A stretch of DNA of 64,000 nt from Saprospiraceae bacterium (GTDB lineage: Bacteria; Bacteroidota; Bacteroidia; Chitinophagales; Saprospiraceae). This document shows positions 1 through 64,000 of the stretch, in pieces (positions within the stretch are counted from its first letter, which is position 1; every line of letters begins with the position of its first letter). The position numbers were made by a program, and so were the translations under genes. The stretch lies in assembly GCA_027488135.1 (NCBI GenBank), contig JAIYCH010000022.1, positions 62,001-126,000 of the forward strand. Reading direction: 5' to 3'. The notes under the pieces are model-generated. The model had not been told where the DNA came from, did no database searches, and saw nothing but the letters and a program-made list of their open reading frames with translations.

Positions 1-206
1 CAACTAATTATCGCAAAAATGAGTTATTGGATAAAAGAAAACATCAAATTGGCTATTGGTTTGACCAGCTAATTGAGGACAAATTACGAGAAGACTTTTT
101 TTCTTTAGAAATGACAAAAGAAAAATATTTACATTTGAAGAATAAAGTTCTTTCGGGCGAAATGGTTCCTGGAAAAGCTTTGTTTCAACTTTTTAATTTA
201 AAATAG
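1..206 (+). CDS. meaB: MeaB-like GTPase for methylmalonyl-CoA mutase, C-terminal fragment (5' truncated by window)
   Basis: Frame 3 is open from the window edge to a TAG at 204-206 and encodes the last 67 residues of a protein. The fragment has the helical tail typical of MeaB/ArgK P-loop GTPases: a K-R-K-H-Q-I-G-Y-W stretch, then a run ending in a VLSGEMVPGKALFQLF-type helix, matching the C-terminal dimerisation region of that family. MeaB guards and reloads the cobalamin cofactor of methylmalonyl-CoA mutase; a mutase gene lies at 48464-50614 on the other strand. The GTPase core is outside the window, so the call rests on the tail alone. The stop is 7 bases before the lemA start, suggesting co-transcription. 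Confidence 0.7.
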   Translation, partial: TNYRKNELLDKRKHQIGYWFDQLIEDKLREDFFSLEMTKEKYLHLKNKVLSGEMVPGKALFQLFNLK

Positions 207-213
207 TTTAATC

Positions 214-801
214 ATGAAAAATTTAACCTGGTCCGTTGGACTTATTGTTGCGGGATTAATTCTCCTTTTTGGTGGTTGTAACACCTATAATTCATTAGTT
301 AACCTGGACGAAGATGTTGAAAATGAGTGGGGAAAAGTACAATCAGCTTATCAAAGAAGAGCCGATTTAATCCCTAATCTTGTCAATACAGTTAAGGGTG
401 TAGCAAATTTTGAGCAAACTACGCTAACACAAGTGGTTGAAGCCAGAGCGAAAGCGACGAGTACAACGATTGACCCATCCAATATTACGCCTGAAAGCCT
501 GAAAGAATTTCAACAAGCACAACAAGGCCTTTCTTCATCTATTGGAAGGTTGTTAATGGTCAGTGAAAACTATCCTGAATTGAAAGCTAGTAATAACTTT
601 CTAGAACTACAAGCCCAATTAGAAGGAACTGAAAACCGCATCAAGGTGGCAAGAGACAACTTCAATGATGTAGTTACGACCTATAACAAAAGAGTTAGAA
701 GATTCCCGGCTTCCCTATTTGCAGGCATTATGGGCTTTTCCAAGCGCGCGCAGTTTGAAGCTGCAGACAACGCACAAGATGCACCTACGGTCACTTTTTA
801 G
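214..801 (+). CDS. lemA: LemA family protein
   Basis: 195 aa, the usual LemA length. One N-terminal membrane segment (about residues 5-22) is followed by the diagnostic NEWGKVQSAYQRRADLIPNL block (about 38-57), then by a long helical region and a conserved NxxVxxYN-like stretch (NDVVTTYNKRVRRFP) with an ASLFAGIMGF motif near 165-175. LemA proteins are membrane-anchored helical-bundle proteins facing the periplasm; their biochemical role is not settled. They are very often encoded beside TPM-domain proteins, exactly as here (two TPM genes follow within 13 and 33 bases). The start is 7 bases after the meaB stop, so the four genes probably form one transcript. Confidence 0.93.
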   Translation: MKNLTWSVGLIVAGLILLFGGCNTYNSLVNLDEDVENEWGKVQSAYQRRADLIPNLVNTVKGVANFEQTTLTQVVEARAKATSTTIDPSNITPESLKEFQQAQQGLSSSIGRLLMVSENYPELKASNNFLELQAQLEGTENRIKVARDNFNDVVTTYNKRVRRFPASLFAGIMGFSKRAQFEAADNAQDAPTVTF

Positions 802-814
802 TTTTATATAAGTT

Positions 815-1249
815 ATGGCAGATTTTAAATTAAGTAAAGAAGAAGAGAAGAAGATCATCCATGCCATTCGATCTGCCGAAGGACAAACCTCAGGTGAAAT
901 CCGCGTTCACATTCAGAAAACCTTAACCCTTCCTGTTTATGAGGAGGCGGGTAAGGTTTTCTTGAAATTAGGGATGAATAAGACAGATCTTAGAAATGGC
1001 GTACTCCTGTTTATAGTTCCCACTAAAAAACAGTTTGCTATTTTAGGTGATTCTGGAATAAATCAATTGGTACCTGAGAATTTTTGGGTAGACTGCAAAG
1101 ATTCAATTCATAACCATTTTTCAAAAGGTCAGTTTAGTGAAGGTATTTGCGATACCATCACTAAAATAGGTGAAAAGTTAGTTCATTTTTTTCCTGTTTC
1201 AAAGGACGATATTAATGAACTCAGCGACGAAATTACTTACAGCGAATAG
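815..1249 (+). CDS. TPM-domain protein without signal peptide
   Basis: 144 aa. The sequence opens with a short charged helix, then GQTSGEIRVHIQKTL, a short hydrophobic strand (LLFIVPTKKQFAILGDSGI) and a KGQFSEGICDTITKIGE helix, which is the TPM (TLP18.3/Psb32/MOLO-1) phosphatase-like fold order. Unlike the next gene it has neither a signal peptide nor a membrane segment, so it may be cytoplasmic or ride with LemA. The gene starts 13 bases after lemA. The LemA/TPM pairing is a well-known neighbourhood; the molecular activity is unproven. The family call is firm, the function is not. Confidence 0.85.
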   Translation: MADFKLSKEEEKKIIHAIRSAEGQTSGEIRVHIQKTLTLPVYEEAGKVFLKLGMNKTDLRNGVLLFIVPTKKQFAILGDSGINQLVPENFWVDCKDSIHNHFSKGQFSEGICDTITKIGEKLVHFFPVSKDDINELSDEITYSE

Positions 1250-1282
1250 AGTGTAAGTTTCCATAACTTGAATTAAACTGCC

Positions 1283-2053
1283 ATGTTCCAATTTTCTTTT
1301 ATACGCATTCTTTTGTTGCATTTATTCATCATTATTGGTGTTTATTATGGAAATGCAAAGGAAATACCTGCTAAAAGTACTTTGCAGGTCTATGACTATG
1401 CTGGTATCCTCCAACCAAATGAAGTTGAATTTTTACAAAAAACATTAAAGGACTGGCAAGATTCTACCTCCATTGAAATGGCTGTAGTCATCGATAAATC
1501 ACTGGAGGATGAAGATATTTTTGAATATTCTTTAAAAATAGCTCAGTCTTGGGGCATTGGAGATAAATCGACCAATAATGGTATTTTACTCTATATTTCC
1601 GCAGGGGACAAAAAAATATTCATGCATATTGGTCCCGGTTTACAAGGGGTTATTCCAGATGCTTTGGGTAAACGAATCATTGAAAATATAATAAAACCTG
1701 CTTTTAGGGAACAAAAATATGGCGAGGGTATTGCAGCCGCTATCCTAACGCTACAAGAACTTGCCGCCGGAACTTATCAAGGTGGTAAAAATGAAGGCGT
1801 AGATAGTGCTTATGGATTCTTTTTTCTTCTCTTTATTCTAATTTTTGTTATCGCTGTTTTTCTTCTTTATCGTTCTGCCAGTCGTTCTCACACCTATTCA
1901 AGATCAGGTGATTACCATTCACCCGGTGGTATGTGGATTTTTCCTGGTGGTGGCTTTGGCTCGGGTTCAGGAAGTGGCTATGATAATGATTCTGGTGGTT
2001 TCGATTTCGGTGGTGGCGACTTTGATGGCGGTGGTGCCGGAGGAGATTGGTAG
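1283..2053 (+). CDS. Secreted, membrane-anchored TPM-domain protein (YgcG type)
   Basis: 256 aa. An N-terminal signal peptide (about 1-25) is followed by a TPM domain (about 30-165) with the characteristic VYDYAGIL...NEVEFL opening, the GIGDKSTNNGILLYIS block and GPGLQGVIPDALGKRII. A membrane segment sits at about 176-196, then a cytoplasmic tail of nearly pure Gly/Ser/Asp/Phe (about 215-256) ending GGAGGDW, the usual YgcG-type tail. The codons of this tail form a GGT/GGC-rich imperfect repeat at 1925-2050. It is the last gene of the meaB-lemA-TPM-TPM set, 33 bases after the preceding stop. The tail is low complexity and cannot be used for homology. Confidence 0.9.
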   Translation: MFQFSFIRILLLHLFIIIGVYYGNAKEIPAKSTLQVYDYAGILQPNEVEFLQKTLKDWQDSTSIEMAVVIDKSLEDEDIFEYSLKIAQSWGIGDKSTNNGILLYISAGDKKIFMHIGPGLQGVIPDALGKRIIENIIKPAFREQKYGEGIAAAILTLQELAAGTYQGGKNEGVDSAYGFFFLLFILIFVIAVFLLYRSASRSHTYSRSGDYHSPGGMWIFPGGGFGSGSGSGYDNDSGGFDFGGGDFDGGGAGGDW

Positions 2054-2120
2054 CACCATTTCTTATAAAGATAATTTCTTTGCAAATATAGTTACCTCGC
2101 CAAATTAAACTTTATCGGTT

Positions 2121-2789
2121 ATGAATACAATGAAAACCAAAGGGTTAACACTGTTTATTTTTCTTCACATTTTTGGTTTAGTCATTGCTCAAAATACCAA
2201 TACGGGAAATTGGATGCAATATTTTGGAAACAAAAAAATAAATGAAAAATGGAATTGGTGGCACGAAGTTCAATATAGAAACTATAATGCCGTCGGAGAT
2301 TTAGAGCAGTTATTGATTCGCACAGGCCTTGGTTATAATTTTTCCAAAACAGATAATATTCATATTGGGTATGCCTATATTTTATCAGAACCCTATATAT
2401 CCGGTACTCCAGATAAAAATACGCTGGTTGAACACCGGATTTATCAGCAATTAATTAATCGCAATACTTTTGGAAGAGGAACATTCATGACCAGATTGAG
2501 GTTTGAGGAACGCTTTTTTGCTTCCGAATTTAAAACAAGATTTAGAGCTATGAACTGGATAAATTATCCTTTAAATAGTAAATCTATAACAGACAAAACG
2601 GTTTATGCGTCCGTTTATCATGAAATTTTCCTAAATGGTAAAGGTCCTACTTTTGATAGACTAAGGCTATATGGCGCGTTGGGTTATTTTATAAATAAAA
2701 AAGTTAAAATTGAATTAGGTTATCTCTCACAAATACAAACAAATAAGTCAAGAGGTCAATGGCAAATAGCAGCATTTACTAACTATTGA
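2121..2789 (+). CDS. DUF2490-family exported protein, probable outer-membrane barrel
   Basis: 222 aa with a cleavable signal peptide (about 1-23, ending VIAQ). The mature part begins NTGNWMQYFGNKKINEKWNWWHEVQYRNY-like and continues with alternating aromatic strands (YNFSKTDNIHIGYAYI, TRLRFEERF, KIELGYLSQIQTNK), ending in a short strand with an aromatic last residue. This pattern matches DUF2490, a family of small beta-barrel-like proteins common in Bacteroidota and without a defined substrate. It starts 67 bases after the TPM gene on the same strand; I see no clear promoter between them, so read-through is possible. Confidence 0.78.
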   Translation: MNTMKTKGLTLFIFLHIFGLVIAQNTNTGNWMQYFGNKKINEKWNWWHEVQYRNYNAVGDLEQLLIRTGLGYNFSKTDNIHIGYAYILSEPYISGTPDKNTLVEHRIYQQLINRNTFGRGTFMTRLRFEERFFASEFKTRFRAMNWINYPLNSKSITDKTVYASVYHEIFLNGKGPTFDRLRLYGALGYFINKKVKIELGYLSQIQTNKSRGQWQIAAFTNY

Positions 2790-3094
2790 TAGTCAGAATC
2801 AAATAAATAATCCTCTATAAATAACAGTTTATATCCTTTATTCCTGTGTTTTACTGCTAACAAAATTATATTTTGCACAGCCCCTATTAATTATACATTA
2901 ATACTACTAAATAAGTAGAATAATTTACTAATATATGGTTTTTACAAAACTATTTTAACTTAATTTAACTAAAAATAAAATAAGTTGTTAATATAGCATC
3001 ATTTATAGTCAAAATGATAGTAGCTAACCATGGAAAATGCACCTAATTTTGTATTGTAATTATCGCAAAATTATAATCCAAAACAAATAAACAC
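2790..3094 (+). other. 305-base intergenic region with one promoter
   Basis: Very AT-rich spacer between the DUF2490 gene and the next exported protein. The only element I can support is a TAATTTTG -7 box at 3044-3051. A weak AACTTA/TAAGTT inverted pair lies near 2956-2985. No open frame worth calling was found on either strand. Confidence 0.5.
3044..3051 (+). promoter_or_regulatory. Bacteroidota -7 element (TAATTTTG)
   Basis: Perfect match to TAnnTTTG, the -7 hexamer-equivalent of the Bacteroidota primary sigma factor. It lies 43 bases before the ATG at 3095 and would give a leader of roughly 35 bases. No TTTG -33 box is visible at the expected spacing. Confidence 0.55.
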
Positions 3095-3664
3095 ATGAAA
3101 ACACTTCTTTTATTCATTTCTATGGTGTTAATCACTCCCCATTTACAAGCATCGCTTGATGTTTCTCCTATTAGTGGCACAAAGAAAATTGCAATTTCTC
3201 TTAGTGAACTTAATAGTCCCACAAAAATTGAATTATTGGATCAACAAGGTATCATATTAACCTCGACAAAAGTAAAATCAATAAACTATCAAAGCATTTT
3301 CGATTTAACAGTATTGCCTGAGGGGAAATATTTCCTTTCTATTCACTTAGGAACTAAAGAATGGGTACAGCCCATAATTCTTGAAGCAGATAAGGTAAAC
3401 ATCGATAAAAAAGCGATTAGAGAATATTTCAGTCCTGTTTTTCATTCAAGCGGAAACAAATTGGACTTAGTATTATTGAATCAATTTTTAAGCCCTGTTG
3501 AAATCCATATTTTAAATGAAAATGGTCAAGCTGTTTTTAACGAAAAATTAGGCAGTGTCTTAAGGGTAGAAAAAAGATTTGATTTAAGCACATTGGAGGC
3601 AGGCACATACACCATGGTAGTGAATGCCCATGGCAGAAATTATTATCATACTATTAGACAATAA
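3095..3664 (+). CDS. Small exported protein with two similar beta-sandwich repeats, function unknown
   Basis: 189 aa with a signal peptide (1-19, ...PHLQA). The mature part looks like two copies of a small beta domain: residues about 20-95 (KIELLDQQGIIL...FDLTVLPEGKYFLSIHLG) and about 108-189 (VEIHILNENGQAVF...FDLSTLEAGTYTMVVNAHG). Each ends in the L-xx-G-x-Y-x-[LM]-x-[IV] pattern seen in DUF3244-like domains and in the sorting-type C-terminal domains of Bacteroidota secreted proteins. There is no long catalytic region, so it is probably a binding or structural protein. I cannot tell whether the second repeat acts as a type IX secretion signal. Confidence 0.65.
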   Translation: MKTLLLFISMVLITPHLQASLDVSPISGTKKIAISLSELNSPTKIELLDQQGIILTSTKVKSINYQSIFDLTVLPEGKYFLSIHLGTKEWVQPIILEADKVNIDKKAIREYFSPVFHSSGNKLDLVLLNQFLSPVEIHILNENGQAVFNEKLGSVLRVEKRFDLSTLEAGTYTMVVNAHGRNYYHTIRQ

Positions 3665-3706
3665 TTTTCCTGGTTGATAGTTTATAAAAAGTATCATAAA
3701 AAAGAG

Positions 3707-3714
3707 TACTTTTG
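3707..3714 (+). promoter_or_regulatory. -7 element (TACTTTTG) of the lipoprotein gene
   Basis: Perfect TAnnTTTG box 20 bases before the ATG at 3734. It places transcription start around 3720 and so rules out a longer reading that would begin upstream of the promoter at 3674. Confidence 0.65.
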
Positions 3715-3733
3715 CAACAAAATTATTGAACCC

Positions 3734-4288
3734 ATGAAAATTAGCATTTATTTTTTTACTGCAATACTTTCTTTGGTTATTATCTCTTGTGTTCCTGACA
3801 ATAAATCAGAAGAAAAAGTAGATAATTCTAAGCCAAAAACGATGGTTTACACGCCAGAGGGCTTTATGATTGAAAAAGTGCCTGACCCTATTCCAAAAGT
3901 TCCTGATTTACCTGTTAAAAAAGCTGCCATAGGAGATTTTGTAGGTAGTTTCTATACATCGGACTATCCAAATAAAGAGTGGAAGAAATTGATTATTAAG
4001 GATTTAGGTAATGGAAAGGTAAATGTTCAAGTGGGTGGCCGTGAATCGAATGGCGTTCCAGTTTGTAATTTCAAATATGACGGAGTTTATAAAGACGGGC
4101 ATATCATTGTTCCCATTCAACCACAGGGCATGGACGGTATCAGAATTACCATACAGAAAACAGACAAAGGTGAAATGTATTTGAATGCAAAAGGTCCTGA
4201 AGAAGACGCATATCGGGCAATGGAGCTATACTGTAGGGTTTATACCACTATATCTGGTTATTACAGAACCATTCCAGGGAAAAGTTAA
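3734..4288 (+). CDS. Small lipoprotein, function unknown
   Basis: 184 aa from the ATG at 3734. Residues 1-19 form a lipoprotein signal (MKISIYFFTAILSLVIISC) with the lipobox IISC, so the mature protein would be lipidated at Cys19. A charged, proline-rich linker follows (KVPDPIPKVPDLPVKKA), then a compact domain with GDFVGSFYTSDYPNKEWKKL and a C-terminal ISGYYRTIPGK. The frame extends upstream to 3674, but that region overlaps the -7 box at 3707-3714 and adds a charged stretch before the signal peptide, so the internal ATG is chosen. A strong terminator follows at 4311-4345. I do not recognise the domain. Confidence 0.75.
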   Translation: MKISIYFFTAILSLVIISCVPDNKSEEKVDNSKPKTMVYTPEGFMIEKVPDPIPKVPDLPVKKAAIGDFVGSFYTSDYPNKEWKKLIIKDLGNGKVNVQVGGRESNGVPVCNFKYDGVYKDGHIIVPIQPQGMDGIRITIQKTDKGEMYLNAKGPEEDAYRAMELYCRVYTTISGYYRTIPGKS

Positions 4289-4310
4289 GCTTTTAAAATA
4301 TTGATTTTCA

Positions 4311-4345
4311 AGGAGGATTGTCACACAAGTGGCAATCCTCTTTTT
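4311..4345 (+). terminator. Rho-independent terminator after the lipoprotein gene
   Basis: A 12-bp stem, GAGGATTGTCAC (4313-4324) with GTGGCAATCCTC (4329-4340), contains one G-U pair and a 4-base loop, and is followed by TTTTTGTTTT. It lies 25 bases after the stop at 4288. Confidence 0.9.
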
Positions 4346-4648
4346 GTTTTATGCTCTTTGGTCTTCCATATTTTTATTTGTAAGCCAATACAGTAGGTTG
4401 GAAAAGACGTATAATTGTCCTATTCAAATTCGCCACTAGCCCCTATTTTTATGTAAGGTTAAAGGTCGTAGAAAATAAGACTTAGTCATTTATTTCTTAT
4501 TTTAAACTGCGGTTAAGGGTGTATTTGTTATAATGCAGGGGGAGAGCGTATATTTTCTCCCCTTGATTTTTGTAAGTTTTAAGTATCCAACGATTTAACT
4601 GTTAAAAATTTATTCATTTAATTCAGATTTAAAAATAAACCTTTATTT
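4346..4648 (+). other. 303-base gene-free leader region with a GC-rich hairpin
   Basis: No open frame is supported here. At 4537-4564 there is a hairpin of AGGGGGAGA paired with TCTCCCCTT (10-base loop), followed by TTGATTTTTG, which could be a terminator or a leader structure. A near-consensus -7 box (TGTATTTG, one mismatch) at 4519-4526 lies just upstream of the hairpin, so a very short RNA ending at the hairpin is possible but unproven. Confidence 0.4.
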
Positions 4649-6175
4649 ATGGAAGAACTTATCGCACTCGTTAAATTATTCAAAACTATGCCTGGTAATG
4701 CCAGGGCAAGATTATTAAGAAATGGGCAGGACAAATTAAAAGTCATGTACGATTTTATGGAAAACATAAACTGTGGAAAATTCACCTCTGATGAAGACGC
4801 CAGTAAACATTATTTTAACTCCACACCTAAGAACACCAAATATTATTCCTTAAAAAAAAGATTGCGCGACAAACTATTAGCATGGATTTTAAATACAGAA
4901 AACCCCTATTTAAAATATGAAGAATTAGAATATGCCATCATATCCTTGCACAGATTAAGCGCTCAGGCCGGCATATTGAATAGCATCGGAGTCTATGGTT
5001 CAGCTAATAAAATAAATTTGAACATTTTAAAAATAGCTGCAAAATTTGATTTGACAGAATTTGGAGAAAAGGCAGCTCGTAATGTCAGAGATTTTTATGC
5101 TCTCAGAGAACTGAATTTATCAAAATTTAATTTTTACAATACCTTGCTTGAAAAATTATATGCTGAAAACACAGTAGAACACCTTGCCGATGAATTATAT
5201 GCAAGTTTTATGGTTGTCTTTCACTCGAATAAAAAAAATCGAAGTATATTGGGAAATATAGTTACCAAATACATTTTACAATTTGAGAAGTTATTGCTAC
5301 TCAACGACTCTAAAAAAATCAAACAATTTATAAGTAAAATCAACATATTAGCATTAATCTCAGAAAAAGAATTTCAATCCGCCCTTTATAAAGTTTCAGA
5401 AAACCTGGTTAATTTAGAAAAAACGCCCTATCAGCAAAATGTCCTTAAAAATGAATTAATTCAGCAAAAAATGGTTTGCTATCTTAATCTTAAACAGTTT
5501 GATGAAGGAAAAAAAGTAGCCGAGGATTTAGTATTTATGCACACTACCCCCAGTGAAATAACTTTAGAAAATGAGGAAATAAATTTTTTACTCTCTCTAC
5601 ATGGCCAGCACTACAATGAAGCCGCAGGCGTTTGGTTAGATGTTTCAAACAAGGGCTTACTTAAAAACGTCCATGGTATTATTCGTGAAAAATGGGAGAC
5701 TTATAAGATCTATTTGTATTTCCTACATTCTACGGGGGAGATTTCAATAGATTTTTCGAAGACCATATTTAAAGGTTTCAGGCAAGCAAAATTTTTTAAT
5801 ACTGTGCCCATTCTAAATAAAGATAAAGCGGGAATGAATGTTTCCATTTTGGCCATTGAATATATTCTATATCTTACCCAGGGCAAATTTGATAAAATAA
5901 CCGATAAATATGAGGCTATGTTTAAATATTCATATCGATATCTTCGTGACGAAGAAAGTCTGAGAAGCTATAATTTTATTCGTTTATTGTTACTCATTCC
6001 CAATTGTGCTTATAATTGGAAAACTATTTCAGAGCGCGGTGAGCAAATGCTAAGAAAAATATCCTCTCATCCAAATATTGAATCTTCCATTAAATCAGGG
6101 GCAGAAATAATACCGTATGATGTACTTTGGAAGCTTATAAACAAACATACGCCCCATCGTAATTTTAAATTCTGA
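4649..6175 (+). CDS. Large all-helical protein of unknown function
   Basis: 508 aa with no signal peptide or membrane segment, so probably cytoplasmic. The N-terminus (about 1-90) is lysine/arginine-rich: LVKLFKTMPGNARARLLRNG, then NTKYYSLKKRLRDKLLAWIL. The rest is a succession of amphipathic helices (for example LNLKQFDEGKKVAEDL and LSLHGQHYNEAAGVW) with the spacing expected of an alpha-solenoid or TPR-like protein. I do not recognise a named family or any catalytic motif. It stands alone, with 473 bases before it and about 150 after it, and is preceded by an unusual hairpin (4537-4564). Base composition and codon use look like the neighbours. Confidence 0.8.
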   Translation: MEELIALVKLFKTMPGNARARLLRNGQDKLKVMYDFMENINCGKFTSDEDASKHYFNSTPKNTKYYSLKKRLRDKLLAWILNTENPYLKYEELEYAIISLHRLSAQAGILNSIGVYGSANKINLNILKIAAKFDLTEFGEKAARNVRDFYALRELNLSKFNFYNTLLEKLYAENTVEHLADELYASFMVVFHSNKKNRSILGNIVTKYILQFEKLLLLNDSKKIKQFISKINILALISEKEFQSALYKVSENLVNLEKTPYQQNVLKNELIQQKMVCYLNLKQFDEGKKVAEDLVFMHTTPSEITLENEEINFLLSLHGQHYNEAAGVWLDVSNKGLLKNVHGIIREKWETYKIYLYFLHSTGEISIDFSKTIFKGFRQAKFFNTVPILNKDKAGMNVSILAIEYILYLTQGKFDKITDKYEAMFKYSYRYLRDEESLRSYNFIRLLLLIPNCAYNWKTISERGEQMLRKISSHPNIESSIKSGAEIIPYDVLWKLINKHTPHRNFKF

Positions 6176-6299
6176 CAGAACCTGTTTTTCGATAAAATGC
6201 CTCGAACAGCTTCTTGAATTGTAACTTAACATTCCTTTTCGTAGGGTGAAATTCTGGAGAGTAGCCTTTTAAAGTCCTCTTTTATTGCTGTTCTATTTG

Positions 6300-6307
6300 T
6301 ATATTTG
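6300..6307 (+). promoter_or_regulatory. -7 element (TATATTTG) of metG; fixes the start codon
   Basis: Perfect TAnnTTTG box 19 bases before the ATG at 6326. An in-frame TTG at 6305 lies inside this box, so it cannot be the translation start of the transcript made from here. Confidence 0.7.
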
Positions 6308-6325
6308 CGATTCGAACCAAAAACT

Positions 6326-8446
6326 ATGTCAAAGATTAAACGTCATTTAATTACTTCCGCTTTACCTTACGCCAATGGGCCGCTGCATTTAGGTCATTTA
6401 GCTGGTGCCTATTTACCCGCTGACATTTATGTTCGGTATCTACGACTTATTGGAAAAGACGTTTTATGGGTTTGTGGTTCCGACGAGCATGGCGCTGCCA
6501 TAACCATCAGAGCAAAAAAAGACGGTGTGTCTCCCAAGGTAATTATTGATAAATACCATGCGCTCAATAAAAATACTTTCGACGCATTAGGTATTTCATT
6601 TGATTTTTATCATAGAACGAGTGAGGAGATTCATCATAAAACATCTCAAGATTTTTTTACAAAACTCTACGAAAAGGGTGATGAATTTATTGAAAAGGTA
6701 GTTGAGCAATATTACGACGTTGCATTTAATCAATTTCTCGCAGATAGATATATTACCGGAACATGTCCAAAATGTGGCCATACTGAAGCTTATGGCGACC
6801 AGTGTGAGTCCTGTGGTTCCACGCTTTCACCTACTGAATTAATAACTCCAAAGTCAGTTTTGAGTGGAGAAACGCCCATTCTCAGGGAAACCAAACATTG
6901 GTATTTCAGGCTTGATAAACATGCTGACTGGCTTAAGGAATGGATAGAAACGGGTGTTCTTGATGGAAAACAACATCATGACCCCAGTAATTGGCGAAAG
7001 CATGTGACCGGTCAGTGTTTATCCTGGTTAAATTCAGGCCTTCAACCTCGCTCTATTACACGCGACTTAGATTGGGGCATTAGTGTGCCACTGAAGGACG
7101 CGGAAGGTAAAGTTTTATATGTATGGTTTGATGCTCCGATTGGTTATATATCAGCGACAAAACAATGGGCGCTGGAAAATGGGAAAGACTGGGAATCCTA
7201 CTGGAAAGGGGGAGATAAAGTGGAACTTATTCACTTCATTGGAAAAGATAATATCGTTTTCCATTGTATTGTTTTTCCAGCTATGTTAAAAGCTCACGGA
7301 GATTTCGTGCTTCCAAGAAATGTCCCAGCTAATCAATTTCTAAATTTTGAAGGGCAAAAGTTTTCAAAATCCAGAGGGTGGGGCTTAGAGCAACATGAAT
7401 ATTTGCAAGAGTTTGTCGATTTTCCAAACAAGGAAGATGCTTTGAGATATGCCCTTCTAAGAACCCTTCCAGAAAATAAAGATAGTGATTTCAAATGGGA
7501 CGAATTCGTCGATTTTCATGATAAAGATCTGGCAGATAACCTCGGCAATTTCTTAAACAGAGTCATGGTTCTTTCCCATTCTTATTTCAATGGAGTTGTT
7601 CCTCCTACTCCTTCCCATTGGTCAGAATCCCTACACCGGGTTTTTGACATCGTTGAACAGTGGAAAACAGAAATGGAAAAATTCTCTTTCAAGGCAGCAT
7701 CACAATCTTTTATGGATGTTTCTTCATGGGGAAATACTTATCTACAGGAAAATGCGCCCTGGTCTTTGTTTAAAGCAAATCCAACAGATCCACGGATTGC
7801 TGAAATTATGTTTACAGGAATCCAGGTGTCCGCTATCTTATCTATTATGGCCGAACCCTTCATCCCATTTACTTCAAAACGAATAAACGCCATGTTAGGC
7901 TTAAGCTCGCTGCCTGCCGAGTCCTTAAGGTTGTTTTTAAATGATTCCATTAAACAACCATTTATACCCTCCGGAAGCTTGTTAGGTGCGTCAGAAGTAT
8001 TATTTCCAAAAATAATAGACAGAAAAGATACCTCAAGATTGTCTATCATAGAAAAGCAAAAAGCAAAATTACATGCCATTATGGAAGAAGAAAAAGATAC
8101 CTCTTACCCTCCTTTAAAACCAAATATAACTTATGATGATTTTGCAAAACTTGATTTAAGATCAGGTATCATTCTTGAGGCTGCCGCGGTACCAAAAGCG
8201 GACAAATTACTTGTTTTAAAGGTAGATTTAGGTTTTGAAATAAGAACCATCGTTAGTGGTATTGCCTTACACTTTTCTCCTGAAAGTTTAATTGGTAAAA
8301 ATGTGGTGGTGGTTGCCAATTTAGAGCCAAGGAAACTGAGAGGCATAGAATCTCAGGGTATGTTGTTGCTCGCTGAAAGAGGAACAGGAGAACTGGTTTT
8401 CGTTGGTGCCGACCAGCCAATGGAAGGAGGTTGGGTAGTAAAATAA
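6326..8446 (+). CDS. metG: Methionyl-tRNA synthetase with C-terminal tRNA-binding domain
   Basis: 706 aa from the ATG at 6326. It charges tRNA-Met with methionine in the cytoplasm. Class I signatures are present: HLGH (residues 21-24, the HIGH box) and KFSKS (345-349, a KMSKS variant with Phe). A zinc-knuckle insert CPKCGHTEAYGDQCESC marks the zinc-containing MetRS type. Residues about 600-706 form the EMAPII-like tRNA-binding domain (FAKLDLRSGIILEA...KVDLGFEIRTIVSGIA), which promotes dimerisation and tRNA binding. Length and domain order match Bacteroidota MetRS. Transcription starts from the box at 6300-6307 and probably ends at the 23-bp hairpin at 8589-8636. Confidence 0.97.
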   Translation: MSKIKRHLITSALPYANGPLHLGHLAGAYLPADIYVRYLRLIGKDVLWVCGSDEHGAAITIRAKKDGVSPKVIIDKYHALNKNTFDALGISFDFYHRTSEEIHHKTSQDFFTKLYEKGDEFIEKVVEQYYDVAFNQFLADRYITGTCPKCGHTEAYGDQCESCGSTLSPTELITPKSVLSGETPILRETKHWYFRLDKHADWLKEWIETGVLDGKQHHDPSNWRKHVTGQCLSWLNSGLQPRSITRDLDWGISVPLKDAEGKVLYVWFDAPIGYISATKQWALENGKDWESYWKGGDKVELIHFIGKDNIVFHCIVFPAMLKAHGDFVLPRNVPANQFLNFEGQKFSKSRGWGLEQHEYLQEFVDFPNKEDALRYALLRTLPENKDSDFKWDEFVDFHDKDLADNLGNFLNRVMVLSHSYFNGVVPPTPSHWSESLHRVFDIVEQWKTEMEKFSFKAASQSFMDVSSWGNTYLQENAPWSLFKANPTDPRIAEIMFTGIQVSAILSIMAEPFIPFTSKRINAMLGLSSLPAESLRLFLNDSIKQPFIPSGSLLGASEVLFPKIIDRKDTSRLSIIEKQKAKLHAIMEEEKDTSYPPLKPNITYDDFAKLDLRSGIILEAAAVPKADKLLVLKVDLGFEIRTIVSGIALHFSPESLIGKNVVVVANLEPRKLRGIESQGMLLLAERGTGELVFVGADQPMEGGWVVK

Positions 8447-8588
8447 TACATTATGGTTCAGAGTAAATTTTTCAACCCATTTTTTTAATGCTTAGATTAT
8501 TTTCTATCCGTTTTAACTAAGATATTATCGTATTAGCCTAAAGTTCAGCAAAATAATACCCTTGATGTGTTATTTTGTTTAATTATAA

Positions 8589-8636
8589 AATAATAAATCC
8601 TTTATTGATTTAAAAATCAATAAAGGATTTATTATT
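8589..8636. terminator. Bidirectional hairpin between convergent metG and the minus-strand gene
   Basis: Perfect 23-bp inverted repeat (8589-8611 with 8614-8636; core AATCCTTTATTGA) with a 2-base loop, between two convergent genes. It is AT-rich with a short GG/CC core and has T-rich flanks on both sides, so it can act in both directions. Confidence 0.75.
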
Positions 8637-8669
8637 ATGACCTTTTTTATAAATGAAGCAATACCTTCA

Positions 8670-9287
8670 TTATCTCATTGGAGGACGACGTCTTTTACCT
8701 TTGCCTGCTCCAGCAACTCTCATGGTTTGGCCTGCTCCCATTCTGGAAGCAGCTTTCATTTGTCCCTGATTAGCCAAGGACTTTTCAAACTGCTTAATTT
8801 GTTCTTTTAATGTACTTTCAGTAACTTTTAGCTGCTTTATCGTTCTCATGTGAATTTCTGCTATCTTCCACTTCCCTTTGGATGCAGAAATATTAGCCAG
8901 TTGTAATTCAATCATAGCCTTCTCATTATCAGAAGGTAACTCAATAGCTTGTGCTTTTTTCAAATAAAGCTCTCCTTCATCAATATTTTTCTTGGCTATT
9001 AAAACAGAGCCTTTTAATAGATAAAAATAAGCTCTATTTGTTGTGTAAAGCCAATCCGGCTTTAATACAAGATTAAGTCTTTTTTCCGTAGCATCATAAT
9101 CGCCTGTTTGCATTAGGTTCGAAGCAGATTGCACGGTTCCTAAAAATACATATCCAGCAATTAAAATGGGAAGTGCCAGATAAAATGGAAAAGCATACCA
9201 AAACCCCAGATAAATATTAAGCAGTATGGCCACTGGAATAAAAAGCGCAATTAAAGCAAATCGTAAATAAATATTGATCGACAACAT
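8670..9287 (-). CDS. Membrane protein with TPR-like tail, function unknown
   Basis: 205 aa. Two hydrophobic segments fill residues about 7-50 (IALFIPVAILLNIYLGFWYAF and LPILIAGYVFLG). A helical region with TPR-like pairs follows (ATEKRLNLVL; YFYLLKGSVLIAKKNIDEGELYLKKA; ANISASKGKWKIAEIHM). The last 25 residues are extremely basic and Gly-rich (MRVAGAGKGKRRRPPMR), which could bind nucleic acid or phospholipid headgroups. No named family is recognised. It is a single gene with its own promoter variant (9304-9311). Confidence 0.8.
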   Translation of the reverse strand: MLSINIYLRFALIALFIPVAILLNIYLGFWYAFPFYLALPILIAGYVFLGTVQSASNLMQTGDYDATEKRLNLVLKPDWLYTTNRAYFYLLKGSVLIAKKNIDEGELYLKKAQAIELPSDNEKAMIELQLANISASKGKWKIAEIHMRTIKQLKVTESTLKEQIKQFEKSLANQGQMKAASRMGAGQTMRVAGAGKGKRRRPPMR

Positions 9288-9303
9288 AATTTTCAGTTTA
9301 ACG

Positions 9304-9311
9304 CGAATATA
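9304..9311 (-). promoter_or_regulatory. -7 element variant (TATATTCG)
   Basis: Minus-strand TATATTCG, one base from TAnnTTTG, 17 bases before the start at 9287. The same T-to-C variant occurs at 25322, 32686 and 54093. Confidence 0.45.
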
Positions 9312-9361
9312 AGATTAATGAGGCAAGAATTAGTCATATAGGACTAAAAAAGACTGTTAAA

Positions 9362-10375
9362 TTAATTGAAACTTCGTGTTAATCCAGAACCAATTTTATC
9401 GTAAAATGAATTGATGTAACCTTCTAAATCTATCTTTACCTCCATTTCAAGCCCTTTTTGCTTTTTTATTAAATCAATAAAAGAAGGCTTTAAAGCTATA
9501 AATTTTTGAATCTCACTTTGGTATAATGAATCACTCTCGTCTGCCTCGAGAAGTAATCTATCCCTGATTTTTTTCTGGTTGTAATCTTTATTAGGCACAG
9601 CATAAGAAACATTGACAAATCCCGAGAAATCAAAATCATAAGGAACAATATACATTTTTCCGTTTTCCTTCGACTGGTATATGTCCATATTTTTTGAAAT
9701 GGCCGTTGACCAGTCCACATTACCAATCAGATATTGGAAAAGTCCATGGGTCCTAAAATTATTATCGTCGAAATTTGATCTATGAAGATTAAAAGTATCT
9801 TTCATTTCACTTAAATTATGCCTTTTCTCGAAAGATGATTTATCTTCTAATAAAATGGCCATTCCTACTATTTTATTATCACTTTTGGTGTCTTGGTAGG
9901 TTATTTTTAATAGTTTAGACCTATAACTCAATGGGGAAATCTGCTGATACAACTGATAAGCAAGAAACTCTTTAACCATATTAACATCCCCTTCTTCTCC
10001 TTCTAAACAGTGAGTTACTAATTTATATTCGTCCGCTTTAGATAAACCATTAGCATTTAATTCTGATTTATTGAAATTCAACTTAAGCGGAGGGAAACCG
10101 CACATGCGGCGTCTATATTTACCGCGTAAATTAATATTTACTGAAAAACTTAGATTTTTTCCTGCGGCAGATTTAAAAACGAAAGTGCCGCCTATTTTAT
10201 CCTCATTGTACCTGTTGTTGATTAAAGAATCAAGATTCAAAGAGATGGTAACAGATACATAATTCTTTCCATCCAGAAGATCAAAAAGATCTGGCTTAGC
10301 AAAAGAATTGCTTCCTGCCATACTAGTGGCAGAAAGCAATCCAAATAATATACAATAAATAAAACTATTTTTCAT
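9362..10375 (-). CDS. CotH-like secreted protein
   Basis: 337 aa with a signal peptide (about 1-26). The sequence carries the pattern of the CotH kinase-like family: an NINLRGKYRRRMCGFPPLKLNF block (about 78-99), a FLAYQLYQQISPLSYRSKLLKITY helix/strand, and the hallmark FQYLIGNVDWS...YIVPYDFDFSGFV (about 212-253), where the D-F-D motif corresponds to the CotH metal/active region. CotH proteins are atypical secreted kinases or structural proteins; activity here is inferred only. Its ATG overlaps the stop of the upstream barrel gene by one base (TAATG at 10375), so the two are translationally coupled and probably act together at the outer membrane. Confidence 0.62.
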   Translation of the reverse strand: MKNSFIYCILFGLLSATSMAGSNSFAKPDLFDLLDGKNYVSVTISLNLDSLINNRYNEDKIGGTFVFKSAAGKNLSFSVNINLRGKYRRRMCGFPPLKLNFNKSELNANGLSKADEYKLVTHCLEGEEGDVNMVKEFLAYQLYQQISPLSYRSKLLKITYQDTKSDNKIVGMAILLEDKSSFEKRHNLSEMKDTFNLHRSNFDDNNFRTHGLFQYLIGNVDWSTAISKNMDIYQSKENGKMYIVPYDFDFSGFVNVSYAVPNKDYNQKKIRDRLLLEADESDSLYQSEIQKFIALKPSFIDLIKKQKGLEMEVKIDLEGYINSFYDKIGSGLTRSFN

Positions 10376-12864
10376 TAAAAGCTATTATCGCCTCCATCAT
10401 CTTTTAGATCCCGGTTATTAACTCTTTTAGTTCTTTCTTTAGGCGCTTTAAAATCTAACTTACCAAAACGAAGACTAAAATTAATACCATAAGATCTTTG
10501 AGCAAAGGCATTCTCACTACGTTGATAGAAATTTGTGCCCTCCAATTCATTAATGAAACGCAAATCACGGCTAAACGGTTGAACGGCTACGATACCAATA
10601 GAACCTTTCTTCTTCCAGATATCTTTTTGAATGGCAATGCTCATCCGTTGGTAAGATGCTCTTGTTCCCTGTAAGCTGGCACGTGGAGAGCTATAAAAGC
10701 CATTGATTTCAAATTTGAAATTTGCAGGTAAAGTAACTGTAGAACTTAAATTACCATTCCATACGATAGCTTCATTTGTAAGCACTCTGCCGTCAATATT
10801 TCCTGAAACATTATACAGAGATACATTGACACCACCTCGAAGGGACAATTTGTCTTTTATGTTTGCTGAACTGAACAAATTCACCCCATAATTTCTGTTT
10901 ATTCCAATATTTCTGAAGGAATTTATACTTACGCCTTCTTTTGATATCGTTAAGAAAGATTCAATAACGTCATTTGTCTGTCGATAAAAAACACCAGAAT
11001 TAATTACTATTCCCTTCACAAAAGTACTATAATTAATCTCATACTGATCTGTATTTTCAGGTTCAACCTCTGGATTTCCAACGGTTACATCTCTTGGATC
11101 TTCAATCTCTACATAAGGATTTATATATCTTAAACTTGGACGCTGAATTCTTTTTGCGTAAGAAAATTTAATATTTGAAAGATTATTTAGCTTTCTGTTT
11201 AAAGTTACACTGGGTAAAAAGTTATCGTAAGTATTAGTAAAAGATACCTCACTTTTATCGTAATCCCCATTCAAAAAAGTGGACTCATACCTTGAACCTG
11301 CTATCAATCCCCATTTATCCCCTAACTTTAAATTTACAGAGGCATAGCCTGCCATTACATTTTGTACATAAAAGAAAATATCGGACCTGGTAATATCCGT
11401 TACGAAATTTTTCAAATCGTTACTATAATTTTTGTAAGCAAAATCACTATCAATATCTCTTAAAATCAGTTTAGTACCTGTTTCTAAGGTTATTTTTTTA
11501 TTAATTGGCAAAACGTAATCAATTTGGAAAGTATTCTCCAGATTGATACCCGCGTTATCATTTTTTGTATTCAAACTTAGACCGGGATCATTTCCGCTTT
11601 GAATAATTTCGTTTGTCTGATCGGACACATCACCAGAAACCTGAAAGGCAAAAACTAACTCATGTCCTGCTGTTTTAAATGTTTTTCTGTAATCAGTTGA
11701 CCAGTCAAATCCTCCTCTAATAGAAGCATTAGAACTATTTCTGGTATAAATCTGGTTTATTCCAAAATTAGGATCTGTATATGTTGCATTAGTAATATTC
11801 TCACCAGAGCGACCGAAACCTCTTAGCGAAACTGACGTATTAATACTGTTGTAAGCATTTAAATCATAAAATGCAGATAAGGTAACTCTGGGCCCATAAA
11901 AAGAACTGGAACCTGTTGATGTCTGTGATAAAATTTTTGGCAACACACCGCTTCTATCCTCCCTGTAAAACGTAGATAATGAAGGCCTTGGCCAATTAAA
12001 CCAACCGCCACCATTCAGATTTAAACCAAATCTTCCTTTGGCATAATTCATACTTAAAGAACCATTATTTGATCTTGTACCAACCGATGAATTTATGGAA
12101 CCTGTAAAGCCATCCACTGACTTACGTTTAGTAATGATATTGACTATACCAGCGGTTCCTTCTCCGTCATATCTAGCGGAAGGAGAAGTAATTACCTCTA
12201 CATTTTTAATTTGATCCGCTGGAATTGATTTTAAGGCATCCCCAGGATTACCAGAAAAAATACCTGAAGGCTTCCCGTTAATCAATATCTGAATATTACT
12301 GGAACCCCTTAACGATAAATTTCCTTCCGCGTCAACGGCCAATAATGGTACTCGTTGTAACACATCAGCAGCGTTACCACCCGCTGTAGTTAAATCCTTT
12401 TCAGCATTATAAACCAGCTTATCTATTTTATTTTCGATAGCACCAGCTTCACCTGTAACCTCAACCGCTGAAAGATCTATACTTTCAGAAGCGAGAAATA
12501 AGCTTCCCAAATCTGCATCTGGTTTTTGTGGAGTAAGTTCAATATCTGATGTTAATTTTGCTTTATACCCTATGAAAGACAGAGATAAACGATATTTACC
12601 AGCTTTAAGATTTAAAAACTTAAATGCTCCTTTTTCATCTGTTGTAGTCCCATCTTTTTGTGCCCCTGTTTTGGCGTCTATTAAAACGACTGTGGCAAAT
12701 TCGACCACTGAACGAGCTGTTGAATCAAGTACAACACCCATAATTTTACCTGTGACACCTGCACTTTGAGAAAACCCACCCGAAGGAATAACGCCAGGAG
12801 GCTGAGCATATAACTTTACAAAAGAAATAATGATAAGGAAGGTAAATAAAAATCTAAGATTCAT
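10375..12864 (-). CDS. TonB-dependent-type outer-membrane beta-barrel with carboxypeptidase-regulatory N-domain
   Basis: 829 aa with a signal peptide (1-20, ...KLYAQ). Residues about 38-115 form a CarboxypepD_reg-like domain (GKIMGVVLDSTARSVVEFAT...GKYRLSLSFIGYKA). A plug domain follows (about 130-245: NKIDKLVYNAEKDLTTAGGNAADVLQ, then DQIKNVEVITSPSARYDGEG). The remainder is strand-rich barrel ending near residue 800 and a short charged tail (NNRDLKDDGGDNSF). This is the outer membrane beta-barrel (OMP_b-brl_3) type common in Bacteroidota; the substrate is unknown. It is the first gene of a two-gene unit with the CotH-like gene. Confidence 0.92.
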   Translation of the reverse strand: MNLRFLFTFLIIISFVKLYAQPPGVIPSGGFSQSAGVTGKIMGVVLDSTARSVVEFATVVLIDAKTGAQKDGTTTDEKGAFKFLNLKAGKYRLSLSFIGYKAKLTSDIELTPQKPDADLGSLFLASESIDLSAVEVTGEAGAIENKIDKLVYNAEKDLTTAGGNAADVLQRVPLLAVDAEGNLSLRGSSNIQILINGKPSGIFSGNPGDALKSIPADQIKNVEVITSPSARYDGEGTAGIVNIITKRKSVDGFTGSINSSVGTRSNNGSLSMNYAKGRFGLNLNGGGWFNWPRPSLSTFYREDRSGVLPKILSQTSTGSSSFYGPRVTLSAFYDLNAYNSINTSVSLRGFGRSGENITNATYTDPNFGINQIYTRNSSNASIRGGFDWSTDYRKTFKTAGHELVFAFQVSGDVSDQTNEIIQSGNDPGLSLNTKNDNAGINLENTFQIDYVLPINKKITLETGTKLILRDIDSDFAYKNYSNDLKNFVTDITRSDIFFYVQNVMAGYASVNLKLGDKWGLIAGSRYESTFLNGDYDKSEVSFTNTYDNFLPSVTLNRKLNNLSNIKFSYAKRIQRPSLRYINPYVEIEDPRDVTVGNPEVEPENTDQYEINYSTFVKGIVINSGVFYRQTNDVIESFLTISKEGVSINSFRNIGINRNYGVNLFSSANIKDKLSLRGGVNVSLYNVSGNIDGRVLTNEAIVWNGNLSSTVTLPANFKFEINGFYSSPRASLQGTRASYQRMSIAIQKDIWKKKGSIGIVAVQPFSRDLRFINELEGTNFYQRSENAFAQRSYGINFSLRFGKLDFKAPKERTKRVNNRDLKDDGGDNSF

Positions 12865-13024
12865 AAGTGTTTGTAATTTAAGTACGATTTAATTTCAACC
12901 TTCTTTAATATCTTATTACTGAAAATTGTTTATCTTAAATCAGATTAATATCTAAAAAGTACACAACAATATGCCGAACAACTTAAAACAAAGTTGAACG
13001 ACAGATAATAATTGAGGGTAAAAT

Positions 13025-14932
13025 TTATCTTTTTTGTTTAAAAATCACGGTAGCCAAAGGCGGAAGATTTATTTCAATAAACTGCGTTTGATTATTCCAA
13101 ACGCCATCTATCGTATTTTTTGGTTGATTTTCATGATGTCCTGAACCAGAAAACAACTGACTATCCCCATTTAGGCATTCAACCCAGGTACCACTTAGTG
13201 GCACGCCCAATTTAAAATTTGACCTTGAAACGGGGGTTAAATTATGAATTACGACTAAGCAGTCATCCTGGGACGTACCCTTTCTGATATAGGATAAAAT
13301 ACTTTGTCCAGCATTATTATGATCAATCCATTCAAAACCAGCGGGTTCGAACTGTTTTTCAAACAGCGCTTTTTCCCCTTTATACACACGATTTAATGCT
13401 TTAACCCATTCCTGAATCCCTTTATGAAAATGGTGTTGCAATAACCACCAATCCAGGCCACGCTCAATATTCCATTCAGCGGTTTGACCAAATTCTCCCC
13501 CCATAAACAAAAGTTTTGTTCCGGGATGGGTGAACATATAACCAAAAAGCAATCTTAAGTTAGCGAAACGTTGCCATTCATCTCCAGGCATTCTACTTAT
13601 AAGTGAACCTTTTCCGTGAACCACTTCATCATGGGACAGGGGCAGCTGAAAATTTTCTGTAAAGCCATAAACCATAGAGAATGTAAGTTCGCTATGATGA
13701 TGCTTTCTATAGATAGGATCTTTTTTAAAATAATCGAGAGAATCGTGCATCCACCCCATCATCCATTTTTGTCCAAAGCCCAAACCTCCGGAAAAGGTAG
13801 GTTTTGAAACACCTGGCCAAGCTGTTGACTCTTCAGCGATAGTGTGAGTATCTGGAAATTCCCTGTAAATGGTTTCATTAAACTCTCTAAGGAATGCAAT
13901 GGCTTCAATATTTTCTTTTCCTCCGTAACAATTTGGCAACCATTGTCCTTCCTCTCTGGAATAATCCAGATACAACATAGAAGCGACAGCATCGACTCTC
14001 AAAGCATCGATATGATAGTACGTCATCCAATACAACGCATTGGAAATAAGGAAATTACGAACCTCATTACGACCATAATTAAAGATAGCGCTCCGCCAAT
14101 CAGGGTGAAAACCTTGTCGGGGATCGGCATGTTCGTACAAATGAGACCCATCGAACTGGGCTAATCCATGAGCATCTGTTGGAAAATGGGAAGGCACCCA
14201 ATCTAAAATAACACCAATACCTGCCTGATGGAGAGAATCAACTAAAAACATAAAATCTTGCGGTGTCCCAAAGCGGCTACTTGGTGCAAAATATCCGGTA
14301 ACCTGATAGCCCCACGAAGGAAAATATGGATGTTCCATAACGGGAAGTAATTCCACATGTGTAAAACCCATTTCGACCACGTACTCGACAAGTTCGACTG
14401 CTAATTCTCTATAACTCAATGAAAATAAATGATCTGAAGACTTTCTCCATGATCCAATGTGCAATTCATAAATAGACCATGGTTGAGGATTACGTGCAAT
14501 TTCCTTTCTATGTTCCAACCATTGGTTATCATTCCATGTATATTCTAAGTCCCAAACAACCGAAGCAGTATTTGGAGGAATCTCCCAGAAATAAGCATAA
14601 GGATCACCTTTTTCAAGACGACGTCCTCCTGCAGAAACAATAGCATATTTATATAAATCTCCCTTTTTTATGCCAGGAATAAACCCCTCCCAGATACCCG
14701 AACTATCTAATCTTGGGAATAATAAATGACTTTGTGTATTCCAATAATTAAAATTCCCAATAACTGAAACCTGCTGTGCATTGGGAGCCCAAACCGTAAA
14801 TTGGACACCCGCCACGCCCTCAATAATAGATATCTTACTTCCAAATTTGTCGAAAGTCTTATGATGCTTTCCAGATTTGAAAAGATAAATATCATACTCA
14901 GTAAGTAAACTCATCGGGAGAACCTGCCCCAT
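13025..14932 (-). CDS. glgB: 1,4-alpha-glucan branching enzyme
   Basis: 635 aa. It introduces alpha-1,6 branches during glycogen synthesis. An N-terminal CBM48 domain (about 35-120, VQFTVWAPNAQQVSVIGNFNYW) precedes the GH13 barrel. Catalytic residues are visible: nucleophile Asp314 (ALRVDAV), acid/base Glu367 (IAEEST) and the transition-state Asp435 (LSHDEVVHGKG). The C-terminal beta domain ends LPPLATVIFKQKR. The length fits the shorter GlgB lacking the extra N-terminal module. An alternative start six residues in (14914) is equally good. The phosphorylase of the same pathway is at 54134-55759. Confidence 0.96.
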   Translation of the reverse strand: MGQVLPMSLLTEYDIYLFKSGKHHKTFDKFGSKISIIEGVAGVQFTVWAPNAQQVSVIGNFNYWNTQSHLLFPRLDSSGIWEGFIPGIKKGDLYKYAIVSAGGRRLEKGDPYAYFWEIPPNTASVVWDLEYTWNDNQWLEHRKEIARNPQPWSIYELHIGSWRKSSDHLFSLSYRELAVELVEYVVEMGFTHVELLPVMEHPYFPSWGYQVTGYFAPSSRFGTPQDFMFLVDSLHQAGIGVILDWVPSHFPTDAHGLAQFDGSHLYEHADPRQGFHPDWRSAIFNYGRNEVRNFLISNALYWMTYYHIDALRVDAVASMLYLDYSREEGQWLPNCYGGKENIEAIAFLREFNETIYREFPDTHTIAEESTAWPGVSKPTFSGGLGFGQKWMMGWMHDSLDYFKKDPIYRKHHHSELTFSMVYGFTENFQLPLSHDEVVHGKGSLISRMPGDEWQRFANLRLLFGYMFTHPGTKLLFMGGEFGQTAEWNIERGLDWWLLQHHFHKGIQEWVKALNRVYKGEKALFEKQFEPAGFEWIDHNNAGQSILSYIRKGTSQDDCLVVIHNLTPVSRSNFKLGVPLSGTWVECLNGDSQLFSGSGHHENQPKNTIDGVWNNQTQFIEINLPPLATVIFKQKR

Positions 14933-14957
14933 ATTGTCATTATTTAAGAACGCAGGA

Positions 14958-14965
14958 CAAAACTA
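14958..14965 (-). promoter_or_regulatory. -7 element (TAGTTTTG) of glgB
   Basis: Minus-strand perfect TAnnTTTG box 25 bases before the first ATG (14932), giving a short leader of about 20 bases. It is consistent with either candidate glgB start. Confidence 0.55.
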
Positions 14966-15043
14966 AACAAACCAAGCGGTTATTTTTTATATAATTTGTT
15001 AAAACATTATAAAGACCCAATTATTTTCAAGCAACTGGAAGAA

Positions 15044-15427
15044 TCAACGCTCTTCCTCAGGCTTGCCCATCTGGTTATCCTCTTCCATTTTATAGAATAA
15101 CTCGCTGAGCCGGTACATTTCATCTAATGTGTCATCTAAATAAAAATCGATTTCGGGAATTCTTCTTACCCATTTTTTAATCCTTGCCCCTAGCGCTTGT
15201 CTAAGTCTAATTTTTTCCTCCCCAAGCAATAATAAAGGTTCTTGCTTAAACTCTGTGTTAAAAATACTTAGATAAATCTTTGCTAAGCCAAGATCAGGCG
15301 TCATTTTTACTTGCGTGACAGTAACTAATATAGTATTTCCATATATGTAGCTACCTTCTTGCTGAAGTATTTGGCTAAAATTTCTCTTAACCAGTTCTCC
15401 CGTTTGCTGTTGTTTTATCGTTTCCAT
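15044..15427 (-). CDS. rbfA: 30S ribosome-binding factor A
   Basis: 127 aa. It assists 16S rRNA 5'-end maturation and late 30S assembly. The sequence has the single KH-like fold of RbfA: opening METIKQQQTGELVKRNFSQIL, the VTVTQVKMTPDLGLAKIYLSIF core and the late RRIPEIDFYLDDTLDEMYRL helix, which is diagnostic (P-x-[IL]-x-F-x-D). The start is the canonical one for the family, and the -7 box lies only 4 bases upstream of it, implying a nearly leaderless mRNA. It is divergent from recG, with 79 bases between the starts. Confidence 0.96.
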   Translation of the reverse strand: METIKQQQTGELVKRNFSQILQQEGSYIYGNTILVTVTQVKMTPDLGLAKIYLSIFNTEFKQEPLLLLGEEKIRLRQALGARIKKWVRRIPEIDFYLDDTLDEMYRLSELFYKMEEDNQMGKPEEER

Positions 15428-15431
15428 TTGG

Positions 15432-15439
15432 CAAAAATA
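15432..15439 (-). promoter_or_regulatory. -7 element (TATTTTTG) of rbfA
   Basis: Minus-strand perfect TAnnTTTG box whose last base is 4 bases before the rbfA ATG. If used, the transcript begins at or next to the start codon. Confidence 0.5.
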
Positions 15440-15465
15440 AGTATTTTCTGAATTTCGATGTGATG

Positions 15466-15473
15466 TATCTTTG
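15466..15473 (+). promoter_or_regulatory. -7 element (TATCTTTG) of recG
   Basis: Perfect TAnnTTTG box 33 bases before the recG ATG at 15507. It is back to back with the rbfA box, so the 79-base gap holds two divergent promoters. Confidence 0.6.
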
Positions 15474-15506
15474 TTTTAACTTATTTTTGGCCTCAATTAT
15501 TCTATT

Positions 15507-17615
15507 ATGACAGAATTCCTTTCAAGCTCCATTGCCTTTCTTAAAGGAGTAGGACCGCAACGCGCCTCTTGGTTAAGTAAGGAATGGGAAATACACAGGA
15601 TCCAGGATTTATTGCAACTTTATCCATACAGACACATCGATAGAACGCAAATTATTTCCATAAAAGATTGTAGGGAAGAAGGTGCTTTTGTCCAAGTGAA
15701 AGGCATACTCCGAAGACTTGAACAACTTGGCGAAGGGTCTAAAAAAAGGTTGGCAGGTGTATTAAGAGATGAAACCGGATCCATAGATCTCATTTGGTTT
15801 ACCGGCATTTCATACCTCTACAAACAATTTGTTATCGGTCAGGAATATATCATATATGGTAAACTTCAATCTTTTAGAGACCAATTTTCTATTTCTCACC
15901 CCGAAATGGAACCTTTGTTAACTGAAAATCAAGCATTACCCTTTTCTTTTTACCCCATGTACTCTGGTACAGAAAAAAGTTCGAAAATTGGCATTGATAA
16001 CCGGTTTTTAAGAAAAGTTATAAAAGGCATTATTGAACGCCTGAACACAGATCCATTTCCAGAAGTCCTCCCCTATCATATTATAAAAAATCATAATTTA
16101 ATATCATCCCTACATGCCTATGAGTGGATACATTTTCCAAAGAACCAAAATGAACTGGATGCTGCCAGAGCGAGACTAAAGTTTGAGGAATTATTTTTTT
16201 TACAATTAAGCCTGCTTCAATTAAAATTCAACCGTCGAGAAACAGTTATTGGTTATAATTTCACTAAAATTGGTGATTATTTCAATACTTTTTATCATCA
16301 GATGTTAGCTTTCGAATTAACCGATGCCCAAAAAAGAGTACTAAAAGAAATAAGGAGGGATTTGGCGACGGGCAAACAAATGAATAGATTACTTCAGGGT
16401 GACGTAGGTTCTGGAAAAACCGTAGTTGGATTTATGACCATGCTTATGGCTTTAGATAATGGTTTTCAAGCCTTATTAATGGCCCCTACCGAAATATTAG
16501 CACAACAACACTATGCAGGTTTATCCATTTATGGCGAACAACTGGGTATTCAAGTGGCTTTTTTAACAGGAAGTGTAAAAGGAAAAAAACGAAATGAAGT
16601 GTTATCTGGGCTTGAAAATGGGAGTATTGCCATAGTTATTGGAACGCATGCCCTATTGGAAGATCCCGTTCGCTTTAAAAACTTAGGTCTGGCCATTACG
16701 GACGAACAACACCGTTTTGGCGTAGAACAACGGAGTAAATTATGGCATAAAAGTAAACCTTACCCACCTCATGTTCTGGTTATGACAGCCACTCCTATTC
16801 CAAGAACGCTCGCAATGACCGTTTATGGCGATCTCGATATATCTGTTATTGATACTTTACCTCCAGGCAGAAAACCCATACAAACTTTACATAAAAATGA
16901 AAACCACAGACTTTGGTTGATAGGATTTATGAAAGAACAAATCAAAGCGGGAAGACAAATTTATGTGGTTTATCCTCTTATTGAGGAATCTGAAAAAATG
17001 GATTTAAATAATTTAATGGAAGGATTCGAGTCTCTTTCCCGAGAATTTCCAAATCCACATTTTGGTATTAGCATGGTTCATGGAAAAATGAAGCCCGCAG
17101 ATAAAGAATGGGAAATGCAACAATTTGTAAAGGGAAATAATCAAATCATGGTGGCAACAACAGTGATTGAAGTGGGCGTAAACGTTCCTAATGCCTCGGT
17201 CATGATTATTGAAAATACAGAACGTTTTGGATTATCCCAACTTCACCAGTTACGAGGTCGTGTTGGAAGAGGGGCAGAACAATCATTTTGCATTCTGATG
17301 TCCTCATTTAAGTTATCATCAGACAGCAGAGAAAGAATTAATACCCTTGTGAGAACAAACAACGGATTTGACATTGCTGAAGCAGACTTAAGATTAAGAG
17401 GTCCGGGAAATTTGGACGGCAAACAGCAAAGTGGTACTATTCAGTTAAAATTGGCAGACCTTTCTAAAGATGGAGCCATATTGGACATCGCACGTGAAGA
17501 AGCTCTGGCCATTTTAAACATAGATCCTACGCTCTCGCAAATAGAGCATAAAGGCCTGAAATATATCCTTCATCAAACAAAAGAGACACTAAGAGGCTGG
17601 GGACGAATAAGCTGA
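15507..17615 (+). CDS. recG: ATP-dependent DNA helicase RecG
   Basis: 702 aa. It remodels stalled replication forks and Holliday junctions. An N-terminal wedge/OB region (about 1-230; FLKGVGPQRASWL, then LYPYRHIDRT) precedes the SF2 helicase core: Walker A GDVGSGKT (about 302-309), GPTEILAQQH-like motif Ia (MAPTEILAQQHY), the DEQH box (ITDEQHRFGV), motif III TATPIPRT, and motif VI QLRGRVGRG. The C-terminal TRG region is present (GPGNLDGKQQSG). Length and motif order are normal. The last 27 bases overlap the 3' end of the convergent YceI gene. Confidence 0.97.
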   Translation: MTEFLSSSIAFLKGVGPQRASWLSKEWEIHRIQDLLQLYPYRHIDRTQIISIKDCREEGAFVQVKGILRRLEQLGEGSKKRLAGVLRDETGSIDLIWFTGISYLYKQFVIGQEYIIYGKLQSFRDQFSISHPEMEPLLTENQALPFSFYPMYSGTEKSSKIGIDNRFLRKVIKGIIERLNTDPFPEVLPYHIIKNHNLISSLHAYEWIHFPKNQNELDAARARLKFEELFFLQLSLLQLKFNRRETVIGYNFTKIGDYFNTFYHQMLAFELTDAQKRVLKEIRRDLATGKQMNRLLQGDVGSGKTVVGFMTMLMALDNGFQALLMAPTEILAQQHYAGLSIYGEQLGIQVAFLTGSVKGKKRNEVLSGLENGSIAIVIGTHALLEDPVRFKNLGLAITDEQHRFGVEQRSKLWHKSKPYPPHVLVMTATPIPRTLAMTVYGDLDISVIDTLPPGRKPIQTLHKNENHRLWLIGFMKEQIKAGRQIYVVYPLIEESEKMDLNNLMEGFESLSREFPNPHFGISMVHGKMKPADKEWEMQQFVKGNNQIMVATTVIEVGVNVPNASVMIIENTERFGLSQLHQLRGRVGRGAEQSFCILMSSFKLSSDSRERINTLVRTNNGFDIAEADLRLRGPGNLDGKQQSGTIQLKLADLSKDGAILDIAREEALAILNIDPTLSQIEHKGLKYILHQTKETLRGWGRIS

Positions 17616-18131
17616 AATATATAAATCAATGTCTAAAATAATCTCATTTTTTACTTTTACCATACCCATAAGCACCGTTGGTGGCGTAAGTCCGAAATCT
17701 GTTAATAACAAATTTTTCCTTGCCGTAAATCGGTAAACATTACTAAAAGGTTGTGAAATAGTAACTAATAAATCTATCTTTCGTTTCATCCCCGCTAATG
17801 TCAGATAGGCTTCTGTGGTTACCGGACCTTCCAGTTTCCAGCGGGCATTTATGTTCTGTATAGGTATCAATACCTGGGAAATACTCAGCGTTATCGTTGG
17901 ATAATGTTCTGCTTTAAGCGTCTGATACATATCCCTGTTCATTATCTTATGCATGCAATCCAAACTTTTAGTTAACACAGTCAACTCTGCCTTTTTGAAA
18001 TTTATTTTTTGCGTTTCTGAAGAGCTCTCTGCATTAAAGGCAACGACAGAATGGGGCGGTGCACAATAACATTGAAAAGAATTTACATTGGTTTTTCCTT
18101 GTATTTGTAGCATACTTTGAGGCTGAACCAT
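17589..18131 (-). CDS. YceI-like domain protein lacking a signal peptide
   Basis: 180 aa. The sequence starts directly in the mature domain (QSMLQIQGKTNVNSFQC) and has the YceI-like succession of strands (KAELTVLTKSLDCMHKIMNRDMYQTLKAEHYPTI is the conserved helix/strand block), ending SNVYRF...TDFGLTPPTVLMGMVKVKNEIILDIDL. YceI domains are lipocalin-like barrels that bind isoprenoid or other lipids in the periplasm. No signal peptide is seen, which is odd for the family. It lies 23 bases downstream of a second, signal-bearing YceI gene whose broken end may once have led into it (see findings). Its 3' end overlaps recG by 27 bases. Confidence 0.72.
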   Translation of the reverse strand: MVQPQSMLQIQGKTNVNSFQCYCAPPHSVVAFNAESSSETQKINFKKAELTVLTKSLDCMHKIMNRDMYQTLKAEHYPTITLSISQVLIPIQNINARWKLEGPVTTEAYLTLAGMKRKIDLLVTISQPFSNVYRFTARKNLLLTDFGLTPPTVLMGMVKVKNEIILDIDLYISAYSSPAS

Positions 18132-18154
18132 TACTTTAATGAATTGCCCGGGGA

Positions 18155-18688
18155 CTAAGTGGCTAAAACAGAGATAAACAAAGCTTTGGGGGGTTCAATA
18201 TTATAATTAGGGAGTATATTAGCATGCTTTCCTTTAAAGTGTAGTTTGCCTGTGCTATCCATATTACCTTCAACTTGCATGGAAATAGCTTTTTTTACAC
18301 CAGCTATCTGAAGATTCCCTTTGACTTTTATGGAATACCCAGTAGATGTTTTAGTAATGGATTCGGTGGACTGAAAAGTATAAATTACGTTGGGATGCTT
18401 TTCTGACTTTAAGGATTCCCACGTTTTATTGTCCATTATCTTTCCCTTTGTACTGATTATACCCTTCACCGGAAAAGTGAGTTCCATGCCATTTATAGCT
18501 GAAAGCTGGCCTTCCTCAAATTGAAAAACGCCCTGTCCGCTTGCCTGCGTTATCTGAGAAGTCCATTTGTGAAGAGTGGAAGTACCACTAACTGAAATAT
18601 CTTTTGACTTTAACTTGTAGGTCTGTGCTGTAAGGTTTATAACAGCCAGAAAGAATAGGCCAAATGTTGTGATGTTTTTGAGGTTCAT
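18155..18688 (-). CDS. YceI family periplasmic lipid-binding-like protein
   Basis: 177 aa with a signal peptide (1-21, ...NLTAQ). The YceI domain covers about 22-177: KSKDISVSGTSTLHKWT, KGIISTKGKIMDNKTWESLKSEKHPNVIYTFQS and GVKKAISMQVEGNMDS...LPNYNIEPPKALF. The family normally continues past the PP motif with a G-x-x-x-T-G-x-x-[IV] strand, but here a TAG follows ALFISVLAT, so the last strand looks shortened. It is the first of two tandem YceI genes and has its own promoter at 18715-18722. The ligand is not predictable from sequence. Confidence 0.85.
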   Translation of the reverse strand: MNLKNITTFGLFFLAVINLTAQTYKLKSKDISVSGTSTLHKWTSQITQASGQGVFQFEEGQLSAINGMELTFPVKGIISTKGKIMDNKTWESLKSEKHPNVIYTFQSTESITKTSTGYSIKVKGNLQIAGVKKAISMQVEGNMDSTGKLHFKGKHANILPNYNIEPPKALFISVLAT

Positions 18689-18714
18689 AAGTAATTTTTT
18701 ACTATTTGATACCC

Positions 18715-18722
18715 CAAAGATA
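18715..18722 (-). promoter_or_regulatory. -7 element (TATCTTTG) of the YceI pair
   Basis: Minus-strand perfect TAnnTTTG box 26 bases before the ATG at 18688. It would drive both tandem YceI genes. Confidence 0.6.
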
Positions 18723-18782
18723 TTGGCTGGCGATGCTATATTAAGTCAGTTGAATCAGTTGCTTAAATGATTATTATCATAC

Positions 18783-19433
18783 TCAACTCTCTTCATTTAA
18801 ATAAACGGAAACATAACCTTCGGGTGAAAATTGGTATGTTCCACTATAGGTAATTATTTGGTTTTCCTTTATCAAACCAGCTTTAAAACTACCCTTTGGA
18901 TACTGATAAATAAATGGATGAACACCTATCTGGTTTTTAAAATCAATGCCACCTAATCCGAAAGCTTTAAATACAGCCTCTTTAATTCCCCATAAAATAT
19001 GCAGCATTTCCAGTTCGTTTTCCGTCGATACGAAGGATAACTCTGTTGAACTAAAAACTCTTTTCGCCACTTTTCTCATTTGTGGCACTATCAATTGAAT
19101 GTCTATGCCTACTTTACAAGATTTTGAAAGAATGGCCGCGGCATATTGATGCGAATGACTAATGGATAAATGTAAGGTTGGGTCCCAAAGGAAAATAGGT
19201 TTTCCTGTAAGATCGGTGTGCATTGGCATTCTGTGGTCGAGGCCTGTCAAAAGATGTACCAAATGCCTGGCACTCAAATATTCTAATTTTTTACGCCCTT
19301 TTAATTTATTAAAATGCTGATTCTCCTCTGGAGATAACTGCCATTGCTTAAAAAACCAATCTTCCTCTTCCTCGATCTCCCATATTCCCCAAATGTCATA
19401 TTTGAGGAGGTTTTCTTTAAAAATCAATGGCAT
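18783..19433 (-). CDS. 4'-phosphopantetheinyl transferase, Sfp type
   Basis: 216 aa from the ATG at 19433. It transfers the phosphopantetheine arm of CoA to carrier proteins. Sfp-family motifs are clear: TDLTGKPIFLWD (about 73-84), LSISHSHQYAAAI (about 89-101), VGIDIQ with the metal-binding Asp111, and WGIKEAVFKAFG (148-159) with Glu152 and Lys156. The length (about 220 aa) is typical of Sfp rather than AcpS. An in-frame GTG lies two codons upstream; the ATG is preferred. No carrier protein or synthase gene is nearby, so it may be the general activator of the fatty-acid carrier. Confidence 0.92.
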   Translation of the reverse strand: MPLIFKENLLKYDIWGIWEIEEEEDWFFKQWQLSPEENQHFNKLKGRKKLEYLSARHLVHLLTGLDHRMPMHTDLTGKPIFLWDPTLHLSISHSHQYAAAILSKSCKVGIDIQLIVPQMRKVAKRVFSSTELSFVSTENELEMLHILWGIKEAVFKAFGLGGIDFKNQIGVHPFIYQYPKGSFKAGLIKENQIITYSGTYQFSPEGYVSVYLNEES

Positions 19434-19511
19434 AATCACCTATTTTTAGAACTATTAGGCCAATATTCCTATTAAATTCCTAATATTAAGCTTTAAATAT
19501 AATTTTTTTAA

Positions 19512-20414
19512 ATGCATTTTAAAAATTATCCTTTCTTTAATGGTCATCAGGGAGCTATTTATACCCTGCACCAAATGGAAAATACAACGTCATTCCTTTC
19601 GGGAGGGAGTGACGGCTGGCTGGTAAAATGGTCATTAGACAACCCGGCATTAGGGATTAATCTTGCAACGATACCTGGTCAAATTCTTTCCATTTGTTAT
19701 ATACCAGGGATTAATATATGTGTTTTAGGCGATCTGAATGGGGTTATTTATTGGCTTGACCTAAATAACCCTAAAATAATCCCTAAAGCCTTTGCACATC
19801 ATAAAAAAGGCGTATTCTCAATATTACACATTGAAGGCCAACTTTATACCGGAGGAGGAGATGGTTTTTTTACTAAATGGTCCATCGACCACCAAACTCC
19901 TTTAGAGAGTATTCGCATTAGCCTTAAAGCTATTCGCTCTGTTGTCTATAATAAAGAGGAAGATGTATTTGCTTTGGGCTGCTCAGACGGTGCTATTTAT
20001 TTTTTAGACAGAACGTCTTTTATTATAACATCGAGTTGGTCAGCCTGTCATCTGCCTTCCGTTTTTTCTTTGACCTTTCACCCTGACAATGAAAGGTTAA
20101 TCAGTGCTGGACGGGATGCATTGCTAAAAGTATGGCATAGGAAAAATGGAGAACTGATTCATGTTATACCCGCACACCGGTTTACCATTAATCATCTGAT
20201 ATTAAATTCCGACGGCAATTTGTTGTTTACAGCCTCACGGGATAAATCGATTCGAGTATGGGATGCCCTACATTTTAAACTCCTCCTTTCTATAAATGGA
20301 ACTAAAAATGAGGGTCACCAAAACTCAGTCAACAGGTTACTTTGGTTTGACTCTCAGCAATCGCTCATTTCCGCCAGTGATGACAGACAAATTGGTCATT
20401 GGCAGATCATTTAA
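19512..20414 (+). CDS. WD40-repeat protein
   Basis: 300 aa without a signal peptide. About seven WD40-type repeats can be followed, for example GHQGAIYTLH...SGGSDGWLVKWSL (7-45), HKKGVFSIL...YTGGGDGFFTKWSI, DNERLISAGRDALLKVWH (about 193-210), SDGNLLFTASRDKSIRVWD and SQQSLISASDDRQIGHWQ at the C-terminus. This makes a single seven-bladed propeller, a scaffold for protein contacts; no enzymatic domain is fused. It starts 79 bases from the divergent transferase start, and its stop overlaps the convergent FISUMP gene by 4 bases. Confidence 0.93.
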   Translation: MHFKNYPFFNGHQGAIYTLHQMENTTSFLSGGSDGWLVKWSLDNPALGINLATIPGQILSICYIPGINICVLGDLNGVIYWLDLNNPKIIPKAFAHHKKGVFSILHIEGQLYTGGGDGFFTKWSIDHQTPLESIRISLKAIRSVVYNKEEDVFALGCSDGAIYFLDRTSFIITSSWSACHLPSVFSLTFHPDNERLISAGRDALLKVWHRKNGELIHVIPAHRFTINHLILNSDGNLLFTASRDKSIRVWDALHFKLLLSINGTKNEGHQNSVNRLLWFDSQQSLISASDDRQIGHWQII

Positions 20415-21082
20415 TCTTTGATACATCGAACTGATAATCCATTTCTGAATTCATTGTAATATTTATACAACGCATTACCTCCTGTATAAGCGAAGAGAGA
20501 AATACTCCAAGCGGTATTATTTTGATTTTTTGTGTTTGTCCACCAGGCTCCAATGTTCCCAATGTTACCAAATTTTCCCATTGAGGAACGTTGCCCTCCG
20601 GGTAAACCTGAGAAACCACTTTCATTAGTGGCCCCTAAATTAGGTGTTTGCCAGCAGGTAGTTCCAACGTCTTTTAACTTTCCGCCAGCCACGGCTTCGC
20701 CACCTAAAAATTGAGCTAAAACATCAAAATCTTCCAGTGATGGCACTTTCCAACCTTTAGGACATATGCCTCTTAAATCTGAAATGGCATAGTGATTATA
20801 TAATTTACCATATATCTCACACTGTGAATTACTATTTTCTACCATACACCAAGCTCCTTTTTGCAAACCACCCCAATCGGCATTATTGGGAGCATGTAAA
20901 ATACTATCCCCATTTCTATAAGTACTTGTCCTTAGATTTTCTTGCATCCAAACCTGCTTTCCAATAACAACTACATCATAGTCATTTTTTTCTATGTCAG
21001 TAATTTTTAAAGAATCAGACGAGAATCCATACATCGATAAAAACAGAAATAATAGCGTAAATAAATACTTTAATGAATTCAT
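20411..21082 (-). CDS. Exported FISUMP-domain protein
   Basis: 223 aa with a signal peptide (1-21, ...YGFSS). Residues about 30-223 form one Fibrobacter succinogenes major paralogous (FISUMP) domain: VVIGKQVWMQENLRT, YGKLYNHYAI, CPKGWKVPSLEDFDVLAQFLGG, GFSGLPGGQRSS, and the ending AYTGGNALYKYYNEFRNGLSVRCIKD. Such domains are found in surface and extracellular Bacteroidota proteins, fold like formylglycine-generating-enzyme/C-type-lectin-like modules, and have no proven activity. Its stop overlaps the WD40 stop tail to tail. Confidence 0.9.
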   Translation of the reverse strand: MNSLKYLFTLLFLFLSMYGFSSDSLKITDIEKNDYDVVVIGKQVWMQENLRTSTYRNGDSILHAPNNADWGGLQKGAWCMVENSNSQCEIYGKLYNHYAISDLRGICPKGWKVPSLEDFDVLAQFLGGEAVAGGKLKDVGTTCWQTPNLGATNESGFSGLPGGQRSSMGKFGNIGNIGAWWTNTKNQNNTAWSISLFAYTGGNALYKYYNEFRNGLSVRCIKD

Positions 21083-21314
21083 TTTTTATGTTTTAAAAAT
21101 TAAATAAAATGTTGAATTGGAATATTTTTATAAGGCTAGATATAATGACAAGGTGTATGCTTATGATACACAAAAATGAAAATCGAAGTACATCGAGAGG
21201 AGAGTAGCCTAAATAAAAATATTCACAAACTTAAATCGAGAAATAAAATTTTAACAAAGATAAAAAAAATTGATTTTAATCAAAATAAAAAATTAGTTAT
21301 GTAATATTATTGCG

Positions 21315-21992
21315 TCACAAATGAATCCCGCATTCTACTTTACCCTTTCCTGCCCACCGGCCAGCCCTACCCTGTCCCCTGGAGGTACAAGGCATACAAC
21401 CTACAGATTCAAATCCCAGTGCCGTTAAAGGATGTTCAGGAAGTTTATACAAGGATGACCAATATAAATATTCACCCTCCGTAAGATCAATAAAAGGATT
21501 AAACTTGAAAAGGCCATCCTGCTCATCGAAAATATTCATATCTGACCTTTGGGGCGTTTGAAATCCCATAATCCCGGATATCCAAACTTTGTACTTACTT
21601 TTTAATGAAGCTAAAGGTTTAACCTTATTTACCGCACAACAAGCATCAGGTTTGGTAAACCACCATTGTTCTTCTTTAGTTAACGCATTGCTGCTACTCT
21701 CAGGTAAAATATTGACTACATTTAATTTATATCTTTCAATTAATTGATCTCTAAAGATTAAGGTTTCATCAAAATGATAAGTAGTATCCAAAAAATGAAT
21801 GGACTGGGTTGGACATATTTCCGCTATTAAATGGAGTAAAAGAGCAGAGGAAGCACCAAATGATGAAGTTACCAAAATTTCTTGAGGTGAAAACATTTCA
21901 TATAAAGCAACCAATCTCTCCTCATGGTTTAATGATGGAAAGGTTTTATTCCAGTTCTCCATGCTGTGCCGATAATACATATTAAATCCCAT
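21315..21992 (-). CDS. cysH: Fe-S type adenylyl-sulfate (APS/PAPS) reductase
   Basis: 225 aa. It reduces activated sulfate to sulfite in assimilation. The PP-loop is VTSSFGASSALLLH (41-54). The iron-sulfur pattern CC (118-119) with CMPC (199-202) is complete and the catalytic Cys221 lies in the C-terminal KVECGIHL. The CC...CxxC set marks the [4Fe-4S] type that usually prefers APS over PAPS. The usual GIRREQS-like loop is replaced by SGIMGFQTPQRS, an uncommon variant. No cysD, cysN, cysI or cysJ gene is nearby. Transcribed from the box at 22011-22018. Confidence 0.92.
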   Translation of the reverse strand: MGFNMYYRHSMENWNKTFPSLNHEERLVALYEMFSPQEILVTSSFGASSALLLHLIAEICPTQSIHFLDTTYHFDETLIFRDQLIERYKLNVVNILPESSSNALTKEEQWWFTKPDACCAVNKVKPLASLKSKYKVWISGIMGFQTPQRSDMNIFDEQDGLFKFNPFIDLTEGEYLYWSSLYKLPEHPLTALGFESVGCMPCTSRGQGRAGRWAGKGKVECGIHL

Positions 21993-22010
21993 AGGATTAG
22001 TAGATTTTCA

Positions 22011-22018
22011 CAAATGTA
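22011..22018 (-). promoter_or_regulatory. -7 element (TACATTTG) of cysH
   Basis: Minus-strand perfect TAnnTTTG box 18 bases before the first ATG of cysH, leaving a leader of about 13 bases. Confidence 0.55.
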
Positions 22019-22056
22019 TAATTTTTTCCTTACATTTAATATATAAATTGATTAAA

Positions 22057-23715
22057 ATGGTAAATACACAAACATTTTTGTTTTCTTTTTGGCTTACTTG
22101 TCTATTACCAATAACTTGTGTTATTGGACAAACCGATATTTTAGATTCAGGAGGAAAATTATCCGGTGCTCAGGCAAGTTACGATGTGAAATTTTACGAT
22201 ATAAGTCTGCAGATTAACCCTGATGAAAAACATATTTCGGGAAAATTAATGGTTGAAGCGACTATAGTTCAACCATTAAGCGAATTTGTTTTAGATTTAG
22301 ACAGCCTGTTAAAAGTGGAAATGGTTAGGCAAATAACTTCCTCCAAGTCATTTCAAAATGTTTCATTCAGCCATATTAATGGAAAAATCGTCATTTCTTT
22401 AACACATACTTTTCAACCGGGTGAAAATATAAAATTAGAAGTATGGTATAGCGGAAAACCGCGAATAGCTCCAAATCCTCCCTGGGAGGGCGGCTTCACT
22501 TTTGCCAGAACACCGTCGGGTGCCCATTGGATAGCCACCTCTTGTCAAACCAACGGAGCTGATCTTTGGTGGCCGGTAAAAGATCATGTTTCCGATGAAC
22601 CTGATTCTATGGCTATCAATATACGGGTTCCAAATCCGTTGGTTGTTGCTTCCAATGGTAAATTAACCTCCATTGAAAAGCATTCAGACTCAACGTCAAC
22701 CTACCATTGGTTTGTTTCCACACCCATAAATGTATATAATGTGGCGCTAAATATTGCGCCTTATAAGGTTGTGGATGGAAAAATGCGAAGTGTCGCCGGC
22801 GACGAGTTTCCAGTGGTATTTTACGCTTTACCTGAAGATGTTGAAAAAGCAAAAAAACTATTTCCCGAAATCATTGCTCATCTTCAATTTTATGAAAAAT
22901 ATCTTGGCCCTTATCCTTTTCGCAGAGATAAATATGGGGTTGCTCAAACGCCTCATTTAGGTATGGAACACCAAACCATCATCGCTTATGGCGCTAAATT
23001 TAATAATGGTTCCATGACAGGTGGAAAAGACTGGGGCTTTGACGCATTACATCATCATGAACTAGGTCACGAATGGTGGGGAAATTTAGTTACCAATGCC
23101 GATTGGAAAGATATGTGGATCCATGAGGGCTTTTGTTCCTACATGCAAGCGCTCTATCAGGAAGATCGATTAGGTAAAGAAGCATATCTTGAATACGTTC
23201 ATGGTATGCGTCGATTTACCAACGTTTTACCTATTGCACCAAATGAAGTTAAGACTGCCAAAGAAATTTATAGAGCCCCCATTTATAATAAAGGTGCCTG
23301 GACATTACATACCTTAAGATACTTACTGGGAGATAAAACATTTTTTAAAGTGTTACGCAAAATGACCTACCCTAATGCTGAAATGGAAGCAACATCTGAT
23401 GGCTCAGCTTGCCGATTTGTTCAAACCTCAGATTTCATAAAAATATGTGAAGAAGAATCTGGATTAAATTTAACCTGGTTTTTTGATATTTATGTAAGAC
23501 AGGCTGCCCTACCCGTATTAGAAAAAACCATTGAAAATAATGTGCTGTTTTTAAAATGGAAAACACCAGATCAACGCCCGTTTCCAATGCCAATAAGTAT
23601 AAAGACAGGGAAAGAATGGAAGCGCATTGAAATTCCATCAAAAGGAATTAGTATCCCTTTCGATGGAAAAGAGGCACCGATGGTTGATCCTGAGGGTTGG
23701 GTATTAAAAATGTGA
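22057..23715 (+). CDS. Secreted M1-family metallopeptidase
   Basis: 552 aa from the ATG at 22057 (a TTG three codons earlier is less likely). A signal peptide (about 1-24, ...CVIGQ) is followed by an M1 N-terminal beta domain (YDVKFYDISLQINPDEKHISG). The catalytic domain shows the LGMEHQTIIAYG exopeptidase-type block, the zinc motif HHELGHEWWGN (HExxH) and the third ligand Glu in WIHEGFCSYMQ. M1 enzymes are usually aminopeptidases. The C-terminal helical domain of long M1 enzymes is absent, as in the short bacterial form. The stop abuts the stop of the convergent gene with no spacer. A second M1 gene lies at 32710. Confidence 0.93.
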   Translation: MVNTQTFLFSFWLTCLLPITCVIGQTDILDSGGKLSGAQASYDVKFYDISLQINPDEKHISGKLMVEATIVQPLSEFVLDLDSLLKVEMVRQITSSKSFQNVSFSHINGKIVISLTHTFQPGENIKLEVWYSGKPRIAPNPPWEGGFTFARTPSGAHWIATSCQTNGADLWWPVKDHVSDEPDSMAINIRVPNPLVVASNGKLTSIEKHSDSTSTYHWFVSTPINVYNVALNIAPYKVVDGKMRSVAGDEFPVVFYALPEDVEKAKKLFPEIIAHLQFYEKYLGPYPFRRDKYGVAQTPHLGMEHQTIIAYGAKFNNGSMTGGKDWGFDALHHHELGHEWWGNLVTNADWKDMWIHEGFCSYMQALYQEDRLGKEAYLEYVHGMRRFTNVLPIAPNEVKTAKEIYRAPIYNKGAWTLHTLRYLLGDKTFFKVLRKMTYPNAEMEATSDGSACRFVQTSDFIKICEEESGLNLTWFFDIYVRQAALPVLEKTIENNVLFLKWKTPDQRPFPMPISIKTGKEWKRIEIPSKGISIPFDGKEAPMVDPEGWVLKM

Positions 23716-25242
23716 TTACTGCATCGATCTTATAACCGCCCCTAAATCTATGCCTACTAAGCGTATTCCGGGGGTTTCAACTTGAAGGGGAACACATCCT
23801 ACAAGAAGGTAATTTTTTCTCACTTGCCATATTTTCTCTGGAACGATGGCACCAATACCTGCATTTTTAAGTAGAGGTGTGGCGTCAAACCTATTTAATT
23901 TACCATTTGTATCCAATACATAAATGGGTACGGCCTCATTTCCTCCTTCATATAAATCTCTTTCAGGTTGGTTACCAGCACCTTTTTGGTTATTTAATGC
24001 ATCATTGAACAAGAAGAAAAGATAATCTTTATATAAAAAAGATTGATATCCATAAGTTAACTTAGGTATATAACTATAACCTTGTTGCCTTTTAGGAATT
24101 CTTTTCATCCAAACAGGTTTATCAAGATTATCATGACGAATAACGAGTATATCGTTATACTCTAAAAGACCATTGATGGGATCAAAAATATTTTGTTCAG
24201 CTACCAGAAGTATATTTCCTGTTGAATCTTTTTCGATTTGTTGAAAAAGAAATTGATCAAATCGACGTCTATTGGCATTATCCCTTGGTTCAGGAGAAGA
24301 AAATGGATATGCTGCCTGATAGGAAGATTCACTTAAATAAAAGCGATCTATTTTAGGTTCGGCACCCGGGTTTTTCACCTGATAGGTTAAATATCCCGCT
24401 GGTAAAATCTTTCCCTTTTCAGTAAAAAAAGCAGCGGCAATCAATTCACCGTTATCTGCCAAATCCCATTTAACACCCGTTAATTTATCTAAAGGATTAT
24501 TGAGGTAATAAGCAAGCGGCTCTTTTAAATCTTGTTTAAAAGCCAATGCCAGGTACTGAATTTTTCTTTCATCAATCTGCGGGCCCGGTTTACCCAGGTA
24601 ATTTTCTGCCAGCATATACAACTCGCCGTTATTATTTATCTTACAATCATATAAAAAAAGTCCTTCATTGATAATGGGCAGTTGATATTCCCCTGACCAT
24701 ACTGGTGTCATCCCTGCTGTGTAAACATTAATTTTTAATCTCGCAGGGTCTTTTGGAAGAGTATAAGTCCAGGCATACAATGCAAGGTATTTTTTATCGG
24801 GTGACAAACTATAGCCAAAGGGTACCCTGTATAATTCTGGCGTATAGGCTTCTGAAATAATATCGGAACTAACCTCAGATAAATCATTGACATCATATTG
24901 ATATAATAAGAGATGGTTTCTTTTCGGTCCTGGATAATAAAGAGAGGACAGCACATTAATTTTATTGTCCCAACAGAAAATAGCCTCATATTGAGCCAAT
25001 AACGGGCTTCTTTCAAAGGTAATTTCTTTGCTGGCCATCATTTCCTGCTTATAATTAAATAGTGAAATTTCTGCCTTATCTGGTTTTTCCGGGTGATTAC
25101 TTGAGAAAGTAAAGAAAGAATTATTATCGCCGGAGACAACTTCCCTGATTTCCATACTTTTCGGAGCAGGTGCCGGACGTTGACCTGACAAATCAAAACA
25201 TATAAGCAACAGAGATATTGATAATAAAGCCATTCGTAACAT
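23716..25242 (-). CDS. Large exported protein of unknown function
   Basis: 508 aa from the ATG at 25242, which gives a clean signal peptide (MLRMALLSISLLLICFDLSG, cleavage after SGQ); the frame runs 20 codons further upstream without adding sense. The mature chain is rich in short beta strands and Asn/Asp turns, with repeated hydrophobic-D-x-x-G segments (for example KKYLALYAW, YDCKINNNGELYMLAEN, VLDTNGKLNRFDA), suggesting a beta-propeller-like fold. I do not recognise the family. Nearest -7 match is AATATTTG (25247-25254), one mismatch and very close to the start. Confidence 0.75.
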   Translation of the reverse strand: MLRMALLSISLLLICFDLSGQRPAPAPKSMEIREVVSGDNNSFFTFSSNHPEKPDKAEISLFNYKQEMMASKEITFERSPLLAQYEAIFCWDNKINVLSSLYYPGPKRNHLLLYQYDVNDLSEVSSDIISEAYTPELYRVPFGYSLSPDKKYLALYAWTYTLPKDPARLKINVYTAGMTPVWSGEYQLPIINEGLFLYDCKINNNGELYMLAENYLGKPGPQIDERKIQYLALAFKQDLKEPLAYYLNNPLDKLTGVKWDLADNGELIAAAFFTEKGKILPAGYLTYQVKNPGAEPKIDRFYLSESSYQAAYPFSSPEPRDNANRRRFDQFLFQQIEKDSTGNILLVAEQNIFDPINGLLEYNDILVIRHDNLDKPVWMKRIPKRQQGYSYIPKLTYGYQSFLYKDYLFFLFNDALNNQKGAGNQPERDLYEGGNEAVPIYVLDTNGKLNRFDATPLLKNAGIGAIVPEKIWQVRKNYLLVGCVPLQVETPGIRLVGIDLGAVIRSMQ

Positions 25243-25321
25243 AAGACAAATATTTTTGTGGAAAATGCTTCTTTTTAAGATAAAAACCAACTTATAGGTC
25301 AAATCTTTTATTAAAATGATG

Positions 25322-25329
25322 TAATTTCG
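25322..25329 (+). promoter_or_regulatory. -7 element variant (TAATTTCG)
   Basis: TAnnTTCG, one base from consensus, 34 bases before the ATG at 25363. It is the only promoter-like element in the 120-base divergent gap. Confidence 0.4.
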
Positions 25330-25362
25330 GAAATAATTTAACCATTTAAAACACTATTTTTT

Positions 25363-26418
25363 ATGCGCACGATAAAAGGACCTGCCGTATTCTTAGCTCA
25401 GTTCATGGGCAATGAAGCCCCGTTTAATACGTTAGATGGTATTTGTGAATGGGCTGCTGATAAGGGTTACTTGGGTATTCAGATACCTACCTGGGATGGT
25501 CGGTTGATAGATTTGGAAAAAGCATCATCCAGTAAAACTTATTGTGATGACCTTAAAGGTAAAATAGCCGATTATGGTCTGCAAATCACAGAACTTTCTA
25601 CTCATTTACAAGGTCAACTGGTAGCTTCACACCCTACCTATGATACCCAATATGATAATTTTGCCCCTGCTGCCGTTCAGGGAAATCCTGTAGCACGCCA
25701 ACAATGGGCCGTGGAACAGTTAAAACATGCGGCAAAAGCAAGCCAACATTTAGGCTTAACCTCCCATGTCACCTTTAGTGGTGCCTTAGCCTGGCCTTTC
25801 CTTTATCCCTGGCCGCAACGTCCCGATGGATTAATTGAAACTGCCTTCAAAGAACTTGGAAGTCGTTGGAAACCCATCTTAGATGTTTTCGATGAGTGTG
25901 GCGTAAATGTCGGTTATGAACTTCATCCCGGGGAAGATTTATATGATGGTTCTTCCTTTGAAATGTTCCTTGAACAAGTTGGGGGGCACACCAGGGCGGG
26001 AATTAACTACGATCCCAGTCATTTTATCCTTCAGTGTCTTGATTACCTGCAATTTATTGACTTATACCATGATCGCATCTATGCTTTCCACGTAAAAGAC
26101 GCTGAATTCAATCCAACAGGAAAACAAGGCGTTTATGGTGGTTACCAATCTTGGGTAAATCGTGCTGGCAGATTCCGTTCTCTGGGAGATGGACAGGTCG
26201 ATTTCAGTGGTATTTTTAGCCGCTTGAGCCAATATGGCTATGACGGTTGGGCTGTTCTGGAGTGGGAATGCTGTATTAAATCATCAGAGCAAGGCGCAAC
26301 CGAAGGTGCTATGTTTATTGAAGACCATATCATTCAGGTTACAGAAAGAGCCTTTGACGATTTTGCTGGTGGGGCAAGCGATGAAGCGCTAAATAAAAAA
26401 TTATTGGGTATCCAATAA
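25363..26418 (+). CDS. Sugar phosphate isomerase/epimerase-like TIM-barrel protein
   Basis: 351 aa without a signal peptide. The sequence follows the xylose-isomerase-like TIM barrel family: WAADKGYLGIQIPTWD (about 30-45), GLQITELSTHLQGQLV, a metal-site Glu in VGYELHPGEDLYDG (about 184-197), NYDPSHFILQ, AFHVKDAEFNP and WAVLEWECC near the end. In Bacteroidota such genes sit in sugar-acid and polyol degradation clusters, often near DUF1080 or Gfo/Idh genes; here the next gene is an outer-membrane barrel. The substrate cannot be named. Confidence 0.88.
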   Translation: MRTIKGPAVFLAQFMGNEAPFNTLDGICEWAADKGYLGIQIPTWDGRLIDLEKASSSKTYCDDLKGKIADYGLQITELSTHLQGQLVASHPTYDTQYDNFAPAAVQGNPVARQQWAVEQLKHAAKASQHLGLTSHVTFSGALAWPFLYPWPQRPDGLIETAFKELGSRWKPILDVFDECGVNVGYELHPGEDLYDGSSFEMFLEQVGGHTRAGINYDPSHFILQCLDYLQFIDLYHDRIYAFHVKDAEFNPTGKQGVYGGYQSWVNRAGRFRSLGDGQVDFSGIFSRLSQYGYDGWAVLEWECCIKSSEQGATEGAMFIEDHIIQVTERAFDDFAGGASDEALNKKLLGIQ

Positions 26419-26438
26419 GAGTTGATTAAAAAAATAAT

Positions 26439-28757
26439 ATGATATATTCAAGTTCCAAAAGCATCATTTTGATGCTTTTGGCTTTTTTCTCATTACAACA
26501 AATGACTGCCCAGACGAATCAAATGATTCGAGGGACAGTAAAAGATAAATGGAGCGGGAAACCTCTTGCCGGAACTTATCTGGTGCTTGATAATGGCACA
26601 AAAGGGGTAACCACCGATTCAGCCGGACGCTTTAGAATGGGTAATATTCAAGCTGGCAGGCATTACTTGTCTTGTTTTCTAACAGGTTACTCAACCTGGG
26701 TATCCCCCGATTTATGGATTGAATCAGGAAAAGAAACTGTTTTAGACATTATTTTAGAAGAATTACATACCGACCTTCCTGAAATCGTCCTGAATGGCGA
26801 ATCTTTACCTCGACAAAGCATTGTACAGTTAAATCTGCTTTCTCAGGAAATGACCTTAAGATACCCTGCTACATTTTATGACCCTGCACGATTAGCCTCA
26901 GCTATGCCCGGAGTAACTAATGATAATGACCAGGCAAATGGCTTAATCATTCGAAATTTTTCTCCCAATGGCGTCAATTGGAGATTATGGGGCGCAGAAA
27001 TAATAAATCCAAATCATACCGCTAACGCAGGAACTTTCTCTGACAGGGTAACAGGTAACGCAGGTGGAGTGAGTATGATTAGTATGCAGTTACTTGACAA
27101 TACCGCCTTTTATTCCGGTCTGCCTCCTGTTTCTTATGGAAATGCCGGAAGTGGAACCTTGGATATGAGTTTAAGATCAGGCAACACTGAAAATAGAGAA
27201 TATACCATTCAGGCTGGTTTGATTGGCATAGACCTGGCCACAGAAGGACCTCTCGGGAAAGCAGGTTCAGGTGCCAGCTATTTAGTCAATTACCGATATT
27301 CAACCATCGGACTTTTACAAAGAATGGGCTTAGAGCTGGGAGATGAAGCTATTGAGTTTCAAGACCTGTCTATGAATCTTTCTCTGCCTCTTAAAAAGGG
27401 CTCCTTACAGTTATTTGGTATTTTAGGAAGTAGTAGTAACCGGTTTTCAGGAAGTGCAGACAGTACCTCCTGGGTAAGTGAAAAAGATCCTTTTTCTATA
27501 GATTTCACCTCCTCAAATCGCATTTTTGGCGCGCGATATCTTAATGGTGCGCTATCTTCTACCTGGGTCTATTCGTCGGGTCAATTTTTGAGAGAAGCCA
27601 GTCCTTTAGTATCTAATCATCCCATTTTCTCTTCTTCCTATGATTATTGGCAACCCGAAAAATTAAGCGGTGATACCAGATTTACTAAGACCTTAAACGG
27701 TAATATTGATTTTCTCACCGGACTGAATCTTACCTACAATAAACAAATAAGAACACTCACAGAGGCTGCTTTTTCAAATGACGGACTTATGTCTGGTCTT
27801 CAAATAGCACCATATATCGGATTTCAATATCAAAAAGGAAAATGGCAGAGCACCTTAGGTATTCATTCTCTCTATTTTACCTGGAATAATAGCTTCTCAG
27901 CTGAACCTCGTTTGGAACTTACCAGAAAGTTATCCAAACAAACGTCCATGAGTTTTACCTTAGGGAAAAGCAGTCAATTACAACCTGTTCAGGTCTATAT
28001 TGGAACAGGATATGATCAAAATAAAAATCTTGACTTTACTAAATTATGGCAGGGTTCTTTAACCTTTAAAAAGGTCAGAAATACCGAGGTTTGGAGTGCC
28101 CAGTTTTATGGCAGCCTTATAAACAAAGTACCCATCAGCGCCAATGCGGCTAACGCATTTTCCGCGCTTAATGTGTTGGAAGAAATAATTAATTTTCCGC
28201 TGGTTAGTGAGGGTCGTGCCTTCCAGTTCGGAACTTCTCTTCAAAATAGAGTCTATTGGAAAAATGGATTCTACAGCTTAATTAATTTTAACATTGGCCA
28301 GCTTAAATACCTTGGCAGTGATAATATATGGAGAGAGGGACGATTTAATCATCAATATCTGCTGAACGCTACCGTTGGAAAGGAATGGAGTGGTACAGAA
28401 CGAAAGGGTAAATTAAGACAATTTGGAATTAATGCAAGATTCGTTGCCAGAGGCGGATTCCGGGAAATGTCTATCGACCTGGATGCCTCAAAGACCGTCG
28501 GCAATAGTGTGTTTTCTATGAAAAATGGGTTCGATCAGGTACTTGATGACTATGTGCGTTTAGACCTTAGGATATACAGGAAATGGAACGCAGCCAGAAG
28601 AAGTAACATGCTTTCTCTCGATATTCAAAATGCAAGCAACGAAAATCATATCGTTTATAATTATTACGATAGGGTACAACAAAAGATTTTAGGAAAAAAA
28701 CAATTGGGTATCATACCTATTTTAAGCTATAGGGTGAATTTTACTACAAAAAAATAA
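26439..28757 (+). CDS. TonB-type outer-membrane barrel with CarboxypepD_reg domain
   Basis: 772 aa with a signal peptide (1-24, ...QMTAQ). Residues about 28-108 are a carboxypeptidase-regulatory-like domain (IRGTVKDKWSGKPLAGTYLVLDNGTKGVTTDSAG is its core). A plug-like region follows (SAMPGVTNDNDQANGLIIRNFSPNGVNWRLWG, about 150-182), then strand-rich barrel to the end. The plug lacks an obvious TonB box, so TonB dependence is assumed from the family. It follows the TIM-barrel gene by 20 bases, suggesting an operon that imports and converts one substrate. Confidence 0.88.
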   Translation: MIYSSSKSIILMLLAFFSLQQMTAQTNQMIRGTVKDKWSGKPLAGTYLVLDNGTKGVTTDSAGRFRMGNIQAGRHYLSCFLTGYSTWVSPDLWIESGKETVLDIILEELHTDLPEIVLNGESLPRQSIVQLNLLSQEMTLRYPATFYDPARLASAMPGVTNDNDQANGLIIRNFSPNGVNWRLWGAEIINPNHTANAGTFSDRVTGNAGGVSMISMQLLDNTAFYSGLPPVSYGNAGSGTLDMSLRSGNTENREYTIQAGLIGIDLATEGPLGKAGSGASYLVNYRYSTIGLLQRMGLELGDEAIEFQDLSMNLSLPLKKGSLQLFGILGSSSNRFSGSADSTSWVSEKDPFSIDFTSSNRIFGARYLNGALSSTWVYSSGQFLREASPLVSNHPIFSSSYDYWQPEKLSGDTRFTKTLNGNIDFLTGLNLTYNKQIRTLTEAAFSNDGLMSGLQIAPYIGFQYQKGKWQSTLGIHSLYFTWNNSFSAEPRLELTRKLSKQTSMSFTLGKSSQLQPVQVYIGTGYDQNKNLDFTKLWQGSLTFKKVRNTEVWSAQFYGSLINKVPISANAANAFSALNVLEEIINFPLVSEGRAFQFGTSLQNRVYWKNGFYSLINFNIGQLKYLGSDNIWREGRFNHQYLLNATVGKEWSGTERKGKLRQFGINARFVARGGFREMSIDLDASKTVGNSVFSMKNGFDQVLDDYVRLDLRIYRKWNAARRSNMLSLDIQNASNENHIVYNYYDRVQQKILGKKQLGIIPILSYRVNFTTKK

Positions 28758-28821
28758 GGTTTTGACCCAAAATAAACTAATTTGTAAAAAATTTGATTGA
28801 TTTTTCAAATCCTGTTCAACG

Positions 28822-29205
28822 ATGTCCCCAATTCAAAAAAACATATATTTTGTTATTTCAGGCCTTTTTCTTCTTTTCGCTATTGTCCAGTGGAATGACC
28901 CAGATCCATTAATCTGGATTCTTTTCTACGACGTTATGTCTTTAATTTACATCCTTATGGCTATTAAAAATAAGTTTGCATTTTATCTGGCTATCGTTAT
29001 GTCTATCATCTGTTTGGTAAGCATGGCAGTGATTTTACCTGAAATATTTCAATGGATGAAGGATGGAATGCCAAGTATAGTCCAATCTATGAAGGCCGAA
29101 ATACCAACCATTGAATATACCAGGGAGTTTTTAGGCCTCCTTTTATGTCTCATAGCTTGTATATGGGTTATACGCGTTCATAAAACAACTATTATTAATA
29201 ACTAA
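28822..29205 (+). CDS. TMEM220-family membrane protein
   Basis: 127 aa with four hydrophobic segments (about 8-24, 31-47, 52-72, 99-119). The signature IVQWNDPDPLIWILFYDVMS (about 21-40) matches the small transmembrane protein 220 family found in bacteria and animals. No activity is known. It lies between the barrel gene and a Tat-type isomerase-like gene on the same strand (9-base gap to the latter). Confidence 0.88.
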   Translation: MSPIQKNIYFVISGLFLLFAIVQWNDPDPLIWILFYDVMSLIYILMAIKNKFAFYLAIVMSIICLVSMAVILPEIFQWMKDGMPSIVQSMKAEIPTIEYTREFLGLLLCLIACIWVIRVHKTTIINN

Positions 29206-29214
29206 TTTTTTATC

Positions 29215-30093
29215 ATGGATAGAAGGAATTTTCTCAATCTAGGCGCAGGTGCTTTACTCACTTCTTTGATTATCAAATCAAATACAGCTTTTCCACTGCC
29301 TAAAAAAGTGAAGGATATTGGTATACAACTTTATACCCTACGCGACTTGTTAGCTAAAGATCTGGAAGGCACCCTAAAGAAAGTTTCCGATATAGGCTAT
29401 CGGAATATTGAACTTTTTGGTTACGGCGAAGGGAAATATTTTGGTAAATCCGTGAGTGAAATGAGAAAAATGACCGATGACATGGGCCTGAATGTGGTTA
29501 GTGCTCATTATCTTTCTGGTCAAGGTAGCAACGCTTGGGGAACTCCTGTTAATCAATGGGAAAAAGCAGTAGAAGATGCGGCTAAAATGGGGCAGAAATA
29601 TATGGCAGTAGCTTTTTTGATGCCTAATGAAAGGAAAGCCATAACTGATTACAATAAAGTAGCCGATATATTGAACAAAGCAGGTGAAATTTCTTCAAAA
29701 TACGGCATTACCATGGCTTATCATAACCATGACTTCGAATTTATTCCTCTCGATGGCCAAATACCTATGGACGTGCTTTTGAAAAATACGTCAGCTGATC
29801 TGGTAAAATTTGAACTTGATATTTACTGGATAAAAAAAGCAGGGCTGGATCCCATTCAATTTTTTAAACAAAATAAAGGGCGGGTTCCCCTTTGGCATAT
29901 AAAAGATATGGAAAAAGACTCCGGCGATTTTGCTCCTGTCGGTGATGGCGTTATCGATTGGACGACCATTTTTCAGGAAGAAAAAACAGCTGGATTGACA
30001 CATTTTTTCGTTGAGCAGGATAACCATAAATACGGCACCCCACTTGGAAATATTGAAAAAAGTCTTAAATGGCTTCGTTCTTTTGATTATTGA
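29215..30093 (+). CDS. Exported sugar phosphate isomerase/epimerase-like protein (Tat-type signal)
   Basis: 292 aa. The N-terminus MDRRNFLNLGAGALLTSL has a twin-arginine motif (RRNFL) followed by a hydrophobic stretch, so the folded protein is probably exported by Tat. The mature part is a xylose-isomerase-like TIM barrel: IGIQLYTLRD, VSDIGYRNIELFGYG, AYHNHDFEF with likely metal ligands, VKFELDIYWIKKAG, and LWHIKDMEKDSG with FFVEQDNHK near the end. Such periplasmic members are common in Bacteroidota sugar catabolism. It ends 5 bases before the exonuclease gene. Confidence 0.88.
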   Translation: MDRRNFLNLGAGALLTSLIIKSNTAFPLPKKVKDIGIQLYTLRDLLAKDLEGTLKKVSDIGYRNIELFGYGEGKYFGKSVSEMRKMTDDMGLNVVSAHYLSGQGSNAWGTPVNQWEKAVEDAAKMGQKYMAVAFLMPNERKAITDYNKVADILNKAGEISSKYGITMAYHNHDFEFIPLDGQIPMDVLLKNTSADLVKFELDIYWIKKAGLDPIQFFKQNKGRVPLWHIKDMEKDSGDFAPVGDGVIDWTTIFQEEKTAGLTHFFVEQDNHKYGTPLGNIEKSLKWLRSFDY

Positions 30094-30098
30094 TCGAC

Positions 30099-31097
30099 AT
30101 GAATAAAAAGGGATTATTGGTACATACTGGTTTAGGGTTATATTGCCCTAAAGCAGACGTTTACTTAGATCCCTGGAAACCTGTAAAAAAAGCAATCCTC
30201 TCCCACGGGCATGCAGACCATGCTCGCTGGGGGTCTTCTTCTTATCTTTGCACTCCCACAGCAGCTCCCGTTATTAAATATCGCCTGGGAGATATTAATC
30301 TTGAAACCTTACCCTTTGGTGAAGAAAAGTTAATCAATGGGGTCTCCTTTTCATTTCACCCCGCGGGACATATTTTAGGTTCAGCCCAAATTAAAGTGTC
30401 CTATAAAGGAGAAATTGTTGTTTTTTCTGGTGATTACAAAACAGCCAATGACGGTTTTTCCGAGGCCTTCGAACCCGTTAAATGCCATACCTTTATTACT
30501 GAATCTACTTTTGGTCTGCCTGTTTATCATTGGCAAGATCAAAAATGGGTTTTTAATGAAATGGAAGAATGGTGCAAAAACAATAGGAATAACCATCATT
30601 TAAGTATTCTTTATGGATATTCGCTGGGAAAGGCACAACGCATTTTACAAGGCCTGCCCGAAAGTGTAGGTCCCATATTTACCCATAGTACCATTGAAGC
30701 TGTATTGAATGTGATGAGAAACCAGGGTGTTTCTTTAAAAAATACCATTCCTGTAAATGAGCATTTAACCAGAGCCGACTTACTAAATGGGGTGATAATC
30801 GCCCCGCCCTCTGTGCAAAATTCCAACTGGTTGAAAAAATTTGAACCTATCCGAAATGGAGTGGTTTCTGGTTGGATGGCGCTAAGAGGCGCCCGACGAA
30901 GACGGAATGCCGATAAAGGTTTCGTGCTTAGCGATCACGCCGATTGGGAAGGTCTCAACGAGGCTATTAGCCTGACCGGGGCCGAAAATATTTTTGTAAC
31001 TCATGGATATACTGATATTTTATCAAAATGGCTGATAGATAAAGGGCTGAATGCCTATCCTTTGGAAACAAATTTCGAAGGGGATGAAGTACTTTGA
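30099..31097 (+). CDS. Ligase-associated exonuclease of the metallo-beta-lactamase fold
   Basis: 332 aa from the ATG at 30099 (an upstream TTG at 30090 overlaps the previous stop). The metal motif HGHADH (36-41) and later HPAGHILGSAQI, FSGDY and TESTFGLP are those of the beta-CASP-related nuclease branch. It belongs to the family encoded with ATP-dependent DNA ligases in the Lhr-ligase-exonuclease-PdeM DNA repair cluster. The ligase start overlaps its last 14 bases. It probably trims 3' or 5' ends before ligation; this is inference from the family. Confidence 0.9.
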   Translation: MNKKGLLVHTGLGLYCPKADVYLDPWKPVKKAILSHGHADHARWGSSSYLCTPTAAPVIKYRLGDINLETLPFGEEKLINGVSFSFHPAGHILGSAQIKVSYKGEIVVFSGDYKTANDGFSEAFEPVKCHTFITESTFGLPVYHWQDQKWVFNEMEEWCKNNRNNHHLSILYGYSLGKAQRILQGLPESVGPIFTHSTIEAVLNVMRNQGVSLKNTIPVNEHLTRADLLNGVIIAPPSVQNSNWLKKFEPIRNGVVSGWMALRGARRRRNADKGFVLSDHADWEGLNEAISLTGAENIFVTHGYTDILSKWLIDKGLNAYPLETNFEGDEVL

Positions 31098-32679
31098 AAC
31101 CCTTTTTCTTTGTTTGGAAGAAACAACCAAAACGAATGAAAAAGTAACAGCCCTCATTGATTATTTATCTTCCGTCCCCGATGAAGATAAAATGTGGATG
31201 ATTGGCATTTTCTCGGGAAGAAGGCCCAAAAGAACGGTTTCAACTAAAAATTTAAGGCGCTGGGCAGCTGAAAAAGCAGATATCCCTCTGTGGCTTTTTG
31301 AAGAATCTTATCATATTGTAGGTGACCTATCGGAAACCATCGCTCTTCTTTTACCTCCGCCCACCGTGGAAGTTCAGAAATCACTGAATGAATGGATTCA
31401 ACTGATTCTTTCTTTGGATAAAATGGAGGAAGATAAACAACGCGAATTAGTGTTTTATGCCTGGGATTCACTGAACACCTCCAGTCGTTTTATTTTTAAT
31501 AAACTAATTACCGGCGGATTTAGAGTAGGCGTTTCACAAAAATTAATGGCGAAAGCATTAGCAGAATTCACTCATATAGAACCTAATGACATTGCATTAA
31601 AGCTTATGGGCGAATGGTCGCCCCTGACGTATTCTTTCCAATCCCTTATAGAAAATGACGAGAATGAAGGTTCCCATTCCCGCCCATTTCCATTCCATTT
31701 AGCCTATGCCATAAATGAAGTGACTGATTTGAAGGGAGAGCCATCCGATTGGATAGCTGAATATAAATGGGATGGTATCAGAGGCCAGGCCATTTTTCGA
31801 AATGGACTTTATTTCCTTTGGTCCCGAGGGGAAGAATTAATAACCGATAAATTCCCCGAATTTGAGCTCCTCATCTCCAGTATTCCTCCTGGTACGGTCC
31901 TTGACGGTGAAATTCTTCCATTCAAAGATGGTTTAATCTTGCCATTTCAACACATCCAAACCAGAATAACCCGAAAAAAAATAACGCCCGCTATCCTGAA
32001 AGTAAATCCTGTGGTTTTTAGAGTGTATGATTTACTGGAATGGAAAGGAAAAGACATTCGGTCAAAGCCATTTATAGAGAGAAGAACCCTGTTAGATCAA
32101 CTCTTTGCGTCTATTGATTCCTCCCTGCACTTGCAACTTTCACCTGTCCTGCCTTTTAAGGAATTTGACGAGTTAAAAATATTAAGGGAAGGAAGTTCGG
32201 AAAATGGAAGTGAGGGACTCATGTTAAAAAATAAACATTCCACTTATTCAGCGGGAAGAAAAAAGGGTGAATGGTGGAAATGGAAAATAGATCCATTTAC
32301 AGTAGATGCTATTTTAATTTATGCACAGTCAGGCCATGGTAGAAGAGCTAATCTATATACTGATTTTACTTTTGCCGTTTATTCTCAGGGAGGCGATTTA
32401 CTCCCCTTCACTAAAGCCTATTCAGGCTTAACGGATAAAGAATTTATTGAAATAAATCAATGGATTAAAAAAAATACCCTGGAGCGATTCGGTCCAGTTC
32501 GAAAAGTTACCGCAGAACTTGTTTTTGAAATTGCTTTCGAAGGAATTCAAGAAAGTAAACGACATAAATCTGGGATAGCACTCCGTTTTCCAAGAATGGT
32601 TCGCTGGCGAAAAGATAAAGTTGTAGCTGAAGCAAATACGCTGGAAGATTTACAGCTTTTGTTGAAAAAGAGCAGATAA
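31084..32679 (+). CDS. ATP-dependent DNA ligase (LigC/LigB-type repair ligase)
   Basis: 531 aa from the ATG at 31084; the family-typical start is MKYFETLFLCLEETTKTNEK. A helical DNA-binding domain (about 1-205) precedes the adenylation domain, whose motif I is KWDGIRG (Lys228 is the AMP-bound nucleophile). Motif III/IV appears as VFRVYDLLEW and later SEGLMLKN, and motif V as KWKIDPFTVDAILIYAQ. An OB domain ends the protein. It seals nicks using ATP, independent of the NAD ligase used in replication. It overlaps the exonuclease gene by 14 bases. The usual Lhr-type helicase and PdeM genes are not here. Confidence 0.93.
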   Translation: MKYFETLFLCLEETTKTNEKVTALIDYLSSVPDEDKMWMIGIFSGRRPKRTVSTKNLRRWAAEKADIPLWLFEESYHIVGDLSETIALLLPPPTVEVQKSLNEWIQLILSLDKMEEDKQRELVFYAWDSLNTSSRFIFNKLITGGFRVGVSQKLMAKALAEFTHIEPNDIALKLMGEWSPLTYSFQSLIENDENEGSHSRPFPFHLAYAINEVTDLKGEPSDWIAEYKWDGIRGQAIFRNGLYFLWSRGEELITDKFPEFELLISSIPPGTVLDGEILPFKDGLILPFQHIQTRITRKKITPAILKVNPVVFRVYDLLEWKGKDIRSKPFIERRTLLDQLFASIDSSLHLQLSPVLPFKEFDELKILREGSSENGSEGLMLKNKHSTYSAGRKKGEWWKWKIDPFTVDAILIYAQSGHGRRANLYTDFTFAVYSQGGDLLPFTKAYSGLTDKEFIEINQWIKKNTLERFGPVRKVTAELVFEIAFEGIQESKRHKSGIALRFPRMVRWRKDKVVAEANTLEDLQLLLKKSR

Positions 32680-32685
32680 AACGCT

Positions 32686-32693
32686 TATATTCG
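32686..32693 (+). promoter_or_regulatory. -7 element variant (TATATTCG)
   Basis: TAnnTTCG, one base from consensus, 17 bases before the ATG at 32710 of the M1 peptidase. Suggests separate transcription from the ligase. Confidence 0.45.
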
Positions 32694-32709
32694 TAACAAA
32701 CCTATCCTC

Positions 32710-34299
32710 ATGAGGCATGCTAAGCATTTTCTAACCTTATCGTTTTTGCTCATTTATTTATTTGCCCAAGCGCAATTTATTCCAGGTAGATATTTCACCC
32801 AGGATATTGCTCATTATCAGTTTGCCCTTTCTTTGAATGATGCTACGGACGAATTACAAGGTGAAGCCACCATATTAGTTCGATTCAGGACTGAAACAGA
32901 TACGGTCATTCTTGATCTTTCCGATAAAATGAAGGTAACTGATATCAAAAATGACAAAGGAGTTCCCTTGAAATTTATTCACCAAAATGATTTACTTCAT
33001 ATTCTATTGCCACAAAAAGGTATAACGGGTGGCTCCATAACCCTTAAAATAAATTATCAGGGTATTCCAGAAGATGGTCTGATAATCAGTAAAAATAAAT
33101 ACGGTGACAGAACCTTTTTTGGTGATAACTGGCCAAACAGAGCTCATCAATGGCTCCCAAGTAATGATCATCCTTTAGATAAAGCAACCGTTGAATTTAT
33201 TGTTACTGCACCAGAACACTACCAGGTAGTTGGCAATGGGGAAAAAACACAGGAATATCTCAATGGCTTAGGATTTAAAACGACTCATTGGAAGGAAAAA
33301 GTACCGCTACCTACCAAGGTTATGGTCATCGGTGTAGCAAAATTTGCCGTGGAACATTCCGGTCTCGTGCAAGGAACTCCGTCGTCTGTTTACGTATTTC
33401 CCCAAAACCGAACGGAAGGTTTTTCAGACTTTAAACCATCCCTTTTAGTTTTAGACTGGTTTTCCAGAAATATAGGCCCATTTCCCTTTAGTAAATTAGC
33501 TCATGTGCAATCTAAAACACGCTGGGGTGGCATGGAAAATGCTGGCGCTATATTTTATTTTGAAAATTCTGTCAATGGTAAAAATGAAAGGGAAAGTCTT
33601 ATCGCTCATGAAACAGCCCATCAATGGTTTGGAAATTCAGCTTCAGAAGCCGATTGGCGTCATGTTTGGTTAAGTGAAGGTTTTGCCACCTATTGTACCG
33701 TCCTTTATTTGGAGGACAGATATGGTGAAGAAAGACGCATTCAAGAATTATTGTCTCAAAGAAAAACGATTATTTCCTATTTTGAAAAAATAAAAACACC
33801 CATAGTTGACCTGAATGTCAAGGACATAAATACCGTTTTGAGTACAAATACTTATCAAAAGGCAGGTTGGGTGTTACACATGTTAAGAATGAAAATAGGG
33901 GATGAACTTTTTTGGAAAGGATTAAGAACCTATTATGCAAGATTTAAGTATAGCAATGCATTAACAGAGGATTTTCAGCGTGTTATGGAAGAAATTAGCG
34001 GAATATCTCTCCAGGAATTTTTCAAACAGTGGTTCTACCAATCTGGTCATCCGCAGCTAAAGTATGACTGGAAGTGGAATGAGAGCAAAAAAGAGTTACA
34101 ACTGTCCGTTACACAACTTCAAGATTCTTTGTTTTCATTTCCGTTGGAAATTGCCATTTTGGATGCACAAAAAAACGTAGTAGAAACCTTGACGCTATAT
34201 GTTAGTGATAAAAATACCACCTTTTCAAGAAAAGTAAAGGTAAAACCGTCGTCCATTCAATTGGATCCCCGAACGAATTTATTATTTGATATAAAATAA
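32710..34299 (+). CDS. Secreted M1-family metallopeptidase (second copy)
   Basis: 529 aa with a signal peptide (about 1-21, ...FAQAQ). M1 hallmarks: GGMENAG (the GxMEN exopeptidase motif), zinc site HETAHQWFGN, and the third ligand Glu in WLSEGFATYCT. A catalytic Tyr-containing region (TYQKAGWVLHMLR) follows. It differs from the first M1 gene (22057) in having GMEN rather than GMEH and belongs to the classical aminopeptidase type. The MFS transporter gene follows after only 6 bases, so peptide or sugar uptake may be coupled with it. Confidence 0.94.
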   Translation: MRHAKHFLTLSFLLIYLFAQAQFIPGRYFTQDIAHYQFALSLNDATDELQGEATILVRFRTETDTVILDLSDKMKVTDIKNDKGVPLKFIHQNDLLHILLPQKGITGGSITLKINYQGIPEDGLIISKNKYGDRTFFGDNWPNRAHQWLPSNDHPLDKATVEFIVTAPEHYQVVGNGEKTQEYLNGLGFKTTHWKEKVPLPTKVMVIGVAKFAVEHSGLVQGTPSSVYVFPQNRTEGFSDFKPSLLVLDWFSRNIGPFPFSKLAHVQSKTRWGGMENAGAIFYFENSVNGKNERESLIAHETAHQWFGNSASEADWRHVWLSEGFATYCTVLYLEDRYGEERRIQELLSQRKTIISYFEKIKTPIVDLNVKDINTVLSTNTYQKAGWVLHMLRMKIGDELFWKGLRTYYARFKYSNALTEDFQRVMEEISGISLQEFFKQWFYQSGHPQLKYDWKWNESKKELQLSVTQLQDSLFSFPLEIAILDAQKNVVETLTLYVSDKNTTFSRKVKVKPSSIQLDPRTNLLFDIK

Positions 34300-34305
34300 A
34301 ATATC

Positions 34306-35733
34306 ATGCTAGACATTCAGAAAAAACTTAGCCCTGCTTTTTATGCCATCCTAAGTTTACCATCCACTGCTATGGGATTTGCTTTGTCTGTTCAGATTTC
34401 TGCGTTAAGCTGGATATTGAGCACTCAATACAATTTAGCTATTCATGAAATAGGATTGGTTTGGGCTGCTGGCCCCATTGCAGGTATTTTCGGACAAGTG
34501 ATCGTAGGAATGATAAGTGATGAAGTTTGGTTTTGGGGTGGAAGGCGGAGACCTTTTATACTCATTGGCGGAACACTGTCCGCACTCATGCTATTAGCTC
34601 TACCCTTTATAGGTGTTATTTCAACTGGTCTGGGATTTGAAAGTGTCGTCGGAATGGCTATTTTAATTGCCCTTACCCTCGATTTATCCATAAATATCAG
34701 TTTCAATCCGACCCGATCCATAATTGCCGATGTCACTCCTTCTGGCAATGAAAGGACAAAAGGTTACACCTGGATGCAAACTATTTCCGGCACTTTTGGC
34801 GTCGGTGCTTATGCCATTGGGGCGATTTGGGGAAATTATATGCTAATTTACGTTGGTGCCATTATTGTATTTCTTATTAGCTTTATCCCTGTATGGTTTA
34901 TAAAAGAACCAGAAAAACTGAGTGAAAAAGAGGAGGTTTTAAGTGCAACGCCAGATAAAAACAAATGGATCTCCGCACTATTTAGCATCAAGCCCCTTTG
35001 GGGATTTTTAGCATACGCACCATTGGGCATGTTTAAAAAACTAAGTGGCCAATCCCTGTCGCCCGGCATTTTAGAATTGGCCTGCCTTTTATTAACCGTA
35101 TATGGTATTTTTCAGGTACTAAAACAACCCGAAAACGAAGTAGCTAATCAACGAAGCAACGAAATAGGGTTTCAGCGAATTCTGGCAGCTCATGCCTTCA
35201 CTTGGATGGGTATTCAGACGATGTTTATTTATATGTTTGCATTTATCCAAAACAAGATGAATTTCCTTTCAGAAAATGATTTAGGTAAGGTTATTTCTCT
35301 TTCTTTTCTGCTATTAAATGCCGTTGCAGCCATTCTTCCTGCCATTTTCCTACAACCTTTGAGTGAAAAATGGGGAAAGGTTAAAATTCATTTACTAAGT
35401 ATTACAACGATGTCTCTTGGGTATCTGGGTATTTATTTCTGGGGAAATTCCCCCTTCAATCTCTATGTCATGATGTCTATTTTGGGTATCGGTTGGGCTG
35501 CAACCGTTAGTTTACCTTTTGCTATTATGTCGCAAAAGGTGGAACAAGGAAAAATGGGTAAATTTATGGGCCTTTTTAATCTGTCCGTTGTTTTACCGCA
35601 GTTAGTCAGCAGCTTGATTATTGGAGAATTTATTACCCAGGCCGAAAATAAAGGAATCATCTTCTTAATCTGTGCAGCTTGTCTGGGAATATCTGCTGTC
35701 CTATGGACTTCCGTAAAGGAACCGGTTAAATAA
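34306..35733 (+). CDS. MFS transporter, SLC45/SUT-like
   Basis: 475 aa with about 12 membrane segments. The loop between helices 2 and 3 reads GMISDEVWFWGGRRRPFILIGG, the D-x-x-x-x-R-x-G-R-R-x-P motif of the sucrose/maltose (SLC45, GPH-like) branch of the major facilitator superfamily. A longer hydrophilic loop lies at about 200-225. A disaccharide or maltodextrin substrate would fit glycogen genes elsewhere in the window, but no local gene proves it. It starts 6 bases after the M1 peptidase stop, so it is probably co-transcribed. Confidence 0.88.
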   Translation: MLDIQKKLSPAFYAILSLPSTAMGFALSVQISALSWILSTQYNLAIHEIGLVWAAGPIAGIFGQVIVGMISDEVWFWGGRRRPFILIGGTLSALMLLALPFIGVISTGLGFESVVGMAILIALTLDLSINISFNPTRSIIADVTPSGNERTKGYTWMQTISGTFGVGAYAIGAIWGNYMLIYVGAIIVFLISFIPVWFIKEPEKLSEKEEVLSATPDKNKWISALFSIKPLWGFLAYAPLGMFKKLSGQSLSPGILELACLLLTVYGIFQVLKQPENEVANQRSNEIGFQRILAAHAFTWMGIQTMFIYMFAFIQNKMNFLSENDLGKVISLSFLLLNAVAAILPAIFLQPLSEKWGKVKIHLLSITTMSLGYLGIYFWGNSPFNLYVMMSILGIGWAATVSLPFAIMSQKVEQGKMGKFMGLFNLSVVLPQLVSSLIIGEFITQAENKGIIFLICAACLGISAVLWTSVKEPVK

Positions 35734-35789
35734 AATAAATTTCTTGAAAATAGAAAGGCAACTTTAGGGTTGAATTTATTTACACAAAT

Positions 35790-35847
35790 AAAAAACGATG
35801 TGTACTTTGCCATGGAATAAGGGTATATTTCATGACAAAGTACACAT
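35790..35847 (-). terminator. Terminator of maeB (minus strand)
   Basis: A 17-bp stem (35798-35814 with 35831-35847; outer part ATGTGTACTTTG) has a 16-base loop. The single internal mismatch (C-A) seen on the plus strand becomes a U-G pair on the minus strand, and the minus strand continues into UUUUUU (35790-35795). It is therefore best read as the terminator of the minus-strand malic enzyme gene. Confidence 0.8.
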
Positions 35848-35860
35848 TTATAGATTATAA

Positions 35861-38134
35861 TTAACCCGCACCCAGAGCGGAGATAGCCACCATGTTTACA
35901 ATTTCCCTGGTAGAGCTACCTAATTGGAGCACATTCACCGGATGTTTCAAGCCCATCAAGATAGGTCCGATTTTTTCAATACCTGCTATCTCTTTGACCA
36001 GATTGTAGGCAATATTAGAAGCGGAGAGATTGGGGAAAATCAGAATATTTGCCCCATTACCGTCAGCCAGGCTACAAAACGGGTGATTATTTTTCAACAA
36101 ATCCTGATGAAAAGGAAGGTGCGCCTGCATTTCTCCATCTACAATCATTTCCGGATGTCGGGCTTTCAATATTTGCACAGCGCGACGCATTTTTTCAGGA
36201 TCGTCTCCATCGGCGGTACCAAAATTTGAGTAACTAAGTAAGGCAAGACGAGGTTTAATATTAAACTTAGTCACCTGGTCAGCGGCTAATTCAGCAATTT
36301 CAACAATTTCCTCCACGGAAGGATTAAAATTTACGGTGGTATCTGCCAGGAAAAGCGGTCCGAATCTGCTCATAAGAATGTACATACCAGACACTTTTTT
36401 AATCCCTTCTTTCCGTCCAACTATTTGAAGAGCAGGCCTTACAGTTTCCGGATAATTTCTGGTCATTCCACCAATCATTGCGTCGGCGGCACCCAGTTCC
36501 ACCATCATAGCACCATAATAATTACGTCTTTTTATGAGATCATAAGCTTCCGGTTTATTGGTACCCTTTCTCTGTCTTTTCTCAAACAAGCGATCTGCGT
36601 ATTCCAAAAGCAGATTTGCTTCGGACTCAGACTGAGGAATTTTTGGATCGATGATGACAGGATTATTCAGATTGAGTTGATTTTCCAGAATAAGCTGATT
36701 AATCCTCTCCACATTTCCCAATAAAATAGGTTTAGCGATACCTTCTTCAATTACTTCTCTTGCTGCTTTGAGAACCATTGGGTTTTCAGCATCTGCGAAA
36801 ACAATTCTTTTAGGATTTTGCCTTGCCTTATTAATAATAGCTCTTGTGAGGGTATTATCTAGGCCCAGGCGTTTCGAGAGCTGCATTTTATAAGCGTCCC
36901 AATCAGTAATTGGAAATTTAGAAACGCCTGAATCCATGGCAGCTTTAGCGACAGCGGGAGCCACGGTAGTAAGCAAACGGGGATCGACAGGTTTTGGAAT
37001 AATATAATTTTTCCCAAACACCATATTATCCTTTCCATAAGCCAGATTCACCCTATCTGGAACGGGTTCTTTTGCCAATGCTGCGAGCGCCAATACGGCA
37101 GCGAGTTTCATTTCCTCATTAATAACTTTCGAACGAACATCGAGCGCGCCTCTGAAGATGTAGGGAAATCCTAACACATTATTCACTTGATTAGGATAAT
37201 CACTGCGACCTGTTGCTACGATACTATCGGGGCGGGAAGCTAGCGCCTCCTCATAACTTATTTCCGGGGTAGGATTTGCTAAAGCGAAGATAATCGGTTC
37301 ATTAGCCATTACTTTAATCATTTCCCCATTGAGCACGTTCCCTTTTGAAAGACCTATAAATACGTCGGCATTTTGAAGACAATCGGCTAAAGAAATATCT
37401 AATGGCGCTTGATTATTAGCGAATTCAATTTTTTTACCATCCAGGTTCGTTCGTTCCGGGTGAATCAACCCTTTAGAATCGAACATAAAAATATTTTTCT
37501 TAAGCGCACCCAGTGCATGGTACATTTTGGAACAAGAAATAGCTGATGCACCGGCACCATTCACCACAATCTTAGCTGATTTTATATCTTTTCCGACAAT
37601 TTCCAGCGCGTTAAGCAAAGCGGCGGCACTAATAATGGCCGTTCCATGCTGGTCGTCATGCATGACAGGAATATTCAACTCCTTCTTGAGTCTCTCTTCA
37701 ATTTCGAAGCATTCAGGAGCGGAAATATCCTCAAGATTAACGCCACCAAAAGTAGGTTCCAAAATTTTGACCGTTCTAACGAACTCGTCCACATTTTTTG
37801 TATCCAATTCGATATCGAAAACATCAATATCGGCATAAATTTTAAATAAAAGACCTTTTCCCTCCATTACCGGCTTTCCTGCCAAAGCACCAATGTCTCC
37901 TAATCCAAGAACCGCGGTGCCATTGGAAATTACTGCCACTAAATTACCTTTTGCCGTATATTTATAGGCATCTTCAGGATTTGCTTCAATGGCAAGGCAT
38001 GGCTCTGCAACCCCCGGAGAATAGGCCAAAGTTAAATCTCTTTGAGTAGCCGTTTCTTTTGATGGAATAACTTCAATTTTTCCGGGCCTTCCTTTCGCAT
38101 GATAATGCAAGGCTTCTTCCTTCGTGGTTTTCAT
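35861..38134 (-). CDS. maeB: NADP-dependent malic enzyme with phosphotransacetylase-like domain
   Basis: 757 aa. It decarboxylates malate to pyruvate while making NADPH. The malic-enzyme half (about 1-420) shows [13 protein letters not shown], the [15 protein letters not shown] block and the dinucleotide site [12 protein letters not shown]. The second half (about 430-757) is a phosphate acetyl/butyryltransferase-like domain ([19 protein letters not shown], then [19 protein letters not shown]), the regulatory module of MaeB-type hybrid enzymes. Full length is normal. It is a single gene with its own terminator (35790-35847) and would draw on C4 acids such as those formed via methylmalonyl-CoA. 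Confidence 0.96.
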
Positions 38135-38249
38135 ATTAGGTTTTTATTGGCAATTATTTAATTAGGAATACAATTTTAGGACTTTTTTTTAATAAATGCG
38201 TCACAATAAAAAATAAAAAGAAAGGGTTTTTATTTTTTGTAAAATGTAC

Positions 38250-38257
38250 TATATTTG
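38250..38257 (+). promoter_or_regulatory. -7 element (TATATTTG) of the L31 gene
   Basis: Perfect TAnnTTTG box 31 bases before the ATG at 38288, within the divergent gap to maeB. Leader about 25 bases. Confidence 0.65.
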
Positions 38258-38287
38258 CATTTTATTTGAAAGACAAAATAATCAGCG

Positions 38288-38554
38288 ATGAAAAAGGATA
38301 TACACCCAGGTAATTATAGAATGGTTGTGTTCAAGGATTTTTCCTGTGACGTTTCTTGGTTAACAAGAAGTTGTGCTAATACAAGAGATTCTATTGTATG
38401 GGAAGACGGAAATGAATACCCATTAATCAAACTTGAGATTTCTAACAATTCACACCCGTTCTTTACTGGTAAAATGAAATTTGTGGATACGGCAGGTCGT
38501 ATTGATAAATTCAATAAGAAATTCGGGAATACTAAGTTTAACAAAGAAATTTAA
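38288..38554 (+). CDS. rpmE2: 50S ribosomal protein L31, type B
   Basis: 88 aa with the L31 opening [19 protein letters not shown] and the central [15 protein letters not shown]. The two zinc-binding CxxC pairs of type A L31 are missing (only isolated cysteines remain), so this is the zinc-independent type B. In many bacteria the two types are exchanged under zinc limitation; in Bacteroidota type B is commonly the only one. It is monocistronic, between a strong -7 box and a strong terminator. Confidence 0.95.
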
Positions 38555-38573
38555 TTTATTTCTTTTAAACTTG

Positions 38574-38607
38574 AAAGTCCCAATCTTACTTCGGTTGGGA
38601 CTTTTTG
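38574..38607 (+). terminator. Rho-independent terminator of the L31 gene
   Basis: Perfect 10-bp stem AAAGTCCCAA (38574-38583) with TTGGGACTTT (38595-38604), 11-base loop, then TTTG. It begins 20 bases after the L31 stop. An in-frame GTG at 38609, right behind the stem, is therefore an unlikely start for the next gene. Confidence 0.9.
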
Positions 38608-38635
38608 TGTGTTAATTAATGCCAAAAAACTAGGT

Positions 38636-39844
38636 ATGGCGCAAGTAATTCTTTTTGATGGCGAAGCTCGCGAGAATCTTTTACCTCTTACTCACTTAAA
38701 ACCTGTCTGCGATTTGCGGATTGGTCTTTTAACTATTAGAGAGAAATGGTCACATTACCTTGGATTTCCAGTAAGTGTGGTTACGCAAGATTATCTATCT
38801 GAATTATATCCGCTCGAATACGATACAGAAAATTATGTAATTAACGGCGCTGTTTTACCTTCAGACGCATTGGTTGCGTTGATTAGGCAAATGGATATTA
38901 ATGAGGCCTTCCTTCATGAAGACCAATTAGTTGTGGCCAAACTTGACCAAAAGCAGCTGCGCAAATTAATTGATGATGAAGCCATTGAAGAGCTTGATGC
39001 TCAAGACCTTCAAGACACTCCATTTTTAAAAATAAGCTCCCTTACAGATTTAATTCTCCTGAACGAAGCCGCCATTATCGACGATTTTCGTTTACTTAGC
39101 AAAATGCGTAAGTCCATGCCCTTACCTCCGGGAAATACACTTATCGGACCCGCCGATAAGTTATTTATAGAGGTAGGAGCATCCATTCAAGGTTCTTACC
39201 TGAACACAACGACGGGTCCCATTTATCTATCACGAAATTCTTCTATTCTGGAAGGTTGTTTTATTCGGGGCCCCTTTGCATTGGGCGAAAATTCGATTTT
39301 ACGAATGGGCGCTAAAATTTATGGTCCTTTTGCCACGGGTCCCTTTTGTAAAATTGGTGGGGAGATAGAATCCTCTCTATTTCAAGGTTATAGTAACAAG
39401 TCTTACGAAGGTTACCTCGGGCACAGTATCATAGGAAATTGGTGTAACCTTGGCGCGGGAACTCAGGCCGCCAGTGTGCAACACACCTATGATGAAATAG
39501 AAATGTGGAATGAAGGCGATGAACAATTTATCCTTACAGGTACACAATCTATGGGTGCAGTTTTAGGCGATCATACAAAAACGGCCAATGGAACCGTTTT
39601 CACTCCCGGTTCTGTAACAGGTATTTGTGCCAATACAATTACACCTGGTATTGCTCCTCGCTTTATCCCGTCTTTTGCCGCATCAGAAAATGGACAGGTA
39701 GGTATTACATTCTCTCCGGAAAATGCTTTTCGTGCCGCTGAACAAATGATGACAAGAAGACAGGCAGATCTTACTTTTCAACAAAGATTGCTTTTACTTA
39801 AAATTTTTGAGATTACCTCAGACCAAAGACCGTGGGAGAAATAA
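38636..39844 (+). CDS. Putative sugar nucleotidyltransferase (NTP_transf_4, GlmU-like)
   Basis: 402 aa from the ATG at 38636. The N-terminus MAQVILFDGEARENLLPLTHLKPVCDLRIGLLTIREKW is the NTP_transf_4 nucleotidyltransferase start found in Bacteroidota GlmU-like proteins (shown here as its key stretches LFDGEARENLLPLTHLKPV and LRIGLLTIREKW). A left-handed beta-helix of hexapeptide repeats fills about 180-340 (LEGCFIRGPFALGENSILRM, KIYGPFATGPFCKIGGEI), the usual acyltransferase/trimerisation region. It probably activates a sugar phosphate for surface polysaccharide; the substrate is unknown. Overlaps the next gene by 13 bases. Confidence 0.86.
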   Translation: MAQVILFDGEARENLLPLTHLKPVCDLRIGLLTIREKWSHYLGFPVSVVTQDYLSELYPLEYDTENYVINGAVLPSDALVALIRQMDINEAFLHEDQLVVAKLDQKQLRKLIDDEAIEELDAQDLQDTPFLKISSLTDLILLNEAAIIDDFRLLSKMRKSMPLPPGNTLIGPADKLFIEVGASIQGSYLNTTTGPIYLSRNSSILEGCFIRGPFALGENSILRMGAKIYGPFATGPFCKIGGEIESSLFQGYSNKSYEGYLGHSIIGNWCNLGAGTQAASVQHTYDEIEMWNEGDEQFILTGTQSMGAVLGDHTKTANGTVFTPGSVTGICANTITPGIAPRFIPSFAASENGQVGITFSPENAFRAAEQMMTRRQADLTFQQRLLLLKIFEITSDQRPWEK

Positions 39845-40494
39845 ATAGATTCACGGTCCCCTTTTGGAAAAAAATACTTAGTCATCTGATTGAATTTCCT
39901 TTGGAAACTGTCTCAGGTCAAAATGATTTACCCCTAACCGTTTGCTTGCATAAAGGTCGATTTCAATTATACTCCGAACAGGCAATTTATTCCTGGGATG
40001 ATCTCTATTCTCAATTCCGTGATGTGTTTATTTATCTGTCCCCTGAAATTAAGTATAAAAAAGAAGTACTCTTATTAGGATTAGGATTGGGTAGTATCCC
40101 CTATTTACTAGAAAAAAAAATGGGTGTTGATGCCTACTATACGGCCATCGAAATAGATGAAAACATCATTTATCTGGCAGAAAAATATACCCTGCAATAT
40201 TTAAATTCAGGCATTAGTACAGTTCAAGCTGATGCCATGGCTTTTCCATTTTATACCGAGGAAAAATTTGACCTCATCTGTTTTGATGTTTTCAATGATA
40301 ATGAGACGCCCTTGGATTTCTTTTCAACAGATTATTTCGAAGCCTTAAAAGAATGTTTAGAGCCTAACGGCTTGCTACTCTTTAATGTCCTTAGTGCTCA
40401 AAAGCCACCCATAGAAAATATATTGAGCGTTTTTCCAAAGGCAGTTCCATTTAAATCAAATGAAAATGATGTTTGGATTGCCAGACATGTTTAG
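39832..40494 (+). CDS. SAM-dependent methyltransferase-like (spermidine-synthase-like fold)
   Basis: 220 aa starting at a GTG (39832) that overlaps the nucleotidyltransferase end by 13 bases; no ATG exists near the N-terminus. The glycine-rich motif EVLLLGLGLGSIPYLLE (about 80-96) is SAM-binding motif I, with the acidic AIEIDENII (motif II) and FDLICFDVFNDNETP (motif IV). This arrangement matches the spermidine-synthase-like/class I methyltransferases that lack the tetramer domain. The substrate is not predictable. Translational coupling to the nucleotidyltransferase suggests a shared role in sugar or surface chemistry. Confidence 0.75.
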   Translation: MGEINRFTVPFWKKILSHLIEFPLETVSGQNDLPLTVCLHKGRFQLYSEQAIYSWDDLYSQFRDVFIYLSPEIKYKKEVLLLGLGLGSIPYLLEKKMGVDAYYTAIEIDENIIYLAEKYTLQYLNSGISTVQADAMAFPFYTEEKFDLICFDVFNDNETPLDFFSTDYFEALKECLEPNGLLLFNVLSAQKPPIENILSVFPKAVPFKSNENDVWIARHV

Positions 40495-40522
40495 AATTAT
40501 TGAGACTAAATTCCAGTTCAAA

Positions 40523-41041
40523 TTAGTCATCAATGACATCCGTGGTTATTTTTTTAGTATTAATTAGTGAAAATAGTTTTTTCGCCTCATCCCAGCGATA
40601 GAAAGAATAATCCAAATCTACTTTATCATAATTTATTTCATTTGATTTAGATTTATAGCAAATGAATAAATGGCTATGCTTTTCGTATAAAATATTGTTA
40701 TTCTGATCATGGTAAGTCCCTCGGTAACTGTTTTCATAGTTTAATGGGAGTTTATAAATATTACCATTCAAAACATCAACCATGACACCAATCGACAGAC
40801 CTGCACCTGCGCCCCAAAGGACCACGATATAATGACCACCAAAATTTATTTGACCCTTATTATATTGTTCCGTGATGGCGGTTTTATATTTTGACCCCAG
40901 TGGATGACTACTAAGGTTAACTGGCACTTTTTTTGATGTTATCTCTTTTGCTGGAAAATCATTAAAGGAAAATCCTTCGATATTCTGCCCCAGTAAAACC
41001 TGGGAAAATAGTATCATGGCAATAAAAAATATATTATTCAT
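40523..41041 (-). CDS. Small exported protein of unknown function
   Basis: 172 aa from the ATG at 41041, giving the signal peptide MNNIFFIAMILFSQVLLGQ. The centre reads GQINFGGHYIVVLWGAGAGLSIGVMVDVLNGNIYKLPL, close to a motif widespread in uncharacterised bacterial proteins, NFAGHY-x-[VI]-x-x-W-G-C-G-T-x-C...[IV]D-x-x-x-G-x-[VI]-Y. In this copy the two cysteines of that motif are Ala and Leu. The C-terminal part is lysine/aspartate-rich. No function is known. The gene stands alone on the minus strand. Confidence 0.72.
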   Translation of the reverse strand: MNNIFFIAMILFSQVLLGQNIEGFSFNDFPAKEITSKKVPVNLSSHPLGSKYKTAITEQYNKGQINFGGHYIVVLWGAGAGLSIGVMVDVLNGNIYKLPLNYENSYRGTYHDQNNNILYEKHSHLFICYKSKSNEINYDKVDLDYSFYRWDEAKKLFSLINTKKITTDVIDD

Positions 41042-41254
41042 CCTATAATTCTGATAAAAAAGGGTTAAAATAATCATATTTGTAAGAACATTTTTTTGGT
41101 AGATAGTGATTTAGAATTAAGTTTTAAAATTTTAAAAATCATTTACCTACAAAAAAATACCAACGTCAATATATTGCTAAATTATGTGCTAATTGGAAAA
41201 TATACCTCCAGATACCGAATCATTTTCTCTGAAATTTTAGTCAGATAAGAATAA

Positions 41255-41956
41255 TCAGGGAGTGGTAAAAGCCACAGGAATCTGTTTTCCGTTGAAAAAT
41301 TGATGCCCGTTCAGTGCAAAATTAGTTATAAAATCAGCCATTTTATAAGCACTTATGGGCGCTTCGTAGCCGGGAAAAGCTTGTGATAACATTTCAGTTT
41401 GCACCGCTCCAAGCGCCAATGCATTCACAGAAATACCTTTACCACTGAATTCAACGGCTAAACATTCAGTCAACGTTCCTAAAGCAGCTTTTGAAGCACT
41501 GTAAGCACTTAATCCAGGAAATTTACTGCTTCCCTGAAATCCACCCATAGAAGTAATATTAACGATATGGGCATTTCCACTTAAAAGAAGCCAGGGATAA
41601 AGAAAACGAATCAACTTTGCCGGACTAAAAACATTCACATCAAATTGCTTTTGCCAATCTTCTTCCGATTGTTCCACAAAGGGTTTATTTACTAAAAAAC
41701 CAGCATTATTGATGACAATATCCACACCGTTCATAGCATTTAAAGTATTGGCTAACGAATGAAAATCATCCTTAACCAAATCTAATTCAAAAGGAAAAAG
41801 ACGATGTTCTTTTATAGCCTGGTCAAAAATAGGTATGGATTGATTCAACGGTTTTCTTGCAATAGCTATTACCTTATGGTTTTGGTCTAGCAGGAATTGA
41901 CTTAAAAGTTCAAAACCTATACCTTGGCTTGTACCTGTTATTAAAATTTTAGACAT
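41255..41956 (-). CDS. SDR-family oxidoreductase
   Basis: 233 aa from the ATG at 41956. The classical short-chain dehydrogenase set is present: GTSQGIG (nucleotide-binding TGxxxGIG), NNAG, catalytic Ser in NITSMGG and YSASK (Tyr and Lys of the YxxxK motif). It reduces or oxidises a carbonyl/hydroxyl with NAD(P)H; the substrate is unknown. The start codon is separated from the stop of the upstream SDR gene by one base, so the pair is translated together. Confidence 0.9.
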   Translation of the reverse strand: MSKILITGTSQGIGFELLSQFLLDQNHKVIAIARKPLNQSIPIFDQAIKEHRLFPFELDLVKDDFHSLANTLNAMNGVDIVINNAGFLVNKPFVEQSEEDWQKQFDVNVFSPAKLIRFLYPWLLLSGNAHIVNITSMGGFQGSSKFPGLSAYSASKAALGTLTECLAVEFSGKGISVNALALGAVQTEMLSQAFPGYEAPISAYKMADFITNFALNGHQFFNGKQIPVAFTTP

Positions 41957-41957
41957 A

Positions 41958-42659
41958 TTATAAATCACCTTTTTGTGGACGAATAACTATTTCCTCTATC
42001 ACGGTATTTCCAGGCATTTCCCAGGCCTTCCAAACGGCATCGGCTACCGCATCTGCTGCTAAAATTCTGCTTGCTTCTACGAAAATACCGTCCCAGGAAG
42101 AAGTTAATGTTTGACCTGGTAATATCGCTGTTACTTTAATTTCCCTTTCTAAAAACGATGCCCGAAGCATTTTTGTCCAGGCTAACTGAGCTACTTTCGA
42201 AACGCTGTAAACGGGACTATCGAAACGGGGTTCATTGGAAACTACACTACAAATAGAGAAAATATGCGTTCCTTTTTTAAAAGAAGACTGCCATTTTTGG
42301 CATAAAAAATGATTGCTTAGCACATGCAATTGCATAAAATCATCAAGATTGGGGCTGTCATCAGGGTTTAGTAGTTCGCCCATACCAAATAGGCCAGCAT
42401 TGAGCACTAAAACATCCATTGAAGGTAAGGTCTCCAAAGCAAACTGCGAAAGAGAACTCAACTGAGATTTATCCATTAAGTCAACCGAAAAAGTAGCAAA
42501 ACGCTGCGCAGGAAATTTTTGTTGTAATTCCCTGCTTCTTGCCTGCAGTGACTCGATATCCCGGGCAATCATCAACAAATCAAAACCATTTTCAGCAAAT
42601 CTATTAGCTATTGACCATCCAATACCCTTAGAAGAGCCTGTAATTATGGCAACTGGCAT
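41958..42659 (-). CDS. SDR-family oxidoreductase (second of pair)
   Basis: 233 aa. Motifs: TGSSKGIG (residues 7-14), NAGLFG, SVVSNEPRFDSPVYSVSK with the YxxxK pair. It belongs to the same broad family as its downstream partner, and the two have equal length but clearly different cores, so they are not a recent duplication. The pair is divergent from the mlaE gene, 91 bases away. Such SDR pairs in Bacteroidota often act in ketone or sterol-like reductions, but nothing local indicates which. Confidence 0.9.
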   Translation of the reverse strand: MPVAIITGSSKGIGWSIANRFAENGFDLLMIARDIESLQARSRELQQKFPAQRFATFSVDLMDKSQLSSLSQFALETLPSMDVLVLNAGLFGMGELLNPDDSPNLDDFMQLHVLSNHFLCQKWQSSFKKGTHIFSICSVVSNEPRFDSPVYSVSKVAQLAWTKMLRASFLEREIKVTAILPGQTLTSSWDGIFVEASRILAADAVADAVWKAWEMPGNTVIEEIVIRPQKGDL

Positions 42660-42750
42660 TATTTCTATTTATTTCTTAAACTGAATACGGGTTCTATTTG
42701 TTTAATTTAATTAATTTTAACTTTTGTTTCGTCGTTAATAAAAAAGGAAA

Positions 42751-43497
42751 GTGGTAATAACTAAATTATTAAATCATCTTGGAAAGTACCTTATTTTGAT
42801 GGGAAACGCCTTTTCAAAGCCTGAAAAGACGTCAATGTACTATAAGGAAGTCATTCGACAGATGCATGACATTGGCGTTGGTTCCCTCATTATAGTTTTT
42901 ATCATTTCTCTATTTATCGGGGCAGTCACCGCCATTCAGTTTGCCTATCAGCTGGATGGAACTTTAGTGCCCGATTATTATATTGGGTACGTCGTGAGAG
43001 ATATGACTATTATAGAGCTGGCGCCAACCATTACTTGCTTGGTTTTAGCTGGAAAGGTTGGCTCGAATATGGCTTCTGAAATAGGTGGTATGCGTCAGAA
43101 AGAGCATATCGATGCAATGGAAATCATGGGTGTTAATACCGCTGCCTACCTCATAATGCCAAAAGTTTTAGCTGCCGTGGTAATCATTCCCATTTTAGTA
43201 GCCATCGCGGCTTTTGTGAGTATTGGCGGAGGATTTATTGCATCGGTTCCAACTGGATTGCTTTCCGGACAAGAATTTGTCATGGGATTAAGGTCGTTTT
43301 TTATGCCTTACAATGTTTTCATGATGTTTGTTAAATCTTTGGTATTTGCTTTTTTACTCACGTCCATTTCTTGTTACCAAGGTTATAACGTAAAAGGCGG
43401 AAGTATAGAATTGGGAAAGGCAAGCACTAATGCCGTGGTTATTAGTGATATCATGATTTTGTTGGCAGATTATCTGATTGCTGTAGTTTTAATTTAA
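42751..43497 (+). CDS. mlaE: MlaE-type ABC transporter permease
   Basis: 248 aa starting at a GTG (42751) preceded by an AGGAAA purine run, one of the few starts here with Shine-Dalgarno character. The N-terminus VITKLLNHLGKYLILMGNAFSKPEK fits the family better than the internal ATG at 42799. Five hydrophobic segments are visible, and the MlaE family marks LIIVFIISLFIGAVTAIQ, APTITCLVLAGKVGSNMASEIG and MRQKEHIDAMEIMGV are present. MlaE/MlaF move phospholipids between membranes with a periplasmic MCE protein, which in this window is not seen. The ATPase gene follows after 18 bases. Confidence 0.93.
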   Translation: MVITKLLNHLGKYLILMGNAFSKPEKTSMYYKEVIRQMHDIGVGSLIIVFIISLFIGAVTAIQFAYQLDGTLVPDYYIGYVVRDMTIIELAPTITCLVLAGKVGSNMASEIGGMRQKEHIDAMEIMGVNTAAYLIMPKVLAAVVIIPILVAIAAFVSIGGGFIASVPTGLLSGQEFVMGLRSFFMPYNVFMMFVKSLVFAFLLTSISCYQGYNVKGGSIELGKASTNAVVISDIMILLADYLIAVVLI

Positions 43498-43515
43498 TAT
43501 GCTCTAAATAGACTT

Positions 43516-44289
43516 ATGATAAAAATTAGCGGAATTTATAAATCGTTCGGAAATACTCCTGTCCTAAAAAATATTTCGACCGAGTTTCAACCTGGAAAGA
43601 CCAATTTAATTATTGGAAAATCAGGAGCAGGAAAAACAGTGCTTTTAAAACTATTGGTTGGCTTAATTGCGCCAAATGAAGGGCAAATTTTTTACAATCA
43701 GATAGATTTCCTACATATAAAAAAGAAGGATTTAAGGACTTTAAGGATGAAAGTAGGCATGCTTTTTCAAGGCTCAGCTCTGTTTGACTCCTTGACAGTA
43801 GAAGAAAATATTCGGTTTCCACTGGATATGTTTACCGAAATGACTAAAAAAGAAAAATCTGCCCGGGTAAATACCTGTTTAAATAGAGTTAGTTTAGACG
43901 GGATTAATGCAAAATTTCCATCGGAATTAAGTGGTGGTATGCAGAAAAGAGTAGGTATTGCGCGGGCAATAGTTTTAAACCCTTCTTATCTTTTTTGTGA
44001 TGAACCCAATTCAGGACTTGACCCAAAAACTTCTTTAGTTATTGACGAATTGATTAAAGACATTACCATTGAAAACAATATGACTACCATCATAAACACT
44101 CACGACATGAACTCTGTGATGGAAATTGGTGAAAATGTGATACTTCTGCATGAAGGTGAAATTTGTTGGCAAGGAAATAAAGATGAAATCATGTCTAGTG
44201 ACAATGAAATACTTCATGATTTTATTTTTGCATCTCCCTTCCTGCAGAGATTGCGTAATGCGGCCATATCCAATGGGTTCCACAAATAA
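43516..44289 (+). CDS. mlaF: MlaF-type ABC transporter ATP-binding protein
   Basis: 257 aa. Walker A GKSGAGKT (34-41), Q-loop GMLFQGSALFDSLTVEENI (about 78-96), signature LSGGMQKRVGIARAI and Walker B LFCDEPNSGLDPKTS are all intact, with the D-loop GLDP and the switch His in TIINTHDMNS. It powers MlaE lipid transport. The C-terminal EILHDFIFASPFLQR region is typical of MlaF. A small hairpin (44301-44319) follows and the next unit is tRNA-Leu. Confidence 0.95.
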   Translation: MIKISGIYKSFGNTPVLKNISTEFQPGKTNLIIGKSGAGKTVLLKLLVGLIAPNEGQIFYNQIDFLHIKKKDLRTLRMKVGMLFQGSALFDSLTVEENIRFPLDMFTEMTKKEKSARVNTCLNRVSLDGINAKFPSELSGGMQKRVGIARAIVLNPSYLFCDEPNSGLDPKTSLVIDELIKDITIENNMTTIINTHDMNSVMEIGENVILLHEGEICWQGNKDEIMSSDNEILHDFIFASPFLQRLRNAAISNGFHK

Positions 44290-44300
44290 TCAAAATAAAG

Positions 44301-44320
44301 AAAAGCAATTAGTGCTTTTT
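44301..44320 (+). terminator. Probable terminator of mlaEF
   Basis: AAAAGCA (44301-44307) pairs with TGCTTTT (44313-44319) across a 5-base loop, followed by T and AT-rich sequence. It is a modest 7-bp stem 11 bases after the mlaF stop. Confidence 0.6.
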
Positions 44321-44335
44321 ATCGGTCTAATTATT

Positions 44336-44343
44336 TAATTTTG
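44336..44343 (+). promoter_or_regulatory. -7 element (TAATTTTG) of tRNA-Leu
   Basis: Perfect TAnnTTTG box 23 bases before the first base of the mature tRNA at 44367. Confidence 0.6.
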
Positions 44344-44366
44344 TAATCTGAATAATTTGTCCATCT

Positions 44367-44453
44367 GCCCAGGTGGTGAAATTGGTAGACATGCTACTTT
44401 GAGGTGGTAGTGCTCGTAAGGGTGTGCAGGTTCGAATCCTGTCCTGGGCACCA
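44367..44453 (+). tRNA. tRNA-Leu (anticodon GAG)
   Basis: 87 bases with the CCA end encoded (44451-44453). Acceptor stem GCCCAGG (44367-44373) pairs with CCTGGGC (44443-44449). Anticodon stem CTACT/GGTAG (44394-44398 with 44406-44410) carries loop TTGAGGT, so the anticodon is GAG at 44401-44403 (reads CUU/CUC). A long variable arm with a CTC/GGG stem and T arm GCAGG-TTCGAAT-CCTGT confirm the leucine class. Confidence 0.97.
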
Positions 44454-44460
44454 AAAATAA

Positions 44461-44496
44461 AAAGGGCGGTATTTGATTTTATGCCGCCTTTTTTTA
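44461..44496 (+). terminator. Terminator after tRNA-Leu
   Basis: GGCGGTAT (44465-44472) pairs with ATGCCGCC (44481-44488) with one G-U pair, extended by A-T pairs (AAA/TTT), loop of 8 bases, then a run of seven or more T. It lies 7 bases after the tRNA. Confidence 0.9.
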
Positions 44497-44512
44497 TTTT
44501 AATTCTTAGAAT

Positions 44513-45118
44513 ATGGATGCATCATTTTGGAATGAACGTTATGTCTCAAAAGAATACGTTTACGGTAAAGAACCTAATACATTTTTCAAAGATTTCATAC
44601 ATCAAAAATTACACGTCCCTGGAAAATTACTGCTTCCTGCGGAAGGAGAAGGAAGAAATGCAGTGTTTCCTGCACTCAATGGCTATCAGGTTACTGCTTT
44701 TGATTTCAGTAAAGATGCTAAAAATAAAGCACAGCTTTTAGCCGGCGAAAAAAATGTATCCATTGAATACCTTACTTCCGATATATCATCTTTCAATTTT
44801 ACGCCTGAAACTTACGATGTTGTGGGTTTATTTTTCGTTCATCTACCTCCTTATGAGAGAACTACTTTCCATGCATCCGTCATTTCCTCGCTTTTACCCG
44901 GAGGATTGATTTGTTTGGAAGCCTTTCATACCGATCAGATAGAATTAGCTTCGGGAGGCCCAAAAAAGAAAGATATGTTAATGGATGTAGATCAGTTGGC
45001 AAATGATTTCAAATCAATGGATATTTTACACTTAGTAAAAATAGAAAGAGTGCTTGATGAAGGTCCTTTCCATCAAGGCAAAGCTGCCCTAGTGCAGCTA
45101 ATAGCAAAAAAGAAATAA
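44513..45118 (+). CDS. Class I SAM-dependent methyltransferase, TehB-like
   Basis: 201 aa. Start MDASFWNERYVSKEYVYGKEPN is the WNERY...YG-x-x-PN opening of TehB-like small methyltransferases. Motif I is LLLPAEGEGRNAVFPALNG (about 38-56, with EGEGRNA in place of GCGxG), motif II VTAFDFSKDA, and post-motif LLPGGLICLEAF. Members include tellurite/thiopurine detoxifying enzymes; the physiological substrate here is unknown. A DUF983 gene follows after 3 bases, giving an operon with no shared pathway I can name. Confidence 0.88.
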   Translation: MDASFWNERYVSKEYVYGKEPNTFFKDFIHQKLHVPGKLLLPAEGEGRNAVFPALNGYQVTAFDFSKDAKNKAQLLAGEKNVSIEYLTSDISSFNFTPETYDVVGLFFVHLPPYERTTFHASVISSLLPGGLICLEAFHTDQIELASGGPKKKDMLMDVDQLANDFKSMDILHLVKIERVLDEGPFHQGKAALVQLIAKKK

Positions 45119-45121
45119 ATT

Positions 45122-45505
45122 ATGACCAAAGCAAAAAAAGGTAACAAGGTTTATACCACATTCGCGTTCAAGTGTCCAAAATGTGCAAAAGGTGATTTGT
45201 ATCCAACGGGTACTTTTTCATTTTCAAAACCCTTTGATATGAATGATAACTGCGATCACTGCGAACAAAAATTCTTTCCTGAACCTGGTTTCTATTACGG
45301 AGCCATGTTTATTTCTTACATATTTACTGGCTGGTTCTCCATTGCGTTTGTTTTACTTTTACATTGGATATTTAAATGGAGTACTACCGCCTCTTTTGCA
45401 GCGTTAATTGCTGTTTTAGCTTTATTTTTTGTCTATATCTTCAGGTTATCCAGATCTATCTGGCTAAATCTAATAGTAAAATATGACCCGCCAACTGAAA
45501 AGTGA
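45122..45505 (+). CDS. DUF983-family membrane protein with zinc ribbon
   Basis: 127 aa. A CPKCAKGDL...CDHCEQKF zinc-ribbon pair (about 19-55) is followed by EPGFYYGAMFISY, the DUF983 signature, and by two to three membrane segments (about 60-85, 92-108). In alphaproteobacteria the family sits beside cytochrome oxidase assembly genes; in Bacteroidota it is scattered. No function is established. The gene follows the methyltransferase after 3 bases. Confidence 0.92.
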   Translation: MTKAKKGNKVYTTFAFKCPKCAKGDLYPTGTFSFSKPFDMNDNCDHCEQKFFPEPGFYYGAMFISYIFTGWFSIAFVLLLHWIFKWSTTASFAALIAVLALFFVYIFRLSRSIWLNLIVKYDPPTEK

Positions 45506-45529
45506 TTTTTAAGCTATTATTATAATAAA

Positions 45530-46177
45530 ATGGATACCTCCCTGATTTTAAACTATATAAGGACAGAATACCCTCAATTGGCTGAAAAATCACTGCAGGA
45601 TGAAATAGCCTCAGTTGGTCAAATTATTACTTTCAAAAGTGGTGAAATCATTCTCGATATAGGAAGCTACATAAAAAGTATGCCCCTCATTATTTCAGGG
45701 TTAATCAAGGCGGTAAGAGAAGACACTGACGGAAATGAAATATTCCTTTATTACCTTTCTAATGGGGAAACATGTAGTATGTCATTTACCTGTTGCCTGA
45801 TGAATAAAAAAAGTGAAATTAGAACCATCGCGGAAGAGGATACCATGTTAATTAGTATTCCGTCAAAGTACATGGATGAATGGATGTCAAAATATGCAAG
45901 CTGGCGCAATTGGGTCATGAAAAGTTACGAACTTCGCATGAAGGAACTATTAAAAACTATTGACAGTATCGCTTTTCAAAAAATGGATGAGCGTTTACTT
46001 GCATATCTGCAAAATAAAGCGCAAAAATTGCATTCAAAAATATTGCATACCACTCATCAGGAAATAGCCTACGATTTAAATGCGTCCAGGGAAGCCGTGT
46101 CGAGGTTACTAAAACAACTGGAAAACGAAAATTATGTCATCTTGGGAAGAAATAAAATAGAAATTATTACAAAGTGA
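45530..46177 (+). CDS. Crp/Fnr-family transcriptional regulator
   Basis: 215 aa. A cNMP-like sensor (about 20-110: FKSGEIILDIGSYIKSMPLIISGLIKAVREDTDGNEIFLYYLSNGETC), a dimer helix, and a C-terminal winged helix (about 165-205: HTTHQEIAYDLNASREAVSRLLKQLENE) are all recognisable. The sensor pocket includes a Cys-containing SMSFTCCLM stretch; the classical FNR iron-sulfur cysteines are absent. It lies 12 bases before the large lipoprotein gene, so it may regulate or be co-expressed with it. Confidence 0.92.
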   Translation: MDTSLILNYIRTEYPQLAEKSLQDEIASVGQIITFKSGEIILDIGSYIKSMPLIISGLIKAVREDTDGNEIFLYYLSNGETCSMSFTCCLMNKKSEIRTIAEEDTMLISIPSKYMDEWMSKYASWRNWVMKSYELRMKELLKTIDSIAFQKMDERLLAYLQNKAQKLHSKILHTTHQEIAYDLNASREAVSRLLKQLENENYVILGRNKIEIITK

Positions 46178-46189
46178 TAAGAAAAGATT

Positions 46190-48367
46190 ATGCGATTATA
46201 CACACATAGTTTCTTAGCCATCTTCTTTTCCCTATATTCCTTACCCATTTTATCAGCGTGCCAGTTTAAGCCCAAAAACTTAAATTATTTTCCTCTTATT
46301 CAGTCATTTATAGTAAATCCAACCGCTCCTGCTTCCCCGTATTTCACCTCTTTTAAAGATATATATTTAAAGTTTGGGAAGCAAACTATCCTTCAACCCA
46401 ATGAAAATATTAATGAGTGGTATGAAAGATTTTGCGAAGTAGCTCCTCTTTCAGATATTGAATGGCTAATTTATCAATCTGACTTATCTGATATACAAGA
46501 ATTAAAGAATGCTGTAATTCAAAATACAGGATTAATCAGCTACCTAAGGACCAATAAATTTGCCCGACATTTGGTAAAAAATAAGTGCCTCGAAACCATT
46601 GAATATCTAATATTTGCCAAGAAATGCGAACCATTTGTTACAGCAGATAAAGATGCATGGGAAACCAGAAAACCAGATATTCAAAATATGGAATCATTGA
46701 TTCAAGAGGGTACAAAAGAATTTTTAACCATTGAATCTCACTATATCAGATTAAGAATGGCCTACCAAATCATACGATTAGCGCATTATTCGGGTCAATA
46801 TAGTAAAGTAAAATACCTGTACAACTACTTTACACCTAAAATAAATCATGCTCCAAGTACTATTCAGTATTGGATTGAGGGACATTATGCAGGCGCACTT
46901 AAAGCACTGGGAGAAAGAGCAAAAGCCGCTTATTTCTACGCCAGAGTTTTTCACCATTGTCCCGCAAAAAGAGAATCTGCCTTTTTAAGCTTTGAAGTCA
47001 GAACAGATAATGACTGGCTAAGCGCTCTTTCTTTGTGTGAAAATGACCAGGAACGCACCGCTCTGTATGCATTAAGAGCCAGTTTTAGAAATAGTAGAGC
47101 TGTCGATGAAATGATTGACATTTACAGTCTTCATCCAAAAAGCAACTATTTAGAATCTATTCTCATTCAGGAGATAGAGAAACAAGAAAAAAAGCCGGTA
47201 GTTGATTACATAAATAAGCTCGAAACTTTCGTAAAACAAGTCATTGATGAAAAAAAAGTAGCCCATCTGGAACTCTGGCTTCTGGCATTAGGGTATTTAA
47301 AATACTTAAATAACGATTATTTTGAAGCCAAATTGGCTTTTAATGCTGTATCGGATTATACCCAATCTAAAGCCCTACTGGAACAAATAGCCATATTTAA
47401 TATGGCCATTGAAATAAAAGAATGGGAAAAAATAAATGAGGAAGTTGCTCAACGTATCTGGGAATTTCAATCTGAAAATGAAGTATTTAACAGATACCCT
47501 ACCCTACAGGCATTATTATCAAAACAGGTTTTTCAAAGTTTGAAAAATAATGGAAATCCAGGGCTTGCCATTTTATATAGGTATGGATTTAATGCCGTAA
47601 AAGTTAATCCCAGTGAAGAGGTTATCCGTGATATAAAAGAATTAGCGAAAAAGGAAATTATTAATCCTTTTGAGAAGAGCCTCATTGTTCTTTCAAAAAA
47701 GCAATTCAATACTGAAATTCAAGCACTTTATGCCACCTGGCTAATGAGCTTAAATGAATGGGAGGCCGCTGAAAAGGCATGGGAAGAAATTTCCCTTTCT
47801 GATATCGAATTATTTGGAAAATCAAATCCATTTATTGAAAGATTAAATGAATGTGTCCATTGTCCGGTAAAATCAAATGAAAGACAATTAACCAAACCTC
47901 AAATTGTAGCTGAAATGTTAAAACTACAGTATGACATTAAAGCCAACAGAACTGAAAGTCCTCAATACTACTATAAAATGGGACTTGGCCTTTATAACAT
48001 GTCCTATTTTGGTTATGCATGGAACGTCCTCGATTATTTCCGAAGCGGCTCAAGCATTAAGGCTGAAAGGTTAGAAAATTCTTCAGACATAGTGGAACAC
48101 CCGCTTTTCGCTAACGGGAACAGAGAAAACCTTGATTTATCAAAAGCTTTAGGCTATTTTGAAAAAGCCATTTCAATGAGTACAGATAAAGAATTAAGTG
48201 CCAGGGCTACTTTTATGGCTGCGCGTTGCGAACAGAAAATGTCACATGTTACCAAAACAGCTAATAAAAGAAAGTATTTTGCCCTATTGAACACAAAATA
48301 CAAGGATACCCAATATTACGATAAAGTCATTGAAAGCTGCAAATATTTCAAATATTATGTCAACTAA
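46190..48367 (+). CDS. Large TPR-like lipoprotein
   Basis: 725 aa with a lipoprotein signal (1-24) ending in the lipobox LSAC, so Cys24 should be lipidated. The chain is almost entirely helical, with TPR-like units (for example IRLAHYSGQYSKVKYLYNYF, ALKALGERAKAAYFYARVF, ALGYLKYLNNDYFEAKLAF, MYKALGYFEKAISM-type repeats near the end). Such solenoids bind other proteins at the outer membrane. No catalytic motif is seen. It is immediately downstream of the Crp/Fnr gene, with a normal Bacteroidota start and no promoter between. No family name is assigned. Confidence 0.8.
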   Translation: MRLYTHSFLAIFFSLYSLPILSACQFKPKNLNYFPLIQSFIVNPTAPASPYFTSFKDIYLKFGKQTILQPNENINEWYERFCEVAPLSDIEWLIYQSDLSDIQELKNAVIQNTGLISYLRTNKFARHLVKNKCLETIEYLIFAKKCEPFVTADKDAWETRKPDIQNMESLIQEGTKEFLTIESHYIRLRMAYQIIRLAHYSGQYSKVKYLYNYFTPKINHAPSTIQYWIEGHYAGALKALGERAKAAYFYARVFHHCPAKRESAFLSFEVRTDNDWLSALSLCENDQERTALYALRASFRNSRAVDEMIDIYSLHPKSNYLESILIQEIEKQEKKPVVDYINKLETFVKQVIDEKKVAHLELWLLALGYLKYLNNDYFEAKLAFNAVSDYTQSKALLEQIAIFNMAIEIKEWEKINEEVAQRIWEFQSENEVFNRYPTLQALLSKQVFQSLKNNGNPGLAILYRYGFNAVKVNPSEEVIRDIKELAKKEIINPFEKSLIVLSKKQFNTEIQALYATWLMSLNEWEAAEKAWEEISLSDIELFGKSNPFIERLNECVHCPVKSNERQLTKPQIVAEMLKLQYDIKANRTESPQYYYKMGLGLYNMSYFGYAWNVLDYFRSGSSIKAERLENSSDIVEHPLFANGNRENLDLSKALGYFEKAISMSTDKELSARATFMAARCEQKMSHVTKTANKRKYFALLNTKYKDTQYYDKVIESCKYFKYYVN

Positions 48368-48463
48368 CTAATGTTTACATCCAAAGGAAATGACTCTTGT
48401 CGATATAAATACATGCTATCTTAAGACCTTTAATTGATAAACTTGAAAATGTAATCCTTTGGT

Positions 48464-50614
48464 TTAATTCACCTTATATTTAATCATTAGTTGTAGCAAA
48501 GTAGTGGCAGCATGGGCAATTTTAGTCCCTGGTCCAAATATGGCACTTACCCCGGCTTGGTATAAAAAATCATAATCTGCTGGCGGAATTACGCCCCCGA
48601 CGATAACTTTTATATCAGACCGACCGAATAAAGCAAGAGCTTCAATCGTATCGGGTACAAGGGTTTTATGCCCTGCGGCGAGAGATGAAATGCCTAAAAT
48701 ATGAACATCATTTTCAACGGCTTGTCGGGCAGCTTCCTGTGGTGTTTGGAACAAAGGACCTAAATCGACATCGAAGCCAACGTCAGCAAAACTGGTTGCG
48801 ATAATTTTTGCACCCCTATCGTGACCATCCTGCCCCAGTTTAGCAATCAGAATTCTTGGTCGACGACCATCTAACGCTTCCCATTGATCAGAAAGCTCCA
48901 TGGCATGAATAAAATCGGCATCCATAGCGAGTTCTTTTCCATAAACACCAGAAATAGTATGATTTACTGGTTTATACCTACCAAAAACCTTTTCAAGGGC
49001 ATAAGATATTTCACCTAAGGTACCTCTAAGTCTGGCGACTTTAACGGCACCCTCCAATAAATTTCCTTTTCCCGAAATGGCTATTTGTTCAAGTTCACGT
49101 AGTGCCATGTCAAGCGCATGATTATTCCTATTGGCTTTAACTTTATGTAGTCTTTCTATTTGAGTATCCCGAACTTTTTGAGTATCTACATCTAACAAAT
49201 TGATTAAAAGAACATTTTCAGAAGGAAAAATATTTACCCCAACGATTTTATCCTTGCCAGTATCAATTCTACCTTGTTTTTTAGCCGCCGCCTCTTCAAT
49301 TCTCATTTTGGGCAAACCCTGAGCAATAGCTTTTGTCATCCCTCCCAGCGCTTCAACTTCATCTATTAAAGTTAGTGCTTTAACCACCAAATCATGAGTG
49401 AGTGATTCTACGTAATATGAACCAGCAAAAGGATCAACGGCTTGTGTGATACCCGCTTCATTTTGAAGATAAATCTGAGTATCCCTGGCTATTTTAGCAG
49501 AAAACTCGGAGGGTAATGCCATTGCCTCATCTAAGGAATTGGTATGTAAAGACTGTGTTCCTCCAAAAACAGCCGATAGAGCCTCTATGGTAGTTCTACA
49601 AACATTATTAAAAGGATCCTGTGCCGTTAAACTCCAACCCGACGTTTGGCAATGCGTCCTTAAAGATAAAGACTTAGCATTCTTTGGATTAAAATCACTC
49701 ATCAACTTAGCCCAAAGTAATCTGCCTGCTCTTAGTTTTGCGATTTCATTAAAATGCTGCATACCGATAGCCCAAAAGAAAGAAAGCCGAGGTGCAAACT
49801 CATCAATGTCAAGCCCTGCTTTTAACCCTGCCCGGACATATTCCAAACCATCTGCCAGTGTGTAGGCAAGTTCCAGTTCTGCGGGAGCCCCTGCTTCGTG
49901 TAAATGGTACCCACTAATACTGATAGAGTTATAGCGAGGCATTTTCTTCGTTGTGTAGGCAAAAATATCTGAAATGATTCTAATAGAAGGCTCTGGCGGA
50001 TAAATAAACGTATTTCGCACCATGAACTCCTTTAGTATATCATTTTGAATGGTTCCTTGAAGCTTTTCCGATGCTACGCCCTGTTCTTCAGCAGCCACAA
50101 TATAAAAGGCCAGAATGGGAATAACCGCACCATTCATCGTCATAGAAACAGTCATTTCATCGAGTGGAATCTGATCAAATAAGATCTTCATATCCTCAAC
50201 CGAATCAATGGCAACGCCTGCTTTACCAACATCTCCTTTTACTCGCTCATGATCGGAGTCATAGCCCCTATGCGTGGCTAAATCAAAGGCTACGGACAAG
50301 CCTTTTTGTCCCTGCGCCAAATTTCTCCGATAGAAGGCATTACTCTCCTCGGCGGTAGAAAATCCTGCATATTGTCTTATGGTCCAAGGCCTTTGAACAT
50401 ACATGGTTGCATGTGGACCCCCCAAAAAAGGAGGTAATCCAGCACAAAATCCTACATGACTAACCTCTTTGAGATCATCGTTGGTAAAAACAGTTTTGGC
50501 GTTTTCTTGTATATCATTTGATATAAAAGAAGCATTCTCCGACGAGGGAAGAGGATATTCTGCAACCAGGTCGAAATCTAGGATATGAGATTCAAAATCA
50601 GGATGTAAAGGCAT
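48464..50614 (-). CDS. Methylmalonyl-CoA mutase, large subunit
   Basis: 716 aa. It isomerises (R)-methylmalonyl-CoA and succinyl-CoA using adenosylcobalamin. Substrate domain: [41 protein letters not shown], and the [19 protein letters not shown] block. The cobalamin-binding C-terminal domain (about 580-716) has [11 protein letters not shown] with the DxHxxG cobalt-ligand motif and later [24 protein letters not shown]. Its length is that of the catalytic subunit. The small subunit usually encoded upstream is not present; a DUF1080 gene lies there instead. The partner GTPase MeaB is encoded at the left edge of the window. Confidence 0.96.
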
Positions 50615-50628
50615 GGCCGAATAAATAA

Positions 50629-51423
50629 TTAAAAATCAGTATTTGGCTTCTTTATATCCATTCTTTCAATCCAGATATTTTTATAAAGGACATCATGTCC
50701 TTCGGCCTGTAATTTCAATCCACCGGGAACATCTGTAATTCCCTTACCCATATTATTTCCACCATCGATTCCGGAATTAGGCCCACCCCATACTTGTTGA
50801 ATAGGCCAATTGACATGAACTTTTTTACCATTAAAATAGACGGTCACCAATGCTTTTTCTGTTAAAACACCATTTTTAAATTTGGCGGCCCTGAAATTTA
50901 TATCATAAGCGTTCCATTTCCCAATACCTCTGTATTCTTTGTACGGCGAATCAGATTCATTTATAATGGCAGCCATGCCATGTTTTGTAGAATCTCCGTC
51001 CAGCACTTGAATTTCATATCTATTTTGAAGATAAACACCACTATTCCCGCCAGGACGAACAATTAGAAATTCAATATGTAGTCTAAAATCACGATAAGCT
51101 TCCTTAGTAACTATATCTGCTGTTCCGTATTTTCCACCTGCGGCGGTAGGATCGTTGGTATTTAACACTTTACCAGGCCCTTGTGGATCATCGACCAGAA
51201 ACCATTTTATGGGAAGCGTTGCGGCTAATCTTGGTCCTTGCCAATAAGTCCATTTTTCATCAAGCATTTCTCTTGTCCCATCAAAAAGAACGACCGCCTT
51301 TGATGAAGGCTTGGCACCTACGTCAAGAGAGACTGGCTTTTGCTTCATCCCATCCTGACCGAATAAACCTATTTGAACCATTAACAAAACAGGTATTATT
51401 AAAGAGCATTTATTTTTGAACAT
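50629..51423 (-). CDS. Exported DUF1080 (3-keto-disaccharide hydrolase-like) protein
   Basis: 264 aa from the ATG at 51423 (a GTG directly before it is less likely). Signal peptide 1-22 (...GLFGQ). The DUF1080 lectin/hydrolase-like fold is shown by [46 protein letters not shown] and [13 protein letters not shown], ending [22 protein letters not shown]. Some members hydrolyse 3-keto-glucosides. Its stop is 14 bases upstream of the mutase start, so the two may share a transcript although the pathways are unrelated. Confidence 0.92.
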
Positions 51424-51448
51424 CACTTTTTTATTTATCGGAAAAATA

Positions 51449-51456
51449 CAAAAATA
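51449..51456 (-). promoter_or_regulatory. -7 element (TATTTTTG) of DUF1080/mutase unit
   Basis: Minus-strand perfect TAnnTTTG box 25 bases before the ATG at 51423. It is the only promoter visible upstream of both this gene and the mutase. Confidence 0.6.
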
Positions 51457-51485
51457 AATCGAAAAGCGGCAGACAATATCAATTA

Positions 51486-52262
51486 TTATGCTGAGGTTGC
51501 GAATAGCAAGGCGTTCATTTTTTCAGTATCTAAGGTTGGTGCAAACAAATGAGCTGAAACATTATCTTCATAGATAGAAATTTCCCACTCATCGGCAAAA
51601 TCCTTTGCTAAACCAGCCATTTTTGAGGCATAGAGAACCGATTTACCCTTTGAGATTAAAAAGTCCATCACCGAAATACGAATTAATTCATTAGGTTGCT
51701 GGCTCAAACACTTTTTCCTTACATTTTCCGCTGTTTTTTTATTCCACGGCATAGATAATTTGTGTGCTAAAGAAGCATGATTATTTATCATAGCCGTTCT
51801 ATAATCTCCCCACTCCAGCGTATTATTCTGTCTTTCGAAATAAGCAAAATGCATTTTTTCGGCCAATTCCTGATAAGATGTCCTGGACATAATGCGGACT
51901 AATTGCAAAATATTTAACACCTCTTTTTCCTCTAAAACAACCGCTTCAGATTCATATTTCATTATTTTCCTGGCAATTTCCAACTTATTTTTTGCCCCAG
52001 AATGTAAAACTATTTGCTTGGCTAAAGGCAAGGAAAGAAAATAATCGGTAACACCCTTATTTTCCGCACGCAGCCTAACGCTAAAATCTTTTAAAACAAT
52101 AGGCCTTCTAATGTCATTATCAAATATGTAACTATCTTTTAACCATCGTTTTATATGAATCGTAAACATGCCAGGATTAAAATCTAACAGATCATGCAAT
52201 TCTGAAGCTGTTATAGCATAAGAACCTTTTCGGCTCTTATATAGGTTAAGTTCATTTGCCAT
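51486..52262 (-). CDS. AntA/AntB-like antirepressor-domain protein
   Basis: 258 aa. Residues about 15-105 resemble phage antirepressor (AntA/AntB) N-domains: SYAITASELHDLLDFN, then HIKRWLKDSYIFDNDI, and DYFLSLPLAKQIVLHSGAKNK...ARKIM in the place of the family's Y-x-L-T-x-x-x-A-K-E-x-x-x-x...G-x-x-x-R-x-x-x block. The remaining 150 residues are helical and unrecognised. No other phage gene is nearby, so this is a domesticated or free-standing member. A palindrome (52276-52298) overlaps its -7 box, suggesting autoregulation. Function is inferred from fold pattern only. Confidence 0.6.
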   Translation of the reverse strand: MANELNLYKSRKGSYAITASELHDLLDFNPGMFTIHIKRWLKDSYIFDNDIRRPIVLKDFSVRLRAENKGVTDYFLSLPLAKQIVLHSGAKNKLEIARKIMKYESEAVVLEEKEVLNILQLVRIMSRTSYQELAEKMHFAYFERQNNTLEWGDYRTAMINNHASLAHKLSMPWNKKTAENVRKKCLSQQPNELIRISVMDFLISKGKSVLYASKMAGLAKDFADEWEISIYEDNVSAHLFAPTLDTEKMNALLFATSA

Positions 52263-52275
52263 TTCATTTAATTTT

Positions 52276-52298
52276 AAACAAATATATACAATTTGTTT
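52276..52298 (-). promoter_or_regulatory. Promoter with overlapping palindrome (probable operator)
   Basis: Perfect 8-bp arms AAACAAAT (52276-52283) and ATTTGTTT (52291-52298) are spaced by 7 bases. The left arm contains most of a minus-strand -7 box, TATATTTG (52279-52286), 17 bases before the antirepressor-like start. A dimeric regulator bound here would block the promoter. Confidence 0.6.
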
Positions 52299-52339
52299 TA
52301 ATTAGCAAATTATTTAAAACATTTTATTTAAAATAAATG

Positions 52340-52347
52340 TAAATTTG
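52340..52347 (+). promoter_or_regulatory. -7 element (TAAATTTG) of the Wzi-like gene
   Basis: Perfect TAnnTTTG box 43 bases before the ATG at 52390, giving a leader of about 36 bases. It is divergent from the palindromic promoter. Confidence 0.5.
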
Positions 52348-52389
52348 AATTTTTAATAATATCCTTTGATATTGCATTAAAATTCCTTT

Positions 52390-54081
52390 ATGATAAGATG
52401 CTACTTTAAAGGTTGTCTAAGAATTTCTTTACTACTGGGTATGACATTAAATGTACTTCCCCTTTTCACCCAAGGTTTGCCTATTCCATTAGATAATCCT
52501 GGCATTGAATGGATTGAAAGACTCCAAATTAAGACGGGCATTAACCTGTCATCCCATTCTGCTTTAAAAAATTATCAACGAAAAGTCGTTTGGGATTTCA
52601 CCAAACAATTAGATTCACTGCCTGATTTGACCGAAGTTGACAGAGCTAATATTGCTTGGTTAAAAAATGACAATAATGATTGGGCAGACTCCACCTACAC
52701 AAGCCCTGAAAAAGGCATTTTTTCCTGGTTTTACCCTAGAAAATATCATGCCTTTGAGGTGAATACTCCTGATTTATCACTCAGACTAAATCCAATATTA
52801 TATTTACAAGCTGGGCCAATGGGCGAAAAATCCTATTTCTTCAATCAAAGAGGCATTGATTTTCGTGCCAATCTGGACCGTATTTACATTGCATTCACCT
52901 TATTAGAAACACAGGCATTATTTCCCACTTTCATGGATCGTTTATATGGTCAATACGAAACTATTCCTGGTGCTCACTGGGTTAAAACGGAAGCTTACCC
53001 AGAAATACTTGGGTTTCCCTACAGGTATGATTTTCTCAATGGAAAAGGTATCTGGGGTGCCAACATAAGTAAATTTTTGAATGTAGAAATGGGCTTTGGC
53101 AACCATAAAATTGGCAATGGGTATCGTTCCCTTTTACTCTCTGATATAGCCACTTATTATCCATATCTAAAGTTAAACTGGCAAGTTTGGAAAATACATT
53201 TTCAAAATATTTATAGCCAGTTATCAGCTTCCTCCTCAAATCTTACCCGGGACAGACTCGTTCCCAGGAAATACTTTGCCTCTCATCACATAAGTATTGA
53301 GCTTCTGCCAGGTTTGGAAGCCGGTTTATTTGAAAGTATTATTTTCTCCCGAGCCAATGGATTTGAGCTAGCTTATCTCAATCCGTTTGCCTTATATCGG
53401 GTAACCGAAGGCTCGCTGGGGAGTCCCGATAACATACTCATAGGCGGTGATTTCCGATGGAATCTGTTCAAATCTGTACAACTTTATGGGCAATTTATCT
53501 TTGACGAATTTAGATTTAACGAGCTTTTTGTGGAAAGAAGGGGCTGGTGGGGAAATAAATGGGGACTTCAGGGTGGTTTGAAATATATAGATTTCCTCGG
53601 CATTAAGCAACTTGATTTCCAATATGAATATAACGTAGTCAGACCTTACACTTATGCCCAATATAGAGCCGATGACATTTCCTATACTCACCATGCTCAA
53701 ATGTTGGCGCATCCATTAGGTGCAAATTTCAAGGAATCTCTATTTAGAATGCAGTATCAACCACACAGAAGAATTCACCTGGACGCTAAATATTTCCGTA
53801 TCAATAAAGGCCTGGATGAACAAAACCAGAATTATGGAGGAAATCCAATGGCCGATGGTAACAAAAGACCGCAAGAGTTTAATAATTTCACCGGACAGGG
53901 GTTAAATACCGACATTAACATCATCGCCTTAGATCTTCGCATAGCTTTAGGGCATCAGATATTTTGGGATTTTGGCTATTTTTCGAGAATTGAAAAACAA
54001 AGATCAAACCCATTACTTAAAGATGCTTATTGGAGAACAGGAATTAGAATGAATGTTGGCACTTGGAAAACGGAATATTAA
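52390..54081 (+). CDS. Wzi/RemB-like outer-membrane protein
   Basis: 563 aa with a signal peptide (about 1-29, ...LFTQ). The long strand-rich chain has the marks of the capsule-assembly Wzi family as seen in Bacteroidota (also related to gliding protein RemB): WGANISKFLNVEMGFGNHKIGNGYRSLLLSD, AYLNPFALYRVTEGSLGSPDN, and FQYEYNVVRPYTYAQY...SYTHHAQMLAHPLGANFKE. Wzi forms an 18-strand barrel that ties capsule polysaccharide to the cell surface. The gene is transcribed separately from the phosphorylase that follows. Confidence 0.82.
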   Translation: MIRCYFKGCLRISLLLGMTLNVLPLFTQGLPIPLDNPGIEWIERLQIKTGINLSSHSALKNYQRKVVWDFTKQLDSLPDLTEVDRANIAWLKNDNNDWADSTYTSPEKGIFSWFYPRKYHAFEVNTPDLSLRLNPILYLQAGPMGEKSYFFNQRGIDFRANLDRIYIAFTLLETQALFPTFMDRLYGQYETIPGAHWVKTEAYPEILGFPYRYDFLNGKGIWGANISKFLNVEMGFGNHKIGNGYRSLLLSDIATYYPYLKLNWQVWKIHFQNIYSQLSASSSNLTRDRLVPRKYFASHHISIELLPGLEAGLFESIIFSRANGFELAYLNPFALYRVTEGSLGSPDNILIGGDFRWNLFKSVQLYGQFIFDEFRFNELFVERRGWWGNKWGLQGGLKYIDFLGIKQLDFQYEYNVVRPYTYAQYRADDISYTHHAQMLAHPLGANFKESLFRMQYQPHRRIHLDAKYFRINKGLDEQNQNYGGNPMADGNKRPQEFNNFTGQGLNTDINIIALDLRIALGHQIFWDFGYFSRIEKQRSNPLLKDAYWRTGIRMNVGTWKTEY

Positions 54082-54092
54082 GTAAGAATTTC

Positions 54093-54100
54093 TATCTTCG
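54093..54100 (+). promoter_or_regulatory. -7 element variant (TATCTTCG) of glgP
   Basis: TAnnTTCG, one base from consensus, 34 bases before the ATG at 54134 and 12 bases after the Wzi-like stop. Confidence 0.45.
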
Positions 54101-54133
54101 CCTTTGTATTAAAGAATATATCAAAAAAATAGT

Positions 54134-55759
54134 ATGTCTTCTGAAAAAAATCCAAATGTAGCCTATTTCTGCATGGAATATGGCATAGACCAACGTTTTA
54201 AAGCTTACGCAGGAGGCTTGGGAATTTTGGCTGGTGATTATTTAAAAGGTGCTCACGATCACCAATATCCTATCATTGGTATTGGTATTCGTTGGAAACA
54301 AGGTTATACCGAACAAAAAATTGATGCATCAGGAAATGCTTACGATAGTTATCATAATTATAAATATGACTTTTTAGAAGATACCGGCATTACCGTTACT
54401 GTGAATATTCGAAAAGTGAAAGTTAACTGCAAAGTCTGGAAGTTAAACCAGTTTGGAAATGCAGATTTATATTTATTAGATACGGATATCCCTGACAATC
54501 ATGACTCATGGATTACTGGGCAGCTTTACGGATGGTTCGGTGAGGAGCGTATAGCCCAAGAAATTGTGCTTGGCATAGGAGGTATAAAAGCTATTAGAGC
54601 CTTAGGCTTACCAATTGATATTTATCATTTTAACGAAGGTCATGCCTTATTTGCAGGTTTTGAACTGTTAAGAGAAAAAATGGAGGATGAAGGACTTACT
54701 TTTGAAAAAGCCGTAGAGGTTGTTAAAAAGGAAGTTGTTTTTACTACCCATACGCCTATAGTGCAAGGCAATGAATCGCACCCAATAGATAAAATCATCT
54801 ACATGGGAGCTAATCTTAACTTAACAAGAGCTCAATTAACTTTTTTAGGGGGCGGAGATCCATTTAACATGACCATCGGTGCACTTAGGCTTTCAAAAAT
54901 AGCCAACGGTGTAGCGCAATTACACGGCGAAACCTCTAATAAAATGTGGGCTGAGGTCGATAAAAGAGCAGACATTCTGGCTATCACCAATGCCATTCAT
55001 CTACCTACCTGGGTGGACAATGCGATGATTCGTGCCGCAGAAGATGGGTCCGATCTTTGGGAACCACACTTACAAAATAAAAGGGCGCTCATTGATTTTA
55101 TTGAAGCAAAAAATGGTGTTCGTCTAGATGAGGAAAAATTAATTATTGGTTTTTCCCGACGTGCTGCACCTTATAAAAGATCTGACTTTATATTTTCAGA
55201 TTTGTCTATCATAGAACCTTTATTACTTGAGAAAAAATTCCAGATCGTTTTCTCTGGTAAAGCTCATCCTCTGGATGACGTTGGAAAGCTCATCGTTAAA
55301 AATTTAGTGGCTATGTCCAGGAAATATCCAAAAGCAGTGGTTTTTCTGGAAAATTACGATATATCCATTGGAAGAATGCTTACCCGCGGTTCAGATATTT
55401 GGTTAAACAATCCAAGAAGACCTTTAGAAGCGAGTGGAACATCTGGGATGAAAGCAGCCATGAATGGCGTATTAAATCTAAGTATTTTAGACGGATGGTG
55501 GCCGGAAGCCTGTGTACACGGTGTAACTGGATGGCAGTTTGGTGACGGTTTTGAACATGAAGAAGAGGAGATTCAGGACGCGCAGGATTTGAAAGCACTG
55601 TACAAAGTATTGTTGGAAGAAGTTATTCCAACCTACTATGAAAATAAGTCAGCATGGATGGACATGATGCGTGAAAGTATTTTGCAAACAAAAGAACCTT
55701 TTGCTGTAAAAAGAATGTTAGAGGAATATTATGAATTGCTCTATAAATTTGAGGCTTAG
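54134..55759 (+). CDS. glgP: Alpha-glucan (glycogen) phosphorylase, short form
   Basis: 541 aa. It releases glucose-1-phosphate from glycogen. Start NVAYFCMEYGIDQRFKAYAGGLGILAGDYLKGAHD matches the short alpha-glucan phosphorylase family (key parts: CMEYGI, AYAGGLGILAGDYLK). The pyridoxal phosphate Lys440 lies in GTSGMKAAMNGVLNLSILDGWW, and FNEGHALFAGFELLRE and FSRRAAPYKRSDF are substrate/phosphate contacts. The shorter length than animal or E. coli enzymes (about 800 aa) is normal for this type. A perfect 16-bp terminator (55791-55826) follows. The branching enzyme is at 13025-14932. Confidence 0.95.
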   Translation: MSSEKNPNVAYFCMEYGIDQRFKAYAGGLGILAGDYLKGAHDHQYPIIGIGIRWKQGYTEQKIDASGNAYDSYHNYKYDFLEDTGITVTVNIRKVKVNCKVWKLNQFGNADLYLLDTDIPDNHDSWITGQLYGWFGEERIAQEIVLGIGGIKAIRALGLPIDIYHFNEGHALFAGFELLREKMEDEGLTFEKAVEVVKKEVVFTTHTPIVQGNESHPIDKIIYMGANLNLTRAQLTFLGGGDPFNMTIGALRLSKIANGVAQLHGETSNKMWAEVDKRADILAITNAIHLPTWVDNAMIRAAEDGSDLWEPHLQNKRALIDFIEAKNGVRLDEEKLIIGFSRRAAPYKRSDFIFSDLSIIEPLLLEKKFQIVFSGKAHPLDDVGKLIVKNLVAMSRKYPKAVVFLENYDISIGRMLTRGSDIWLNNPRRPLEASGTSGMKAAMNGVLNLSILDGWWPEACVHGVTGWQFGDGFEHEEEEIQDAQDLKALYKVLLEEVIPTYYENKSAWMDMMRESILQTKEPFAVKRMLEEYYELLYKFEA

Positions 55760-55790
55760 AATTCACTTTCAAGCCCGAAAAGGGAGCGAT

Positions 55791-55826
55791 AAAGAAAAAG
55801 CCGTCAGCAATGATGGCTTTTTCTTT
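55791..55826 (+). terminator. Terminator of glgP
   Basis: 16-bp stem AAAGAAAAAGCCGTCA (55791-55806) with TGATGGCTTTTTCTTT (55811-55826), one G-U pair and a GCAA tetraloop. A close relative of the same hairpin, with preceding sequence also similar, occurs at 57779-57804. Confidence 0.9.
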
Positions 55827-55880
55827 GTCTAAAAGTGCGTTAGGCTAGTTGTATTTTTTTGTTTTTCGAGGCATATAATT

Positions 55881-55909
55881 TTTGAAAAGCTACAACGCTA
55901 TTATCTTTG
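55881..55909 (+). promoter_or_regulatory. Full Bacteroidota promoter (TTTG - 17 - TATCTTTG) of the hydrolase
   Basis: -33 box TTTG (55881-55884) is followed after 17 bases by a perfect -7 box TATCTTTG (55902-55909). It is the best two-part promoter in the window, 44 bases before the ATG at 55954. Confidence 0.75.
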
Positions 55910-55953
55910 TTATTATAGTCGAATTTCTAAAAAAATAAGTTATCCACCGAAAT

Positions 55954-56481
55954 ATGACAAACTATTTAATTGTACCAGGGCTAGGGAATTCGGGACCAGA
56001 ACATTGGCAAACCTATTTCCAAAACTCAGCGCCTAATTTTTTCCGAATTGAACAGGCTGATTGGGATATACCCACTTGTGAAGATTGGATTAAAAATATG
56101 GATGCTATGGTAACATCATTTGACTTATCATCTGTCGTTTTAATTGGACATAGTTTAGGATGTTCAACCATAGCACATTGGGCAGCAAAGTATAATAGAA
56201 ATATTAAAGGGGCAATGCTTGTTGCTCCGAGTGACCCGGAAGCAACAAATTACACTTTCCCAACAAAAGGATTTTCACCTGTTCCACTTGATAGATTGAA
56301 TTTCAATTCTATTGTTGTAGCCAGTTCAAATGACATTTGGGTTTCTTTGAATAGAGCCAAATTTTTTGCTGATAATTGGGGGAGTGAATTTATAAACATG
56401 GGTGATGCTGGGCACATTAATACAACTTCTGGCCATACTAATTGGGAAGAGGGATTGACAATTTTGAAAAAACTGGGATAA
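55954..56481 (+). CDS. RBBP9/YdeN-type alpha/beta hydrolase
   Basis: 175 aa. The opening MTNYLIVPGLGNSGPEHWQTYF and nucleophile elbow LIGHSLGCSTIAHWA (GxSxG, Ser about 71) are family signatures. The acid Asp is in VASSNDIWVS and the His in MGDAGHINTTSGH, so the triad is complete. RBBP9-type proteins are serine hydrolases of unknown native substrate. It is the first of six small plus-strand genes interspersed with 51-bp repeats; repeat copy 1 begins two bases after its stop. Confidence 0.92.
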   Translation: MTNYLIVPGLGNSGPEHWQTYFQNSAPNFFRIEQADWDIPTCEDWIKNMDAMVTSFDLSSVVLIGHSLGCSTIAHWAAKYNRNIKGAMLVAPSDPEATNYTFPTKGFSPVPLDRLNFNSIVVASSNDIWVSLNRAKFFADNWGSEFINMGDAGHINTTSGHTNWEEGLTILKKLG

Positions 56482-56483
56482 TT

Positions 56484-56534
56484 CAACCCTCCATTTTCCT
56501 TCTTTTTAGAAACTCAATCATCGCATTATAGTTG
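56484..56534 (+). repeat. 51-bp interspersed repeat, copy 1
   Basis: First of four same-orientation, indel-free 51-base copies (others at 57695, 59702, 60136). Copy 1 agrees with copy 2 at 40 of 51 positions by hand count. Conserved blocks are CAACCCT at the start, TTTTCCT at 11-17, AATCATCG at 33-40 and ATAGTTG at the end. The opposite strand reads ATG...TGA over 13 codons (56483-56521). Confidence 0.8.
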
Positions 56535-56543
56535 TATTTTTTT

Positions 56544-57359
56544 ATGATAAGGACCATTACCCCAACTTCTCCAATGCTGAAAAAGTATATTGAATGCTTC
56601 TATATTTATGAAGGTAAGTCCAACTCCGTCTTCAATTATGTAGCATTCCCTCATTTTAACACAGGACTTTCATTTTTCAAAGGAGCGTCGGTTCATAGAC
56701 AAAATTGGACGCTTCAAATTTCAGAAAACACCAATGTGGGAGTACATATTGAAATACTTGGAAAGTACATGACGCCCGTATTGGTGGAATATAAAGGACA
56801 ATTAAGAGAAATATCTATGGTATTCAAACCATTAGGATTGAATCGATTTTTCAAAGAGAATTACCTTTCCTTCGCACCTAAATTTTCCCAGGAATTAACG
56901 AATGATGTCTGGGGTCAATTTGGAGAAAGTTTATTTTCAAGTAATGATGATATTAGTAAAATAGAATCATTTCTACTTTCTCAATTTGTTGATAATCAAG
57001 AATTATCCATTATTGAAAATTCGTTGAAATTATTAGAAAATAGTAATGAGCAATTCTCTATATCAACTATTGCAAATAAGGTAGGACTTAATCTTAAAAC
57101 ATTTCAAAGACATTTTCAGAAACATCTTGGTTGTAGTCCAGTGGAATATAGGAGAATTTTCAGATTTAGAAGCTCGTTAACTAACAAATTGAACAGTTCC
57201 CAATGGAAGAATTTAACCGAAATTACCTATGAAGAAGGTTATTATGACCAGTCTTATTTAATCAAGGAGTTTAGAAAAATTACAAATCATAATCCTAAAG
57301 ACTTTTTTAAGTCTATGATCAAAGTGGATGGCGATAAGATTATATGGGAAATTAAATAG
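56544..57359 (+). CDS. AraC-family transcriptional regulator
   Basis: 271 aa from the ATG at 56544; an in-frame TTG at 56532 lies inside repeat copy 1 and is not used in this call. The N-terminal ~165 residues are a sensor-like domain (SPMLKKYIECFYIYEG, then FPHFNTGLSFFKGASV). The C-terminal 100 residues hold two helix-turn-helix units: ISTIANKVGLNLKTFQRHFQKHLGCSPVEYRRIFRFR and EEGYYDQSYLIKEFRKITNHNPKDFF. The ligand and target are unknown. A small membrane protein gene follows. Confidence 0.92.
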   Translation: MIRTITPTSPMLKKYIECFYIYEGKSNSVFNYVAFPHFNTGLSFFKGASVHRQNWTLQISENTNVGVHIEILGKYMTPVLVEYKGQLREISMVFKPLGLNRFFKENYLSFAPKFSQELTNDVWGQFGESLFSSNDDISKIESFLLSQFVDNQELSIIENSLKLLENSNEQFSISTIANKVGLNLKTFQRHFQKHLGCSPVEYRRIFRFRSSLTNKLNSSQWKNLTEITYEEGYYDQSYLIKEFRKITNHNPKDFFKSMIKVDGDKIIWEIK

Positions 57360-57426
57360 TGTCTTAAAAGTACAATTTTGAGAAATGGCTATGATTTAAT
57401 TTTGATATAAATTAAACGCCATCTCA

Positions 57427-57669
57427 ATGAAAACACCATTTAACAAATTTCTTTACCTTGGATTTTTACTCTTAGGACTGTTTCAAGCATTATTTTCTAA
57501 AGATTACATTCAAGCAGCTTCCTCCCTTGGGATTGGATTGGCTTTTGACCCTTTTGATACGGAACAAAAGTGGAATGACCGACCAACCTGGCAAAAGGCA
57601 GTTATGATTATTCACCTGGCCTTGGTCGCAGCAATGTTTGGATTTGGCATTGGGTTGAATGACAAATAG
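57427..57669 (+). CDS. Small membrane protein, unknown
   Basis: 80 aa with two hydrophobic segments (about 7-24 and 58-76: LYLGFLLLGLFQALF and AVMIIHLALVAAMFGFGIG). The middle reads AFDPFDTEQKWNDRPTWQKA. No family name assigned. It lies 67 bases after the AraC gene on the same strand, and repeat copy 2 begins 25 bases after its stop. Third bases and start context look coding. Confidence 0.7.
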   Translation: MKTPFNKFLYLGFLLLGLFQALFSKDYIQAASSLGIGLAFDPFDTEQKWNDRPTWQKAVMIIHLALVAAMFGFGIGLNDK

Positions 57670-57694
57670 ACTTTCTGCAAACTTGCATAAAGCT

Positions 57695-57745
57695 CAACCC
57701 TTTATTTTCCTGATAGTCACCAACTCAATCATCGAGTTATAGTTG
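57695..57745 (+). repeat. 51-bp interspersed repeat, copy 2
   Basis: Reference copy for the family. About 20 bases to its left are also similar to those left of copy 3 (CTTGCA-like then AGCTCAACCC against AGTTCAACCC). Opposite-strand frame 57694-57732 reads M-I-E-L-V-T-I-R-K-I-K-G-stop. The inner AACTC/GAGTT (57721-57737 area) could form a small hairpin only in this copy. Confidence 0.8.
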
Positions 57746-57778
57746 CATCTTTCGAGGAAAAGGGGAGCCACACTAGAC

Positions 57779-57804
57779 AAGCCATCAGAAATGATGGCTT
57801 TTTT
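57779..57804 (+). terminator. Terminator hairpin, related to the glgP terminator
   Basis: Perfect 9-bp stem AAGCCATCA (57779-57787) with TGATGGCTT (57792-57800), GAAA tetraloop, followed by four or more T. Apart from one base in the stem and the loop, it repeats the core of the hairpin at 55791-55826. Confidence 0.9.
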
Positions 57805-57880
57805 ATGTCTATCAATAAGTTAGTGGATTTGCATCAATTATTTTTTCAAAATGGGGTATTTCAAAAAAAATGCAATACTC

Positions 57881-57888
57881 TATCTTTG
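57881..57888 (+). promoter_or_regulatory. -7 element (TATCTTTG) flanked by inverted repeats
   Basis: Perfect TAnnTTTG box 23 bases before the ATG at 57911. It is flanked by an inverted pair GGGTATTT (57854-57861) and AAATACCC (57897-57904), and TTCAAAATGG occurs twice, at 57845-57854 and again over the start codon at 57905-57914. Confidence 0.65.
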
Positions 57889-57910
57889 TTGAAATAAAAT
57901 ACCCTTCAAA

Positions 57911-58480
57911 ATGGACCTTTTGTACCAAAATTTTATAGACCATTATTCCAACAGTCAACAACTAACCGACCATACGAAAGTAGAAATTTGCAATCATTTG
58001 TCAATCTTGCATTTGAATAAAAAGTACGTACTTATTAAAGAAAATCAACGACACTATTTTGCTTATTTTGTTATAAAAGGGGCAGTAAGAAGTTATTTTC
58101 TGAAGGATGGTATTGAAGTGAATACTTGGTTTGCTTTAGAAAATGATATGGTTGGGTCTTTGCAAAATTTTAATGATAATCCTTCAAAAGAAACCATTGA
58201 GTTGGTTGAAAATAGTACGCTAATTGCAATTAATCTAGAACAAATAAAACCTTTAATGTTTTCTAACATTCAAGTTGCCAATTTTATCAATGCAATAATT
58301 GAAGAGTACGCCCTATTTTTAGAGGACAAGATATACTTTTCTCAAATGATGAATTCAATGGATAAATATCTCATATTATTAGCCAAAGAACCTCAACTTT
58401 TCCAACGTATTCCTTTAACATATATCGCTTCCTTTCTTGGCATTACCAGAGAAACATTGAGTCGTTTGCGCGCAAAATAA
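57911..58480 (+). CDS. Crp/Fnr-family regulator (short C-terminal helix-turn-helix)
   Basis: 189 aa. The sensor part contains KKYVLIKENQRHYFAYFVIKGAVRSYFLKDGIEVNTWFALENDM (key pieces: KKYVLIKENQ, YFVIKGAVRSYF), followed by EEYALFLEDKIYFSQMMNSMDKYLILL. It ends in IPLTYIASFLGITRETLSRLRAK, the minimal helix-turn-helix common in Bacteroidota Crp-like proteins. It is probably not cAMP-regulated, since canonical phosphate-cassette residues are missing. The acyltransferase-like gene follows after 59 bases and may be its target. Confidence 0.9.
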   Translation: MDLLYQNFIDHYSNSQQLTDHTKVEICNHLSILHLNKKYVLIKENQRHYFAYFVIKGAVRSYFLKDGIEVNTWFALENDMVGSLQNFNDNPSKETIELVENSTLIAINLEQIKPLMFSNIQVANFINAIIEEYALFLEDKIYFSQMMNSMDKYLILLAKEPQLFQRIPLTYIASFLGITRETLSRLRAK

Positions 58481-58520
58481 TTTTGTGACATTTGTCAATT
58501 GAAATCATTTTTCAGCATAT

Positions 58521-58528
58521 CATTTTTG
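58521..58528 (+). promoter_or_regulatory. Weak promoter (CATTTTTG with TTG 19 bases upstream)
   Basis: One mismatch to TAnnTTTG; a TTG at 58499-58501 sits 19 bases upstream, which is the expected -33 spacing. It lies 12 bases before the first ATG (58540) of the acyltransferase-like gene. Confidence 0.35.
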
Positions 58529-58539
58529 CAGTCCGAAAA

Positions 58540-59646
58540 ATGCTACTAAAAATGAACGTAACAACTCAAACCAATCGACTTTTATCTATTGATCTTGCCA
58601 GAGGAATGGCCGTATTTTTTATGATTGCTGTTCACACGCTAGAGGTATTTGCAAGTCAAGAAGTGAAAAGTTCGTTATTCGGACAAATTATTGAATTTCT
58701 TGGTGGGCCACCCGCCGCACCTGTATTTATGACTTTGATGGGATTTTCATTCCTATACTCTGGTAAATCAGATTTAAAACCAAAACTCTTACGTGGGTTT
58801 AAAATATTTTTGAGCGGTTACGTTTTAAATATCCTAAGGGGGGTAATTCCGTTTTCGCTGGCTACTAACCTAAAACTGGATGTTGTAAAAACATTCCCCA
58901 TTGAAAAGTTTAATGAATACATGATTTTAACTACCGTTGACATATTACAGTTTGCCGGTATTGCCCTAATGATAATGGCCATTATTCAAGCGCTTAATGT
59001 CGATAAATACCTTGTATTATTGTCGGCATTTGTCATTAGTATGATTTCACCATTTCTCTGGGGAATAAAGTTAGGCATACCAATAATAGACCAAGTATTA
59101 GAACTGTTTTGGGGAGACCAGCCAATAGCGTTTAGTTTTATTGCAAATAAAATCGCATTTCCTGTTTTCCCTTGGCTTACATTTCCTCTTTTAGGAATGT
59201 TTCTTGGCGAAACAGTAAAAAATTCAAATGATTCCAATAGAATACTTAAACACTTTGGTATTGCCGGAATATTAGTCATATTAATAGGCGTTGCCATTTC
59301 ATATGATAATTATCAATATCATTTTAATGACTACTATCATAGCCGTCAAGGTGCTATGTTATTTATGTGCGGGTTTGTACTATTTTGGTTATATTTAAGT
59401 AAATTAATTTTAGACAATTTACCTGAGAACAGACTTTTTAATTTACTATTTCGCTGGAGCAAAGGCGTGACAAATATTTACTTTGTTCAATGGATTATTA
59501 TCATTTGGAGCATTGCACTTTTCGGCATTAACAGTAGCTCATTATCATTTACTATTTTGTTAATCTTGATTTTCACAGCATTATCACATTATACAAACGA
59601 ATTTATCATACACAGACAAAAAATGATTAATAAGGCAGTAGAATGA
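58540..59646 (+). CDS. HGSNAT/DUF1624-type acyltransferase-like membrane protein
   Basis: 368 aa from the ATG at 58540 (58552 also possible). The opening RLLSIDLARGMAVFFMIAVHTLEVFA matches heparan-alpha-glucosaminide N-acetyltransferase (DUF1624) catalytic-domain starts, with the putative catalytic His in VHT. About nine to ten hydrophobic segments follow, including PPAAPVFMTLMGFSFLYSG and FPVFPWLTFPLLGMFLGE. The ending SKGVTNIYFVQWIII resembles DUF418 proteins, so either of these related families may apply. Substrate unknown. Lies 59 bases after the Crp/Fnr gene, with repeat copy 3 following. Confidence 0.85.
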   Translation: MLLKMNVTTQTNRLLSIDLARGMAVFFMIAVHTLEVFASQEVKSSLFGQIIEFLGGPPAAPVFMTLMGFSFLYSGKSDLKPKLLRGFKIFLSGYVLNILRGVIPFSLATNLKLDVVKTFPIEKFNEYMILTTVDILQFAGIALMIMAIIQALNVDKYLVLLSAFVISMISPFLWGIKLGIPIIDQVLELFWGDQPIAFSFIANKIAFPVFPWLTFPLLGMFLGETVKNSNDSNRILKHFGIAGILVILIGVAISYDNYQYHFNDYYHSRQGAMLFMCGFVLFWLYLSKLILDNLPENRLFNLLFRWSKGVTNIYFVQWIIIIWSIALFGINSSSLSFTILLILIFTALSHYTNEFIIHRQKMINKAVE

Positions 59647-59701
59647 TCAATAGAATAATACCCTGCTCTTTGAAGTTTTTCTTGCAAACTTTCACGAAGT
59701 T

Positions 59702-59752
59702 CAACCCTTTAATTTCCTGATAGTTATAAACTAAAACATCGCCTTATGGTTT
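59702..59752 (+). repeat. 51-bp interspersed repeat, copy 3
   Basis: Agrees with copy 2 at 41 of 51 positions without indels. The opposite-strand frame (59701-59739) has a TAG as its third codon but regains the V/I-T-I-R-K-x-K-G ending, so this copy is a broken version. Confidence 0.78.
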
Positions 59753-59782
59753 TAACTTTATTTTTAATTTCAACTTATTAAA

Positions 59783-60154
59783 ATGAATACCATGTTATTC
59801 CCCAAAATATCGCTAGTGCTTAATATTCTAGTGTTAATTCCTGTTTGCTCAGGAATAATTCTGAAGGCCAATTGGGCTGTTGATTCTTATGGAATTGAAA
59901 CGCCAGCCCGAGGCATTTTGCTTTCTATCTATTTAGCTATCCTTATTTTTTCTTCTCTGCTTTTGTTCAAATTTGACCCCAAGTTTGTAATGGCGCTTTT
60001 ATCTGTTCAAATTATATACAAATTATTAAGTCCAATGATGGTTGGTACTATTTCGAATCCTGTAATTATAAGTAATATTTTTATTGCCCTATTTCATTCA
60101 TATAGCGTGTGGAAAATAGTCTTGAATGAAAAAATCAACCCTTTAGTTTCTTAA
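59783..60154 (+). CDS. Small four-helix membrane protein, unknown
   Basis: 123 aa with four hydrophobic segments (about 9-27, 42-63, 68-82, 90-112). Motifs are few: CSGIILKANWAVDSYGIETPARGILLSIY and FKFDPKFVMALLSVQIIYKLLS. It is reminiscent of small DoxX-like or DUF4345-like membrane proteins, but I cannot decide. The last six codons (INPLVS and stop) are supplied by the start of repeat copy 4, so the gene end and the repeat coincide. Confidence 0.7.
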   Translation: MNTMLFPKISLVLNILVLIPVCSGIILKANWAVDSYGIETPARGILLSIYLAILIFSSLLLFKFDPKFVMALLSVQIIYKLLSPMMVGTISNPVIISNIFIALFHSYSVWKIVLNEKINPLVS

Positions 60155-60186
60155 TAGTAACGTACTTAATCATCGAATCATAGTTG
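60136..60186 (+). repeat. 51-bp interspersed repeat, copy 4
   Basis: Agrees with copy 2 at 42 of 51 positions, no indels. Overlaps the 3' end of the small membrane protein gene by 19 bases. Opposite-strand frame 60135-60173 reads M-I-K-Y-V-T-I-K-K-L-K-G-stop. Confidence 0.8.
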
Positions 60187-60266
60187 CGTCGTTCGTCTGT
60201 AATGAGTGCCATTATAGATATTGTAACAAAATTTTAGCTGATTTAAATTGATTTTAAGGGGTGTTT

Positions 60267-62195
60267 TTAAGGCTCTAAACGTTCTATTAGTCTGGCAGAA
60301 ATACGAAGAAAATCCATTTCCGTTATGATACCTATCAGTTCTCCATCAGTAACGACTGGAAGGCAGCCAATTTTCTTTTCGCGCATGATATGAAGCGCCT
60401 CTATAATTGATTTTCCAGGTTCAATAACAATGGGGGAACTAATCATTATATCTTCAACCGTATGCTGTTTGTTTCCTTCTTTTATAGAAATACCTTTTTG
60501 GCTATAAAACCTAAGGAGTAACCTGGAAGTAATTAATCCACAAATATTACCCTTTTGATCTTCCACGGGCATATATCTGATCTTTTTCCAATCCATTAGT
60601 TTTGCTACCAACTCAATGAGGTCATCTTTTGAGACAGTAAAAAGGTCTGTTTGCATAAATTCCTCGACCCGCAAATTCCCTGGTCTATAATCTAACAAAT
60701 CTTTCAATTCAGGTAATTCCCAGGTATGGACAGGTTTACCCAATGTCTGATTTTCATAAATGGCACTGGTCATCACCGTAATAGCTTCATCCATACTTGT
60801 TTCTTTCTTCAGCTTGGTAAATGCGCGAAGCTGCCATCTTGCCCCATTCAAATTCAACTTTGCTCTTTGAGAAATGATATCCATATAAAAATCAATATCA
60901 CCTGAATTAATTCCTTGCGAAGCAAGACCTTCTTTGGCGAGAGGAATGAGTTCATGTTGAACCAGATCGGTTACCGTAATTTTTTTATCTTTAAACCAGG
61001 TAAATTTCGAATCCATCCCAAAGCGCGCTGCTTTCTCAAAATTATCTCTTACATCTTCCCAGCTCATTTTTTTCCTAATATCTCCCCATTCTTTAGCGCA
61101 ACCTACGACGGCCCCTAACCAAAGGGCGGCATTAGCTATTTCATCTACTACGGTTGGACCAGCAGGCAGAACCCTGTTTTCGATACGCAAATGAGGTTTT
61201 CCGGTATCACTAATACCGTAACAAGGTCTGTTCCATCGATACACGGTTGAATTATGCACTTGCAGGGCACTTAATCGGGGAATATTTCCTGCGAGTACTG
61301 TTTCCATAGAATTCTCATTTGTTTCCGGATAAATCAATGATCTGAAGCGAGCAATGTCTTCCCGATAAATATCCAGTATGGAGTTATGAACCCAATCGGA
61401 ACCAAAATTAACTCTTGGACTCCGTTCCCGCATGTGTTCATTAGTGGTTCTTACGTCTAATGCCTGTTGAAAGAGGGCAATTCTGGATTCATGCCATAAT
61501 CGTCGGCCAAAAACAATGGGGGAATTGGCCGAAATTCCCAAAACAGGAGCAGTTAGTGCTTGAGCTATGTTATAATAAGGTACAAAATTTTCCGGATCAA
61601 CTTGCAAGTGAACTTGAAAACTTGTATTTGCCGCTTCCAAAAGAGGGGTATGACTTCTTAGTAATAATTCATCAATGCCTTGAATTCTTAATTCAAAAGC
61701 CTGCCCCAATAACTGAGCACTAAGTGATTCCACCAATAACTTATACCTTTCCCGAGGCGTTAAATTATGAGATTCCAAATCATTTTTATGCAGCGTTGGC
61801 AAAATACCGGTAAGTAATATATCTGATTGAAAATGGGCTAATTCAGATTTAATAATCTGTAACTTTTCATTAGTTTCTGCCTGCATATCTTTGAGTGCAG
61901 AGCCAGTGAAAACACGAGGATCCAGATTTATCTCCAGATTAAATTTTGCCAATTCTGTATCTAACCAAGGTTTATCTTGTAGCAAATCCATGATTTCCAA
62001 CGCAATAGGAGCCGCTTTGAATGATTTTTTTTGTATGATACACATTTCTTGTTCCGCACCAATTCTGGTAATACCGGTTTCAAAAAACTGATTGTGCAAC
62101 ATGTATTCCAGCGCTTGCATGTCCTGCAAAAGATTGGAAACAAATTGTTGCTTACCTAATTCTCCTTTTGCTTTTTTAAATTTTTTCTCACCCAT
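60267..62195 (-). CDS. GCS2-like (glutamate-cysteine ligase family) protein fused to a CBS pair
   Basis: 642 aa. Residues about 25-480 resemble the GCS2 carboxylate-amine/glutamate-cysteine ligase family: GITRIGAEQEMCII (the ATP/metal ExE region), FNLEINLDPRVFTG, NTSFQVHLQVDPENF, and RPCYGISDTGKPHLRIENRVLPAGPTVVDEIANAA. The C-terminal ~135 residues form two CBS motifs: FMQTDLFTVSKDDLIELVAKLMDWKKIRYMPVED and IMISSPIVIEPGKSIIEALHIMREKKIGCLPVV. CBS pairs bind adenosyl ligands, so the ligase-like part may be switched by ATP, AMP or SAM. Whether it makes gamma-glutamylcysteine is not proven. Confidence 0.85.
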   Translation of the reverse strand: MGEKKFKKAKGELGKQQFVSNLLQDMQALEYMLHNQFFETGITRIGAEQEMCIIQKKSFKAAPIALEIMDLLQDKPWLDTELAKFNLEINLDPRVFTGSALKDMQAETNEKLQIIKSELAHFQSDILLTGILPTLHKNDLESHNLTPRERYKLLVESLSAQLLGQAFELRIQGIDELLLRSHTPLLEAANTSFQVHLQVDPENFVPYYNIAQALTAPVLGISANSPIVFGRRLWHESRIALFQQALDVRTTNEHMRERSPRVNFGSDWVHNSILDIYREDIARFRSLIYPETNENSMETVLAGNIPRLSALQVHNSTVYRWNRPCYGISDTGKPHLRIENRVLPAGPTVVDEIANAALWLGAVVGCAKEWGDIRKKMSWEDVRDNFEKAARFGMDSKFTWFKDKKITVTDLVQHELIPLAKEGLASQGINSGDIDFYMDIISQRAKLNLNGARWQLRAFTKLKKETSMDEAITVMTSAIYENQTLGKPVHTWELPELKDLLDYRPGNLRVEEFMQTDLFTVSKDDLIELVAKLMDWKKIRYMPVEDQKGNICGLITSRLLLRFYSQKGISIKEGNKQHTVEDIMISSPIVIEPGKSIIEALHIMREKKIGCLPVVTDGELIGIITEMDFLRISARLIERLEP

Positions 62196-62301
62196 TATAA
62201 AAATATTATTCCCTAATATAGCTAAAATTAAAAATCAGTCCGCATTCAAAATCATAATTTTTAAATTATTATTGCGTTCATTTCAAATAAAACAAAGTAT
62301 A

Positions 62302-62826
62302 GTGCGGATTTTCATATTATTCTTTTGCCTGATAGCCGTTTTTTCCTGTCGAAGTGACCGACGTTTGGTTTCATTTTTCATGTATTACCCTAATATTCGG
62401 CTAAATATTCCCTCCGGTTTAAGTGGCATTTTACCTAGGGTCTATTCATTAGACCTGGTTCCATCGAATATAAAAAATTTTTTACCCGCAGGACTTGATA
62501 CCGCCTTGATAACAAGGATAGAACCTGTTTCTGCACGCCTGGTTACCCTGGACGAAAGCATCTCCTTTTATTGGCTTAGAGAATTATCTATTAGAATATG
62601 TCAGGATAAATCTCCTACCTGCCAAACTGCTGAAGAAGTTTTTTATCAAAACGAACTAGCCTTAAGAAAGCCCGCTTTAGAGATTGATTTATTTCCAACG
62701 CTCATTAACGCAAGAAAACATCTTGTAAAAAATTCGTTCAAACTGGAGGTCTTGTTTTATTTACAAGACATAACCCCGAGAGAAATTCCAGCCCGTTTAG
62801 AAATGGAATTTGCCGCTTACCAATAA
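62302..62826 (+). CDS. Probable lipoprotein, GTG start
   Basis: 174 aa if translation begins at the GTG 62302, which gives a proper lipoprotein signal: MRIFILFFCLIAVFSC with lipobox VFSC and Cys16. The frame extends further upstream into the first codons of the GCS2/CBS gene on the other strand, but that part looks non-coding. The mature domain is unrecognised (LDLVPSNIKNFLPAGLDTALITRIEP; ISFYWLRELSIRICQDKSPTC; ALEIDLFPTLINARKHLVKN). No ATG fits, so the start is the weakest point. It is convergent with the MazF gene. Confidence 0.6.
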   Translation: MRIFILFFCLIAVFSCRSDRRLVSFFMYYPNIRLNIPSGLSGILPRVYSLDLVPSNIKNFLPAGLDTALITRIEPVSARLVTLDESISFYWLRELSIRICQDKSPTCQTAEEVFYQNELALRKPALEIDLFPTLINARKHLVKNSFKLEVLFYLQDITPREIPARLEMEFAAYQ

Positions 62827-62849
62827 GCGAGATAATGGATGGGTCACTT

Positions 62850-63188
62850 TTATAAATCAAATACGATTTTTAAAGAATCTTTTATTTTCTGAAAGTCAGT
62901 TTCATCCATTTCACCTAATTTACTAACAAATCTGTTTGTTGATAAAGATTTTACTTGAAAACAATCTGCTGTTGAATCTTTACCCAGTTTATTCAGGATC
63001 GTTGGTTTAATTTTTACCATCCAGTCTGCAGTAATATACCTCTCATTCCAATCTGTAATTGGAACAATAATCCGAAGTGGTAAAATACCAATGGCATCGT
63101 CATTAACAATAATTGCAGGTCGTTTTTTATTTATCTCAGCGCCAACACTTGGATTAAAAGTTACCCACCAGATTTCCTTAGTATTCAT
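62850..63188 (-). CDS. PemK/MazF-family toxin (endoribonuclease)
   Basis: 112 aa from the ATG at 63188. Start MNTKEIWWVTFNPSVGAEINKKRPAIIVND has the MazF strand/loop pattern (EIWWVTF, then G-x-E-I-x-K-x-R-P-A-I-[IV]-[IV]-x-x-D), followed by RIIVPITDW and FQVKSLSTNRFVSKLGEM, the C-terminal QVKSL...R marks. MazF toxins cut RNA. Its start overlaps the stop of the upstream Panacea-domain gene by 11 bases, so the antitoxin is translated first. A frame 33 bases further upstream adds only nonsense. Confidence 0.9.
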   Translation of the reverse strand: MNTKEIWWVTFNPSVGAEINKKRPAIIVNDDAIGILPLRIIVPITDWNERYITADWMVKIKPTILNKLGKDSTADCFQVKSLSTNRFVSKLGEMDETDFQKIKDSLKIVFDL

Positions 63189-63744
63189 AAATATCCTCAG
63201 CATCAGAGATAGAGGAATCAATTAATTCATTATCATATAAATAGTCAATGAGTAAAAACCTTGCAGCTTCTTTTCTTTCCGTTTTTTTATCTTTAGGTAT
63301 AAATTGATATAATCTATCAGGCGATGAAAAATAATTTTTTAGTAACTCATTATCTATTACTTGAGATTTACCATAAGTATCCAACCAAGGTGATTCTTCG
63401 TGGGTTAATTCCATCATTTTTACTGGAGAGAATTGACGAAAATATCCATAAACTTTATTAATAAATTTTTTCTGTTTATCACTTAAATAATCAAAGGAAT
63501 GGTTAGTTTCAGGAACGATGATTGAGTTATTTCCATAGACTTTAAATGTATAGTACTCTTTAGAAATCACCGGGCCATATTTCCATGCCTCTATTTCTTC
63601 TTCAAATAAGACTTCATTAAAAAGTGCCAAATGGTATCCTTGCAAATAATATAAAATTTTCTGCAACTTCATATTTGTAAGGTTTTCCTCAGGATTGTTC
63701 TGAGCCAGGCTAATTATGTAATTTGAAATTTGATTTGCTTTCAT
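63178..63744 (-). CDS. Panacea-domain antitoxin (SocA/DUF4065 type)
   Basis: 188 aa from the ATG at 63744 (63750 is also possible). The Panacea/SocA-like domain is clear: ANQISNYIISLAQN, TNMKLQKILYYLQGYHLALF, LFEEEIEAWKYGPVISKEYY and LTHEESPWLDTY. Panacea domains act as antitoxin modules paired with many unrelated toxins. Here the partner is a MazF toxin overlapping by 11 bases downstream, unlike MazE, the usual MazF antitoxin. A C-terminal tail rich in acidic residues (SSISDAEDIYEY) might contact the toxin. A promoter box lies at 63781-63788. Confidence 0.88.
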   Translation of the reverse strand: MKANQISNYIISLAQNNPEENLTNMKLQKILYYLQGYHLALFNEVLFEEEIEAWKYGPVISKEYYTFKVYGNNSIIVPETNHSFDYLSDKQKKFINKVYGYFRQFSPVKMMELTHEESPWLDTYGKSQVIDNELLKNYFSSPDRLYQFIPKDKKTERKEAARFLLIDYLYDNELIDSSISDAEDIYEY

Positions 63745-63780
63745 AACCATTGTAATTTATGATATATTAGCCCTAATCTT

Positions 63781-63788
63781 CAAAAATA
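63781..63788 (-). promoter_or_regulatory. -7 element (TATTTTTG) of the toxin-antitoxin pair
   Basis: Minus-strand perfect TAnnTTTG box; a TTG (63809-63811 on the complement) lies 20 bases further upstream, the expected -33 spacing. It is 36 bases before the chosen antitoxin start. Confidence 0.65.
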
Positions 63789-63877
63789 AGTAATTTTTAC
63801 ATAAATAACAATTAAAAATCCGCAATCATATGTTAGACCCGACTATAAAAACGAGACTACCTTTTTAGACAGCCTCC

Positions 63878-64000
63878 TTATTTATTTTTCAACAGCAGGC
63901 TACTATCTCCAAAGCTCAAAAACCGAAATTTATTTTCCAAAGCGTACTTATAAATTTTTTTCCAATCCTCTCCTACCCAAGCTGCGATAAGGAACAACAG
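63878..64000 (-). CDS. queA: S-adenosylmethionine:tRNA ribosyltransferase-isomerase, C-terminal fragment
   Basis: Minus-strand frame open from the window edge to TAA at 63878-63880, 40 residues. The sequence LLFLIAAWVGEDWKKIYKYA...NKFRFLSFGDSSLLL is the conserved QueA ending (ALENDFRFLSYGDSSLL in typical members). QueA makes the epoxyqueuosine precursor in tRNA by adding the ribosyl part of SAM to preQ1. Only the tail is in the window, so the start and the rest of the operon are outside. The stop is followed by AGGCTGTCTAAAAAGG, discussed under rejected items. Confidence 0.85.
   Translation of the reverse strand: MLFLIAAWVGEDWKKIYKYALENKFRFLSFGDSSLLLKNK

Follow-up and report, generated by a model that had tools for sequence, protein, structure and literature searches.

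A relative of phage AntA-type antirepressors kept in Saprospiraceae chromosomes, with a candidate S24-repressor operator at its promoter

The window, a stretch of 64,000 nucleotides from a Saprospiraceae bacterium, carries a gene for a two-domain AntA-type protein that is related to phage AntA-type antirepressors and is now stably kept in Saprospiraceae chromosomes. An inverted repeat upstream of the gene is conserved in the family and shares its half-site with the promoter of an S24-family repressor gene. Comparison of these upstream sequences indicates that a LexA-like repressor, and not the AntA-type protein itself, most likely controls the AntA-type gene. The model as a whole, in which a former phage AntA gene would be repressed by the S24 protein and released after damage to give a DNA-binding regulator, is somewhat probable. 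If true, a phage antirepressor has been kept as a host gene by a bacterial family and wired to a LexA-type repressor, the repeat is a candidate operator for the S24 repressor in Saprospiraceae, and the protein hints at the origin of the orphan Deinococcus protein DdrC. The features are as follows.

51486..52262, (-) strand: gene of the AntA-type protein, 258 aa (ORF, ATG start)
51951..52262, (-) strand: N-domain, residues 1-104, predicted AntA/KilA-N-like winged helix (Pfam AntA matches in 41 of 81 family members; Mbp1 fold match)
51489..51947, (-) strand: C-domain, residues 106-258, helical (profile alignment with phage AntA proteins; model pLDDT 78)
52276..52298, (-) strand: perfect palindrome AAACAAAT-N7-ATTTGTTT of the initial annotation, over the -7 box (from the sequence)
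52279..52286, (-) strand: Bacteroidota-type -7 box TATATTTG (read from the sequence)
52294..52321, (-) strand: putative operator, inverted repeat TGTTTTAA-N12-TTAAAACA (unique in the genome, conserved)
52306..52309, (-) strand: -33 element TTTG, within the operator (read from the sequence)

The AntA-type gene and its phage relatives

The initial annotation described a gene at 51486-52298 with an AntA-like N-domain, about 150 unrecognised C-terminal residues, a palindrome at its promoter and no phage gene nearby, and the observation as a whole is borne out. The ORF covers 51486-52262, and the other 36 bases of that range are promoter. The window protein alone matches Pfam AntA (PF08346) weakly (E = 0.1, 13.7 bits, below the 27-bit cut-off), whereas its family does better, with the matches of the 41 members at E ≤ 0.05 and a best value of 1.3e-5. 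The C-terminal residues form a domain of 153 residues that is shared with phage AntA proteins. Alignment of the chromosomal and phage profiles with hhalign gives 99.8% and an E of 1.2e-30 over 217 columns, and the homology spans both domains. A match of the window protein to an unrelated housekeeping family was looked for and none was found.

Phages encode the same two-domain protein, in agreement with the phage origin proposed initially. In G017 the gene lies on a 7.6 kb contig beside a virion-protein ORF, and its product features a clear AntA domain (1.1e-16), a match to the phrog_5817 anti-repressor family (2.1e-18) and the same C-domain as the chromosomal form. The C-half of the G017 protein as query retrieved four IMG/VR contigs, and the phage alignment A4 retrieved eight loci. 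The gene is located between terminase and portal genes in phages L124 and L133. Chromosomal-form queries gave no match among viral contigs, and the window protein gave none among phage records and plasmids. Phage AntA/AntB proteins (PF08346, phrog_5817) share the N-domain family with the window protein and, in phages, the arrangement of N-domain and C-domain; the window gene differs in being chromosomal, single-copy, below the Pfam cut-off and without phage neighbours found. The phage copies L124:3315-4067, L133:4986-5762, L132:3366-4118 and L125:2413-3165 are apparently separate transcription units in a moron-like placement.

Profile A3, made from the window protein and 80 loci (80 kept of 126 relatives), matches 171 of 398 Saprospiraceae-family genomes with a single copy in each, one of them split over two contigs and one of them being the G017 phage contig. 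The family genomes are related, so the carrier and promoter counts given here are not independent. Five of the six other genomes of the genus carry the gene at 93-96% identity, and a phylum-wide draw gave matches in 3 of 395 genomes, all of the same family as the window genome. The relatives with an organism name, among the 126, are Saprospiraceae, Phaeodactylibacter, Lewinella, Neolewinella and Flavilitoribacter, and the remainder carry broader names such as Bacteroidetes or Chitinophagales bacterium. A search of the window genome with Pfam AntA gives no match at E ≤ 0.1. Fifteen pairs within the genus give a dN/dS of 0.05-0.10 at a dS of 0.11-0.36, so the gene is under purifying selection. 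Seventeen N-domain-only loci were also fetched (L136-L152, mainly from genus g230), which encode 111-147 aa, one of them with an in-frame stop.

The ten neighbour proteins between 43.5 and 56.5 kb belong to metabolic or regulatory families or to none: ABC transporter, methyltransferase, DUF983, Crp-type regulator, methylmalonyl-CoA mutase, 3-keto-disaccharide hydrolase, phosphorylase and serine hydrolase, with 2 of the 10 unmatched. Neither a phage family nor a defence gene was found among these ten proteins, and the description of a free-standing chromosomal gene holds, at one copy per genome. Among 126 adjacent proteins of 76 relatives there is one ClpP-like head-protease match, and the 25 of 43 families listed for these proteins include no terminase, portal or integrase. 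Of the 96 clustered loci, 24 have the methylmalonyl-CoA mutase gene (window:48464-50614) near the AntA-type gene, with some genomes counted twice; four loci (L030, L040, L065, L077) were left out of the clustering as the target was not recovered there. The recurrence of the mutase suggests an old chromosomal position. The ORFs at window:52390-54081 (563 aa) and 46190-48367 (725 aa) have no Pfam match at E ≤ 0.001, and the former is divergent from the AntA-type gene at a distance of 127 bases.

The protein may alternatively be a BstA-like prophage-defence factor, now chromosomal and tempered by a DNA element near its start, which is considered highly improbable. By its description (PMC8585504), BstA has a KilA-N-like N-domain, a separate C-domain and a DNA element at its own locus, a plan in common with the window gene, and its aba element differs in being direct-repeat based and in spanning the start codon. 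The phage copies also look like separately transcribed cassettes, with a terminator hairpin immediately upstream of the gene in 4 of 9 (L125, L132, L134, L135) and with the L132 copy on the strand opposite to both neighbours. However, the only defence-family signal in PADLOC is a weak match of the window protein to Cas1 over residues 79-165 (E 0.006-0.025), which is missing from five relatives, and the defence or counter-defence role proposed in the initial annotation was not upheld. PADLOC gave no BstA match for the window protein, in a library that may not include BstA. The neighbours without defence genes and the stable single copy also argue against such a factor; defence genes are not usually kept as a single stable copy in each genome.

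The model of the whole protein has a pLDDT of 82.7 and a pTM of 0.60 and features a winged-helix-like N-domain. The best matches of the model are Mbp1 and DdrC. Mbp1, compared as a representative of the KilA-N/APSES winged-helix fold, aligns over some 80 residues with Z-scores of 7.1 and 6.8 at an rmsd of 3.0. Foldseek searches of the PDB with the model gave nothing at E ≤ 0.001, and a BFVD search gave eight matches, of which three are named antirepressor proteins. Deinococcus DdrC (7udi, 7qvb) has a winged helix followed by a helical domain, the order also predicted for the window protein. Its match to the whole model has a Z of 5.9 over 167 residues, and the rmsd of 14.9 means that the two domains of the model sit in another relative position than those of DdrC. 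DdrC ranks first for the C-domain model alone (pLDDT 78.0), with Z-scores of 5.1 and 4.7 and the next unrelated protein at 3.2. The Mbp1 and DdrC matches are leads rather than proof of relation. A DdrC-like role, in which the protein would be damage-induced and would bind, bridge or compact DNA generally rather than at a specific sequence, is improbable as an alternative; it draws on the match of both domains and on the report that DdrC is itself damage-induced under a repressor (PMC5436757). Against it, all Z-scores are below 8, the whole-chain rmsd is near 15, identity is 10-13%, and DdrC has no match to profiles A3 or A4 at E ≤ 10. Such an output and control by the S24 protein are compatible and can be true together.

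The operator upstream of the AntA-type gene

The palindrome of the initial annotation, AAACAAAT-N7-ATTTGTTT, is present and overlaps TATATTTG. TATATTTG and TTTG are presumed to be the -7 box and the -33 element, by the Bacteroidota consensus. The palindrome has no second exact copy anywhere in the 4.2 Mb genome. All five other genus copies that were scored have it intact, and outside the genus a single upstream has it exactly; it is found at 13/16 in 33 of 84 upstreams outside the genus versus 4.5 in shuffles. Although it is real, the family-wide operator appears to be a larger repeat that overlaps it and had been overlooked, TGTTTTAA-N12-TTAAAACA, which is more widely conserved. This repeat is likewise the sole exact copy in its own genome, and a search allowing spacers of 9-15 finds it a single time in every one of the 6 genus genomes with the AntA-type gene, always before that gene. 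With the half-site taken from the genus only and identical upstreams counted once, the repeat scores at least 13/16 in 62 of 84 distinct upstreams outside the genus, versus 10.4 (maximum 18) in shuffles, and 40 of the 62 matches sit 65-69 bp from the ATG.

A chance palindrome is ruled out by its uniqueness in the genome and its conservation. The operator probably does not serve the divergent neighbour at 52390-54081, which is present in 6 of 96 clustered loci, all of the genus, while the operator stays with the AntA-type gene. A wider regulon in the same genome was also rejected: the three one-mismatch sites are all inside ORFs. In G036, G021, G024, G022:C46 and G011, exact repeats were found close to or within other ORFs, and no further target is claimed from them.

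The operator was first read as the mark of an autoregulated switch. A meaningful operator does cover the promoter, and self-control fits less well than S24 control. In self-control, the AntA-type N-domain would bind the repeat and limit its own expression, and the S24 promoters would be a second target or would have the box by ancestry; this is rather unlikely. The main reason to consider it is that 13 upstreams among the 17 N-domain-only loci retain an exact TGTTTTAA half-site, differently arranged, versus 2.4 (maximum 6) in shuffled sequences. The single exact operator per genome, always before the AntA-type gene in the genus, and an N-domain that looks like a DNA-binding fold point the same way. 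However, the repeat is missing upstream of the nine phage copies (10-12/16), and the half-site is kept before the S24 gene in 4 of 7 genomes without the AntA-type gene, with which S24 control fits better than self-control.

The S24 repressor and the common half-site

In genus g230 the half-site motif precedes the gene of an S24-peptidase repressor (L155, L156, L159; Pfam S24 1.9e-12), where it lies in the best-conserved block of the intergenic region. The idea of S24 control came from inspecting motif matches, and the control promoters and the site in the window genome were examined afterwards. With identical upstreams counted once, the exact 8-mer half-site is found in 64 of 88 AntA-type gene promoters and in 25 of 39 S24 promoters, the latter made up of 21 of 32 in carriers and the 4 of 7 in non-carriers. 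The controls, from which divergent first neighbours were left out, contain it in 13 of the 1057 promoters of neighbour genes and in 4 of the 226 AT-rich promoters, and shuffles give 3.4 (maximum 9). The S24 gene of the window genome (L224:2027-2782, 251 aa) has TGTTTTAC-N12-TTAAAATA at 15-42 bp before its ATG, a 14/16 match, and in G022 an exact repeat sits before the S24 gene. The box common to both promoters, present before S24 even where the AntA-type gene is missing, makes the S24 protein the candidate binder.

The two genes also co-occur. With the g230 S24 protein as query, 245 of 398 family genomes match at E ≤ 1e-10, the window genome included, and the match is found in 161 of 171 carriers of the AntA-type gene versus 84 of 227 non-carriers. 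By genus, in a tally made by hand from the match lists and with the phage-only genus g12 among the 48, S24 matches at E ≤ 1e-10 occur in 48 of 48 genera with the AntA-type gene versus 26 of 64 without it, and at E ≤ 1e-60 in 47 of 48 versus 13 of 64. In an alignment of ten S24 proteins, AFAG, VKYV and either GNSM or GSSM are retained, which we take to be LexA/CI cleavage and catalytic motifs; the window genome thereby has an S24 repressor with residues of the cleavage type (L224:2027-2782).

Several results count against S24 control. The exact 8-mer is absent from 24 of 88 AntA-type gene promoters and 14 of 39 S24 promoters, the arrangement of half-sites differs between the two, and ten carriers have no S24 match, perhaps owing to incomplete assemblies. 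The known SOS motifs CTAA-N5-TTAG and GGA-N5-TCC are found in 0 of 88 AntA-type gene promoters and 0 of 40 S24 promoters.

Proposed mechanism and known systems

In the proposed mechanism, two inverted TTGTTTTAA-type half-sites would form an operator covering the promoter of the AntA-type gene. The likeliest binder is the S24-family CI/LexA-type repressor of the same genomes, whose own promoter has the same half-site. Inactivation of this repressor, probably by self-cleavage after DNA damage, would allow the AntA-type protein to be made, and we infer that the protein would then regulate by binding DNA, perhaps as an antirepressor that releases S24-type repressors from their sites.

Salmonella prophages are triggered by antirepressor genes directly under LexA (PMC3121763). 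Compared by description, Gifsy GfoA and GfhA have the wiring proposed here, an antirepressor gene under a LexA-type repressor, and differ in being small proteins located in Salmonella prophages (PMC3121763). By this analogy, Gifsy-like wiring without the prophage would be the best reading of the Saprospiraceae gene. A 2021 paper, whose main text does not name Saprospiraceae, reports that CI-type S24 proteins repress the SOS response of other Bacteroidetes, where the motifs are different (PMC8565304). This non-canonical LexA is likewise a CI-type S24 protein with its own promoter as a target, and the operator motifs described for it are absent from the Saprospiraceae promoters studied here. An extension of the model, which is rather doubtful, is a host-owned switch built of two phage-type parts, in which a CI-type S24 substitute for LexA would repress the AntA-type antirepressor gene and be inactivated by its product, giving a sharp damage trigger without a prophage; DdrC of Deinococcus would then stem from another, separate capture of this two-domain phage protein.

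Two minor observations concern related motifs. In two genomes (L160:1547, L161:1547), the gene of a double-zinc-ribbon protein is preceded at about 65 bases by a copy of the g230 motif with one mismatch. The G008 genome, which is without the AntA-type gene, contains the palindrome TGTTTTAAGTTGCAAACTTAAAACA four times (L231:1647, 2968, 7445, 7664), and two of these copies are some 50 bases away from 198-aa ORFs that are identical to each other and by eye resemble REP-associated transposases.

Follow-up and report, generated by a model that had tools for sequence, protein, structure and literature searches.

Four copies of a short repeat punctuate six small plus-strand genes in the window analysed here (64,000 nucleotides of a Saprospiraceae bacterium; G000, contig C16, positions 62001-126000, from a 4.2-Mb genome in 156 contigs). 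Since an earlier note had read this arrangement as a cassette-like array, we asked whether the repeats delimit mobile units, where such units insert and what might move them.

Repeat and unit architecture

The repeat copies at 56484, 57695, 59702 and 60136 lie on the same strand and align without gaps, the other three agreeing with copy 2 at 40, 41 and 42 of 51 positions, while no other ungapped 51-mer in the window exceeded 28 (plus strand) or 29 (minus strand) matches. An nhmmer profile of the four copies recovered these copies at E values of 4e-15 to 7e-20, and nothing further in the window at E <0.6. Both comparisons thus confirm the uniform, indel-free 51-bp copies described earlier, and the distances then given to the gene ends also held: the stop codons lie at 56481 (hydrolase), 57669 (small membrane protein) and 59646 (acyltransferase), and the stop of the fourth unit, at 60154, falls within its repeat. 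What did not hold is the length of 51 bp as that of the whole repeat unit, because this stretch is the core, or one arm, of a longer element, here called A. Element A is conserved over about 90 bp across the phylum and extends up to AAGGGGAGC. Its alignment is gap-free in 129 of 139 copies, with conservation beginning near position 19 and reaching AAGGGGAGC at position 97; the search pattern introduces a bias at positions 60-82 and at no others.

The features of the array and its flanks are as follows.

54134-55759, plus: glgP-like glycogen phosphorylase gene, left chromosomal flank, syntenic in sister genomes
55767-55787, plus: stub TTTCAAGCCCGAAAAGGGAGC, resembling the tRNA-Asn 3' ends that head other arrays; putative target site
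55782-55787, plus: GGGAGC, the stub's putative crossover block, from alignment of the stub with the empty site of G004
55788-55838, plus: terminator-like hairpin B, with which the first unit opens
55839-55858, plus: arm-like box GTTAGGCTAGTTGTATTTTT at the start of the first cassette, a second copy of TAGTTGCATCTTT
55954-56481, plus: cargo, serine hydrolase (PF06821)
56461-56545, plus: repeat A copy 1 (56484 above), without hairpin B behind it
56544-57359, plus: cargo, AraC-family regulator
57427-57669, plus: cargo, small membrane protein of 80 aa, with similar proteins in arrays L258, L259 and L266
57672-57768, plus: complete repeat A copy 2, with AAAAGGGGAGC as its end (GGGAGC at 57763-57768)
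57769-57835, plus: hairpin B and GTTAGTGGATTTGCATC box, opening the Crp/acyltransferase cassette
57911-58480, plus: cargo, Crp-like regulator
58552-59646, plus: cargo, acyltransferase-like membrane protein (PF07786/PF01757)
59680-59765, plus: repeat A copy 3, with a decayed right end
59783-60154, plus: cargo, membrane protein of 123 aa, no family match
60135-60209, plus: repeat A copy 4 with the right junction GTCTGTAATGAGTGC
60267-62195, minus: glutamate-cysteine ligase-like protein with a C-terminal CBS-like part, as read from the translation; right chromosomal flank

A complete unit has the order GGGAGC, hairpin B, TAGTTGCATCTTT box, gene or genes, A (carrying the same box) and GGGAGC, so that every unit ends in A, with AAGGGGAGC after it. 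Hairpin B stands behind many A copies, and after it come GTTAGG and a second TAGTTGCATCTTT box. We compared 39 distinct B segments, all exactly 78 bp long. Their inner stem is paired in 95-100% of cases, compensatory changes (C-G/G-C, A-T/G-C and T-A/A-T) preserve the pairing, and a run of T follows the stem, as in a terminator. The window contains this second repeat twice, at 55788-55858 and 57769-57835. Copy 1 is joined to the next cassette through a TAGTTG box. With copies 1, 3 and 4 fused or decayed, position 57763 is the sole intact unit boundary, and the window array may therefore no longer move.

The same organization was tested across loci. In 84 of 85 loci (150 A copies in total) every A copy lies on one strand; the median A-to-A spacing is 1,212 bp, and the nearest open reading frame upstream of A shares its strand in 110 of 128 cases, at a median gap of 32 bp. 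These are arrays of single-gene units in uniform orientation.

On the strand opposite to A, an open frame closes in a stop codon in 94 of 121 copies, typically reading ERCNYNAMIE[YF]VTIRKLKG*. Variability in this frame gathers at the third codon positions (permutation p 0.006), and at A-B joints the frame often stays open across B. One may speculate that it is the relic of an ancestral gene over the attachment site, possibly a lost recombinase. Neither the antisense nor the plus-strand peptide belongs to a protein family in Pfam, and as an RNA family A was rejected, Rfam giving just sub-threshold chance matches near the repeats.

A variable site in the genus

Genomes of the same genus have the interval flanked by glgP and the glutamate-cysteine ligase gene in synteny, at varying length: about 4.5 kb in the window, 11.5 kb in G001, 10.8 kb in G002, 6.8 kb in G006 and 108 bp in G004. 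The last is an empty site, in which TTTCAAGCCTGAAAGGGGAGC passes directly into CATTATGATAAAAAGG. The right end of the window array reads GTCTGTAATGAGTGC followed by CATTATAGATA, and the host sequence CATTATAG, which restarts at 60210, agrees with this empty site. Sister genomes have cassettes in common in differing order and context. The hydrolase cassette lies directly behind glgP in the window's genome and in G001 and deeper inside the array in G002, and the Crp/acyltransferase cassette comes first in G006 and is preceded by two other cassettes in the window.

A second cluster of A copies, on one strand throughout, was found in the window's genome at 12.5-22.9 kb of contig C41, with weak remnants on contig C59. 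All six of the six same-genus genomes contain A copies. The search of the genome and its relatives that the earlier note had called for thus extended the repeat well beyond the four spots in the window, and further genomes are described below. Its cassette reading was upheld, since content between the same flanking genes differs by strain and one strain is empty. Boundaries also vary between relatives, and homologous cassettes in unrelated genomes have their edges at or close to the attachment sites.

Target site and crossover

Where the head of an array is visible, B follows directly upon the 3' end of a tRNA-Asn, which ends in GGTTCAAGTCCTGATTGGGGAGC. ARAGORN placed a complete tRNA-Asn(GTT) upstream, in the orientation of the array, in 14 of 60 loci (L118, L119, L132, L139, L153, L154, L159, L162, L173, L185, L186, L187, L192 and L195); no other tRNA recurred beside the arrays of these 60 loci, others being occasional and non-adjacent. 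Of 85 loci, 26 had sequence like the 3' end of tRNA-Asn upstream of the array and on its strand; the control (downstream, opposite strand) gave one. Most loci are on short contigs, on which the array head is out of view. The stub TTTCAAGCCCGAAAAGGGAGC in the window would likewise derive from a tRNA.

The site of insertion can be read in Pedobacter puniceum, where one cassette with a 162-aa gene parts the GGGAGC of tRNA-Asn from its terminator. The tRNA retains CAGCTTCGGGAGC, then comes the cassette, whose A ends in AATAAGGGGAG, and after A stands a terminator resembling that of the tRNA of relatives. In these relatives CAGCTTCGGGAGC runs unbroken into TTCCAAAAAGCC, which represents the empty site.

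Pairs of related cassettes gave the same limits. Loci L173 and L264 have one cassette at 95% identity over 2,013 bp, placed right behind tRNA-Asn in L173 and behind another A in L264; their left flanks are unrelated up to GGGAGC and their right flanks are unrelated past the next GGGGAGC. The full-length Crp/acyltransferase cassette of the window is 80% identical to both and shares their left edge. The pairs L094/L177 (94%, 1,368 bp) and L257/L259 (76%) each begin at the same left point. The right edge of the L257/L259 homology is the right GGGAGC, and the L094/L177 homology stops at the TAGTTG box because the L094 junction is without B. Among unrelated genomes, cassette homology is thus limited on the left by GGGAGC and on the right by the next one, give or take a few bases. 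By comparison of occupied and empty sites, then, units are seen to have been inserted precisely at the GGGAGC of a tRNA-Asn(GUU) 3' end, of a tRNA-Asn-like stub or of the end of a preceding unit, always in one orientation. A 6-bp GGGAGC adjoining the 51-bp arm is very probably the crossover, and the 3' end of tRNA-Asn(GUU) the founding target.

These limits bear on three other explanations. If old duplications at the locus had been reshuffled as the repeats underwent homologous recombination, this would account for repeats of one locus being about 80% alike and for fused junctions such as that of copy 1. Insertions beside tRNA-Asn in unrelated genomes, however, have just about 6 bp in common with the target, and the same cassettes occur at 94-95% identity in different lineages, so that we regard this explanation as highly improbable; as the main mechanism, recombination between repeats is refuted on the alignment with the Pedobacter empty site, although it may be the cause of B loss and of local deletions. 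Ends of non-autonomous, MITE-like transposons that landed behind genes by chance would likewise have short conserved ends and mobile cargo. This explanation is hardly tenable in view of the single fixed target (the tRNA-Asn 3' end or the preceding unit), the single orientation, and ends A and B that differ and are not inverted copies of each other; scattered single copies with target duplications in either orientation were not seen.

The third explanation takes the units for integron cassettes without an integrase (CALIN), with A or B as the attC site moved by IntI. Single-gene units in one orientation, a site placed at each gene's 3' end and clusters of copies are integron-like traits, the 5' end of A is often RYYYAAC (GTTYAAC), and B holds GTTAGGC and a hairpin. 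Against this, RNAalifold found no common fold for A, and no attC fold; B does fold, yet its GTTAGG box is not where homology breaks off, and the limit of homology is GGGAGC rather than a GTTRRRY box. Insertion at tRNA-Asn is not integron behaviour, and in the window's genome the IntI model TIGR02249 had no match over its cut-off. Integron membership is already refuted by the position of the crossover, and the explanation as a whole is very unlikely.

Distribution and cargo

A search of 53 other genomes of the family and order gave no convincing A copy (best E 0.009), which had suggested a genus-restricted repeat. This was overturned by scanning the GTDB genome collection with the pattern CATCGNNTTATAGYTGCATCTTT, which returned 105 stretches, practically all from Bacteroidota and many from lakes, ponds and other freshwater; the exceptions were one contig labelled Bacilli and some labelled 'uncultured bacterium'. 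Isolates with the pattern are Aquirufa rosea, A. aurantiipilula, A. antheringensis, Sandaracinomonas limnophila and Pedobacter puniceum. In an even draw of 395 genomes of the phylum two matched, the window's genome being one of them, which shows that A is widespread in the phylum yet uncommon. Thirty genomes tested had 1-8 A copies each, grouped in one to a few clusters. A cassette at 94% identity is common to G003, of the window's genus, and a Cytophagaceae genome.

Cargo in other arrays includes subclass B1 metallo-beta-lactamases above the NCBIfam bla_subclass_B1 cut-off (in Aquirufa, Sandaracinomonas and Flavobacterium-labelled genomes), SMR efflux proteins, superoxide dismutase, and MNT/HEPN and AbiL-like pairs. 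The cargo classes thus include regulators, membrane proteins, toxin-antitoxin and abortive-infection-type defence pairs, multidrug efflux and B1 metallo-beta-lactamases.

A putative recombinase acting in trans

No recombinase was found within any unit examined (one of these searches used just three seed proteins). The window's genome encodes two Xer-like tyrosine recombinases that are intact, besides fragments, and the array-bearing genomes G070, G082, G083 and G085 have just two PF00589 proteins each, of XerC/XerD size. Because the units have none, PF00589 proteins are few and serine recombinases are patchy, we infer that the mover acts in trans. A unit with its ends joined as a circle would cross over at GGGAGC between two direct repeats of TAGTTGCATCTTT, and a site-specific recombinase provided in trans would carry out both insertion and excision. 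Hairpin B would stand in for the displaced tRNA terminator, and junctions without B, such as that of copy 1, would arise by recombination between two boxes.

The mover would more likely be a tyrosine integrase, for which the TAGTTGCATCTTT boxes would serve as arm sites. The same cassette model with a small serine resolvase in its place appears doubtful, even though a serine recombinase of 217-268 aa lies near the array head in G064, G070 and G072, a serine recombinase gene ends in A in L252, and 6 bp of crossover identity is compatible with either class. Six of 16 array-bearing genomes (G000, G002, G074, G077, G083 and G085) had no PF00239 match at E<=1e-6, and where found, the serine recombinase may be cargo or part of a neighbouring island.

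Several further candidates were set aside. The 410-aa integrase of islands beside the L253 and L254 arrays appears to cut elsewhere, because the tRNA-Asn copy at the L254 island end begins within the anticodon region. In L252, the island with a 501-aa integrase seems tied to another tRNA, by our own reading of its antisense tRNA-like far end. As to a phage or plasmid carrier, IMG/VR had no A or B pattern, phages gave no match and plasmids gave a 31-bp chance piece; no autonomous element with A/B ends was found in these three collections.

Discussion

The window array is thus most probably a stack of small mobile cassettes, with no recombinase of its own, between glgP and gshA. More generally, we are confident that in many freshwater Bacteroidota single genes are collected at tRNA-Asn ends or copies of them, in an integron-like but non-integron manner, by tandem cassettes that would be moved in trans.

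Pseudo-SCC elements of staphylococci are likewise recombinase-less units piled at one site and moved in trans, but they have rlmH as target, depend on Ccr recombinases, are large and belong to another phylum. Integrons and CALIN resemble the present arrays in units of one to a few genes, one orientation, a 3' recombination site, stacking, broad accessory cargo and a recombinase missing beside many arrays (PMC9024848); they differ in that here the crossover is the GGGAGC of a tRNA-Asn end, A is not foldable and there is no attI or, in the window's genome, IntI over the cut-off. Integrons are reportedly very rare in Bacteroidota, just In0 having been found earlier in Bacteroidetes and later one complete integron, in Salinibacter ruber (PMC9024848). 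Structural agreement exists with CIMEs and the tandem accretion of ICE and IME derivatives at target-gene 3' ends, which are att-flanked and integrase-less and stack up as each new element enters an att end of the one before it, with the target gene staying intact (PMC5704250). Our units have flanks of attL/attR type, no integrase or transfer genes (the latter by eye) and stacking at a conserved target 3' end, that of tRNA-Asn(GUU). They are, however, single-gene units of about 1.2 kb with one att architecture phylum-wide, whereas CIMEs are individual ICEs in decay. Tycheposons and additive tRNA-flanked islands also gather cargo at a tRNA gene in freshwater and marine plankton, one additive island having recurring tRNA-Lys 3'-end repeats; they measure 4-200 kb and have tyrosine recombinases (PMC10872708), unlike the units of about 1 kb without any described here. 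In the literature searched, from which subscription papers and preprints were outside the scope, we found no description of such cassettes.

On balance we lean towards a dedicated, IntI-independent gene-capture system of Bacteroidota, with a two-arm site, arrays at tRNA-Asn and its own replacement tRNA terminator, which would circulate among freshwater families and orders and employ a recombinase new to this role. This raises a question for enzyme hunting, namely which recombinase reads A-GGGAGC-B. The attachment sites are exact enough for automatic annotation in any genome. Because the cargo has B1 metallo-beta-lactamases and multidrug efflux, resistance genes could plausibly travel in the environment by these cassettes, independently of integrons, and the cassettes would be one answer to how abundant freshwater Bacteroidota exchange single genes.

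Antisense frame in repeat A

Across the loci, repeat A, the ~90-bp element ending each cassette, typically contained an antisense reading frame, ERCNYNAMIEYVTIRKLKG* (minus strand in the window copies at 56484, 57695, 59702 and 60136), whose variability was codon-like, concentrated at third positions. One contig carrying repeat A is labelled Bacilli bacterium YM.12 (L181); this is probably a misbinned Bacteroidota contig.

Integrases and locus variation

Two arrays had an integrase island immediately upstream, and the window's own genome held an integrase remnant (contig C122):

L253:7689-10805, tyrosine integrase island (409-410 aa enzyme)
L254:8164-10455, tyrosine integrase island (409-410 aa enzyme)
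L027:1435-1740, broken tyrosine integrase fragment

Both islands adjoin a tRNA-Asn 3' fragment. Since that of L254 begins in the anticodon region, the islands use the tRNA of the arrays, seemingly with a different cut point. The L027 fragment, which has an in-frame TAG, was its genome's top match to the IntI model, yet fell far under the cut-off.

In the same-genus genome G001, the Crp cassette was interrupted, with ~86 bp of cassette sequence duplicated, one copy on each side:

L088:7945-10362, ~2.4 kb insertion

In G004, also of this genus, the glgP-gshA locus was assembled two times (L098, contig C359; L103, contig C281), both empty; this doubling likely reflects two strains in one MAG bin.

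Cargo

AbiL-like two-gene defence pairs lay within or adjoining arrays; the genome from which the window comes has one such pair, on contig C41. Subclass B1 metallo-beta-lactamases were cassette cargo:

L260:7703-9719, minus strand, AbiL-like pair
L024:18167-19996, minus strand, AbiL-like pair
L254:4779-5534, minus strand, metallo-beta-lactamase
L260:13626-14381, minus strand, metallo-beta-lactamase
L259:11454-12209, minus strand, metallo-beta-lactamase

The closest families to these lactamases were CHM/BMHC/CIM, and their hosts were Sandaracinomonas, Aquirufa and one Flavobacterium-labelled MAG.
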